This document shows positions 1-40,753 of a DNA stretch of 40,753 bases, in pieces. The DNA comes from an archaeon (GTDB lineage Archaea > Nanobdellota > Nanobdellia > Woesearchaeales > ARS49). Each line of letters starts with the position of its first letter. Positions within the stretch are counted from its first letter, which is position 1. The stretch is from assembly GCA_020051845.1 (NCBI GenBank), contig JAGVQG010000025.1:1-40753 (forward strand), in the 5' to 3' direction. The notes beneath the pieces were generated by a model. The model made no database searches. It saw only the letters and a list, made by a program, of their open reading frames with translations, and had not been told where the DNA came from. A program made the position numbers and the translations under genes.

Positions 1-50
1 CATGCAAAGTCTGGGCGTACCAAAGACTCAAACGCTATGGCGAAGCGTAA
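1..50 (+). CDS. Possible 3' end of a gene cut by the window edge
   Basis: Reading from base 3, the frame gives a short protein-like tail (CKVWAYQRLKRYGEA) and then TAA at 48-50. Its aromatic and basic make-up and G/C-ending codons look like a real C-terminus, perhaps of a glycosyltransferase-type gene, but 15 residues cannot identify a family. Two other frames are also open here (frame 1 to 81, frame 2 to 193), so the frame choice is uncertain. Confidence 0.3.
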   Translation, partial: CKVWAYQRLKRYGEA

Positions 51-234
51 CTCTCATCACGCCGCTAAAGCCTTGGAATAGTTATGCAACACAGCAATAT
101 AAAAGAAGAAAGAATCAGAGATTCATTTGTGTGATTAATGACCCGCGTCGAGAGACTTTCAACAAAATCTTCTGGTACGCAATCCTTTTATAGTGACCAC
201 ACGGATTTGAAAGACACCACAATACAGGTCAGAA
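51..234. other. Non-coding or decayed stretch before the first complete gene
   Basis: No convincing gene. A 16-codon ORF starts at 84 and hits TGA at 132-134; the reading then continues in another frame to 193 (DPRRETFNKIFWYAILL), which could be the remains of a broken gene or chance. A TATA-like CTTTTATAG lies at 185-193, and AGGTC at 226-230 may be the ribosome site of the next gene. Confidence 0.35.
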
Positions 235-846
235 ATGAAGAATCACGAACTCCATGACAATTGGGAAAAGACGTGGAGCAATAGTTCAAACCATAATATC
301 ACTGTTTTGGGAAGATATCTGCTCCGTAGGAAACAACAGACCCTAGCTCGGATAGTGAAACGATTGAAAGTTTCCAACGCAATCGATGTCGGATGCGGTC
401 TTGGATACTCGTTGGAGGTATTATCCAAAATACGAATTGATGCCGTCGGAATCGACGCTTCCAACACCGCTGTCGAGTACTGCAGAAAACGAGGGATGCG
501 CGTCACGAGGAAGCTCCTCGAGGATGAGAAGAAGAGATACGACCTCGTTTTCAGCGACGGACTTCTGGAGCATTTCCTGAACTTCTCGGATTATGTGACT
601 CATCTTGGACGAATAAGCAAGAAATATATCATTATCGCACAAACCGACCATGAGGTTCCAATCACCCGCCTCCTTTTGTTGTTAGAATCGCTCATACGAC
701 CCGGGATGAACATGTATGAATATAACTTCAGGATGAAAGATTACATCACCGCATTCGCCAATCATGGATTCAATATTAAATTGACGGAAGGTGTGTTTTT
801 CAACGGCTTCAAATTCTTGGTTTTTGAACGAGAAGAAATATTATGA
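235..846 (+). CDS. Class I SAM-dependent methyltransferase
   Basis: 203 residues, a small soluble Rossmann methyltransferase. Motif I is visible as DVGCGLGYSLEVL near residue 52, and an acidic end of strand 2 (GIDASN) follows about 25 residues later. The substrate is unknown; in a glycan locus such enzymes commonly methylate sugars or lipid-linked intermediates. The start has a ribosome-site-like AGGTC five bases upstream and a TATA-like CTTTTATAG about 45 bases upstream, which suggests a short leader. The 3' end overlaps the next gene by ATGA, so the two are co-translated. The annotation as a methyltransferase is firm; the acceptor is not inferable. Confidence 0.82.
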   Translation: MKNHELHDNWEKTWSNSSNHNITVLGRYLLRRKQQTLARIVKRLKVSNAIDVGCGLGYSLEVLSKIRIDAVGIDASNTAVEYCRKRGMRVTRKLLEDEKKRYDLVFSDGLLEHFLNFSDYVTHLGRISKKYIIIAQTDHEVPITRLLLLLESLIRPGMNMYEYNFRMKDYITAFANHGFNIKLTEGVFFNGFKFLVFEREEIL

Positions 847-1793
847 AACCGTTAACTATATTGAAGATTATATTATTGTCGGTGGGCGTGTCCCTTCTTC
901 TCCGATTGTTGTTCGTAAACGACCCCGAGGCAATAAAATCGGCTTTGGCAGGCGTCAAATATGGTCACTTGGCTGTCGCTTTCTTCATTTATGCTGCCAT
1001 ACTTCTTTTGAGGGCGCGTAAATGGCACATACTAATGCAGGAATTCAAATGGACTGTTAGTTTCAAGAGCTTCTTCCCCGGATACCTGATGATAACATTA
1101 CTTAGCACGATAACTCCTGGAAAGATGGGCGAATTGAGCGCACCTTTCCTGTTCAAGAAACAAGCGCCGATTACTCTGAGCGATGGCTTCGGCATCGTCC
1201 TTATGGACCGATTGATCGAACTCGCGGTTCTTTCTATGTTGGCATTGACAAGCGGCCTGTTGATAATTCACTCTTCCGGTGCTGACTCATTATTGCCATT
1301 CATATATGGGAGCGTGGTAATCTTACTCGTGTTCATTTCTTTCATAACTTTTTTGTATGTACGTCATCCTTCACAGGAACCACATGGAAAGACTAAAGGT
1401 CTGAGCGGAAAGATTAATCTGCTTATGGCGTCATTCCGCGCAATCCGTCTGAGGACCCTTTCAGTCATCGGGATCATAACATTAAGCGTCTGGCTACTCG
1501 AAATAACATCCTATTTCTTTGTCGTGAATGCGTTCATGGATGTTTCATGGTTCACCATCTACATAGTACTTCCGATTGCTGTTCTCGCAGGTATATTGAG
1601 TTTCATCCCTGCCGGTTTAGGAAGCACTGCAACGGTCATCTCTACATTGCTCGTGCATCTGGACTACAACCCCGAAATGAGCGGGATCACTTCGCTCTTC
1701 GCAACGCTGTATCTGACGGGCCTGTTGCTATTCGCGGGTCTTCTCGGAACGCTCATAGTCAACATGGAAAGACCGACGTCACAAAAATCCTGA
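843..1793 (+). CDS. AglD/LPG-synthase-like polytopic membrane protein (UPF0104)
   Basis: 316 residues with about eight hydrophobic spans. It matches the pattern of the UPF0104/LPG_synthase_TM family: a charged stretch after the second span (LRARKWHILMQEF), a loop with STITPGKMGELSAPFL, and a late PAGLGSTATVIS helix. Family members include flippase-like proteins and the membrane domain of archaeal AglD; members are implicated in transfer or translocation of polyprenyl-linked sugars or lipids. It overlaps the upstream methyltransferase by four bases, so the pair probably works on one lipid-linked substrate. The gene ends 20 bases before the converging radical SAM gene. Exact activity is unknown. 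Confidence 0.75.
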   Translation: MKPLTILKIILLSVGVSLLLRLLFVNDPEAIKSALAGVKYGHLAVAFFIYAAILLLRARKWHILMQEFKWTVSFKSFFPGYLMITLLSTITPGKMGELSAPFLFKKQAPITLSDGFGIVLMDRLIELAVLSMLALTSGLLIIHSSGADSLLPFIYGSVVILLVFISFITFLYVRHPSQEPHGKTKGLSGKINLLMASFRAIRLRTLSVIGIITLSVWLLEITSYFFVVNAFMDVSWFTIYIVLPIAVLAGILSFIPAGLGSTATVISTLLVHLDYNPEMSGITSLFATLYLTGLLLFAGLLGTLIVNMERPTSQKS

Positions 1794-1813
1794 AAAGGCC
1801 TTAGAAAAGGATT

Positions 1814-2938
1814 CTACTTCTCTATTTCTGATTCCTTGAGTTGGAACATCTTACCATAGTGATCTTCAGAAAGTGGCAGTTGTTTTTTCGCGGTGTCGAT
1901 AACTTTAATATAGCGTTTCATGAAGTCATGGTCCTCTCCGATAAGGCAATACTGGTTGTATTTTCCAAAGTATGGATTCTTCATTATCCTGGCATAGATG
2001 TCTTTCAAAGACTCGTGCATCACATTACCCAGTGATATTTGTACGAACGGGCAGCCGAGTACGTCTCCATAAGGCGATATGTGGAGTGATTCTTTGCCTC
2101 CAGGACATCCTTTCTTTATGATGTAGTTGGCGTCGCTATCATGCACCATGCAATGGTATTTCTCGCGTAGTGTTCTCAGATGCGCCAAGTCTTCTGCGGT
2201 CATCAACACGTCTTTGTTGCCCTCCCAACCACCGGTTGGCGCCGCAAACATCACATTGATGAGTATGTTGTTCGTATCGGCATACTTTATCAGGTTCAGA
2301 AAATGCTCATCATGTATGTTATCATGTGAAACTACCGTATTTATACTCACATTTATGCCCTTCCTTAAGCAAAGCTCTATGCCTTTGATACATCGTTCAT
2401 AGGATCCCTCCTTCAGACGGAAAGAATCATGGGTTTTTGAATCGAAGCTTCCTAAACTGATGTTGATACTGTCAACGCCATGGTCCCGCAATTCCTTCAA
2501 AGATGCCTCATCTAGAAACCAGGCATTTGTTGTTATAGGTATACGATTCCTGTTTCGTGGGATTACATCAAGTATGTCAAAAAGTTTCTTCTTGAACATT
2601 ATTGTCTCGCCACCTTGGAAAGAGAACAGGGTCGCACCCAAATCCATGGCGTCTTTCACAACGCGCTCATAGTCTGCGGGTTGCATCAATGGTGCGTTTC
2701 TCAAAAGCCGATCATTGAAACAGAATTTGCACTTAAAATTACATCCGTAATTTATTGCGAAATCTATGCCGCGTAGCCTCGCACCAGCCTTCGAACCTAC
2801 TTGAGCATGTATGACCTCTTTGGTAAGTCGGGCCATATACAACGGCTTGCGGAAATTAGTACCATACTTCCACATCATACCAAAGCGTTCAAGTCGACGC
2901 ATTAACGTCTGTTTCGAGAATCCACCGCCGTCAACCAT
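1814..2938 (-). CDS. Radical SAM protein with SPASM-like C-terminus
   Basis: 374 residues from the ATG chosen here. The radical SAM CxxxCxxC motif is CNFKCKFC near residues 66-73. The C-terminal third has further cysteines in a SPASM-like layout (KKGCPGGKE, GDVLGCPF, NQYCLIG), which suggests an auxiliary Fe-S cluster. Such enzymes modify peptides, sugars or cofactors; the substrate cannot be told. The ORF track starts at a TTG at 2962, but a strong TATA box (TTTATATA, 2963-2970) would place transcription start near 2940, two bases before the ATG at 2938. I therefore prefer the leaderless ATG. The gene converges on the AglD-like gene and is a single-gene unit. Confidence 0.85.
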   Translation of the reverse strand: MVDGGGFSKQTLMRRLERFGMMWKYGTNFRKPLYMARLTKEVIHAQVGSKAGARLRGIDFAINYGCNFKCKFCFNDRLLRNAPLMQPADYERVVKDAMDLGATLFSFQGGETIMFKKKLFDILDVIPRNRNRIPITTNAWFLDEASLKELRDHGVDSINISLGSFDSKTHDSFRLKEGSYERCIKGIELCLRKGINVSINTVVSHDNIHDEHFLNLIKYADTNNILINVMFAAPTGGWEGNKDVLMTAEDLAHLRTLREKYHCMVHDSDANYIIKKGCPGGKESLHISPYGDVLGCPFVQISLGNVMHESLKDIYARIMKNPYFGKYNQYCLIGEDHDFMKRYIKVIDTAKKQLPLSEDHYGKMFQLKESEIEK

Positions 2939-2962
2939 AGACGAAATTGCGATTTTAGACAA

Positions 2963-2970
2963 TATATAAA
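2963..2970 (-). promoter_or_regulatory. TATA box of the SPASM radical SAM gene
   Basis: TTTATATA on the minus strand, about 27 bases before the ATG at 2938. It overlaps the TTG start region proposed by the ORF track, which argues against that longer start. Confidence 0.7.
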
Positions 2971-3038
2971 TGTTGCTGTGACTAAGAATCGGCAGTATTG
3001 CCCATTAAAAATTAATGATTACGTTATAGAGTAATCAA

Positions 3039-4514
3039 TCATCTAGTCTCAACTTCCCTCGGCGTCCATCTGACTCGCTTCAGGAGCTGCAATGATGACC
3101 TCACGTTGCGGTATGCCTCTCCCGGATGCAATATGTTCTGGAGGGTCTTGCGTACCATGAACTTCGGCCTGAAGTAATATTCTCGAAGCGCCCTGTCGCA
3201 GAAGTTGAAAAGGTCCTGGTTCGTGAGTTCAGGAGTCGACAATACGCAATCATACTGTCCGTCTTCAGTGAGCCATTTCGAGAAGTCCGTCGTCATTATG
3301 TAGCCTTTCTCCTTGGCCCAGTCGTAAGACTCGGTTCCTGGGTATAGCATTATCGGAAAGAACTGGACCATGTCTGTATCCATCTCCTTCGCGAAGGCGA
3401 GTGTCTGTTCCATCGTCTCACGCGTCTCGCCTATGTTACCGACCATGTAAGCGGCGTGGACCATCAGTCCGGCCTTCTTGCTATCCTTGACAAACTCCCT
3501 TATCTGAATGATCGCGATTCCCTTCGCTATGTTGTTGAGTATCTGCTGGCTGCCGCTCTCGAAGCCACACGTAACTAGGCGACATCCTGCGGCCTTCATT
3601 TTGACCATAGTCTCATAATCTAGGTCTGCGCGCGTGTTCGCGTACCAGCGGACTTTCAAGCCGCGCTCGATTATCAGTTCCGATATCATGCGCACTCGTT
3701 GTTTGTCTATTGTGAACGTGTCATCCTCGATGCCGACCTCACGCACGAACGGAAGCTCTTTCTTGATGTACTCTAATTCATCGACGACGCTTTCCGGGCT
3801 TCTTGGCCGATATGCCCTGCCGTGTATGGTCTGTGGATAGACACAGAACTTGCATCGTCCGATGCAGCCCCTTCCTGTGATTATCATCACCATAGGGTAT
3901 TGAGCGGCGCCGAAGTAATAATTCCGGATATTGAGGTGTTTTTTGTAGACGCTAGTTACGAATGGAAGGTCGTCGAGGTTCTCTATATGTTGCCTTTCTC
4001 CTGTGAAGACCAGGTCCTTGCCCTTTCGCAGGCAAAGGCCTTTGACCTTCTGCAGACCACCTCCCATGGAAAGGGTCTGCGCGAGTTCCCGCACCGTGTA
4101 ATCATATTCACCCTTGACAATCGCGTCGATGTTTGGGCTGAGCTGAAGGGTCTCTTTGGGCAGGCTTGAGACATGTGTTCCAACCAGGCAGATGAACGTT
4201 TTCGGGAAACGTGATTTTATCTGGTCTGCGACTCGTACATCGTTGTATATGCTGGGTGTGCTTGTCTCCATAACCACGAGATCCGGGATGAATCCTCCAA
4301 GCCGTTCGTACACTTGCGGCAGGGTTATCCTGTCCGCGCACGCGTCGATGAACTTGACGTCGAATCCTTGTTCCTTTTCGAGCACGCCTGTCGCATATGC
4401 GAGCCAGAATGGATAATACACTGTTCCGCTCTTCGTTATTGCAGGACTACGTGAATTGCGCGAGAACTTGCCTATTTCCACCTTGAATGGTGGATTGAGG
4501 AAAAGAACGTTCAT
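3039..4514 (-). CDS. B12-binding-type radical SAM enzyme (HpnJ/BchE-like architecture)
   Basis: 491 residues. The N-terminal ~180 residues look like a cobalamin-binding Rossmann domain (MNVLFLNPPF start, then WLAYATGVLEKE, PDLVVMETSTPS, and CLVGTHVSSLP), without the DxHxxG of classical base-off binders, which is common in this class. The radical SAM core follows with CIGRCKFC. Members catalyse methylations or C-C bond chemistry on lipids, sugars and other metabolites; the substrate here is unknown. The start is set by a GAGGTGAG ribosome site just before the ATG at 4514; the ORF-track start lies 12 codons upstream and would run through that site. It is the last gene of the operon that begins at 7145, and the stop of the preceding tiny gene sits inside its ribosome site, so translation is probably coupled. 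Confidence 0.85.
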   Translation of the reverse strand: MNVLFLNPPFKVEIGKFSRNSRSPAITKSGTVYYPFWLAYATGVLEKEQGFDVKFIDACADRITLPQVYERLGGFIPDLVVMETSTPSIYNDVRVADQIKSRFPKTFICLVGTHVSSLPKETLQLSPNIDAIVKGEYDYTVRELAQTLSMGGGLQKVKGLCLRKGKDLVFTGERQHIENLDDLPFVTSVYKKHLNIRNYYFGAAQYPMVMIITGRGCIGRCKFCVYPQTIHGRAYRPRSPESVVDELEYIKKELPFVREVGIEDDTFTIDKQRVRMISELIIERGLKVRWYANTRADLDYETMVKMKAAGCRLVTCGFESGSQQILNNIAKGIAIIQIREFVKDSKKAGLMVHAAYMVGNIGETRETMEQTLAFAKEMDTDMVQFFPIMLYPGTESYDWAKEKGYIMTTDFSKWLTEDGQYDCVLSTPELTNQDLFNFCDRALREYYFRPKFMVRKTLQNILHPGEAYRNVRSSLQLLKRVRWTPREVETR

Positions 4515-4518
4515 CTTC

Positions 4519-4647
4519 TCACCTCTTGGCGAGGATCCGGAGTATCTCAACCAGGTCTTTTCTTAGCAAGTACATCTGGTGGGCTCCGATGAGGATGGCT
4601 ACCGCAATCGGGATCTGGGTGACTAGTATTGATGTCTGCGTGTCCAT
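4519..4647 (-). CDS. Tiny single-span membrane protein B (42 residues)
   Basis: Not in the ORF track because it is short. It reads from the ATG at 4647 to TGA at 4519: a polar N-terminus (MDTQTS), one hydrophobic span (ILVTQIPIAVAILIGA) and a basic amphipathic tail (LLRKDLVEILRILAKR). Its TGA overlaps the GAGGTGA ribosome site of the B12 radical SAM gene, and only one base separates it from tiny gene A upstream. The TxIP..V..LIG core and the (M/L)R(R/K)D..xI...L tail match gene A closely, so the two are diverged tandem copies. Function unknown; coupling on both sides argues that it is translated. Predicted to be membrane-anchored with the helix tail in the cytoplasm (positive-inside). Confidence 0.75.
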   Translation of the reverse strand: MDTQTSILVTQIPIAVAILIGAHQMYLLRKDLVEILRILAKR

Positions 4648-4648
4648 A

Positions 4649-4771
4649 TCAGTTCTCAAGCATCATTTTTATCCTTTTAATATCCCTTCTCATGACAATC
4701 AACCATACAAGCCCGATGAGTGACAGCACAAAATAAGGGATATGAGTCCATACCAGCTCTGATTCGGTCAT
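4649..4771 (-). CDS. Tiny single-span membrane protein A (40 residues)
   Basis: Also missed by the ORF track. ATG at 4771, one base after the TAA of the GT2 gene (TAAAATG), and TGA at 4649, one base before gene B (TGATATG). The product has a short acidic N-terminus (MTESEL), one span (IPYFVLSLIGLVWLIV) and a basic tail (MRRDIKRIKMMLEN). It is a paralogue of gene B by the shared TxIP, LIG and RxD positions. It is packed between genes with one-base spacing, which is hard to explain unless it is translated. I know of no named family it matches; possible roles are anchoring or regulating the GT2 or the radical SAM enzyme. Confidence 0.75.
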   Translation of the reverse strand: MTESELVWTHIPYFVLSLIGLVWLIVMRRDIKRIKMMLEN

Positions 4772-4772
4772 T

Positions 4773-5534
4773 TTAACGGCTTACCAAAGACAAACACCAT
4801 TGCAGGAGTGTGCCAATGGCCAATCCAATACCTGCACCTGGGACCAGTAACAACTTATAAAGTTTGCGAACTCGCAACTCACGACGGTTTTTGATGACCC
4901 AACGGTCGAAAAAGTTGTTTATCCTAACATAGTCAATCAACCGTACATGAGTCTTGGCAAGAGGATCTGTCTTTATCGGTATTGTTTGTATCTTGGCGCC
5001 TCTTTTGAACGCCTCAAGAATCAATTCAAGTTCGATGCCAAAACCTTCTGATTGGATGTCCATGGTGCGGAGCAGGGATATGCGTATGCCCTTATACCCG
5101 CATTGAGGATCGGATATGCCTGGCATTATCAATCCGAACCATACTTTGCTCCACGCATTGACTATACTTCGCCTTTTTGAGCGGAACACGTCCCGCTCAC
5201 CAAGCACGAAATCATTGTGTTTTAGCGCATCTAAGAATTGCGGGATCTGTACAGGGTCGTGTTCTCCGTCCCCATCCATCATTATCGCGTTATCGAAGCC
5301 GTTGTCGATTGCGTACTTGAATCCATCCTTTATCGACTGCGCTTTTCCCTGGTTCTTATCGTGGGCTATGAACGCCACTGGAAAACGCTTCACTATCGCC
5401 ACGGTGTCGTCTTTCGACGCGTTGTCAACGACGACCACATGCGTTGTGTGTTTGAGGACTTCAGGGAGCACCGCACCTATGTGCGCGGACTCGTTATATA
5501 CCGGGATGACTACTATATCCCTTGACAAGCTCAT
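4773..5534 (-). CDS. GT2 glycosyltransferase, polyprenyl-phosphate sugar synthase-like
   Basis: 253 residues. A GT-A fold GT2 domain: IPVYNESAHIG at the start, VVDNASKDDT, and MMDGDGEHDP as the metal-binding DxD-type site. GISDPQCGYKGIR and the FGIELELILEA stretch are typical of dolichyl-phosphate hexose synthases (DPM1/ALG5-like). A C-terminal hydrophobic segment (LLVPGAGIGLAIGTLLQW) would tie it to the membrane. It probably moves a sugar from a nucleotide donor to a polyprenyl phosphate. It overlaps the SDR upstream by ATGA and is followed after one base by tiny membrane gene A, so it is mid-operon. Sugar identity is unknown. Confidence 0.85.
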   Translation of the reverse strand: MSLSRDIVVIPVYNESAHIGAVLPEVLKHTTHVVVVDNASKDDTVAIVKRFPVAFIAHDKNQGKAQSIKDGFKYAIDNGFDNAIMMDGDGEHDPVQIPQFLDALKHNDFVLGERDVFRSKRRSIVNAWSKVWFGLIMPGISDPQCGYKGIRISLLRTMDIQSEGFGIELELILEAFKRGAKIQTIPIKTDPLAKTHVRLIDYVRINNFFDRWVIKNRRELRVRKLYKLLLVPGAGIGLAIGTLLQWCLSLVSR

Positions 5535-6457
5535 TGTTGTGCTCTGTACCAGTCAATCGTTTGATTTATGGAGTCATCAAACTTGGTCTTGGGTTCCCAT
5601 CCTAGGATTCTCTTGGCCTTGCTCACATCCGCGTACATCCGCCAAATCTCAGTCGGCCTGTAGGGCAGGGCGCCTATCTCTATCTTCGAGGATGTATGCG
5701 TGAGTTCGGCAATCTTCAATATCAGATCGTGTATGCTGATCTCAGTCGTGCCTCCGATGTTAATGATCTCGCCGACTGGCTTCTTCTCGGCGGCAAGAAT
5801 GAATCCATCAACAAGGTCCTTGACGAAATTGAACTCGCGGGTCTGTTCTCCCTTTGTCGAGCGTATCGGTTTTCCTGCAAGGCAGTTGGTTATCAATTCT
5901 GGGATAATCGCTTTTGTCGTCTGCGACGGACCGAAAGCATTGAACGGACGGAGGACGACGACCGGCCTTCCCATGTGCGCGTGCAGTCTAGCGTGTAGCT
6001 CTCCTGCGTACTTCGTAATCGCGTAAGGTGAGATAGGTCTTGGACAGGCGTCCTCGCGAAAGGGCACCTTGTCCTGTAATCCATACACTTCTGAAGTCGA
6101 CGTGTAGACAAAGCATTCATAGTCGTTGTACGACTCGAGCAGGTTTGCAGTTCCCTTTGCGTTGACGTCATAAACCTCATCGACATGGGTGAAGCTGGAA
6201 CCGACATGGTTGTACGCCGCGAGATGGAAGACAATCTCTGGCTTGAGCTTTTTGACCTGCTGCAGGGAGTCGACGTTCCGTATGTCCGCTTCCATGACAT
6301 GTATCGAGTCCCAGATATGCTTGAGACGAATGTTCTTGACTACGCTATCATATCTCGTCATTATCGTGACATCTGCACCCTCTTTAACGAGCCTTTCTAC
6401 AAGATGTGATGCTATGAAGCCTGAACCACCCGTGACTAGAACTCTCTTTCCCTTCAT
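5531..6457 (-). CDS. NAD-dependent sugar nucleotide epimerase/dehydratase (extended SDR)
   Basis: 308 residues, an extended SDR. The N-terminal GGSGFIASH is the nucleotide-binding glycine motif (last Gly replaced by Ala), STSEVYG carries the catalytic serine region and YAITK is the YxxxK pair. PFNAFGPSQ and EQTREFNFVKDLVDG are typical substrate-side motifs. It would epimerise, dehydrate or reduce an NDP-sugar, presumably the product of the adjoining nucleotidyltransferase (one base between the genes). It resembles the SDR at 13900 over its whole length, including a C-terminal PYRP.E.W.M.AD.SKA segment, so the two are related. The precise reaction is not predictable from sequence alone. Confidence 0.85.
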   Translation of the reverse strand: MKGKRVLVTGGSGFIASHLVERLVKEGADVTIMTRYDSVVKNIRLKHIWDSIHVMEADIRNVDSLQQVKKLKPEIVFHLAAYNHVGSSFTHVDEVYDVNAKGTANLLESYNDYECFVYTSTSEVYGLQDKVPFREDACPRPISPYAITKYAGELHARLHAHMGRPVVVLRPFNAFGPSQTTKAIIPELITNCLAGKPIRSTKGEQTREFNFVKDLVDGFILAAEKKPVGEIINIGGTTEISIHDLILKIAELTHTSSKIEIGALPYRPTEIWRMYADVSKAKRILGWEPKTKFDDSINQTIDWYRAQQ

Positions 6458-6458
6458 T

Positions 6459-7145
6459 TCAAACCCCTCCCAATGTGTAGAACTCCTTGAGTTGATTCTC
6501 TGCCGCTTCCTTCTCGACCGTGTCGTTTATCGTGATGTGCTTACCAGTATGTTTGTACTCATAAAGCTGTCCTGCGTTCACGACCTTCTCAAGGAATGTG
6601 ACCATATTATCCCCTGGAGTGATCAGGTCTAACGCTTTATTCTCGAATACCATGAAACCTATGTTCATCCATTGGTTCAGGACGGGCTTTTCTCTGAATG
6701 ATGTGACCTTGAATTGGCTGTCTGAATAAACAAGACCAAAGGAGATGCGCAAAGGGAACGTGGTTATGGTCACCATTCCGCCCGTGTTTTTGTGGAAGCT
6801 TACAAGATCATTTATGTCGACATTGGCTATCGTGTCGCCATAGACTACGATGAAACGGTCAGATAGGAGATTTTTCGCTGCTTTGATTCGGCCGATTATA
6901 TCCACATCGCCGGCGTCAGAAAATTCGACCTTCCACCCATGGTCGTTTTTCTTTATGTAGTCCTTGATTACATCGCCTTTATAACCGATTGCGAGCACAA
7001 AGTCAGTGTATTTCTTCTGAGCGAAATATCCCATGACATGCTCAAGCAATGGTTTTTCACCGACATAGACCATTGGCTTTGGTATGTCTTCAGTTATGGG
7101 CCTTAAACGCAGGCCTTTGCCGCCGCATAATATCAAGATTTTCAT
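6459..7145 (-). CDS. NDP-sugar nucleotidyltransferase (RfbA/RfbF-like)
   Basis: 228 residues, a sugar-1-phosphate nucleotidyltransferase. The signature LCGGKGLRLRPIT and the PKPMV segment are the NTP-binding loop; VVYGDTIANVD holds the metal-binding Asp; SFREKP is the sugar-binding Glu-Lys-Pro. It would join NTP to hexose-1-phosphate and feed the SDR downstream. It lacks the longer tail of thymidylyltransferases, and the base specificity is unclear. It is the first gene of the six-gene operon. A TATA box at 7175-7184 gives a leader of about 10 bases. Confidence 0.85.
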   Translation of the reverse strand: MKILILCGGKGLRLRPITEDIPKPMVYVGEKPLLEHVMGYFAQKKYTDFVLAIGYKGDVIKDYIKKNDHGWKVEFSDAGDVDIIGRIKAAKNLLSDRFIVVYGDTIANVDINDLVSFHKNTGGMVTITTFPLRISFGLVYSDSQFKVTSFREKPVLNQWMNIGFMVFENKALDLITPGDNMVTFLEKVVNAGQLYEYKHTGKHITINDTVEKEAAENQLKEFYTLGGV

Positions 7146-7174
7146 GACAATAACTGTGATGTCGAGAACAGACT

Positions 7175-7184
7175 GATTATAAAG
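7175..7184 (-). promoter_or_regulatory. TATA box of the six-gene operon
   Basis: CTTTATAATC on the minus strand, 30-39 bases before the ATG at 7145. It is the only good promoter seen upstream of the operon ending at 3039. Confidence 0.6.
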
Positions 7185-7309
7185 CTTTCTGGAACAGTGA
7201 GATATGGTTATTAAAGTCGTTAAAGAGGTTTCTGGAGCACTTAATCTGCGGTCGAATTCTGAGAAATAACCACGGGATCAGATTGGCCCTTATCAAGCTA
7301 GATCTTGTA

Positions 7310-8944
7310 TTAATCGATTCTTTTAAGTATCGTTATCTTTGGGTTCACGAAAGACACAGGAATATCAGTCAGGGTCACTTCTTTGAATTCAGCCACCACA
7401 CGATACCCTGCCTCACCATCCAGTAATTCAGAAAATAGTTGGGTGGATTCAAAGAATGACTGTGAACTATGATCTCCTTCGACAAAACGATAATCGTCGA
7501 AATATCTTCCATAATAATCGTCCGAGAGTATGATGTACTGCGGGGATTTTTCGGTGATTAGCTTATTTATGTTCTCTGCGTTCTCGGATCGCGTTCCTGA
7601 AGAAAGCCTCAAGACAGTATATTGAGGGAGTGTAGCGCTGACTTTCTGGCCGGTGAACAACTCATTAGGCGCGCTGATGTTTTTCACGGGCAGCACAGGT
7701 TCATAGCGTCCTGCGAATGATCCAATAAGCGTTCCTGACGGTATGTTGGTCACAATCCAGTCTCTGGCCGCATATCTCGAATCATGCATGAATTGTTGGT
7801 CTAACTCGACCGAGTAGACAAGGGACAAGCCCAAAATCAAGATCAACACTATCACGCGCGAGCGTCTGGAAAATACTGGCGCGCTGATAAGTATCCCCGC
7901 TGAGATGACAAGGACAGGAATTATGCAGATCATGTATCTTGCTGGCGCGAAAGTCCACCAGCCGACGCCAAAGAAATAGAACAGCGCGAACAATGGCAGC
8001 ACCAGGATGTTCTTGTTCTTTTGAGTGAATAGAAGCCAGATGATCGCGATCAATGCGACTATCGCTAACGGCGCCCCTAGCATTGAGATGATGTTGTACA
8101 GGTGCTGCAGATAACCCACTCCACCCACTATTCCTGAATCGACATTCTGTGTTTGGAAGACATACACAATGAAATTCTGATAAATCGATATGAGAGATTT
8201 CACTGGATGCATCACTATGAAAGGCGTGCCGATTGCGAATCCCAAAAGCGCCATCGACATGAACTTTATCGACGATACTATCCTTCGCTTTTGAGTCAGT
8301 ATAATGGCGAACAGGCAGAACGCTATGAAGTTAAGGGTTATGAATTTCGTAGAAAAAGATATTCCTGCGAACAATCCTGCCCAATATAATTTACGTGAAT
8401 CTTGTTCTTTCATCGCCATTGTCAAAAACAACAGTCCCACCATCAACCACATTGTCGCGGCCAGGTCGCTGTTGGTGAATTTTGCGTGTATGATTATGCC
8501 TGGCGTGACCGCCAATAGCGCAGCGGCGATAAGCCCTGCAGTCTTTCCAGCCACGTTCTTTCCTATCAAATACGCCAAGAATACTATGGCAATCGCCATC
8601 AACACACTTATAGACCTGGCTATGATATAGACGGTATAGATGAAAGATTCATCGGTCCTCAGATATTCCACGGTCAAAGGCACACCAGTCAATTTGAGAT
8701 ACAAATAGTATGGTGCAAGTGCTGCTATGATAGTGTACGCATGCATCGTTGGGCGAGGTATCTTGTCGAAAAAATTGGGATGGAGCGTTCCGCTCCTCGC
8801 CATGCTCATCACGGCAGGTACGTAAGAGTCCGGCTCCCATGCGGCCGGTAAGCCCCATGTCATTCCTGTCGAACAAAGGGCCGATGCTGTAAGCAGTATG
8901 ATAATCAACAAAGCATTGCTACCGATTAAACTTCCGAGTTTCAT
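7310..8944 (-). CDS. GT39/ArnT-like polytopic glycosyltransferase (GT-C)
   Basis: 544 residues from the ATG at 8944. It has about ten spans, and the first outside loop carries WEPDSYVPAVMSM, with the acidic residue where GT-C enzymes hold their catalytic Asp. The C-terminal 150 residues are soluble and outside. This is the layout of GT39-type enzymes that use polyprenyl-phosphate sugars on the outer face of the membrane. The acceptor is unknown. The ORF track begins at a GTG at 8959; the TATA-like AATAAATAGT (8971-8980) puts transcription start near 8950, so ATG 8944 is favoured. Single-gene unit. Confidence 0.78.
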   Translation of the reverse strand: MKLGSLIGSNALLIIILLTASALCSTGMTWGLPAAWEPDSYVPAVMSMARSGTLHPNFFDKIPRPTMHAYTIIAALAPYYLYLKLTGVPLTVEYLRTDESFIYTVYIIARSISVLMAIAIVFLAYLIGKNVAGKTAGLIAAALLAVTPGIIIHAKFTNSDLAATMWLMVGLLFLTMAMKEQDSRKLYWAGLFAGISFSTKFITLNFIAFCLFAIILTQKRRIVSSIKFMSMALLGFAIGTPFIVMHPVKSLISIYQNFIVYVFQTQNVDSGIVGGVGYLQHLYNIISMLGAPLAIVALIAIIWLLFTQKNKNILVLPLFALFYFFGVGWWTFAPARYMICIIPVLVISAGILISAPVFSRRSRVIVLILILGLSLVYSVELDQQFMHDSRYAARDWIVTNIPSGTLIGSFAGRYEPVLPVKNISAPNELFTGQKVSATLPQYTVLRLSSGTRSENAENINKLITEKSPQYIILSDDYYGRYFDDYRFVEGDHSSQSFFESTQLFSELLDGEAGYRVVAEFKEVTLTDIPVSFVNPKITILKRID

Positions 8945-8970
8945 TCCCAACACAACCACGACAAACAGTC

Positions 8971-8980
8971 ACTATTTATT
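8971..8980 (-). promoter_or_regulatory. TATA-like box of the GT39-like gene
   Basis: AATAAATAGT on the minus strand, centred about 32 bases before ATG 8944. A second candidate, CTTTATTG, lies further upstream in the 3' region of the GT4 gene. Confidence 0.45.
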
Positions 8981-9008
8981 CCTTCGCATCGACAATAAAG
9001 TGATATTT

Positions 9009-10250
9009 TCACCGGATCACATCCAAGAATCCCGAAAAAATTCGGGATATCTCTTGTTTAGAATATTTTTCGCCGATATGGGTTCTGCATATCATGCCGT
9101 TCTTTTTGACAAGATTGTGCTGCTCTGAATAACGTGATATCTCATCCCGCAATCCTCTCGATGATCCTGTCGGAACCAAAGTGGCTCCGGCACACTTGCC
9201 CACTATATCCCTGAACCCCCCTATATCAGAAGCGATGATCGGCCTTCCTGCGGCCATCGCCTCGACAGCCACTCTTCCGAAAGCCTCTGCGCACAACGAA
9301 GGCATAGCGACGACATCGACACCAGAATAGAACACATCCATCGATGACTCAGGAACCTGGCCATGGAGTATAACCCGCTGGCCGAGCTTTTCCAGAAGCA
9401 ATCCTGCCAATGGCCCACTGCCCGCGACATGCAATTCCACGTCCAGGCCCTGCAATGCCTCAGCAAGTATACGTGCTCCTTTCGCCTCAGTAATCGCGCC
9501 CACATAACCTACGCGCAATCTTTTCTCGGGTTTGGGTAAAGGGAGCTTGAGCAGTTTTGTCGTGTCGACTGGATTCGACAACAGGGTGATACGCTCAGAC
9601 GGCACCCCATGTAACGTGAGCAGCGAGACCAGGCCACTGCCGATTGGAAGCCATGCCTTGATTCGTGGAATGCCTGACTGGAAATTCCTGTGGCGTCGAT
9701 AGAGCAGCATCCACGCAAAGGGATTGTTGCGCAAAAACCAGCCGTTCTGCATCTTCCCAAGCCCTCTTGACGCGCGGTAGCATGGGACGAACTCACTGAA
9801 CGAACAGCGTATGCCGCACTCCTTGCCGTATCTTATTCTGTCACCTTTGGGGCAGAAAATCACCGCGCTGTTCACATGACTAGTTATCGGGATTTTTGTC
9901 TCGCGAGAGAGACTCGATGCCAAGACAAGACTGGACGTATTCATGAGATGTATGATATCCGGCTGGTGCTTTCGCAGATACGCCCTACATTGCCTCAAAG
10001 CCGAGTTCTTGAATATCAAGTCCCGTTTCAGGTTGCCGGAGATTGTGTCTGGCCGGCCTGTTGTCATGCATCTCCTTATTTCCACTCCATCTAGAGTCTG
10101 CATGAACGGAGCATTCGACCTACTTGTCAGCACGGTGACCTGCCATCCCTCCTTGACAAGACCCTTGGCAAGCTGCTGCGCAGAACGCTCGCCTCCGCCT
10201 TTCTCGTCGGGCACCCAATATTCTGATATGATCAAGACCGTTCGATTCAT
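9009..10250 (-). CDS. GT4-family glycosyltransferase
   Basis: 413 residues, a GT-B fold. The N-terminal half holds ISEYWVPDEKGGGERSAQQLA, the loop that begins GT4 enzymes; the C-terminal half holds GYVGAITEAKGARILAEAL and the donor-binding E-x7-E region AEAFGRVAVEAMAAG. It transfers a sugar from an NDP-sugar to a glycan acceptor at the cytoplasmic face. A cluster of cysteines mid-protein (FCPKG, ECGIRCSF, VPCYR) resembles an insert seen in some GT4 enzymes and may bind metal. The ORF track starts 41 codons earlier; the TATA box at 10273-10281 sits inside that extension, so ATG 10250 is the real, leaderless start. Confidence 0.88.
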   Translation of the reverse strand: MNRTVLIISEYWVPDEKGGGERSAQQLAKGLVKEGWQVTVLTSRSNAPFMQTLDGVEIRRCMTTGRPDTISGNLKRDLIFKNSALRQCRAYLRKHQPDIIHLMNTSSLVLASSLSRETKIPITSHVNSAVIFCPKGDRIRYGKECGIRCSFSEFVPCYRASRGLGKMQNGWFLRNNPFAWMLLYRRHRNFQSGIPRIKAWLPIGSGLVSLLTLHGVPSERITLLSNPVDTTKLLKLPLPKPEKRLRVGYVGAITEAKGARILAEALQGLDVELHVAGSGPLAGLLLEKLGQRVILHGQVPESSMDVFYSGVDVVAMPSLCAEAFGRVAVEAMAAGRPIIASDIGGFRDIVGKCAGATLVPTGSSRGLRDEISRYSEQHNLVKKNGMICRTHIGEKYSKQEISRIFSGFLDVIR

Positions 10251-10272
10251 GGCTTGGAATCCCAGAATACCC

Positions 10273-10281
10273 CTTTTAAAC
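10273..10281 (-). promoter_or_regulatory. TATA box of the GT4 gene
   Basis: GTTTAAAAG on the minus strand, 26-27 bases before ATG 10250, in the 47-base gap behind the GT9 gene. It decides the start. Confidence 0.65.
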
Positions 10282-10297
10282 GTTCTGCACAAGGCAT

Positions 10298-11383
10298 TCA
10301 GCGCACAAGCTCTTTCGCGGCTGAATAGACGTCGTCGACGGATATCAAGGACATATGATTGTGTTTCGCGCAATTCGTGCCAGTCTGTCCCTTATGCACG
10401 TTTATGCATGGCGTTGGAATCACTGGCTTGTAGACGAAAGCGTTGCCTTTTCCGAAAGGAGCGAGCACCGCAGGATCGGTCGGACAGAATATACCTAATG
10501 TGCGCACACCCTGGGCAGCGGCTATGTGCATGCTTCCTGTGTCGTTCGATACCATGGCGTCGAAACGCTCGACGAGCGCGAAGAATGCTCGTAGTGAGAG
10601 TCTGCCTGCCGCGTCGATGACATTGCGTTTCTCTTTCATCATCGATATTACTTGTTCATTGACAGTCTTGTCGAAAGGCGCTCCGACAAACACGATCTTG
10701 AATCCATCACTGACAAGTCTGTCGCAGAGTTGCGCGTATTTCTCCGCTGGCCAACGACGCGAATGTCCTGATTCTGCCGTCCCCGCACCAATACCGATCA
10801 CTCTATCCTTGTCCCCCACCCCATTCGCCCGAATGAAATCAAGAGCTGATTTCTTATCATCGTCAGAATACTGCATCTTCACGAGCGATGTCGGCGTCGA
10901 TGTGATTCCAAGTGGTCTCGCAAGGTCCATGTAAGTCAGTACAAAGTTCTGGTCGTCACGATAGAAAATCCGCGTATCATACAGCAGTCTTCGGATGCCG
11001 TGGTCAAATCCTATCCTGAACTTCGAAACATGATACGAGAGTATCGCGGACATGTTGAGATACGGTTCGCAGTCGATGCAAATATCGTAGTGGTTCGGTC
11101 GGGTGATCGTTTGTGGTAATGAAAGAACTTCGTTGATGAACGGCTGGCCCGTGTAAGCCACCCTGTTACGCTCGCGCACAATCACATCAATCGTTGCTTC
11201 AGGAAATCGTTCATGGATAGATTTAATCATCGGCAATGTGACTATCGACTCCCCGACGGCCCATAGCTTGATGATGCATATGCGTTTTGGCGACGGAGGC
11301 ATCTTTCTTCGGCGCGAGAACGGCCAGAGCATCACGACGAGCACCGCCCCGACGTATCTGTCGATGAGATGTTGGATTGACAT
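10298..11383 (-). CDS. GT9 glycosyltransferase (heptosyltransferase-like)
   Basis: 361 residues. GT9 signs are the N-terminal ICIIKLWAVGESIVTLPMIKS, a central GIGAGTAESGHSRRWPAEKYA (the donor-binding segment, GxGxxxxxRRW), and VSNDTGSMHIAAAQGVRTLGIF near the end. The last 40 residues have two cysteines (PCINVHKG and TNCAKHNH). GT9 enzymes add heptoses or other sugars in bacterial LPS; archaeal members occur in glycan clusters and their substrates are mostly unknown. A second GT9 is at 24505. An N-terminal hydrophobic stretch (GAVLVVMLWPF) may sit on the membrane. Leaderless start from the TATA box at 11403-11413. Confidence 0.87.
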   Translation of the reverse strand: MSIQHLIDRYVGAVLVVMLWPFSRRRKMPPSPKRICIIKLWAVGESIVTLPMIKSIHERFPEATIDVIVRERNRVAYTGQPFINEVLSLPQTITRPNHYDICIDCEPYLNMSAILSYHVSKFRIGFDHGIRRLLYDTRIFYRDDQNFVLTYMDLARPLGITSTPTSLVKMQYSDDDKKSALDFIRANGVGDKDRVIGIGAGTAESGHSRRWPAEKYAQLCDRLVSDGFKIVFVGAPFDKTVNEQVISMMKEKRNVIDAAGRLSLRAFFALVERFDAMVSNDTGSMHIAAAQGVRTLGIFCPTDPAVLAPFGKGNAFVYKPVIPTPCINVHKGQTGTNCAKHNHMSLISVDDVYSAAKELVR

Positions 11384-11402
11384 ATGACGGCACCCATTGA
11401 AT

Positions 11403-11413
11403 GGCTATAAAAA
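11403..11413 (-). promoter_or_regulatory. TATA box of the GT9 gene
   Basis: TTTTTATAGCC on the minus strand, centred 25 bases before ATG 11383. Confidence 0.65.
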
Positions 11414-11434
11414 TCTTGAGGAAGTGAAGAACTA

Positions 11435-12373
11435 CTACGACCTGCGCTGCTTGAGCCACTCTATCGTCTTGGCGACCCCTTCCTTTACGCTCACGCGTGG
11501 CTCGAATCCAAGTAGGGACTTGGCCTTTGTTATATCCGCGCGCGAATGCTTCACATCGCCCAAGCGCGCCGCGGTGTATTCGGGTTTGATCTGAGTACCA
11601 AGATTGTCGTTTATCATGCGCACTAATTGATTTATCGTGATGCTTGTACCTGTTGCGATGTTTATCGTATGACCCGCAACCTTGGGCGCCGTGCAAGCCA
11701 GGATGTTCGCCTCGACGTTGTTTTGCACGAATGTGAAGTCCCTGCTCTGTTCACCATCACCATATATCGTCGGCGACAATCCATCAAGCATGGTGTTGAT
11801 GAATAGTGGGATTGCTGCCGCGTAGGGCGAATGAGGATCCTGTCGTGGACCGAAGACATTGAAATAGCGAAGGTTCACTGTCTGCATTCCGTACAAGTCG
11901 TTGAATACCGTCGCGTAGTGCTCACAGCATATCTTCTGGACCGCGTACGGAGATAATGGTTTGGGTGGCACGCTTTCGTTCATCACAGGGAAGTCCTGGT
12001 CGCCATATGCTGCCGCGCTTGCTGACAGCACTAAGCGCTTACAACCCGCATCCCGTGCGGCGACTAGCACTACAAGTGTGCCTGTCGTGTTGGTTTCATT
12101 TGTTTTTATCGGGTCTTTCACCGACATCGGCACACCGACGTCTGCGGCGCAATGTATCACATAATCGACGCCTTCGCAGACCTTCTTCATTGTAGAAAGT
12201 GAGACTATGTCGCCTTCGATGAACTGTATGCTGTCCCAGACCTCAGCAAGGTTCTTTTTGTGTCCTGTGCTGAGATTGTCGAGTACCCTGACCGTGTGTC
12301 CCCTCTGAACTAGCTCGTGGACCGTGTTGCTTCCGATGAATCCTGCTCCGCCAGTGACTAGAAATACGCTCAC
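11435..12373 (-). CDS. GalE/WbpP-like NDP-hexose 4-epimerase (extended SDR)
   Basis: 312 residues. GGAGFIGSN is the NAD-binding motif, LSASAAAYG the catalytic serine region, YAVQK the YxxxK pair, and YFNVFGPRQDP with GDGEQSRDFTFV are the hallmark sugar-nucleotide loops of GalE/WbpP-type epimerases. It most likely interconverts UDP-glucose/galactose or the N-acetyl forms; the exact pair is not decided. It overlaps the nucleotidyltransferase upstream by ATGA, so both come from one mRNA starting near 13104. Confidence 0.87.
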   Translation of the reverse strand: MSVFLVTGGAGFIGSNTVHELVQRGHTVRVLDNLSTGHKKNLAEVWDSIQFIEGDIVSLSTMKKVCEGVDYVIHCAADVGVPMSVKDPIKTNETNTTGTLVVLVAARDAGCKRLVLSASAAAYGDQDFPVMNESVPPKPLSPYAVQKICCEHYATVFNDLYGMQTVNLRYFNVFGPRQDPHSPYAAAIPLFINTMLDGLSPTIYGDGEQSRDFTFVQNNVEANILACTAPKVAGHTINIATGTSITINQLVRMINDNLGTQIKPEYTAARLGDVKHSRADITKAKSLLGFEPRVSVKEGVAKTIEWLKQRRS

Positions 12374-13104
12374 TTACCGAACCTCTCGTTGACTTCCTTG
12401 AGTTGGTCATGGCTGCCTATGTCATACCATGCATCCGTGAACCTGAACGCGAATACTGAGCGTTGCTCGACAAGCATCTTGATGAGGTCTCCTGAGTTAT
12501 CGAGGCGCTGGCCTCCCTTTAGTTTCTCACGCATGAATGCCAGGTCATCGCGCATGAAAAGGTAGCATGCCGTCGAAACAAGGCTGGTCTTGGGGTTCTG
12601 CGGCTTCTCCTCGAACCCTATCACTCGGCCTTCGGCGTTGGTCTCGACTATCCCATATTTGCCCGCTGCCTTTGATTTGTCCTGGATATCGAAAACCGCG
12701 ACAATCGATTTTTTCTTCATGAAGTACTCACGTATCATGTTGCGCAGATCGAAATCAAACAGATTGTCACCCGCGATCACGAGGACATCATCATCTATGC
12801 GTGCCTGTGTCAGCACATAATTGATGTCGCCGACCGCGCCGAGTCTGTCTTCATTGGTCTTCGTGTGGTCATTTATGATGATTATCTGCGCCTTGGACTT
12901 GGCGGACACTGACCATTCCATGAAATGAGGGTAAAACTTGTCGTTTGTCACGACATAGATTGTGTCGACGGCCACCTTGTCGATTTTCTCGATGATGTGG
13001 TTGATCATCGGTTTGCCCGCAACGGTTAGCAATGGCTTTGGCTGGTTCAAAGTCAAAGGATAGAGACGTGTCGCATAACCCGCTGCGAGGATGATTGCTT
13101 TCAT
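12370..13104 (-). CDS. Glucose-1-phosphate thymidylyltransferase-like nucleotidyltransferase
   Basis: 244 residues. LAAGYATRLYPLTLNQPKPLL is the classic NTP-binding signature of RfbA/GlmU-type enzymes; VIAGDNLFDFDL has the metal-binding Asp, and FEEKPQNP the sugar-binding segment. It makes an NDP-sugar from hexose-1-phosphate; dTDP-glucose or UDP-sugar are the most likely products. Leaderless: the TATA box at 13125-13135 is centred 26 bases before the ATG. It leads a two-gene operon with the epimerase at 11435. Confidence 0.87.
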   Translation of the reverse strand: MKAIILAAGYATRLYPLTLNQPKPLLTVAGKPMINHIIEKIDKVAVDTIYVVTNDKFYPHFMEWSVSAKSKAQIIIINDHTKTNEDRLGAVGDINYVLTQARIDDDVLVIAGDNLFDFDLRNMIREYFMKKKSIVAVFDIQDKSKAAGKYGIVETNAEGRVIGFEEKPQNPKTSLVSTACYLFMRDDLAFMREKLKGGQRLDNSGDLIKMLVEQRSVFAFRFTDAWYDIGSHDQLKEVNERFGK

Positions 13105-13124
13105 TGGTCTTACTGCATAGACCT

Positions 13125-13135
13125 CTCTATAAAAA
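13125..13135 (-). promoter_or_regulatory. TATA box of the nucleotidyltransferase-epimerase operon
   Basis: TTTTTATAGAG on the minus strand, centred 26 bases before ATG 13104; back-to-back with the plus-strand box at 13187. Confidence 0.65.
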
Positions 13136-13186
13136 CATTATGATGGTCACGCTTATGACACTGCTGCGGTTGCTGACGCATAAATC

Positions 13187-13195
13187 CTTATATAG
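13187..13195 (+). promoter_or_regulatory. TATA box of the GT2-SDR operon
   Basis: CTTATATAG, centred 26 bases before ATG 13217, which implies a leaderless message. Confidence 0.7.
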
Positions 13196-13216
13196 AATCA
13201 ACCACAGCTCGCAGCC

Positions 13217-13903
13217 ATGAACGGCAAAGTTGAGCTGTCAGTCGTTGTCCCGTTTTATAACGAACAGGAGAACGCAGCTTCTGTCATCAATGATCTGAGG
13301 AAGCTGTTGCCATCAAGTCTTTCCTATGAAATTATCGCTGTGGACAACGGCTCACGTGATGACACCGCAGCTGTCCTGCGTTCGCTCGAATCCGACATTG
13401 TCAAGGTAGTGACTGTTCCGGTTAACAAAGGCTACGGTCTGGGGGTTCGCACCGGTCTTGAAAATGCTTCGGGCAGGGTTGTCGGATGGACTGACGGTGA
13501 TGGACAGGTGCCTGCTGGCGCTGTGTTGGATGCTTACAATATGCTTGAAAAAACAGGATGCGATATGATAAAAACACGTCGGGTCAGCAGGAACGACGGT
13601 CTTATGCGCAAAGTTGCTTCCCGTGTCTTCTCATCTATGCTGTTTGTCATGTTCGGGCTTTCATATCCTGATATTAACGCGAAACCCAAGATGTTCCTTC
13701 GCGAACATCTGCGTGAGATGAGCGTGCGCTCGGATGATTGGTTTCTTGACACCGAGATCATGCTTTCTGCGAAGAGAATGGGACTGGACGTGCGCACCAT
13801 AGATATAGTGTTCAGCAAACGAAAGAATGGTAGATCGAATATTAAGATCGGCACTATCCTACAATTCATCAAGAATGCCATAATGCACAGGTTCAGAAGA
13901 TGA
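13217..13903 (+). CDS. GT2 glycosyltransferase
   Basis: 228 residues of GT-A fold. VVPFYNEQENAA opens the domain, VDNGSRDDTAAV follows, and WTDGDGQVP is the DxD-type metal site. DTEIMLSAKRMG matches the region seen in polyprenyl-phosphate sugar synthases. No C-terminal membrane span is evident, unlike the GT2 at 4773. It likely transfers a hexose to a lipid or glycan acceptor. The stop overlaps the next gene's start by four bases (ATGA), so it is coupled to the SDR that may make its donor sugar. Confidence 0.85.
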   Translation: MNGKVELSVVVPFYNEQENAASVINDLRKLLPSSLSYEIIAVDNGSRDDTAAVLRSLESDIVKVVTVPVNKGYGLGVRTGLENASGRVVGWTDGDGQVPAGAVLDAYNMLEKTGCDMIKTRRVSRNDGLMRKVASRVFSSMLFVMFGLSYPDINAKPKMFLREHLREMSVRSDDWFLDTEIMLSAKRMGLDVRTIDIVFSKRKNGRSNIKIGTILQFIKNAIMHRFRR

Positions 13904-14838
13904 TGCTATCGGGAATGCGTTTTGTTGTGACGGGTGGAGCAGGTTTCATGGGCTGCCATCTGGTAAGGCGACTTCTCAATGAGGGAGCGGATGTGCAAAT
14001 CCTTGACCGGTGCGATGGGATTCCGTCACCCCTTGATGACTTACGTACGAAGATATTATTGCATGACATCGATATCACGAACAAGGAAGATGTCATGCGG
14101 ATTGTCAAAGATATAAAGCCGACCCATATCATCCATCTTGCAGCGATCGTCAACGCAGCCAGGCCTGAAAGGATGCTGCACCGAGCGATCGAGGTGAATA
14201 TCGGAGGCACGCTGAATACTCTTGAGGCCTCGCGAGCTGTAGGGTGCTCATCCTTCGTCTTTGTCAGCACTAGTGACGTTTACGGACCTGCCGCCACTCC
14301 ATTCAAGGAAGACGCACCCCTTGACCCTCGTAATCCCTACGCATTCACTAAAGCTTCATCTGAACTCCTTTGCTTGATGGCCAATCACACCAATGGACAG
14401 CCTGTTACGATAGTGCGACCTTTCACAACATATGGCCCTGGCCAGAAGCCATTCATGCTTGTCACGCATGTGATCACCAACGCACTTATGGATTCATCCA
14501 TCAAGACCACCGCCGGCGCCCAGTGCAGGGAGATAAATTATGTTGATGACATCGTCGATGGACTTGTGCGGGCTGCTGTCACGCCAAAAGCTATAGGCCA
14601 AATAATCAATCTTGGTTGTGGAATAGAGCTTCCTGTCTTGAGTATAGTCAGGCGCATAGTCGAGATGTGTGGAAAGGATCAGTCTCTTATTGACGCAACA
14701 ATGCCGTACAGAGATGATGAGGTATGGCATATGCGGGCCGACAATTCAAAAGCGCGTGATCTGCTGGGATGGAGCCCTAAGGTTTCCATAGAAGACGGCC
14801 TCAAGATGACGATCGATTGGTATAAAGAACACCGCTGA
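13900..14838 (+). CDS. NAD-dependent sugar nucleotide epimerase/dehydratase (extended SDR)
   Basis: 312 residues. GGAGFMGCHL is the cofactor motif, VSTSDVYG the serine region, YAFTK the YxxxK pair, FTTYGPGQKP and AQCREINYVDDIVDG the substrate loops. It resembles the SDR at 5531 across its length and shares the C-terminal PYR..E.W.M.AD.SKAR..LGW pattern. Two starts are close together: ATG 13900, which overlaps the GT2 stop, and an internal ATG at 13915 (MRFVVTGG). I keep the coupled one. It modifies an NDP-sugar; the reaction cannot be named. Confidence 0.85.
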   Translation: MMLSGMRFVVTGGAGFMGCHLVRRLLNEGADVQILDRCDGIPSPLDDLRTKILLHDIDITNKEDVMRIVKDIKPTHIIHLAAIVNAARPERMLHRAIEVNIGGTLNTLEASRAVGCSSFVFVSTSDVYGPAATPFKEDAPLDPRNPYAFTKASSELLCLMANHTNGQPVTIVRPFTTYGPGQKPFMLVTHVITNALMDSSIKTTAGAQCREINYVDDIVDGLVRAAVTPKAIGQIINLGCGIELPVLSIVRRIVEMCGKDQSLIDATMPYRDDEVWHMRADNSKARDLLGWSPKVSIEDGLKMTIDWYKEHR

Positions 14839-14857
14839 TTAATTGACCACATCAAAA

Positions 14858-15931
14858 TTAGTTAATGTGCGGGCTTGATTTCTTCGATAGTGCCATGAAT
14901 TCTTCTATCTGTGATTTGCATAATACATATGCATCCGAAGAGTTGTATGATCCATACCATTCTACCACAAAGCGTAGCGCGGTGTCGATATCAAGAACGG
15001 GTTTCCAACCGAGATGGAAGTAAGATTTGCTAGAATCCAGGCTCAGGAACCTTGTCTCGTGCGGGGCATTTCCTCCAGATATGTCATTCCAACTACCCTC
15101 TCCCATCATTCTGATTATCCTCTCGACGACCTCACGGACCGTGATTATGGAATCATGCGTCGGCCCGAAATTCCACGGGCCTTCGAATCTATCATTCTCT
15201 GAAAGGCGTGCGCCCAAAAGAAGATAACCATTAAGTGGATCGAGTACGTGTTGCCAAGGACGGGTGGAACTTGGGTTGCGCACCTGCACAGGTGTTTTCG
15301 CGAGTAGCGCACGCATCACGTCGGGGACGATTCGGTTGCGCGACCAATCTCCGCCGCCGATGACATTGCCTGCTCGAGCGGATGCGCAACGTATGTCTTT
15401 TCCAGAGAAGAAAGATTTCGTGTAAGAGTTCACGACGTGCTCTGCACAGCTTTTGCTGGCGCTGTACGGATCCACACCGCCCAATTCATCATTCTCCTTG
15501 TATCCCCAAATGTGCTCCTTGTTCGCGTAGCATTTATCCGATGTTATTGCGACCGTTATTGGCGTGTTTGATTTTCGGACGCACTCCAGCACATTGGTTG
15601 TGCCTATCACATTGGTCGTGAATGTCGTGACAGGATCATCATATGATTCGAGCACCAGTGGCTGGGCCGCGAGATGGAAAACGACGTCAGGATCATGCTC
15701 ACTGAACGCGTTTCGTAGCTCCTCAAGATTACGAACGTCTCCCCTGACATCGACGATTCGCTTACCTAGATTGGTCACGCCGAAGACTCCATCCTGGTAT
15801 ATCGGATCCAGCGCATAGCCAACGACTTTGGCACCTAGCGATTCAAGCCACAACGACAACCAGGAACCCTTGAATCCCGTATGACCCGTGACGAGGACGG
15901 TCTTGCCCCGGTAGAAATCAGCATAGTCCAA
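14858..15931 (-). CDS. rfbG: CDP-glucose 4,6-dehydratase
   Basis: 357 residues from the TTG chosen here, the family's usual length. VTGHTGFKGSWLSLWL at the N-terminus is diagnostic of RfbG/DdhB. TSDKCYANK holds the active-site Ser/Thr and Asp region and YSASK the YxxxK pair; ARAGNVIGGGDW is another family mark. It turns CDP-glucose into CDP-4-keto-6-deoxyglucose. The ORF-track ATG at 15964 lies inside rfbF. A perfect GGAGG (15939-15943) sits seven bases before TTG 15931, which follows the rfbF stop by one base (TAGTTTG), and the resulting N-terminus aligns with bacterial RfbG. It is co-transcribed with rfbF. Confidence 0.92.
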   Translation of the reverse strand: MDYADFYRGKTVLVTGHTGFKGSWLSLWLESLGAKVVGYALDPIYQDGVFGVTNLGKRIVDVRGDVRNLEELRNAFSEHDPDVVFHLAAQPLVLESYDDPVTTFTTNVIGTTNVLECVRKSNTPITVAITSDKCYANKEHIWGYKENDELGGVDPYSASKSCAEHVVNSYTKSFFSGKDIRCASARAGNVIGGGDWSRNRIVPDVMRALLAKTPVQVRNPSSTRPWQHVLDPLNGYLLLGARLSENDRFEGPWNFGPTHDSIITVREVVERIIRMMGEGSWNDISGGNAPHETRFLSLDSSKSYFHLGWKPVLDIDTALRFVVEWYGSYNSSDAYVLCKSQIEEFMALSKKSSPHIN

Positions 15932-15932
15932 A

Positions 15933-16718
15933 CTATTTCCTCCAGACCGCCCATGGAGCACCATTGCTCCACATGCGGTTCATCTCAAGCAGATCCTTGT
16001 ATGTATCTATGCATGACCACATGCCGTCGTGCTTGTAAATCATCAGATTGCCTTCGGCCGAGACTTTCTCGAGCGGTTCACGTTCGAGCTGCAATGTATC
16101 GTCACCTTCTAGATAATCGAAGAACTCCGGTTCGAAGACGAAAAACCCGCCATTGATGTAGCTGCCAGTGACCTGGGGTTTCTCCTTGAAATCTATAACT
16201 GTGTTTTCCCTTATGTTCAGCTCACCCCAACGGGATGATGGCCTAACACCCGTCACTGTCGCGGTCTTGCCATGTTTTTTGTGGAAATCGAAAAGTTTGC
16301 CTATGTCGACATCAGCCACTCCGTCACCATATGTAGCCATGAATGTCTCTTGGCCTATATATGGTCTCAATTTTCGAAGACGGGCGCCGGTCATGCACTC
16401 AAGCCCGGTGTCCACAAGTGTCACCTTGAAATCGTCTGTTTCCTCTCCGAAGAAATCAACCTTGTTTCTCTTTAGATCGACATGTACGTTCTGGTTGAGC
16501 GCGACGTAATTTAGGAAATAATTCTTTATTACATCCCCTCTGTATCCCAATGCAATTATGAAATTGTTGAATCCGTGATGGGCATACATCTTCATGATAT
16601 GCACTATGATCGGGATGTTGCCTACAAGAACCATGGGCTTAGGCTTGAATTCTGTCTCTTCACGCAGCCGCATTCCCATGCCTCCAGCAAATATAACGAC
16701 TTTAGTGTCCTGTGCCAT
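15933..16718 (-). CDS. rfbF: Glucose-1-phosphate cytidylyltransferase
   Basis: 261 residues, about the family's usual length. FAGGMGMRLREETEFKPKPM is the RfbF-type signature; ATYGDGVADVD is the metal site; NGGFFVFEPEFFDYLEGD is a family-specific region. It makes CDP-glucose from CTP and glucose-1-phosphate for RfbG. The start codon has GGAG seven bases upstream; the reading frame is closed by TGA 42 bases further up, so no longer start exists. The mRNA leader is unusually long for this locus (about 40-60 bases) and may carry a short upstream ORF. Confidence 0.93.
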   Translation of the reverse strand: MAQDTKVVIFAGGMGMRLREETEFKPKPMVLVGNIPIIVHIMKMYAHHGFNNFIIALGYRGDVIKNYFLNYVALNQNVHVDLKRNKVDFFGEETDDFKVTLVDTGLECMTGARLRKLRPYIGQETFMATYGDGVADVDIGKLFDFHKKHGKTATVTGVRPSSRWGELNIRENTVIDFKEKPQVTGSYINGGFFVFEPEFFDYLEGDDTLQLEREPLEKVSAEGNLMIYKHDGMWSCIDTYKDLLEMNRMWSNGAPWAVWRK

Positions 16719-16779
16719 GGCCCCGCTCCACAGAGCCCGAGGATAATCCGTCGAGCTTCATGATTTCATTCCGACTCAT
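16702..16779 (-). CDS. Possible 25-codon upstream ORF overlapping the rfbF start
   Basis: ATG at 16779, TAA at 16702, 17 bases inside rfbF in another frame. The TATA box CTTATATC (16799-16806) is centred about 24 bases before this ATG, so a leaderless message would begin with it. The peptide (MSRNEIMKLDGLSSGSVE...) has no known features. It may be a translated leader that couples to rfbF or simply leader RNA; a second TATA-like TAATAAAG at 16782-16789 would start transcription downstream of the ATG. Confidence 0.3.
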   Translation of the reverse strand: MSRNEIMKLDGLSSGSVERGHGTGH

Positions 16780-16798
16780 ACGCTTTATTAATGTTTTG

Positions 16799-16806
16799 GA
16801 TATAAG
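16799..16806 (-). promoter_or_regulatory. TATA box of the rfbF-rfbG operon
   Basis: CTTATATC on the minus strand, about 85 bases before the rfbF ATG. This is far from the usual 26 and predicts a transcribed leader near 60 bases long. Confidence 0.5.
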
Positions 16807-16872
16807 CATCACATTATCAACGACGCATATCAAGTTCCTCCGATTTGGATTGTGACTTCTCCTGTGCAAAAG

Positions 16873-16881
16873 ATTATATAT
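16873..16881 (+). promoter_or_regulatory. TATA box of the methyltransferase-YfhO operon
   Basis: ATTATATAT centred 27 bases before ATG 16904, giving a leaderless message. Confidence 0.68.
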
Positions 16882-16903
16882 CGACTGTCAGAAACCGCAT
16901 TTC

Positions 16904-17608
16904 ATGGCATCACATGTGCCTCGTAAATTCATCGAGGTCCTCCGAAAGACAGGCATGATGAGGGTCATCAACTCAGTCTATTCCACATTCTTCCGTTTCT
17001 TGAAATGGATCGCGTCTTTGATGGGTATGAACCCGCTGGACGCGGTTTACACTAAAGGGTTTTTCAAGGACGTCACAAAAGCCACGGCGCCAAGCGCGGC
17101 GATTGTCGCACGCTCAATCGTAGAATCTGTGGATGTCAAATCCACCATCGATGTGGGTTGCGGCCCTGGAGTTTACCTGCACGAGATGCAAAAACTCGAT
17201 GTCGAGGTGCTCGGGATCGACGGCAGCGCCCAATCCAGGCAACAATCCGTCCTTGATCCTTCGCTAATCATCCTCAAAAATGTCACAAAACCTCTGAACA
17301 TTGACCGTAGATTTGATGTCGTCATCTGTTTCGAAGTCGCAGAACACATACCAAAACAATCATCACAGGTACTGGTTTCGAACCTGGTTTCGCTCGGAGA
17401 CGTTGTTTTCTTCACCGCAGCACCTCCAGGACAAGGCGGCACCGACCATATAAACGAACAGCCGATGGAGTTCTGGACTGATCTTTTTGCCAGACAGAAC
17501 TTCCACCTAGATAAAGGCCTCACCGAATCAATCAGATCTGAATGGCGCGAGAAAGAAGTCGTGTGGTGGCTTCACAGGAACCTGATGATATTCAGGAAGT
17601 CGAAATGA
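16904..17608 (+). CDS. Class I SAM-dependent methyltransferase
   Basis: 234 residues. After about 70 residues of basic and hydrophobic N-terminus (YSTFFRFLKWIASLMG may lie on the membrane) comes motif I, IDVGCGPGVYLHEM, then GIDGSA at the end of strand 2 and FDVVICFEVAEHIP, typical of the Methyltransf_11/23 group. The substrate is unknown; sugar O-methylation fits the locus. It overlaps the YfhO-like gene by ATGA, repeating the methyltransferase-plus-membrane-protein pairing seen at 235-1793. Confidence 0.83.
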   Translation: MASHVPRKFIEVLRKTGMMRVINSVYSTFFRFLKWIASLMGMNPLDAVYTKGFFKDVTKATAPSAAIVARSIVESVDVKSTIDVGCGPGVYLHEMQKLDVEVLGIDGSAQSRQQSVLDPSLIILKNVTKPLNIDRRFDVVICFEVAEHIPKQSSQVLVSNLVSLGDVVFFTAAPPGQGGTDHINEQPMEFWTDLFARQNFHLDKGLTESIRSEWREKEVVWWLHRNLMIFRKSK

Positions 17609-19917
17609 GACGTCTTAACGCACTTCTCTTACTGTCATTGATTGCGGTTTCATTGATGCTTCCCGCGCTCGTCAACTACGACAGACTTGTCGGCGGCTTC
17701 GATATGGAGCGGCAGGTCTATCCTTGGGAGGATTTCCTGCAGCGTTCTTTGGGGCAAGGCAAGATCCCCTTGTGGAATCCTCTCAATCTTATGGGAGAGC
17801 CTTTCGTCGCTAATCCTTCTACCGAGGTTTTCTATCCTGTGAACCGTTTGATCTTCGCGGTCCTTCCTTTGCCTTATGCATTCACATATTGCTATCTGGT
17901 TGATTTGATGATATTGGGTATTGGCACGTTCCTTTTGGCAAGACGATTGAAATGTTCTGACAAAGGCGCATTGCTTGCAGCCGCGTCGTTGATGGGAAGC
18001 AGTTACATCATGATGCGCATTTACGCTGGCCACCACATGGTCCTGCCCAGCGCCGCGTGGATTCCATTGACATTGTTCCTTCTTGATATCGCAATCGCTG
18101 ACAGGAAGTGGGGAGCGGCAGTGCTATCAAGTTTGTCGTTTGGGATGATGGTGCTAGCAGGGCATGTACAATCAATATTCCACATAGGAATCATAATGGT
18201 CGCTTGGACTCTCTATCGGGGCGTCATTCCGTTCGACGTGAAGAACTTTCTCAGGGCTTCATTGATGCTCGCCTTTGTCTTGGCCTTCGGACTGCTCATC
18301 GGCGCGGCACAGGTGTTACCGACCTTGGAACTGGCAGGACAATCTGCGAGGATTTCTGGATTCGCCATAAAAGAATCTCTCGCCATGTCACTTGAGAAAC
18401 AGGACTTGCTTTCTTTTGTGATGCCAAATGCTCTTGGCAATCCTGTCGATGGGACTTATGTCAACCATGGTGCGTATTCAGAAGTGGTCATATACGTGGG
18501 ATTGCTTCCGCTCGCGTTCGCCTTGCTTGCCTTGTGGCGCTGGCGGACCAAGGATGTTTGGTTCCTCTTATTGCTGGGGATCGGAAGCTTGATCCTCGCG
18601 TTCGGCAAGACGTTCCCACCTAACTTGTTGGTTTGGAAATACCTTCCCCTGTTCAACCTGTTCCACATCCCGCCACGATTCTCCATGATTTGGGCGCTTT
18701 CGGCTTCGCTTATCGCCGGAATCGTTTTGACATGGCTTGACTCCGCACTCACTGACTCCGAACGCAAGATAGTGAGAATCGTTGGAGTGGCAATCGTCGC
18801 ATGCGCCATCATGACTTTTGCCGTAGCGCTCATAATGCAGTTCAACCACGACGCTGTCCATGGTATCGCGAACTCTGCTTTGGAGCAACGTTTCGCCCAA
18901 TTGGAGAACGCCAAAGTTCCAATCGCCCAGTATTCTTCGAAGCTAGATGGCATGATCTCTTCTGCGATCAATGATATGCTGATTTGCGGCGCGCTCGCCT
19001 TGATCATTGGAGTGTTATTGTTGTGGCGTGCGAGGATCCCATTCTCGAATGACGCGTGGGCATTCGCCATAATCGCATTCGCGGTCGTAAATTCTGTGAT
19101 ATATTTCTATCCGATGCTGGTTATGCTCCCACCCGAACAAGTGGTTGTCGGTGCCGGACAACTCGGGTTCCTGCGGCAGAACGCAGGGATTGACAGGATA
19201 TGGAACAATGACGGTTCGTACAAAAACAATCAGGCCATGCTCTTCAATGTGGCGTCGATATCAGGTTACAATCCACTTCAAATCCAGTCACAAAAAGACA
19301 TGCTCGCACTGGTGAGCGGTAACTCTTCGGGTTTGCTCGATCTTCTCGATGTGCGTTACAGGACTTCGAAAAATCCTTTCTCAGAGAAAGGATGGACACA
19401 AGTGTTCAATTCATCAGGATATGTCTACACGAATGACGATGTTCTTCCACGGTCTTTTGTCATTTACAGGGCAAGCGCACTCTCCAAGACCGATACCTTG
19501 GCAGTGATAGCGTCGCCCGACTTCAGGCCGGTTGACCGTGCATTGGTCGACGAGCTTCCTTCAGGATGGAAGGACGGTAAAGACGGCATCGACGCTGCGG
19601 ACATCATTTCATATGAAGGAAGCAAAGTTAGGATTGATTGCGATGCAAGTGAAGACGGGCTCCTGGTGCTCTCAGACACGTATTATTCGGCGTGGAAAGC
19701 ATATGTGGATGGCCAAGAGGTCCCGATAATCCGCGCTTACTGCGGGATCAGGGCAGTCCCTGTCGCTAAAGGACACCATTCGGTGGAATTCGTTTTCGAC
19801 GCGTCCGCTGCTATCATAGGATCGGCGCTTTCGGTTGTGGCTCTTATAACAGTCGCAGTAATCCTATTGATCATTAGTATACGATCAAGATCAGACCTTG
19901 CATCTAAAAGATTATGA
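17605..19917 (+). CDS. YfhO-family polytopic membrane protein (GT-C-like)
   Basis: 770 residues from the ATG at 17605, which overlaps the methyltransferase stop. About 12 spans, then a C-terminal soluble domain with a final span. PWEDFLQRSLGQGKIPLWNP in the first outer loop and the late SDTYYSAWKAYVDG with VPVAKGHHSVEF are recognised YfhO marks. Bacterial YfhO is needed for glycosylation of lipoteichoic acid, so a role in adding sugars outside the cell is plausible. The ORF-track start (17542) lies inside the methyltransferase and lacks a ribosome site. The stop overlaps the stop of the convergent ugd-like gene. Confidence 0.82.
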   Translation: MRRLNALLLLSLIAVSLMLPALVNYDRLVGGFDMERQVYPWEDFLQRSLGQGKIPLWNPLNLMGEPFVANPSTEVFYPVNRLIFAVLPLPYAFTYCYLVDLMILGIGTFLLARRLKCSDKGALLAAASLMGSSYIMMRIYAGHHMVLPSAAWIPLTLFLLDIAIADRKWGAAVLSSLSFGMMVLAGHVQSIFHIGIIMVAWTLYRGVIPFDVKNFLRASLMLAFVLAFGLLIGAAQVLPTLELAGQSARISGFAIKESLAMSLEKQDLLSFVMPNALGNPVDGTYVNHGAYSEVVIYVGLLPLAFALLALWRWRTKDVWFLLLLGIGSLILAFGKTFPPNLLVWKYLPLFNLFHIPPRFSMIWALSASLIAGIVLTWLDSALTDSERKIVRIVGVAIVACAIMTFAVALIMQFNHDAVHGIANSALEQRFAQLENAKVPIAQYSSKLDGMISSAINDMLICGALALIIGVLLLWRARIPFSNDAWAFAIIAFAVVNSVIYFYPMLVMLPPEQVVVGAGQLGFLRQNAGIDRIWNNDGSYKNNQAMLFNVASISGYNPLQIQSQKDMLALVSGNSSGLLDLLDVRYRTSKNPFSEKGWTQVFNSSGYVYTNDDVLPRSFVIYRASALSKTDTLAVIASPDFRPVDRALVDELPSGWKDGKDGIDAADIISYEGSKVRIDCDASEDGLLVLSDTYYSAWKAYVDGQEVPIIRAYCGIRAVPVAKGHHSVEFVFDASAAIIGSALSVVALITVAVILLIISIRSRSDLASKRL

Positions 19918-21282
19918 TTGGGTCCTGATTACGCCACGGCCTACGCCATAATAGTTCAGTCCTGATACGACGACCTTTGAAGGAGTGCATATGTTCCTTC
20001 CGTCGAACACCCATCCCGGTTTCTTCATCTTCGCGGCGATGGCTTTGAAATCAAGGTTCTTGAACTCATCCCAATCAGTGACTAGCACCATGGCGTCCGC
20101 GCCATCGACCGCTTCCGCGACCGATTCAACGACCAGGATATTGTATGCAAATGGCTTGTCGCCATAGACCTGTTTTACTTTATGACCTGCTTCTGGATCG
20201 ACGACTCGCACATTGGCGCCTTCGGCCGCAAGCATCGAGATAATATCTATCGCAGGAGAGTCCCTTATGTCGTCGGTATTAGGCTTGAACGCGAATCCTA
20301 GAACGGCCACCGTTTTGTTCGGCAACGAGTAGAGGCTTTCGTGGATCCTTCGGACGAAACGCTCGCGAAGCAGGTAGTTCAGGTCGTGCGCGGCCTGATA
20401 GAATCTTGCTTCTGCCTCGAGGTTGAAGTGACGCAGCAGGTAGATCAACGCGCGCACGTCCTTTCCGAAGCACGATCCGCCCCAACCTATGCCCGCCGCC
20501 AGGAACTTGTTGCCGATCCTGTTATCCATGCCCACTGCCTTTGACACTTCGGTCACGTCTGCGCCACTGCAATCACAAAGCGACGCTATGGCGTTGATTT
20601 GTGTAATCTTAGTCGACAAGAAAGCGTTGTTCGCGAGCTTCGCCAGCTCGCTGCTCCAGATCATCGTGTGAAGTATGACTTCGGAAGGGAAAGATGAGTA
20701 TAGCTCATTCATGAATTTACGGGCATACTCATCGTTCGGTCGCGTGCCTACCAGTATCCTGTCCGGCTGCAAAGCGTCTTTGACCGCGGTGCCTTCAGCC
20801 AGGAACTCGGGATTCGATACTACATGAAACTTGCCGCGTTGTGATGGTGAACTGACGCTGTTGAATATCTCCTCGATGCGTTCTGCGGTGCGCAACGGCA
20901 CTGTGCTTTTCTCGACAACAACCATGTCGCCGCGGGAGTGGGCTGCTATCGACCTTGCGACTGAATCTACATATGTCATGTCAAAACTGCCGGTCGCTAT
21001 GCCTTCCATCTTGGTCGGTGTGCTGACACAGACAAAGACCACCTCAGACTTGGATATTATGCCAGGAAGGTCTGTCGTGAAGAAAAGGTTCTTCCCTCGA
21101 TGCTTCATTATGAGTTCAGGCAAACCTGGTTCCGACAACGGGAACGGAGGTCCGTTTGCGAACTGCTGTATCTTTTCGTTGTTGCTGTCGACGCATGTGA
21201 CCTGGTGGCCTAGCTCGGCAAGCACCGCGCCAGTCACTGATCCTACATAGCCTGTTCCAATCACGCACACTCTCTTTGCCAT
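19912..21282 (-). CDS. UDP-glucose 6-dehydrogenase-like nucleotide sugar dehydrogenase
   Basis: 456 residues. VIGTGYVGSVTGAVLAELGH is the NAD-binding motif; EKSTVPLRT and SNPEFLAEGTAVKD follow; the catalytic Cys is in GWGGSCFGKD (Cys271). The C-terminal domain has LGFAFKPNTDDIRDSPA. This is the UDP-Glc/GDP-Man dehydrogenase family, and the motif set fits UDP-glucose 6-dehydrogenase, which supplies UDP-glucuronate, a common unit of archaeal glycans; UDP-ManNAc or other hexoses are possible. The ORF-track start 11 codons upstream overlaps the TATA box GCTTATTAA (21305-21313), so ATG 21282 is favoured. Confidence 0.9.
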   Translation of the reverse strand: MAKRVCVIGTGYVGSVTGAVLAELGHQVTCVDSNNEKIQQFANGPPFPLSEPGLPELIMKHRGKNLFFTTDLPGIISKSEVVFVCVSTPTKMEGIATGSFDMTYVDSVARSIAAHSRGDMVVVEKSTVPLRTAERIEEIFNSVSSPSQRGKFHVVSNPEFLAEGTAVKDALQPDRILVGTRPNDEYARKFMNELYSSFPSEVILHTMIWSSELAKLANNAFLSTKITQINAIASLCDCSGADVTEVSKAVGMDNRIGNKFLAAGIGWGGSCFGKDVRALIYLLRHFNLEAEARFYQAAHDLNYLLRERFVRRIHESLYSLPNKTVAVLGFAFKPNTDDIRDSPAIDIISMLAAEGANVRVVDPEAGHKVKQVYGDKPFAYNILVVESVAEAVDGADAMVLVTDWDEFKNLDFKAIAAKMKKPGWVFDGRNICTPSKVVVSGLNYYGVGRGVIRTQS

Positions 21283-21304
21283 GGTTTCGCCTCTCTGGAC
21301 TTCG

Positions 21305-21313
21305 TTAATAAGC
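21305..21313 (-). promoter_or_regulatory. TATA box of the UDP-glucose dehydrogenase gene
   Basis: GCTTATTAA on the minus strand, centred 27 bases before ATG 21282. A GAGAGG stretch also lies just before that ATG. Confidence 0.6.
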
Positions 21314-21349
21314 ATTGTTGTTTCTCAATCCAGATGACAAATCCACAAC

Positions 21350-21359
21350 GTTTATAAGA
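21350..21359 (+). promoter_or_regulatory. TATA box of the epimerase gene at 21400
   Basis: GTTTATAAGA, centred about 45 bases before the ATG. It implies a leader of about 19 bases, long enough to hold the AGGTG ribosome site at 21391-21395. Confidence 0.6.
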
Positions 21360-21399
21360 GGGATTTTGAGCGGATACAAATAAAAGATGCAGGTGTTTC

Positions 21400-22524
21400 A
21401 TGCAAAAGAAAGTTCTCGTTACCGGCGGCGCAGGATTCATCGGTTCGTTCATCGTGGACAAGCTTGTCAACGAGGGGCATGATGTCCGCGTTCTCGATTC
21501 ACTCGAGCCACAGGTCCATCCTGAAGGCAAATGGCCATCATACATCAACCTGAAAGCCGAATATATTAAGGGAGATGTCCGCGACGCCGAGGCTCTCAAA
21601 CACGCACTCGAGGACGTCGAGATCATATTCCACAAGGCTGCCGCTGTCGGTGTCGGCCAGAGCATGTACCAGATCCACAAATATATGGATGTCAACACGC
21701 TCGGCACCGCAAGGCTTCTTGACACTGTTGTCAACGGCAACTATCCGATAAAGAAGATCATCGTCGCTAGCAGCATGAGCATATATGGTGAGGGAGAGTA
21801 CATGGATGAGGATACCGGTGCAATCGCGTATCCGATGCTCCGACAGGAACAACACCTCAAAGAAGGGCAATTTGAGCATCTGGGCCCTACAGGAAAACCT
21901 CTGATCCCGATCCCTACCAAGGAAACGAAGCCGCTGCAGAGCACCAGCATCTATGCGATCAGCAAGAAGGACCAAGAGGAGATGACGCTCACGATTGGAA
22001 GGACATACGGAATTCCTAGCGTCGCCCTGAGATACTTCAATGTTTTCGGACCAAGGCAATCGCTCTCTAATCCATACACGGGCGTTGCCGCAGTTTTCAT
22101 GAACCACATCAAGAACGACAAGCAACCGGAGATATTCGAGGATGGCATGCAGAGCCGCGACCTCGTATCGGTCCATGACATAGCGCAAGCGAATCTAAAG
22201 GCTATGCGGAACGCAAGTGCCAACTTCGAGGCGTTCAACATCGGGTCGGGCAGACAGCTTACAATCACCGAGGTCGCAAAGATCCTTGCGCAGCTATACG
22301 GAAAAGAGCACATTCGTCCTAGAATCACGGGCAAATACCGTGCTGGCGACATACGTCACTGCTTCGCGGACATTTCAAAAGCTCGCGGCAAACTTGAGTT
22401 CGAGCCTGAAACGGGTTTTGATGACGGCATGCGTGAACTGATGGAATGGGCCAAGACACAGAAGGTAGCAGACATGGTCGGCAAAGCGACCGATGAACTT
22501 AAATCAAAGGGCCTTGTCAAGTGA
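21400..22524 (+). CDS. dTDP-L-rhamnose 4-epimerase-like NAD-dependent epimerase (SDR)
   Basis: 374 residues, longer than typical SDRs because of an insert of about 40 residues after the serine motif (MLRQEQHLKEGQFEHLG). GGAGFIGSF is the cofactor motif, SSMSIYGEG the serine region, YAISK the YxxxK pair, YFNVFGPRQS and DGMQSRDLV substrate loops. The insert and the AAAVGVGQSMYQI loop resemble the dTDP-L-rhamnose 4-epimerase/WbiB group; I am moderately sure of that subgroup. It has a real leader with AGGTG four bases before the ATG, unlike most first genes here. It is alone in its unit. Confidence 0.85.
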   Translation: MQKKVLVTGGAGFIGSFIVDKLVNEGHDVRVLDSLEPQVHPEGKWPSYINLKAEYIKGDVRDAEALKHALEDVEIIFHKAAAVGVGQSMYQIHKYMDVNTLGTARLLDTVVNGNYPIKKIIVASSMSIYGEGEYMDEDTGAIAYPMLRQEQHLKEGQFEHLGPTGKPLIPIPTKETKPLQSTSIYAISKKDQEEMTLTIGRTYGIPSVALRYFNVFGPRQSLSNPYTGVAAVFMNHIKNDKQPEIFEDGMQSRDLVSVHDIAQANLKAMRNASANFEAFNIGSGRQLTITEVAKILAQLYGKEHIRPRITGKYRAGDIRHCFADISKARGKLEFEPETGFDDGMRELMEWAKTQKVADMVGKATDELKSKGLVK

Positions 22525-22587
22525 ATATTCATTTGAGACTAGACTTACCTGACGTGATATTATCAATTCATCTATTCTGTCTCGGCA

Positions 22588-23544
22588 TCAGATGTGACGA
22601 AGAAGCTCCCGCACCCTGTGCGTCATGGTGTGCTCTTTGACGACACGATCATATCCTGCCTGCGCAATTTTGTTACGTTCTTCGTCGTTTTCGATATAGT
22701 AGTCAGCGAGCTCCTTGAATTCTTTCTCGTCTTTATAGACCAAGATTTCCTTTCCTTCCTTGAAGAATCGATCGACATCCCGTGGCATGTCTGTTAACTG
22801 GAAAGATCTGCTTGCCGGTATCTCAAATGTCCTTGGATTCGGAACTATGAACTCTTTTCTTTGGCCATACGGATTTATGACCACCTTTGATTCATTGAAC
22901 AGACGGATCATCTCTTTCGGAGTCACCAAAGGCAGCGCTATTTTCGCAAGCTCGTGCGAGGCTGTGTCCCACTTGGCGCCTGCCAGTCGCAGGGATCTTC
23001 CTGCATATGGCTCGATGAGCCGTTTCCTGTTGTCATACGCTGTTCCCACGAGACACAAGTCCGCGGGGAACTGTCTTTGCTCCAATGGGATGACTTCTTT
23101 GTGAGCGTCATCTGGCTCGGCACCTGCGGGCAGGTAATACGTCTTCGGATTGATCTGCTTCATGGGCTCCACATATTGGAGGTCATAGATGAACAAGGAG
23201 TCATATTCGTCCATGTTCGATATCTTGTTGCACTTATCAAGTACTCCGAAAGGCTCGTCGATGTTCCAGTTCACTGCCTTGATGCCTGATTTTGTTATCT
23301 TGGATATGGTGCCAAGGTTGATGGTCTCGCCTTTAATGACGATTATGAGATCAGCCGGCCAGTTAGTGGCTGCGCGTACTAGCTGTATGTTCAAGAACGA
23401 GTTCGTCAAAGACATGAGGTTAAGGTGCCATTTGCGATATGAGAAAGGCCTGACTTCATGGCCCAATGAGTTTAACGCGTTGACTATCTGATGGCCCGTG
23501 CCATTCTGCCTGGCAAATGAAGAATCAACTACTATTACACGCAT
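22588..23544 (-). CDS. CgeB/YkvP-like glycosyltransferase
   Basis: 318 residues. MRVIVVDSSFARQNGTGHQI begins a GT-B-type N-domain; NWNIDEPFG, LVGTAYDNRKR and the late PNPRTFEIPASRSFQLTD are typical of CgeB-family glycosyltransferases (related to GT4), where the last motif sits in the donor site. The sugar is unknown. The ORF track begins 17 codons earlier, but the TATA box TTTATATC (23566-23573) lies 26 bases before ATG 23544, so the message is leaderless from there. Single-gene unit. Confidence 0.82.
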   Translation of the reverse strand: MRVIVVDSSFARQNGTGHQIVNALNSLGHEVRPFSYRKWHLNLMSLTNSFLNIQLVRAATNWPADLIIVIKGETINLGTISKITKSGIKAVNWNIDEPFGVLDKCNKISNMDEYDSLFIYDLQYVEPMKQINPKTYYLPAGAEPDDAHKEVIPLEQRQFPADLCLVGTAYDNRKRLIEPYAGRSLRLAGAKWDTASHELAKIALPLVTPKEMIRLFNESKVVINPYGQRKEFIVPNPRTFEIPASRSFQLTDMPRDVDRFFKEGKEILVYKDEKEFKELADYYIENDEERNKIAQAGYDRVVKEHTMTHRVRELLRHI

Positions 23545-23565
23545 ATGCTGTCGCGACAGAGTCCG

Positions 23566-23573
23566 ATATAAAT
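23566..23573 (-). promoter_or_regulatory. TATA box of the CgeB-like gene
   Basis: TTTATATC on the minus strand, centred 26 bases before ATG 23544; it falls inside the ORF-track extension and so rejects that start. Confidence 0.7.
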
Positions 23574-23619
23574 AAGTAATGGGTTTCGGATCCAACTAAC
23601 GCGCTGATCCTCCAAATGC

Positions 23620-24438
23620 CTAATGAACTGCCTTCGAATCATTCATCATCGATTTCTTTCGTGCGTAAAGGATCCTGTCAGAATCTATTCCTGTGACAAA
23701 GTATCCTTGTCGTGACAAGAGCATCCTCGCCTCTTCGGCGTTCTCATGCGTCTCCATGACTATTCTGTATATTTTCGAGAACGCATTTTTGGTGCGTAGC
23801 ACATCTATCTCCGATCCCTCGATATCCATCTTCATTATATCTATGTGGTCTGCCCCGCATCTCTTGAGGAATGTGGAGAATGTAAGAGACTCGACTGGTA
23901 CGCTTCGCCCTATTCCTGAATGTAATGAATGCGATCCTGACGCGAGCGAGATAAAAAGATTGACATTGCTGTTTTTGCTTGATACTGCTACTTTGAAAGG
24001 CGTCACGTTATTTAGCTTGTTACGCTTTATGTTCTGCTCAAGGATTGAGTGGTTGATCGGGTACGGCTCGACGCTTATGACACGACCTTCCTGGCCGACG
24101 CGTTTTGAAGTTTGGAAGGTATAGCAACCCACATTCGCGCCCAAATCTAGTACAATATCGCCCTTCTTAGGTATGAAATCATTGAACAAGAAATATTCCC
24201 TGTCATGCATGAGGGAGACCGCCATTGGCAATTGTTCAATCATGAGCGAGTCGCCGTTCCAGAATATCAGTCTGGACTGATGTTTGGATGAGAACCTCAA
24301 GAACGCGTCTTTTCCTGACAAACGCCATAAAATGTGGCCATAAAGGAACTTGGCAAGTAAGAATGGACCATTGATGAAATTTGTGCAGAAAAATACGGAG
24401 ACGCTCAAGACACGTAAGACTGCTCTTGACAAAGACAT
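23620..24438 (-). CDS. FkbM-family SAM-dependent methyltransferase
   Basis: 272 residues. After a hydrophobic N-terminal helix (ISVFFCTNFINGPFLLAKFL-type region, likely a membrane anchor), LDLGANVGCYTF is motif I, SVEPYPINHSILEQN is the adenosine-binding acid region, and DIMKMDIEGSEIDVL is the FkbM signature. FkbM enzymes methylate hydroxyl groups of sugars and other small molecules, so an O-methylated glycan is likely. Leaderless: TATA box at 24459-24468. Single-gene unit 76 bases upstream of, and on the same strand as, the CgeB-like gene. Confidence 0.87.
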   Translation of the reverse strand: MSLSRAVLRVLSVSVFFCTNFINGPFLLAKFLYGHILWRLSGKDAFLRFSSKHQSRLIFWNGDSLMIEQLPMAVSLMHDREYFLFNDFIPKKGDIVLDLGANVGCYTFQTSKRVGQEGRVISVEPYPINHSILEQNIKRNKLNNVTPFKVAVSSKNSNVNLFISLASGSHSLHSGIGRSVPVESLTFSTFLKRCGADHIDIMKMDIEGSEIDVLRTKNAFSKIYRIVMETHENAEEARMLLSRQGYFVTGIDSDRILYARKKSMMNDSKAVH

Positions 24439-24458
24439 GATTCGTGGTCAACAGACAC

Positions 24459-24468
24459 GAATTATAAG
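24459..24468 (-). promoter_or_regulatory. TATA box of the FkbM gene
   Basis: CTTATAATTC on the minus strand, centred 26 bases before ATG 24438. Confidence 0.65.
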
Positions 24469-24504
24469 TCTTTCGGACTTTGAAAAATTCTATCCCGTAT
24501 TGTT

Positions 24505-25626
24505 TTAAAGCCACTTCCCGCGACCGCAATTCAGCATTTTTTGGTCGATTAGCGCTTTCAGCACATGATTGGGCGCGATACGTTTAAGGCATTCCATCTG
24601 GTTGGCGTTCGTGCACTTGAATGGCCTTGTCACGTCATAACATGGAGAACAGGGAATATGGTGGCGGATGTGGTGGCCTTTTGGGCCGTATGGTCCTATC
24701 CTGTCAGGATCAACAGGACCCATTATCGAGATGACAGGAGTGCCGACAGCCACTGCGAGATGACCCAGGCCCGAATCGTTTGCGACCATAGCTGAGCATT
24801 GTCCTATCAGCGCAGCATTCTCTCGGAAACTGCCCGTGAATATGTCCGCATCAGACATCTTCTCCTTTATTCGCGGCGCCAGTTCCATCTCATCAGGCCC
24901 CAGGAAGAACAGGACACGCGCCTTGTACTTGTCACGGAGCATCTGGGCAAGCGCGACGAAATTTGCTATGCCCCATCTCTTCCATGTCTGGTTCGAGTTG
25001 CTTCCAGGATGCATACCTATCAACAGTCGCTCATTGAACTTATTCACAGTGTTTTCCGCTGCCTTGATCTCGTCTTTTTTGAGGTATACTCTCGGCTCTT
25101 TTGTTTGAACCTTGATTCCGAGAACGCTCAACAAGTCGATGTTCCTCTCCACCTCGTGCACAGGCCTGTGCATGACCGTGATGTTGTGGAAAAGGGTGGT
25201 CTGAGATCCACCCGCGTCATATACATGGCCTACACGGTATCTTGCGCCACACACAAAGCCTAGGAACGCATTGATTATTCCTGAAGGCAATGTGTTGAAT
25301 ACAAGGTCATAGCGTCTTCGGCGCAACGCGAATATGGATCTGAACGGGTGCCCGTCATAGACAATGACTTTGTCGATGTACGGATTGTTCTCGAGCGCCG
25401 CCTTCGACCCTCGGGAGACGACTATGACTTCCAGGCGCGCCCATGGCATGCTCTTCTTCAATGCCTCCAGACATGGAGTCGCGAGCAGGAGATTACCGAT
25501 TCCAGACAAAGCGAACACTCCTATCGACTTGACCGCGCGCTTGTCGAATACGATATTCCGATGTCGCTCAAACGGCCTGCCCATCATAGCTATTATCCTC
25601 AGAACGGTCTTGGTCAGGCTTCCCAT
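24505..25626 (-). CDS. GT9 glycosyltransferase (heptosyltransferase-like)
   Basis: 373 residues. FALSGIGNLLLATPCLEALKK opens the GT-B fold, IGMHPGSNSNQTWKRWGIAN is the donor-binding segment, and VANDSGLGHLAVAVGTPVISI the second GT9 signature. As in the other GT9 here (10298), the C-terminus is cysteine-bearing (HIPCSPCYDV, FKCTN, MECLKRI), which is the pattern of LPS heptosyltransferase C-termini. The ORF track starts two codons earlier at 25632; the TATA box (25648-25657) is centred 26 bases before ATG 25626, which I prefer by a small margin. Confidence 0.86.
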   Translation of the reverse strand: MGSLTKTVLRIIAMMGRPFERHRNIVFDKRAVKSIGVFALSGIGNLLLATPCLEALKKSMPWARLEVIVVSRGSKAALENNPYIDKVIVYDGHPFRSIFALRRRRYDLVFNTLPSGIINAFLGFVCGARYRVGHVYDAGGSQTTLFHNITVMHRPVHEVERNIDLLSVLGIKVQTKEPRVYLKKDEIKAAENTVNKFNERLLIGMHPGSNSNQTWKRWGIANFVALAQMLRDKYKARVLFFLGPDEMELAPRIKEKMSDADIFTGSFRENAALIGQCSAMVANDSGLGHLAVAVGTPVISIMGPVDPDRIGPYGPKGHHIRHHIPCSPCYDVTRPFKCTNANQMECLKRIAPNHVLKALIDQKMLNCGRGKWL

Positions 25627-25647
25627 ATGCATTCCGCGAGAATGGCG

Positions 25648-25657
25648 TTATAAAAGA
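25648..25657 (-). promoter_or_regulatory. TATA box of the second GT9 gene
   Basis: CTTTTATAAC on the minus strand; predicted start of transcription is at 25626-25627, at the second of two close ATGs. Confidence 0.65.
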
Positions 25658-25697
25658 TTAATGGACGCGTGATGGGTCTTTGTAATAACTCTGGGAA

Positions 25698-25707
25698 ACT
25701 TTATTAG
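25698..25707 (+). promoter_or_regulatory. TATA box of the methyltransferase at 25731
   Basis: ACTTTATTAG, centred about 28 bases before ATG 25731. An earlier ATG at 25721 leads only to a five-codon ORF. Confidence 0.55.
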
Positions 25708-25730
25708 CTGGAGATATCAGATGGCTACAA

Positions 25731-26354
25731 ATGGGTAATGATAGAATATTCATGCCAAAAAACCACATGGATCATCTCTATACTTCGCGCAATCCTCTCG
25801 TGAGGGTTCCTCACACCAAGCGCTTGGATGCCATAGTGGCACGCCTGCCTACCAGAAGGATCAGTGTGCTAGACGCAGGATGTGGCGAGGGCCACCTGCT
25901 TGAAAGGATGCACGCCCGCCTGCCTGACAATGACTATGTTGGCGTCGACATAACTGATGTCGCGCTCGAGAAATCGGCGCAGCGCGTCCCGTTCGCAACG
26001 TTGCGAAAAGCGAATCTGCTCGCGTTACCCTTTGATGATGGGTCGTTCGATGTCATCGCGTGTACAGAAGTGGTCGAGCACGTGACTCAATACAATCTGA
26101 TGCTGGCTGAATTCTCCAGAATCCTCAAGAAAGGCGGATTGCTCTTCATAACTTTCCCGAATGAGCCACTCTGGACCATGAGCAGGTTCCTACTCATGCG
26201 TCGTCCTGTGAAGGTGCCGGACCACGTTAATTCTTTCACGCCTCGTCGGATGAAGAAAGCGGTTCCATTGGTTTTCGTGGAACGCGTGAACCTTCCGTTC
26301 GGATTACCATTCCCAATCACCCTCAATTGCCTGATGGTTTTCAGGAAGGATTGA
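25731..26354 (+). CDS. Class I SAM-dependent methyltransferase (Methyltransf_11 type)
   Basis: 207 residues. LDAGCGEGHLLERM is motif I, GVDITDVALEKSAQ the adenosine acid region, and PFDDGSFDVIACTEVVEHV the motif II/III region, followed by FSRILKKGGLLFITFPN. This is the best-matching Methyltransf_11 enzyme of the three. Leaderless start. Its substrate is unknown; the location between two glycosyltransferase units suggests a sugar, quinone or lipid acceptor. Its last 14 bases overlap the 3' end of the converging 4-TM gene. Confidence 0.86.
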   Translation: MGNDRIFMPKNHMDHLYTSRNPLVRVPHTKRLDAIVARLPTRRISVLDAGCGEGHLLERMHARLPDNDYVGVDITDVALEKSAQRVPFATLRKANLLALPFDDGSFDVIACTEVVEHVTQYNLMLAEFSRILKKGGLLFITFPNEPLWTMSRFLLMRRPVKVPDHVNSFTPRRMKKAVPLVFVERVNLPFGLPFPITLNCLMVFRKD

Positions 26355-26745
26355 CAGGAGTCTCCTTTTCTGGCGTGGATTGCTGCAGTGTCGGATGGTG
26401 CTGGCGTCCGAAATATGTACCTCTATTGATGTAAAGACCAAGACATACCGACGCCATTGTCACGACGATAAACGTCACTGGGTTGAGCGGTACGCGCAGG
26501 AATATGTCGAGTGGGACATAGGCCGCACCCCATGCAAAACCGATGATATTGGCCAACAGGAATGTCTGGACAAATGTCTGCTTCAGTGGATAAGCCCAGA
26601 CATATCCTGGAAGAAGGATGAACGCAGCATAGCCTAGCGTGATCGCAACTATTGCATACGGGCTCTTGTACGCGATGCTCAAGAGCAACATGAATCCCAA
26701 AGATATCGCGAACCAGGTTCCTGCCATCTTCAGTTCACGCAGCAT
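26341..26745 (-). CDS. Small 4-TM membrane protein, function unknown
   Basis: 134 residues with about four spans (WFAISLGFMLLLSIAY, AIVAITLGYAAFILLPG, FLLANIIGFAWGAAYV, VTFIVVTMASVCLGLYI) and a polar C-terminal tail. Its start overlaps the end of the GT-C-like gene by 11 bases and has a GGGAGG ribosome site, so the two are co-translated and probably act together. The second-to-third span region (GYVWAYPLKQTFVQTFLLAN) resembles the start of DUF1616-type archaeal membrane proteins, but I cannot assign the family with confidence. Confidence 0.7.
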   Translation of the reverse strand: MLRELKMAGTWFAISLGFMLLLSIAYKSPYAIVAITLGYAAFILLPGYVWAYPLKQTFVQTFLLANIIGFAWGAAYVPLDIFLRVPLNPVTFIVVTMASVCLGLYINRGTYFGRQHHPTLQQSTPEKETPVNPS

Positions 26746-28360
26746 GTTTCCTCCCGACTACCACTATGCCGTTCCTGTTGTATACGATATCATATCCTTC
26801 CGACTTGAGAGTCTGGACGAACCACGCGTTTATGTTCGCGACCTGTTCGTTTTGGTTCTCCATGTAAACATAATCAAAATCTGATATCCTAGCCGTTCGA
26901 TTCCATTCAGGGTAGTTCACATATGACATGAATCCTGACTCGCGCACGTGGGTGTGTCTTACTGTCAAGGCGTTCCATTCGACAGTCCAATCCAGCGGCA
27001 TCGTCTCGTTCTTGACTATGTATTGTACATGGCGGATCAATTCATCCGGTTCGACTAATCCCGCGATGCGTTTGGTGAACATCGGATTTGCCTGGCCCGT
27101 GCCTTCCAACATCAAGATCTTGCTGTCCACAGGGATTGATTTCTGTATCCACTGGTACGCTTCCCACTTCTGCAGGGTTATGTGCTCTCCTGCAAGTCCT
27201 GATTGCAGTTGGGAATACGGCGCGTATCCTGCCCACAACAGCAATACGCCGACTATGATGACCGAGACATACTTCAATGATTGTTGGAGCCGCACCATGC
27301 TCAGCAAAGACACCACGACAAGCGCGACCAATGGCATCATCACATACGGCTGGAGCGCCCGCATGCGCAGGAGATAGTAGGGATCCTTGAATATGAATGG
27401 CGTGGCATAGATCACGAACATGTAAAGACTGATTACTCCTAGCGCGCCTTTGAACTTGCGCCATTGTATTCCCATTGCGATTATGCTTATCGCCGAAGGG
27501 ATGAGCACCCACCATGGGAAGAAGTATAATGCTGGAAGTGTCAAACCTCCAGTGTAGCTCGTGTCATAATACGTGGGATTCGGGGAATAGATGCCAGGCA
27601 CCATAGACTGACTTGCATCACCCCACACCCAGATGAAATGCGGAAGCAGAAGCACGAACAGTATCGCTGAGAACGAAGCAAGGGCTGTGAAGGACGCGAT
27701 TCTTTCTTTCAGGGTACTGGTTTTCTTCCATACCTTCCAAGCCATCACCGCCCAAAGAGGGAATATCGGGATCAGATCCTGCGGGTGCGTTATTATTATG
27801 GCCACGACACAAGCATTGGCCACCCACAACTGCCACCTGTGCCCGTCCCGGAGGAAAGAGACGCACATCCATACGAACGCCACTACGAAGAAATATGCCA
27901 CCACTTGTATCCACAGCCCTATATATATCGAATAGAACCACGCCTGCAAACCAAGAGGAAGCACCAACGTGATTACCGCCAGCGTCGCCACTAGTTCGCT
28001 CTTGAAGCCGCGTTCGATGATGAAGAACACTATTCCAATCCCAAAAGCCGCGAACAAGCAGACAATGAAATATATCGTCGTCCACGACGGCAGCCCTGTG
28101 AATGTCGTCAATATCGCCGCTTGCGTATACAACAGCGGCGGTTGCACGTTCATCGCCTTGGTGTCGCCGAATGCCACCCATGCAGGATAGTATTTCCACT
28201 GGTGCGTGTCTATGATGTTCTCGACCGCGAGAGCGTGATAGAACGGGTCTGCTGCCTTGATGTTACCAGGATGCGTCAACGGCAACCCATCGAGACCCAT
28301 GTACAAGAAGGCCGCCACGATTATTATAGGCAGCACGACATACTCCGCCTTGAATTCCAT
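26735..28360 (-). CDS. GT-C-like polytopic membrane glycosyltransferase
   Basis: 541 residues from ATG 28360; about 11 spans then a soluble domain of roughly 120 residues. The first outer loop has AADPFYHALAVENII, reminiscent of the DPxYH acid motif of STT3/AglB-type oligosaccharyltransferases, but it is shorter than AglB and I see no clear WWDYG. It may be a GT-C enzyme using a lipid-linked sugar outside the cell, or a remote oligosaccharyltransferase relative. The ORF-track start is 192 codons too early and passes through the opposite-strand GT2 gene. The TATA box (28381-28390) gives a leaderless start at 28360. Confidence 0.75.
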   Translation of the reverse strand: MEFKAEYVVLPIIIVAAFLYMGLDGLPLTHPGNIKAADPFYHALAVENIIDTHQWKYYPAWVAFGDTKAMNVQPPLLYTQAAILTTFTGLPSWTTIYFIVCLFAAFGIGIVFFIIERGFKSELVATLAVITLVLPLGLQAWFYSIYIGLWIQVVAYFFVVAFVWMCVSFLRDGHRWQLWVANACVVAIIITHPQDLIPIFPLWAVMAWKVWKKTSTLKERIASFTALASFSAILFVLLLPHFIWVWGDASQSMVPGIYSPNPTYYDTSYTGGLTLPALYFFPWWVLIPSAISIIAMGIQWRKFKGALGVISLYMFVIYATPFIFKDPYYLLRMRALQPYVMMPLVALVVVSLLSMVRLQQSLKYVSVIIVGVLLLWAGYAPYSQLQSGLAGEHITLQKWEAYQWIQKSIPVDSKILMLEGTGQANPMFTKRIAGLVEPDELIRHVQYIVKNETMPLDWTVEWNALTVRHTHVRESGFMSYVNYPEWNRTARISDFDYVYMENQNEQVANINAWFVQTLKSEGYDIVYNRNGIVVVGRKHAA

Positions 28361-28380
28361 GCCTTCGAAGCAAGAGCACG

Positions 28381-28390
28381 GGTATTTAAT
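28381..28390 (-). promoter_or_regulatory. TATA box of the GT-C-like gene
   Basis: ATTAAATACC on the minus strand, centred 25 bases before ATG 28360. It is only about 20 bases from the divergent box at 28404. Confidence 0.6.
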
Positions 28391-28403
28391 GATTGCCCGA
28401 CAA

Positions 28404-28413
28404 GAATATATAC
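28404..28413 (+). promoter_or_regulatory. TATA box of the ALG5-like GT2 gene
   Basis: GAATATATAC, centred 27 bases before ATG 28436. The 75-base gap holds both divergent promoters. Confidence 0.65.
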
Positions 28414-28435
28414 GACAATATGCGGGATTGTCGTC

Positions 28436-29188
28436 ATGGTGAGCATATCCGTTGTCATACCCGCATACAACGAGGAGAAGCGTCTTGGCAGAACGATGAA
28501 GACCGTGCTGGACTATCTCAAGGAGAAAAATCACGACTATGAATTGATAATAGTCGACGACGGATCGAAGGACCACACAGTCGATGTCGCAAAGGAGTTC
28601 GGCGACGCGAGGACGCGCGTGATACGGAACGACCGTAACCATGGAAAGGGATACACCGTTCGCAACGGCATGCTCAACGCTTCGAAAGAATGGATTCTGT
28701 TCGCCGACGCTGATTTGTCGACGCCTATAGACGACTTGGAGCTGCTCCTGGAGAATGATGATGCGCAAGTCGTTATCGGGTCGCGTGGCGTCGACCAGTC
28801 CAAGGTCATCGTCCATCAGCCGTTCTATCGTGAATTCAGCGGAAAGATATTCAACCGCCTTGTAAGGCTTCTCACTGTCCGAGGGGTCAAGGACACGCAA
28901 TGCGGCATGAAGATGTTCAGGCGTGACGCTGCTCATAGGATTTTCAGCAAACAGACCATAGAGGGTTTTGGCTTCGATGTCGAAATCCTATTCATAGCTC
29001 AAAAGTATGGCTACAAGATAGTTGAAGTGCCTGTACGCTGGTTCAACGACACGAATACCAAAGTGCGGTTCCTGCGTGACGCCACAAGGATGTTCATGGA
29101 CTTGCTCAGGATTCGGAAGAACGACTTGCTGGGACGCTACAAAGAGACCGCATCTGACCAGAACGCCCAAACCTCGAAACCTTTATAA
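28436..29188 (+). CDS. GT2 glycosyltransferase, ALG5/DPM1-like polyprenyl-phosphate hexose synthase
   Basis: 250 residues from ATG 28436. VIPAYNEEKRLGRTM, IVDDGSKDHTVDVAKE, RNHGKGYTVRNGML and LFADADLSTP (DxD site) are the ordered ALG5/dolichyl-phosphate glucose synthase motifs; VRGVKDTQCGMKMFRRDAA and GFGFDVEILFIA complete the set. It makes a polyprenyl-phosphate sugar for extracytoplasmic enzymes such as the GT-C gene divergent from it. No membrane span is seen. The ORF-track start, 105 codons earlier, lies antisense to that GT-C gene. Its TAA stop lies inside the TATA box of the 5S rRNA gene. Confidence 0.9.
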   Translation: MVSISVVIPAYNEEKRLGRTMKTVLDYLKEKNHDYELIIVDDGSKDHTVDVAKEFGDARTRVIRNDRNHGKGYTVRNGMLNASKEWILFADADLSTPIDDLELLLENDDAQVVIGSRGVDQSKVIVHQPFYREFSGKIFNRLVRLLTVRGVKDTQCGMKMFRRDAAHRIFSKQTIEGFGFDVEILFIAQKYGYKIVEVPVRWFNDTNTKVRFLRDATRMFMDLLRIRKNDLLGRYKETASDQNAQTSKPL

Positions 29189-29190
29189 AG
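29179..29190 (+). promoter_or_regulatory. Palindromic TATA box of the 5S rRNA gene
   Basis: CCTTTATAAAGG is a perfect 12-base palindrome around 29180-29191, about 26-30 bases before the 5S 5' end. It overlaps the last codons and the TAA stop of the GT2 gene. Confidence 0.7.
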
Positions 29191-29210
29191 GGACGCCTTG
29201 TTTGTCGTCT

Positions 29211-29322
29211 TTGGACGGCCATAGGAGCGAGGTTCTACCCGATCCCATTCGAACTCGGCAGTCAAGCTCGCTTCCGTACCCACTTGTACTGCATTGCGCG
29301 GGAATGTGGGTAAGTTGTCCAC
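29211..29322 (+). rRNA. rrf: 5S ribosomal RNA
   Basis: About 112 bases. The conserved loop B-C region (ATCCCATTCGAACTCGGCAG, then TCAAGC) is plain, with AGCGAG pairing to CTCGCT as helix III. The two ends pair as helix I: TTGGAC at 29211-29216 with GTCCAC at 29317-29322, allowing GU. GTACTG and GTGGGTA form the helix IV/V side. No 16S, 23S or tRNA gene is near, so this 5S is not part of an rRNA operon here. Ends are accurate to about two bases. Confidence 0.93.
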
Positions 29323-29332
29323 CTTTTTTATT
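29321..29332 (+). terminator. T-run terminator behind the 5S gene
   Basis: ACCTTTTTTATT directly follows the 5S 3' end. A run of six T is the usual archaeal terminator for stable RNAs. Confidence 0.65.
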
Positions 29333-29376
29333 ATTCATGATCACTTTCTTCGTTCAGGCAAGACTTTTGGGTTAAG

Positions 29377-29402
29377 CTTTTTCGAGTGCGAACGAGAAAA
29401 AG
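29377..29402. repeat. Inverted repeat between the 5S gene and the converging SDR gene
   Basis: CTTTTTC and GAAAAAG form a perfect 7-base stem around a 12-base loop (GAGTGCGAACGA). It may stop transcription from both sides or separate the two units. Confidence 0.45.
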
Positions 29403-29447
29403 GTTATTGGCCACCTTTATTTTTCTCAACCACTCAGATTTAGAACT

Positions 29448-30368
29448 CTAACACTTGACTTCTTTCTGCCAATCAATCGCTCGCCGCAATCCTTCATCAA
29501 TCCCGATTGTCGGCTTGTAGCCAAGCAGATTGCGGGCCTTGCTGATGTCTGCGACGTAATGCATCAGCTCCCCTGTCCTGTTGGGCTTGACTGTGATCGG
29601 CTTCTGCATGCCGAGTATGTCCTGTATCTTGTTGGCGACTGTCAGCAATGACACTCCCGTTCCTGTCGCGACGTTGAATGTCTCACCGCCGACTTTTTCG
29701 AAAGATTCTATCATAGAGACAACCGCAGAAGCGGCATCGTCGATGTAGGTGAAATCATATGTCTTGTCTGCACCGAAGACAGTCAGCTCTTCGCCTGCCA
29801 GCGTCTTGCGCACGAATAACGGCACCAACCTGTTGCTGTCGTCATAGCGTCCGTAGACGTTCGAGAATCTGACTATTACCTGCTTGATGTCATAGCATGT
29901 GGCGTAGGCATGGACAAGCGCCTCGCCCGATACCTTGCTTGCAGTGTATGGGCTTTCAGAACCGCACAAAGTCGCCTTGTCCTCGGATATGGCTTCCGTG
30001 CCTTGGTCGCCGTATACCTCGCGCGAGCTTGCGAAAATGAAGCGTTTGACCCCTATCTTGCGACAGAACTCAAGGACGTTGTAGGTGAGGTTGATGTTCT
30101 CTATCGCCAATGTCGGATCGACGACAGAGTCATATACGCGGGCATTTGCCGCCAAGTGCACGATAAAATCAATGTCGCGTGGTATCATCGTGAAAGTCTC
30201 TGAGATGAGCAGGTCGCCGACAATGGTGCTTTGCTGCACCGCAGGCGACCATTTATTGGGCTTGCGGTCCACGCCGACAACGCCAATGCCTTTCGAGATC
30301 AGCAGTTCGCATAGCCGAGTGCCTATGGTTCCGCTGCTACCTGTGACCAATACCTTTGGCTTTTGCAT
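29448..30368 (-). CDS. NAD-dependent sugar nucleotide epimerase/dehydratase (extended SDR)
   Basis: 306 residues. VTGSSGTIGTRL is the cofactor motif (GxxGxxG with Ser), FASSREVYG the serine region, YTASK the YxxxK pair, RFSNVYGRYD and DKTYDFTYIDDAA substrate loops. It is a GalE-like SDR but less close to the WbpP pattern than 11435. It would convert an NDP-sugar for the glycan locus, of which it is the last gene. A weak TATA-like CTTAAAG (30389-30395) is centred about 24 bases upstream. Confidence 0.85.
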   Translation of the reverse strand: MQKPKVLVTGSSGTIGTRLCELLISKGIGVVGVDRKPNKWSPAVQQSTIVGDLLISETFTMIPRDIDFIVHLAANARVYDSVVDPTLAIENINLTYNVLEFCRKIGVKRFIFASSREVYGDQGTEAISEDKATLCGSESPYTASKVSGEALVHAYATCYDIKQVIVRFSNVYGRYDDSNRLVPLFVRKTLAGEELTVFGADKTYDFTYIDDAASAVVSMIESFEKVGGETFNVATGTGVSLLTVANKIQDILGMQKPITVKPNRTGELMHYVADISKARNLLGYKPTIGIDEGLRRAIDWQKEVKC

Positions 30369-30399
30369 GGATGGGCGCTGGCTGTGTGCTTTAAGAAGA

Positions 30400-31497
30400 T
30401 TATGATTTTGGCTCTATGATTTCCACGACGACATCGCCGCTGGCCTGCTTGTATTCCTTGACCTGAAGGTGTTTCTTCATGGCCGCGTCGATGGTGCCTT
30501 TCTTCCGTGCTGCCGAGAACTCGTTGAGCATCGATTCGAATTCCTGGTAGCGTTCGTAGAGTGTCTCGCCTATTCGCTGACAGACAACCTGTTCTTTCTC
30601 TAGTTTGGCGATGGCGGTTTCTTGCGCAGCTATGTTGTGCATCAATCGTTCACGTTGTTGGTCCACCGCTTTTGTCGCGCTTGCTTCAAAATCGCCGACC
30701 TGGCTGGATGCATACATCTTCTCTATCGCGACTGAGAATGAGGGCGTTGTCTCGAACTGTCCAGATACCGTCTCGCAGGTGAATGGCAATGATATGCCGC
30801 TGGCGATCTGCGGGTCAGCGGGTGCTTGCAGCATCTCGATGAACCGATCATACAGCTCGTCGAGGTGCGCGTTGCCGGATTCTGATTTGGGGTCGACGCC
30901 CGTCCGTTCGCACAATTCTTTGGCATAGAACGAGCCGACGCCTATGACCGTCGACAGGGCAGATGACACATTCTTGCCCGACTCCGTTATCAGCTTGATG
31001 AACTCCTCTTTTCCGAGATTGAATGTGTCTGTTCCTGGCGGCAACGCGTATTTCTTTCCTCTTTCGACCGCGTGTGATTTGAGGACGAGTTCGTGTTGCA
31101 GCATCACGATCATTCCGTCGATGTCGGTTATGATGATGTTGCCTTTTCCGAACAGCTCAAGGTAAAGATTATGTTGGGTCTCGCGTTTTTCGAGGACGAA
31201 TTGCACGACACGTTCGCTGTGCGGTTGCAGCACATCCACTATCTTCGCGCCTTCTATGAGGTTACGCAGCCCATTGCACCAGCCAGATGGCCTCTCAGGC
31301 ATGCCGTCCTTGCCTGAAGCGATGTAGATGACCTGCGGCACTGCTGCGCGTATGAAGAGCTTGGATTCCCCTGCCTTCCTTATCTGGAATAGGAGTTCTT
31401 CAGGCGTGGGTGCGTAAAGCCTGTCTATCCTGCCGCCTATTGACTGCCGCAGCTCGGCGACTAGGAATCGTATATCTATGCTTGATAGTTCTCGCAT
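30400..31497 (-). CDS. NFACT-N domain protein (Tae2/RqcH/NEMF family) lacking NFACT-R
   Basis: 365 residues; full family members have about 550-700. The N-terminal domain is clear (MRELSSIDIRFLVAELRQSI, LRNLIEGAKIVDVLQPHSER, LYLELFGKGNIIITD), followed by a helical coiled-coil region (DQQRERLMHNIAAQE, FSAARKKGT). The gene ends there: the NFACT-R (DUF814) RNA-binding domain is missing. The DR pair needed for CAT-tailing in Rqc2/RqcH reads Glu95-Arg96. Family members bind stalled 50S-peptidyl-tRNA in ribosome rescue. Leaderless: the TATA box at 31518-31528 starts right behind the secD stop. Confidence 0.85.
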   Translation of the reverse strand: MRELSSIDIRFLVAELRQSIGGRIDRLYAPTPEELLFQIRKAGESKLFIRAAVPQVIYIASGKDGMPERPSGWCNGLRNLIEGAKIVDVLQPHSERVVQFVLEKRETQHNLYLELFGKGNIIITDIDGMIVMLQHELVLKSHAVERGKKYALPPGTDTFNLGKEEFIKLITESGKNVSSALSTVIGVGSFYAKELCERTGVDPKSESGNAHLDELYDRFIEMLQAPADPQIASGISLPFTCETVSGQFETTPSFSVAIEKMYASSQVGDFEASATKAVDQQRERLMHNIAAQETAIAKLEKEQVVCQRIGETLYERYQEFESMLNEFSAARKKGTIDAAMKKHLQVKEYKQASGDVVVEIIEPKS

Positions 31498-31517
31498 TGA
31501 TGCTTCGTGCTGGAATG

Positions 31518-31528
31518 CGTATAAAAAA
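31518..31528 (-). promoter_or_regulatory. TATA box of the NFACT gene
   Basis: TTTTTTATACG on the minus strand, centred 26 bases before ATG 31497 and directly after the secD stop codon; its T-run may also end the secFD message. Confidence 0.65.
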
Positions 31529-33229
31529 CTACTCCTTGAGGAATATCTCGACTATCTTCGCGTACGCTGGTCGTGTCACGAAGAGTCCGAAGAACAGGCC
31601 GACCATTGTCGTGACCGCGAATCCGCGTAGCAGGCCTGCGCCGGCCACATAGAGGAAGAACATCGCGACAGCGACAGTGGCCACTGACGAGAATATGATG
31701 AAGAACGCCTGCTTGAGCTTGTCGGCCCAGCTGATTATTGCGGATCCTGAACGTCGTATGGTCTCATCGGTTATTATCACCTGATGGTCGACTCCTGTTC
31801 CGATCGTGACGATTATACCTGCGATAGCGGCGAGGTCAAGGCTTGATCCTGACAATGCATACCAGCCGATTATGATCACGATCTCGGCGACAACAGTCGA
31901 GACGATTGGTAACGCCAACCAGACCTTCCTGTATCTTGCCAACAACACGGCTGTTACTGCGACTATTGCAAGTAGTCCCATTATCAGTGCGTTCTTGATG
32001 AATAGCGATCCTAGCTTTGGAGATACTGTGTCGATCTTCTCGATGACTATCTTCGCAGGCAGAGAACCTGTCACGAGTACTGTCTGCAGCTGCTTCATGT
32101 CATCGAGCGTGTTTGTCATCGCTTCCTGCTGCGATACGCCTGTTCCGAATCCGCTTATCTGCACCTGTGTCGTCTCGCTGCCCTTGAGGCTTGCGCCGAT
32201 TCGCAGTTCGCGCACAAGAGCGTCGTCGAGGAATAAGGTGAGGTTCTGTGATAGGTAGTCTTCTGGTGGCGTACCTATGACTGCAAGGTCGCGTGTTATG
32301 GATGCGTGTCTTGCGGCTGCTTCTGCGCTCAATGATATCGCGAAGAAATACGAGCAGGAGTAGCCACCGCCCTGGTTGGGCATGCATCCACGGTTGGGAT
32401 CGATGCCTGAGCATTCGGCAGTGCGGCAGACGTAGGTTATGTCATTGCCGCCCTTGAATACTGTCTCATCGCCAATCTTGGCTTCGAACTTTCCTTGTTT
32501 CGAGAGAAGGTTGCGTGCCTCGGCCTCTGTGGCGCCTGCGAGTTCTACCAGGATGAATGTTCCACCCTGCAATCTGTCCTTGACAGGCGTGACTGTGATG
32601 TCGCTTAGGCCGTATACGTTGAGCCTCTCCTTCATGCTGTCGACCATCGACTCGATGACCGCGTCATCGACGGCTTCCTCTGGGCGCAATAGCACTCGCG
32701 TGCCTCCTTGCAGGTCAAGGCCTTTTCTGAGGTTTGTCGTGGGTGTTGGTACGACGGAAAGCCCGAGGGGCTCCATGCCCACCGGCTTCATGGCTGTCTT
32801 CGGCACGCTGATCGTGACATTCTGCATAAGAGATGTGCCGTTGATAGTCACATTGCGTTCTTCGACACGGGTCTCATTGCCCAGGTCGACTGTCTCGTAT
32901 ATCGTTATGGGCATCAGTTTGTATGTGCCTCTGTTGGTCGTGATCTGCACTGTCCTGTTGAGGGGTAGTTCTTTGGTGAGAGCCAGATAGTCATCTATGG
33001 TGTGCACTGGCTTGTTGTTTATCGCTGTCAACCGTTCAAGCGCGCTCGGGATGGTGTTGGGCTTGGGGCTCTCTATGCCAGCGTTGACTGCGCTGCTGTT
33101 CCTGGCGACCGCCTTTATGACGACGCCGTCAGCCAATGGATTCGGGTGCAGCGCGACAAGTGATAGTAGCACGCATATGATGAGGATCCAGACTCGCGGG
33201 CTGCGCATGAGCGCCTTGAACTTGCTCAT
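31529..33229 (-). CDS. secD: Protein-export membrane protein SecD
   Basis: 566 residues. One N-terminal span (VWILIICVLLSLVAL), a large outer region, then five spans. LRKGLDLQGGTRVLL is the conserved D1 segment, and GTGVDHQVIITDE and GAGLLRGFAVTTMVG the C-terminal family motifs. SecD works with SecF at the SecYEG translocon to help release exported proteins. Unusual: residues 35-108, between the first span and the P1 domain, look like a PDZ-type fold (GVVIKAVARNSSAVNAGI, LTAINNKPVHTIDDYLAL). Cysteines in the outer region (VCRTAEC, NRGC, YSCSY) could form disulfides. It overlaps secF by ATGA. Confidence 0.93.
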   Translation of the reverse strand: MSKFKALMRSPRVWILIICVLLSLVALHPNPLADGVVIKAVARNSSAVNAGIESPKPNTIPSALERLTAINNKPVHTIDDYLALTKELPLNRTVQITTNRGTYKLMPITIYETVDLGNETRVEERNVTINGTSLMQNVTISVPKTAMKPVGMEPLGLSVVPTPTTNLRKGLDLQGGTRVLLRPEEAVDDAVIESMVDSMKERLNVYGLSDITVTPVKDRLQGGTFILVELAGATEAEARNLLSKQGKFEAKIGDETVFKGGNDITYVCRTAECSGIDPNRGCMPNQGGGYSCSYFFAISLSAEAAARHASITRDLAVIGTPPEDYLSQNLTLFLDDALVRELRIGASLKGSETTQVQISGFGTGVSQQEAMTNTLDDMKQLQTVLVTGSLPAKIVIEKIDTVSPKLGSLFIKNALIMGLLAIVAVTAVLLARYRKVWLALPIVSTVVAEIVIIIGWYALSGSSLDLAAIAGIIVTIGTGVDHQVIITDETIRRSGSAIISWADKLKQAFFIIFSSVATVAVAMFFLYVAGAGLLRGFAVTTMVGLFFGLFVTRPAYAKIVEIFLKE

Positions 33230-34125
33230 GTGCGTCCCTCTTTCTTCTCTGCATATCTACGAAGTATTGATGCGTTCTGCAGCCAGGTGTTGATTATGTC
33301 AAAAGCAAGGCCTATGGTCAGTATGAGCATTATCTGCTTGATGACGTCCGATTGCGTGACCAAGAGACCGACTATGACCGCGACAAGTGATGTCAACGTC
33401 ATGGTCAATCCGGTTGATGTTGCCCCGAGTACGCGACTGAACACTGTCCCTTCTTTCTGTTTCAGGACACGGGTTGTCAGCAGTATGTCAGAGTCCACAG
33501 AGTAACCGATAAGCATGAGGAATGCTGCGACACCTCCTGTGCCGAGCCTGATTCCCAACAAGTTGACTGTTGCGAGAGTCATGATGATTGTGCTGACCGC
33601 CGCAAGTATGACATAGCAGGATGGAAGGATCGTCCTGAAAGTGATGAAAACGACAGCGGCCATCGAGATGAATGCGAGCAAAACTGCGATTTCCATCTGT
33701 CTGAAGAAGTTCTGTCCGAGTGAGGAACCCATCTCCTCTATGCTGTAGTCCGCTTTGTTGAGGGTCACGCCTGCTTTGGCGAGAGCCGCCACAAGCGCGT
33801 CCTCTGTCACGTCGCTTGCTTCTATGACTATGAAGGTCACGCGTGTGCCCTCGGTCAAGCCTCTTACATTGACGTCAGCGGCAGGCAGATCCTTTGAAAG
33901 CGCGGCCTGGATGATGTCGATGTTCGTGCCGTCAGGTGCGGCCGCCGTTAGCGTGAGGCCTCCCTTTAGCGAGACTCCCTTCTTGACGAACTCTCCTGTG
34001 GTGGCGTATGAGATGACAAGGATGATTATCGCGACAAGTAGAAGCGCGTTGGGTATCAGCGCTAGCTTCTTGTGCTGCTTGTCGTAGACGTTGATTATCG
34101 TTTCTTTTATGCTCACTACATTCAC
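33226..34125 (-). CDS. secF: Protein-export membrane protein SecF
   Basis: 299 residues, six spans. VSLKGGLTLTAA is the D1-like motif after the first span; SSLGQNFFRQMEIAVLLAF begins the transmembrane block, and GYSVDSDILLTTRVLKQ and DIINTWLQNASIL are family motifs. Partner of SecD. The order F then D is the archaeal arrangement. The start is a GTG either at 34125 (leaderless, from the TATA box near 34154) or at 34116, which has AGGTGA just upstream; the product is the same except for three residues. Confidence 0.92.
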   Translation of the reverse strand: MNVVSIKETIINVYDKQHKKLALIPNALLLVAIIILVISYATTGEFVKKGVSLKGGLTLTAAAPDGTNIDIIQAALSKDLPAADVNVRGLTEGTRVTFIVIEASDVTEDALVAALAKAGVTLNKADYSIEEMGSSLGQNFFRQMEIAVLLAFISMAAVVFITFRTILPSCYVILAAVSTIIMTLATVNLLGIRLGTGGVAAFLMLIGYSVDSDILLTTRVLKQKEGTVFSRVLGATSTGLTMTLTSLVAVIVGLLVTQSDVIKQIMLILTIGLAFDIINTWLQNASILRRYAEKKEGRT

Positions 34126-34148
34126 CTTCCTGCTGGGGGAAAGGGGGC

Positions 34149-34158
34149 TTTTTTAAAT
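34149..34158 (-). promoter_or_regulatory. TATA box of the secF-secD operon
   Basis: ATTTAAAAAA on the minus strand, centred about 28 bases before GTG 34125. It lies at the very end of pyrG, overlapping its stop region. Confidence 0.55.
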
Positions 34159-35796
34159 GTTTGCCTCGACGGTAGATAGCTGCACGGGGTTGTTTAAATG
34201 GCGCTTCAGCGCTGCTGTCACGAATCCTAGAAACAATGGATTGGGATGTTCAAGCCGCGAGGTCAGCTCGTTGTGCGCCTGTGTGGCCACGAAATATGGA
34301 TGTCCTGGAAGTTCTATGAACTCGACGAGCTTGCCGTTTGGCGACATGCCCACAAGCCCAAGACCGTTCTTGAGTAAGATCTCGTGATAGACAGGATTCA
34401 CCTCATAGCGGTGCCTGTGCCGCTCGATTGCGCGTGTGCCGCCGTAGAGGCCTGCTATCATGCTGCCCTCTTTCAAGACCGCCTCAAAAGCTCCCAATCT
34501 CATGGTGCCGCCCTTGCGGTCGATGATGCGCTGGTCAGGCAGGTAGTCGACGACAGGGTTCTTCGTGTCAGGGTCGATCTCTGTGCTGTTGGCATCGGCC
34601 AATCCGCACACGTTGCGGCAGAATTCTATGACTGCTAACTGGAGCCCATAGCAAATCCCGAGGTAGGGCAGCCCTCGTTCACGGGCGTATTGTATAAGGG
34701 CCATCTTTCCTTCTGTGCCCCTGCTTCCGAATCCTCCTGGCACAAGCAAGGCGTCGACCCCTTTCAGCGCCTCTTCGACCGAACGCCTTCCTTGCTCGAC
34801 ATCAGTGCTTTCGACCCATCGAAGCATTACGCGGCTGTCGACGTTCGCGCCAGAGTGGTTCAACGCCTCTATGATGCTTGCGTAGCTGTCGCGCAGCTCC
34901 GTGTATTTTCCACCGATCGCTATGGTGACAGTGTGCTTTGGCGCCTTTATGCGTTCGACAAGCTTGCGCCACTGGACAAGATCAGGGTTTTGCGTGATTC
35001 CCAGACGTGGGCCGATTATCTTCATTATGCCTTCAGAATCGAATATCAATGGTATCTCGTAGATGCTGTCGATGTCATGGCCGCTGATTATCTGTTCAGG
35101 GTTGACGTCGCAGAATGTGGCGAGCTTCTCCTTGAATTTTGGCGAGAGCGGCATCTTGCTGCGGGCGATTATGACATCAGGGATGATTCCGAGTTCGCGC
35201 AGTTGCGCTATGTCTCGCTGTGCAGGCTTGCTCTTCGGCTCGCCGACGCTGTCGAGGAATGGGACATAGGTGAGATGTATGTAGGTGACGTCATCACCCA
35301 CTCGGCGCTTGAGCTGCCTTGCCGCTTCTGTGAACCAGCTGTTCTCCCAGTCGCCGATCGTCCCGCCGATCTCGATGGTCATTATGTCGGCTTTCTCGCG
35401 CTCGGCAAGCTCGAACCACCATTGTTGGATCTCGTTGATGACATGCGGGAATATCTGGATGGTCTTTCCGAGGAAATCCCCGCGACGCTCGCGTTCGATG
35501 AGGCGCATGAAGACCTTTCCGCTCGTCAGGTTCCAGTCGAACTTGCAAGCTACCCCCAAGAATCTTTCATAGTGGCCGAAGTCCATGTCGACCTCGCCGC
35601 CGTCCTCGAGCACGAAGACCTCTCCGTGCTCGACAGGGTTCATGGTGCCTGGGTCGACGTTGAGGTAGCCGTCGCATTTGACTGTCACGATGCGCTTTCC
35701 GTTGCGTAGAAGCCGGGATATCGCCGCTGTCGCGGTTCCTTTGCCTAATCCTGATAGAACGCCGCCGGTTACGATGATGAATTTGGTTCGGGACAC
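34153..35796 (-). CDS. pyrG: CTP synthase
   Basis: 547 residues from GTG 35796, the family's usual length. The N-terminal synthetase domain starts IIVTGGVLSGLGKGT (ATP-binding loop) and has CDGYLNVDPGTMNPVEHGEV; the C-terminal class I glutamine amidotransferase domain has GGFGSRGTEGKM and the Cys nucleophile in GICYGLQLAV. It makes CTP from UTP and glutamine. CTP is also the donor for RfbF in this locus. The ORF-track start is 20 codons upstream, inside and beyond the TATA box (35815-35825); the GTG, 24-26 bases from that box, gives a leaderless message and the expected N-terminus. Confidence 0.95.
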   Translation of the reverse strand: MSRTKFIIVTGGVLSGLGKGTATAAISRLLRNGKRIVTVKCDGYLNVDPGTMNPVEHGEVFVLEDGGEVDMDFGHYERFLGVACKFDWNLTSGKVFMRLIERERRGDFLGKTIQIFPHVINEIQQWWFELAEREKADIMTIEIGGTIGDWENSWFTEAARQLKRRVGDDVTYIHLTYVPFLDSVGEPKSKPAQRDIAQLRELGIIPDVIIARSKMPLSPKFKEKLATFCDVNPEQIISGHDIDSIYEIPLIFDSEGIMKIIGPRLGITQNPDLVQWRKLVERIKAPKHTVTIAIGGKYTELRDSYASIIEALNHSGANVDSRVMLRWVESTDVEQGRRSVEEALKGVDALLVPGGFGSRGTEGKMALIQYARERGLPYLGICYGLQLAVIEFCRNVCGLADANSTEIDPDTKNPVVDYLPDQRIIDRKGGTMRLGAFEAVLKEGSMIAGLYGGTRAIERHRHRYEVNPVYHEILLKNGLGLVGMSPNGKLVEFIELPGHPYFVATQAHNELTSRLEHPNPLFLGFVTAALKRHLNNPVQLSTVEANI

Positions 35797-35814
35797 AACA
35801 AAGATTCTTCGTGG

Positions 35815-35825
35815 TCTTATATTAA
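35815..35825 (-). promoter_or_regulatory. TATA box of pyrG
   Basis: CTTAATATAAG on the minus strand, centred 24 bases before GTG 35796. It moves the start downstream of the ORF-track choice. Confidence 0.68.
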
Positions 35826-35887
35826 GATTGCGTTGCCAAGAAATACATTTCTTCAAAAGAAGATTTTCGTGAAAAACAGGGCATTCA

Positions 35888-36805
35888 TCAAAGCAGGAAA
35901 GATATCAATAATCCGACGAAGCATCCTGCGCTGATGAACGGCATCGCCGGATAGAACCTGTCTTTCTTCGCCATGTAGAGCAGCAGGAAAAGCGCGATCG
36001 CCGCGAATATCGGTATCACGAGAGCAGGCAACATTCCATTGCCCTTCAAGACTGCGGCCGCGAAGAGCAATGGGAATCCGACGTCTCCTCCGCCGAGGAT
36101 CGCGCTCTTCGTTTCTGTCGGAGAAGTCTTGCCGGAGACCGCTTTTCCAGGCGCTGTTCTGCTTGCTTTGTGCGCGGTGCTTGTCGCCGCTGCTTTGCGT
36201 TCATATGGCAGCATGAGGCCGGCGAACATGCCCGCGTCTTTCTGGAAGTTCGCGAGCGCGACCATGTGCTTGCTCTTCCAGACAGCGTACATGTCATAGA
36301 CCGATATCAGTATGAGCAGCATTGTCGCGGCCCAGATGCTGATGACCGGGAAGAAGATCGCCGCCAACCCGCCGTAGACGAAGAGTTCGGTGAAGTTGTG
36401 GATGATTATGTTGGGCTTGAGGACTTTCCATATCGCGAGACCGATGCCTAGCACGCTTGCGAACCAGGATGTGAAGAAAGCGCCGAAAGCCGCAGTCAGA
36501 CATACAGCCATGGCAGCCATGAACCAGAGCTTCCAGATGTTTATCTTGCCGTACTTGACGAGGAGCAGGATGATTCCTGTGCCGATGAGCACGGCGATGA
36601 TTATGTAGACGAATGATGTGTCCTCTTGCAGGTCAGGCCTGTCGAGCTGCATGCCTGCGATGTCAGGCAATGGGTAGACCGTGAAGTTGCCTGTCTGCTT
36701 TGTGGTCTCGACATCTATGTAGCTGTTGACGATACCAAGACCTATGTATTGCGCGCCTAAGAACAGTATCACCAAGAACAATGTTATCTTGAGCGTGTGT
36801 TTCAT
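35888..36805 (-). CDS. Presenilin/signal-peptide-peptidase-like intramembrane aspartyl protease (A22)
   Basis: 305 residues, about nine spans. The two catalytic motifs are present: SVYDMYAVW (Asp171) and LGGGDVGFP (Asp241), plus YPAMPF, the PAL motif with Leu to Met. This is the archaeal presenilin homologue (PSH, DUF1119) family, which cuts transmembrane helices, for example signal-peptide remnants. The cytoplasmic loop between the two Asp residues has a 35-residue Ala/Thr/Lys-rich linker (residues 202-236). The ORF track starts at TTG 36817; the TATA box at 36828 supports the leaderless ATG 36805. It is divergent from the DUF54-trpS unit. Confidence 0.9.
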   Translation of the reverse strand: MKHTLKITLFLVILFLGAQYIGLGIVNSYIDVETTKQTGNFTVYPLPDIAGMQLDRPDLQEDTSFVYIIIAVLIGTGIILLLVKYGKINIWKLWFMAAMAVCLTAAFGAFFTSWFASVLGIGLAIWKVLKPNIIIHNFTELFVYGGLAAIFFPVISIWAATMLLILISVYDMYAVWKSKHMVALANFQKDAGMFAGLMLPYERKAAATSTAHKASRTAPGKAVSGKTSPTETKSAILGGGDVGFPLLFAAAVLKGNGMLPALVIPIFAAIALFLLLYMAKKDRFYPAMPFISAGCFVGLLISFLL

Positions 36806-36827
36806 TGATGTGGTCAAACCATCAGGC

Positions 36828-36838
36828 TTTTATAAAGC
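36828..36838. promoter_or_regulatory. Near-palindromic TATA box serving two divergent genes
   Basis: CTTTTATAAAG reads as a good TATA box on both strands. It is centred 28 bases before ATG 36805 (minus) and 24 bases before ATG 36857 (plus), and the 51-base gap has no second box. Confidence 0.65.
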
Positions 36839-36856
36839 TGTTTGTTTGACCACGTC

Positions 36857-37327
36857 ATGGAGCAACTGCTTCATGATATGCAATGCAGGGTTTTTGTAAG
36901 GCCTGATGAGGATTTGGGCGCGATCAAAGCTGCCTTGCTCGAATTCTTCCCGTTCTCGCTTGAACAGGAGAAGGTGAAGCTCGTTGTCGAACGGGTGCAG
37001 GGTTTCGATGATCCTGTCGATATATTCCGCGTCCATCTGGACAAGATTCGTTTGCTCAGGCTGTTCCTAGGACGTTTCGTCGGGTTGCTATCCCAACAAG
37101 ACAGGCAATTCATTATCGCTCAGAAGGAATCGCGTCTGGACGAGGACGGATTCTTCTACGTCCGCATCGACAAGAAGTCGTGGCTCAACGGCAAAGCAGT
37201 GCTCACCGACAGCGGCGACTGTTTCCACTTCTCATTCGAGATAGCGGCGTTCCCGAAGAACCGTGAGGTAATGCTGGGATCCGTGGCAAAGATTTTTAAT
37301 GGACAGGGAGCGAAGGAAGATCCATGA
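36857..37327 (+). CDS. DUF54/COG1325 RNA-binding (exosome-associated) protein
   Basis: 156 residues. The pattern CRVFVRPDEDLGAIKAAL, LEFFPFSLEQEKVKL, AQKESRLDEDGFFYVRIDK and HFSFEIAAFPKNRE matches the archaeal COG1325 family, described as a predicted RNA-binding exosome subunit with an RplL5-like fold. It probably binds structured RNA in the cytoplasm. The ORF track starts at TTG 36842; the TATA position favours ATG 36857. It overlaps trpS by ATGA, so the two are one transcription and translation unit, with no obvious functional link. Confidence 0.85.
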   Translation: MEQLLHDMQCRVFVRPDEDLGAIKAALLEFFPFSLEQEKVKLVVERVQGFDDPVDIFRVHLDKIRLLRLFLGRFVGLLSQQDRQFIIAQKESRLDEDGFFYVRIDKKSWLNGKAVLTDSGDCFHFSFEIAAFPKNREVMLGSVAKIFNGQGAKEDP

Positions 37328-38445
37328 AAGAGTTCAGCGTTACGCCCTGGGATGTGAAAGGCGACATCGACTATGACAAGCTGATCGTCGAATTCGGCAC
37401 GCAGCGCGTCACGCCTGAACTGCTCGAGCGCATCAAGAAGTACGCGAAGGGCGACCTGCATGTGATGCTGCGCCGCGGTCTGTTCTTCAGCCAGCGCGAC
37501 CTTCCCTGGCTTCTTGACGAGTATGACAAGGGCAACAAGTTCTATCTTTACACCGGCCGTGGGCCGACAGGTCCTTGCCATATAGGCCACCTTGTCCCTT
37601 GGATCTTCACCAAGTGGCTCCAGGACGTCTTCGATGTGCCGTTGTACTTCCAGTTCACCGACGATGAGAAGTTCCTGTTCAAGGACATGACCTTGGAGCA
37701 GACTCATGCCTTGGCATACGAGAACGCACTCGACGTGATAGCGCTTGGTTTCGACAAGAAGAAGACGTACTTGTTCACTGACACTGATTATGCTAAGACG
37801 CTCTATCCACAGGCGATAAGGGTGGCGAAGAGGATAACTGCGAGCACGATCAAGGGTGCTTTCGGTTTCACCGACACCAACAACATCGGTGAGTTCTTCT
37901 TCACGAGCATGCAGGCAGTGCCTGCCTTCCTTCCAAGCGTGCAGGCAGGCCGCAACATCCCCTGCCTGATCCCCATGGGCGTCGACCAGGATCCGCATTT
38001 CCGCGTCGCCCGCGATGTCATGCCAAAGCTGGGATATTACAAACCCGCGGCGATCCATTCCAGGTTCATCCCTGGTCTTGAGGGCATGGCTGGCAAGATG
38101 AGCGCCTCCCACGCCGACACCGCCATATGGACGACGGACGATGAGAAGACCGTTGAGAAGAAGATCAAGAAGTATGCCTTCAGCGGCGGCCGCGACACGA
38201 TCGAAGAGCACCGCAAGCTCGGCGGCGACCCCAATGTCGATGTCGCCTACCAATGGCTGTACATGCTTTTCGAACCTGATGACAAAAAGATCAAGACAAT
38301 CCACGATGACTACGTCTCAGGAAAGCTTCTCTCAGGCGAGCTTAAGATGATCCTCATCGAGAAGCTCAACGCCTTCCTCAAGGACCACCAGAAGAAGCGC
38401 GAGGCTGCGAGGAAAGTGGTCGACCAGTTCTTCATCAAGGATTAG
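37324..38445 (+). CDS. trpS: Tryptophanyl-tRNA synthetase (archaeal/eukaryotic type)
   Basis: 373 residues. Class I signatures are PCHIGH at 84-89 and GKMSAS at 257-262; RGPTGPCHIGHLVPWIFTKW and FQFTDDEKFLFKDMTLE are specific to archaeal/eukaryotic TrpRS. AFPxxF-type segments and IPCLIPMGVDQDPHFRVARD complete the tryptophan and ATP site. It charges tRNA-Trp. The start overlaps the DUF54 gene's stop. A good ribosome site is present as GGAAG just upstream. Confidence 0.95.
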   Translation: MKEFSVTPWDVKGDIDYDKLIVEFGTQRVTPELLERIKKYAKGDLHVMLRRGLFFSQRDLPWLLDEYDKGNKFYLYTGRGPTGPCHIGHLVPWIFTKWLQDVFDVPLYFQFTDDEKFLFKDMTLEQTHALAYENALDVIALGFDKKKTYLFTDTDYAKTLYPQAIRVAKRITASTIKGAFGFTDTNNIGEFFFTSMQAVPAFLPSVQAGRNIPCLIPMGVDQDPHFRVARDVMPKLGYYKPAAIHSRFIPGLEGMAGKMSASHADTAIWTTDDEKTVEKKIKKYAFSGGRDTIEEHRKLGGDPNVDVAYQWLYMLFEPDDKKIKTIHDDYVSGKLLSGELKMILIEKLNAFLKDHQKKREAARKVVDQFFIKD

Positions 38446-38471
38446 ACTACGCTGTCGAATATAAGGCCTAA

Positions 38472-38480
38472 ACCTATTTA
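38472..38480 (+). promoter_or_regulatory. TATA box of the small membrane protein gene
   Basis: CTATTTAAA near 38473-38481. Predicted transcription start is near 38502, leaving a leader of about 20 bases that carries a GAGGTG ribosome site (38510-38516 region). Confidence 0.55.
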
Positions 38481-38520
38481 AACCTCAGACGCTCATTCAT
38501 CCATAGAAAGAGGTGTATCA

Positions 38521-38772
38521 ATGGCAAAGAAGAAGGCATTGCCCAAGCTCAGGCCGGTTGTACGTCCTGAGATAGCTCCGCTCAACTCGCTCTGGTTCGT
38601 AAGCAGCATTCTAGGCATGATCATCAGCATCGTTTACGTCTCGAAGTTCAGCCTGCCATGGGCGGCCGCGTTCACCGTGGTCTTCGCATCGATGTTCTTC
38701 GCAGGGATCATATCCATGCGCCGTGCGATGCCTGACGACCAGTTGCTGCCAAGGCCGAAGCGGTCTCGCTGA
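38521..38772 (+). CDS. Small two-span membrane protein, function unknown
   Basis: 83 residues: a basic, proline-rich N-terminus (MAKKKALPKLRPVVRPEI), two spans (SLWFVSSILGMIISIVYV and PWAAAFTVVFASMFFAGI) joined by a very short turn, and a basic C-terminal tail (LLPRPKRSR). Both ends are probably cytoplasmic. It has its own TATA box and a GAGGTG ribosome site. I do not recognise a family. The basic tails could touch nucleic acid, ribosome or lipid head groups; this is speculation. Confidence 0.75.
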   Translation: MAKKKALPKLRPVVRPEIAPLNSLWFVSSILGMIISIVYVSKFSLPWAAAFTVVFASMFFAGIISMRRAMPDDQLLPRPKRSR

Positions 38773-38796
38773 TTCGGAAATATTCTTTTTTCTGTT

Positions 38797-40572
38797 TCAG
38801 AACTCGAATATCTTCTTCTTGATCTGCACTGCGCTGGGCGCGCTTCCGCCGTGCCATGAGACGCGTGGCCTGATGCGCATGGGATAGATTCGCTCATTGA
38901 CGTCGTCCATCGCAAGGCATGCCCCGGGGACTTTCGGCAGGTTGTCCAGCTCCCTGTCGATTCCGGTCCGCAGGTAGCTCTGCACTAGCGCTCCGAGGGC
39001 GTCGGTGTCTATCTTCGCCGTCAGTCTGTGGGAGAGTATGATGTCGCTCTGGGTCATCGCGTCGGTGTGTATCTTTCCGGGTTGTTGTGTCGCCATCACC
39101 ATCGCGATGCCTGGCTGACGGCCTTCTCTTAGTAGCGTGATCAATGCTGTCGAGCTTCCGACTCTCTCGTCTCTTGGAAGGAACTCATGCGCCTCGTCTA
39201 TGCAGAGCCAGACTATCGGCATCTTCTCGCCGACCTGTTGCTCCTCTTCCAGCAGGTAGTGTACCGCGGACTGCACCTGCGCGAACTCCTCGTAGCGCCT
39301 CGATATCATCCTCTCGACGAAAAGTTTCTGCGCGACGAGTCCTAGGACGAGCGTCTTGATGCGCCATCCGTTCGGCAACGTGACGTATGGCGAGAGGTCT
39401 ATGATGCTTACGACACCGGGCTTTGCGAGGTCGCGCACGCGTGTCGCGTTTCCTGAGAACACACCCCACGCCTTGGCCGAGAGGAACCTGTTCTCTGCTG
39501 CGTTACGAACGCTCGGCTGTTCCTTGGTGTCTGTGCGTATGAATTCGAGTATGTCGTCTATGGAGAATGATTTGCCATGATGTTCGATGGTTACTAGCAC
39601 GGCGCGTTCGATGAAGACAGCGACAGGGTCTGTCTGGTGGAGCTCGAATGCGATGTTCCAGTCCTCCGGCCCCAGTTCGCCGGGATTGATGGAGAATGGA
39701 TGGTCTGTCGGTATGCCCTTTGCCTTGTAGTCGTCGAAGAAAGCGTAGGGCGTGTAAATCTCCACAGGGATTCCCGCACCTTCAAGGCCCCAGTCCTTGA
39801 ACATGGCCTCTTCCTTGTGGTTCGCGTACTTCATCGTCCAATAGATTCCCATTGTGTCTAGCAGCACGACGGACAGCCTTTCCCTGATCTCAAGATCAGG
39901 CAATGTGGCGATTCCCTCTGCGATGACGCCTAAAGCGTAGGAATTGTGGACAATGACGTCGTTGGCGACAAAGTTGTGATATTCAGGAACAGTGATGTCA
40001 TAGACAGGAAAAACCCCTTCCATTTCAACGACTGAACTGACATCCTCCCAACACAAGCATAGTGAGTTTTGCACCAAACCACCCTGAGACGGAATTTGCT
40101 CCTCCCTGAATGCTGCAACTATGCCGCCCCTGTTGAGATATCGCGCCTCACACCAACCATCTTTAGTCAATAAAGGATGTTCAGGAGTAAGCGTCAACTC
40201 CTTGCCGCTCGATAACACTATATGCAACACACGACTCACAACTCGTTCATAGAAATTGGTCCACTGAACAATGTGGAAACAACCATCATCTCCTAATGCA
40301 ACAACCTTCTTGTGTTGGTCTCTTAAATCCTTGATTGGAACTCTCGAACCATCCTCCAACAGAACGAGCGTATCTCCAGTCAAACACTTTCCGCTGCCTC
40401 TTTTACCCGCTACGAACACCACGTGCGCCCTGTTCAAGTCAAGATATACCGGCTGCGACAGGGCAGTGACCTGTCCCATCTTGACGTAGTGCTTTCCGAT
40501 GAGTATGGTGCCCTGTAGTCCGAACTTCTCGCGCTCGTGGCTGTCGCGTCCAAGAATTATTTCGTAGGCCAT
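38797..40572 (-). CDS. HerA-like (DUF87) ATPase with a mini-intein in the Walker A motif
   Basis: 591 residues, of which 148 are intein. The spliced host would be 443 residues with Walker A AGKRGSGK-S, and Walker B as VWLCIDEAHEFLP; DIILSHRLTAKIDTDAL and the GRQPGIAMVMATQQPGKI region are typical of HerA/FtsK-type hexameric ATPases (sensor and arginine-finger areas). HerA-type pumps work with the NurA nuclease in end resection, but this protein lacks a clear HAS-barrel and may be a different DUF87 member. The intein splits between Lys62 and Ser211, so the ATPase is inactive until splicing. TATA box at 40601. Confidence 0.9.
   Translation of the reverse strand: MAYEIILGRDSHEREKFGLQGTILIGKHYVKMGQVTALSQPVYLDLNRAHVVFVAGKRGSGKCLTGDTLVLLEDGSRVPIKDLRDQHKKVVALGDDGCFHIVQWTNFYERVVSRVLHIVLSSGKELTLTPEHPLLTKDGWCEARYLNRGGIVAAFREEQIPSQGGLVQNSLCLCWEDVSSVVEMEGVFPVYDITVPEYHNFVANDVIVHNSYALGVIAEGIATLPDLEIRERLSVVLLDTMGIYWTMKYANHKEEAMFKDWGLEGAGIPVEIYTPYAFFDDYKAKGIPTDHPFSINPGELGPEDWNIAFELHQTDPVAVFIERAVLVTIEHHGKSFSIDDILEFIRTDTKEQPSVRNAAENRFLSAKAWGVFSGNATRVRDLAKPGVVSIIDLSPYVTLPNGWRIKTLVLGLVAQKLFVERMISRRYEEFAQVQSAVHYLLEEEQQVGEKMPIVWLCIDEAHEFLPRDERVGSSTALITLLREGRQPGIAMVMATQQPGKIHTDAMTQSDIILSHRLTAKIDTDALGALVQSYLRTGIDRELDNLPKVPGACLAMDDVNERIYPMRIRPRVSWHGGSAPSAVQIKKKIFEF
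39943..40386 (-). other. Mini-intein (148 residues) in the HerA-like gene
   Basis: It starts at Cys63 (CLTGDTLVLLEDG, block A) and ends in VIVHN at Asn210, followed by Ser211 as the +1 nucleophile. Block B is LTLTPEHPLL (TxxH); block F is VYDITVPEYHNFVANDVIVHN (penultimate His, terminal Asn). At 148 residues there is no room for a LAGLIDADG or HNH homing endonuclease. Two sampled lines of the intein are about 45% GC against about 57% in a sampled host line, which suggests later arrival. Confidence 0.92.
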
Positions 40573-40600
40573 CTCTTTTTCAGGGCTTATGCAGCGTTGA

Positions 40601-40611
40601 GACTATAAAAG
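40601..40611 (-). promoter_or_regulatory. TATA box of the HerA-like gene
   Basis: CTTTTATAGTC on the minus strand, centred 34 bases before ATG 40572, giving a leader of about eight bases. Confidence 0.6.
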
Positions 40612-40654
40612 ACTAACGTGATGTGTGACCTGGGGAATGTGAGAGGATTACGAT

Positions 40655-40685
40655 AAAAAAAATAGAAGGAATAGAAAAAATAAAA
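40655..40685 (-). terminator. T-rich terminator of the gene at the right edge
   Basis: On the minus strand, T-runs of four, six and eight follow the TAA at 40694 within 40 bases, as expected for an archaeal terminator. Confidence 0.5.
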
Positions 40686-40693
40686 GATCCGGT

Positions 40694-40753
40694 TTACAGG
40701 TCGGCCGCTGTCATGACGTGCAGCGTCTGGCTCTCGCCGTTGAGGTTCGAGTC
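40694..40753 (-). CDS. C-terminal fragment of a gene cut by the window edge
   Basis: The minus strand is open from the window edge to TAA at 40694-40696 and gives a plausible C-terminus (GESQTLHVMTAADL). The T-rich stretch just downstream supports a gene end here. Nineteen residues cannot name the family. Confidence 0.5.
   Translation of the reverse strand, partial: DSNLNGESQTLHVMTAADL

Follow-up and report, generated by a model that had tools for sequence, protein, structure and literature searches.

Two tandem single-span membrane proteins encoded beside a polyprenyl-phosphate glycosyltransferase in Woesearchaeota: candidate subunits of the enzyme

In streptococci and lactococci, the gene encoding GacJ/WpsB (DUF2304) lies directly downstream of a GT2 gene; its product associates with the GT2 in a complex and increases the transfer of GlcNAc to undecaprenyl phosphate, and a model of WpsB places the contact in the last helix, at the membrane exit (PMC10821137; PMC8327497). 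Eukaryotes use DPM3 to anchor DPM1 and DPM2 to regulate it, and in yeast, Dpm1 makes up for DPM3 with its own C-terminal helix, the 75-amino-acid DPM2-type protein Yil102c-A being still required (PMC7728079). During hopanoid cyclitol ether synthesis, a GT2, a deacetylase, and a B12 radical SAM enzyme (HpnI-HpnK-HpnJ) act from one gene cluster (PMC12583986).

We analyzed a stretch of DNA of 40,753 nucleotides from a woesearchaeal archaeon (contig JAGVQG010000025.1), referred to here as the window. Genes of 40 residues are usually skipped by annotation pipelines, and the window holds two of about this size, SP1 and SP2, between a GT2 gene and a B12 radical SAM gene.

Two small genes conserved in archaea and bacteria

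The four genes lie on the minus strand in the order GT2 (5534-4773), SP1 (4771-4649), SP2 (4647-4519), and B12 radical SAM (4514-3039). SP1 encodes a 40-amino-acid single-span membrane protein (MTESELVWTHIPYFVLSLIGLVWLIVMRRDIKRIKMMLEN; motif THIPY), and SP2 encodes one of 42 amino acids (MDTQTSILVTQIPIAVAILIGAHQMYLLRKDLVEILRILAKR; motif TQIPIA). GT2 and SP1 meet at TAAAATG (stop codon at 4775-4773, ATG of SP1 at 4771), and SP1 and SP2 meet at TGATATG (stop codon at 4651-4649, ATG of SP2 at 4647), with 1 base between the ORFs. The SP2 stop codon (4521-4519) lies inside GAGGTGA (4525-4519, minus strand), the ribosome-binding site of the radical SAM gene, whose ATG is at 4514; the junction reads AGGTGAGAAGATG. 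All three junctions, read directly, are as the original prediction wrote them, and positions 4519-4771 are exactly the two ORFs that it placed between the GT2 and radical SAM genes. The gap that they fill measures 258 bases, however, and not the 257 that had been claimed.

Homologues were first noticed in genome G019, which encodes the nearest GT2 relative within the same family (40% identity); there, a 34-amino-acid ORF (MSTALIITHIPYYAVIVAGILTLRTIRKQLEQLP) and a 40-amino-acid ORF (MTTEQAILITQLPIAVGIFLGAYELYRIRKELQRIAKRKS) immediately follow the GT2 gene with ATGA overlaps. A profile of two SP2 sequences, run against 353 genomes of the order, gave clear matches (E values of 1e-6 to 1e-17) in 9 more genomes outside the profile, and in 9 of these 9 an SP1-type ORF was found immediately upstream of SP2. 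Low-scoring matches (E values of about 1e-3 and above) were treated as chance and left out. A scan of genome contigs added the archaeon ARS1414, one Deltaproteobacteria record, and one Myxococcales record; the 379 genomes searched in the myxobacterial phylum gave a third bacterial member, for a total of 3 pairs in that phylum; and the 351 genomes searched in the archaeal phylum added G784, which belongs to the same class and a different order. A search for homologues beside GT2 or B12 radical SAM genes in archaeal genomes had been suggested as a check on the prediction, and the searches recovered a conserved pair in 16 genomes, of which 13 are archaeal (mostly Woesearchaeota) and 3, bacterial, are from Myxococcota. 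SP1 precedes SP2 in all 16, with a spacing of -8 to +5 bases, and ATGA overlaps are common. Within the order, 11 of 353 genomes (3%) have the pair; since the genomes are mostly metagenome assembled, absence from any one of them is weak evidence.

Identity by codon position was 0.54/0.69/0.29 for SP2 and 0.39/0.57/0.28 for SP1, as expected for proteins under selection. Their shortness would fit chance or decayed reading frames, but this explanation is refuted by conservation of the pair in 16 genomes, together with the codon-position bias, and we give it practically no credence. Homologues with E values down to 1e-17 and the codon-position identities place both ORFs far beyond chance. We concluded that SP1 and SP2 are genuine genes.

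Searches of Pfam, NCBIfam, and PHROGs with SP1 and SP2 returned no family at or above cut-off, which agrees with the earlier remark that no named family with this pattern was known. Weak matches of single proteins to CrgA, COX2_TM, and DUF3180 were below cut-off and not common to the members, and we judged them to be composition noise. A phage or plasmid element was also considered as the source of the pair and was rejected, as viral contigs, phages, plasmids, and PHROGs gave no match.

Each of the two proteins has one hydrophobic stretch, as had been predicted for single-span small proteins. The SP1 alignment has the motif [TS]HxxY, with invariant H and Y; the SP2 alignment has the motif TQxPIA, a near-invariant E where the membrane stretch ends, and a basic RK. 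Across the 16 genomes, the tail after the hydrophobic stretch has a net charge of +2 to +7, and the segment before it has a net charge of -2 to +1. Given this distribution and the positive-inside rule, both proteins are predicted to have the N terminus outside and the basic C-terminal tail in the cytoplasm. The AlphaFold2 model of SP2 is a single continuous helix spanning residues 3 to 41 (pLDDT, 95).

When used as a query against the whole 1.33-Mb genome, SP1 matched only itself and SP2 (E value of 0.35, weak alone). Aligned by hhalign, profiles of 14 SP1 sequences and 14 SP2 sequences matched over 43 columns (probability, 98.1; P = 1.1e-13). As a control, we permuted columns segment by segment (N-terminal, membrane, and tail) in 150 trials; the best shuffle reached a probability of 29.7 and the best score was 19.5, compared to an observed score of 59.6, such that 0 of 150 came close. 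The ungapped similarity and the tandem duplication proposed originally are thereby upheld. We concluded that SP1 and SP2 are diverged duplicates. Since there is one SP1 and one SP2 per genome, the duplication is older than the archaeal and bacterial copies seen.

The GT2 enzyme and the neighborhood of the pair

The GT2 (4773-5534, minus strand) is of the DPMS/ArnC/AglJ type. Its profile best matched dolichol monophosphate mannose synthase (5mlz; E value of 7.4e-24), followed by ArnC and GtrB. The structural model (pLDDT, 90.8) ends in one long C-terminal helix, a membrane helix comprising residues 224 to 252, and Foldseek comparison with the PDB placed ArnC and DPMS at the top (E value of about 3e-14; probability, 1.00). 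Against AglJ (TIGR04182), the protein scored 76.2 bits, under the cut-off of 325. We concluded that the GT2 is a polyprenyl-phosphate glycosyltransferase by class; from its fold and family, it would be expected to act at the cytoplasmic membrane face, attaching a sugar to a polyprenyl (dolichyl-type) phosphate.

The subfamily containing this GT2 is bounded by a gap in E values (1e-69 or better versus 1e-54 or worse). It occurs in 8 genomes of the order, all 8 of which have the pair; another 3 genomes have the pair but not this GT2 (Fisher p, 3-4e-14). The GT2 is no more than about 2 kb from the pair in 11 of the 16 genomes. The pair adjoins the GT2 directly on the downstream side in seven (G000, G019, G038, G239, G111, G354, and G422; in G111, the contigs are split, with the GT2 on one and the GT2 C terminus and the pair on another) and directly on the upstream side in two (G075 and G784), and the GT2 is within 2 kb in G355 and G353. 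The distance is 12 kb in G114, and the GT2 and the pair are on separate contigs in G117. No GT2 of the SP-linked clade was found in the assemblies of G057, G058, and G234, in which the pair is present.

A tree built from 75 GT2s groups the SP-linked enzymes in one clade (support, 98/95; recovered in all bootstrap trees), apart from the enzymes linked to DUF2304 genes. Complete SP-linked GT2s are 243 to 262 amino acids long, and DUF2304-linked GT2s are nearly all 216 to 246 amino acids long. Among the loci examined, no DUF2304 gene shared a locus with an SP pair, but some genomes (G038, G239, and G234) have both systems at different places. The SP-linked clade includes the GT2s of the bacterial members as well as those of the archaea, which suggests that the GT2-SP1-SP2 unit moved between domains. 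At three other loci (L006, L014, and L024), a protein of ~450 to 500 amino acids is encoded upstream of a DUF2304-type GT2; by eye, its C-terminal domain resembles an FKBP-type prolyl isomerase, and the protein is perhaps an oligosaccharyltransferase-FKBP fusion.

The best NCBIfam match of the B12-binding radical SAM enzyme encoded after SP2 (3039-4514, minus strand) is HpnJ (TIGR03471), at 412.5 bits, which does not reach the cut-off of 577.6 and is far above every other family. From this match, ring-contraction chemistry on a surface sugar is possible in this archaeon. After the B12 radical SAM gene, and in the same direction, comes a gene (1814-2962) for another radical SAM protein, this one with a SPASM domain. 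Radical SAM genes are frequent around the pair, and NodB-type polysaccharide deacetylase genes occur in several loci. The B12 radical SAM enzymes near pairs are of diverse subtypes, and the 9.4-kb contig of G019 has no radical SAM gene; hence, gene neighborhoods rule out a radical SAM enzyme as the constant partner. We concluded that the nearly constant partner of the pair is the GT2. The original prediction had considered a membrane anchor for the GT2 or the radical SAM enzyme. Co-occurrence, adjacency, and the GT2 clade substantiate the link to the GT2, but the link to the radical SAM enzyme as a constant partner was not sustained. Nor can plain anchoring be the whole role, since the GT2 has its own C-terminal membrane helix and therefore does not need an anchor.

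The remaining neighborhoods vary. A compact cluster, radical SAM-GT2-SP1-SP2-NodB-type deacetylase, is found in G354 and G422 (Myxococcota). Among the three Myxococcota records (L093:3462-5294, L137:5801-9075, and L138), the two with the compact cluster are reminiscent of HpnJ/HpnI/HpnK logic; in the third, the pair and the group of radical SAM, GT2, and deacetylase genes are divergently oriented. G058 has the pair followed by two radical SAM genes and a deacetylase gene, without a GT2, and has tRNA-like sequences beside the pair; G057 and G234 have stand-alone copies. In G114 and G117, the pair lies between genes for a carbamoyltransferase and an unannotated membrane protein. G117 (L076:6740-8905) and G114 (L079:6222-8390) share one block, in which a gene for a conserved protein of 721/722 amino acids that has no Pfam match, the pair, and a NodU-type carbamoyltransferase gene stand in direct succession. 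The window itself has a PMT-type GT-C gene (7310-8959), and a 5S rRNA gene (29211-29323; Rfam RF00001, 69.7 bits) is on the same contig as the glycan genes. We found no clear NodB-type deacetylase in the window's genome, where the single PF01522 match is at another locus. An HpnIKJ-type cyclitol pathway in this organism was accordingly set aside as speculation, given that no deacetylase gene is adjacent and the sole PF01522 match is elsewhere.

Possible roles of SP1 and SP2

We consider it reasonably probable that SP1 and SP2 are diverged, tandem-duplicate, one-helix membrane subunits of the adjoining GT2. Each protein would cross the membrane once, with its N terminus outside, and its helix would be prolonged as a basic amphipathic tail in the cytoplasm. 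The two helices would pair via conserved intramembrane polar residues (T/S-H and Y in SP1; T-Q, P, and E in SP2), and an SP1-SP2 heterodimer is plausible. The pair would pack on the C-terminal membrane helix and the catalytic domain of the GT2. Such packing may stabilize or activate the enzyme and set its active site over the lipid, the same job that GacJ does for GacI and DPM2/DPM3 do for DPM1. We propose this pairing and packing because the window's system, with a DPMS-type chain that has its own C-terminal helix and two small membrane proteins, follows the same logic as these known systems. Counted against a subunit role were the three genomes without a clade GT2 (G057, G058, and G234), the separation of the pair from the GT2 in G114 and G117, the self-anchoring of the GT2, and the weakness of the similarity to the DUF2304 tail.

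The pair could instead be a membrane scaffold for a wider pathway (GT2, polysaccharide deacetylase, and B12 radical SAM enzyme) that brings soluble enzymes together at a lipid-linked sugar. The radical SAM gene immediately after SP2 in the window's operon would fit such a scaffold, as would the recurrence of radical SAM and NodB-type deacetylase genes near the pair in G354, G422, and, without a GT2, G058. We nevertheless think a scaffold unlikely, since only the GT2 is a nearly constant neighbor: the radical SAM subtypes are diverse, the G019 contig has none, and the window's genome has no clear NodB-type deacetylase. A role in flipping or export of the lipid-linked sugar, with the pair taking the place that known systems give to GtrA or ArnE/ArnF between a GT2 and a GT-C, is suggested by the resemblance of a polyprenyl-phosphate GT2, small membrane proteins, and a PMT-type GT-C (7310-8959) to three-component systems and by the conserved polar residues within the membrane helices. 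With one helix per protein, though, a large oligomer would be needed, and there is no sequence match to such proteins; we regard this role as improbable. To much the same low degree, or slightly lower, we credit an independent job, such as membrane sensing or assembly of another complex, for a pair often carried with glycan clusters. Stand-alone copies (G057 and G234), tRNA-like sequences (G058), and the carbamoyltransferase (G114 and G117) point that way; against it, the pair accompanies one GT2 clade in 8 of 8 genomes of the order, and bacteria show this link too.

A broader formulation of the GT2 subunit role, which we hold only tentatively, is that the pair represents an unnamed class of two-protein, heterodimeric subunits with one helix each. 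This class would have arisen by tandem duplication, would be present in Woesearchaeota and Myxococcota probably via gene transfer, and, in one GT2 clade, would take the place of the three-span DUF2304 subunit. If so, a pathway may follow in which a lipid-linked sugar is deacetylated and then rebuilt by B12 radical SAM enzymes.

Archaea and bacteria both conserve the pair, and it marks one GT2 clade faithfully enough to predict members. If SP1 and SP2 are GT2 subunits, they would rank with the smallest subunits known for a lipid-phosphate glycosyltransferase and would serve as a minimal system for asking how DPM-type enzymes are activated or positioned by small helices, a question relevant to DPM2/DPM3 and GacJ. 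A further lead from the pair is unexplored surface-glycan chemistry in DPANN archaea, involving a deacetylase and a B12 radical SAM enzyme.

Comparison with known systems

The window's radical SAM enzyme best matches HpnJ, which likens the locus to HpnI-HpnK-HpnJ. In contrast to that system, the HpnJ cut-off is not reached, the radical SAM enzymes of other SP loci are farther off, and the window has no adjacent deacetylase gene. We know of no SP-like genes in hpn clusters. The ArnC-ArnD-ArnE/F-ArnT system of aminoarabinose lipid modification is alike in its ArnC-like GT2, in the deacetylase and small membrane proteins found in some loci, and in the nearby GT-C. ArnE and ArnF are four-span SMR-type proteins, and GtrA also has four helices; SP1 and SP2 have no Pfam match to these flippase-type families and have one span, not a four-span fold.

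DPM2/DPM3 resemble the pair in being two small hydrophobic subunits that act with one DPMS catalytic chain. They are about twice the length of the SPs, with two spans each, and to our knowledge occur only in eukaryotes. Neither SP matched the Pfam families of DPM2 and DPM3 at E values up to 10, and neither has two spans. The DPM2-type subunit of yeast is closer in one respect, as its partner Dpm1 has its own C-terminal membrane helix (PMC7728079).

The GacJ/WpsB/EpaJ proteins (DUF2304, PF10066), whose partners GacI/WpsA/EpaI are polyprenyl-phosphate GlcNAc synthases, are encoded, like the SPs, beside a DPMS-like GT2, usually directly downstream; in 11 of the 16 genomes, the SP pair has such a neighbor at a distance of about 2 kb or less. 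Both types have a membrane helix that continues as a basic cytoplasmic helix, and the DUF2304-linked GT2s of relatives are a neighboring type to the SP-linked GT2s. However, GacJ-type proteins have about 110 amino acids and three spans in one protein, whereas the SPs have 40 and 42 amino acids and one span each, and the GT2 partners of DUF2304 proteins are shorter, without the C-terminal membrane helix of the SP-linked GT2. A PF10066 search with SP1 and SP2 gave no match at E values up to 10, compared to 78 bits for a true DUF2304 protein of the neighboring type. We also considered whether the SPs are DUF2304 fragments, but only the basic tail of SP2 aligned (probability, 49.5; SP1, 5.9), and we did not accept homology. 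We concluded from profile, length, and span count that SP1 and SP2 are outside the DUF2304, DPM2/DPM3, and flippase families. What they may share with GacJ or DPM2/DPM3 is, at most, a way of working.
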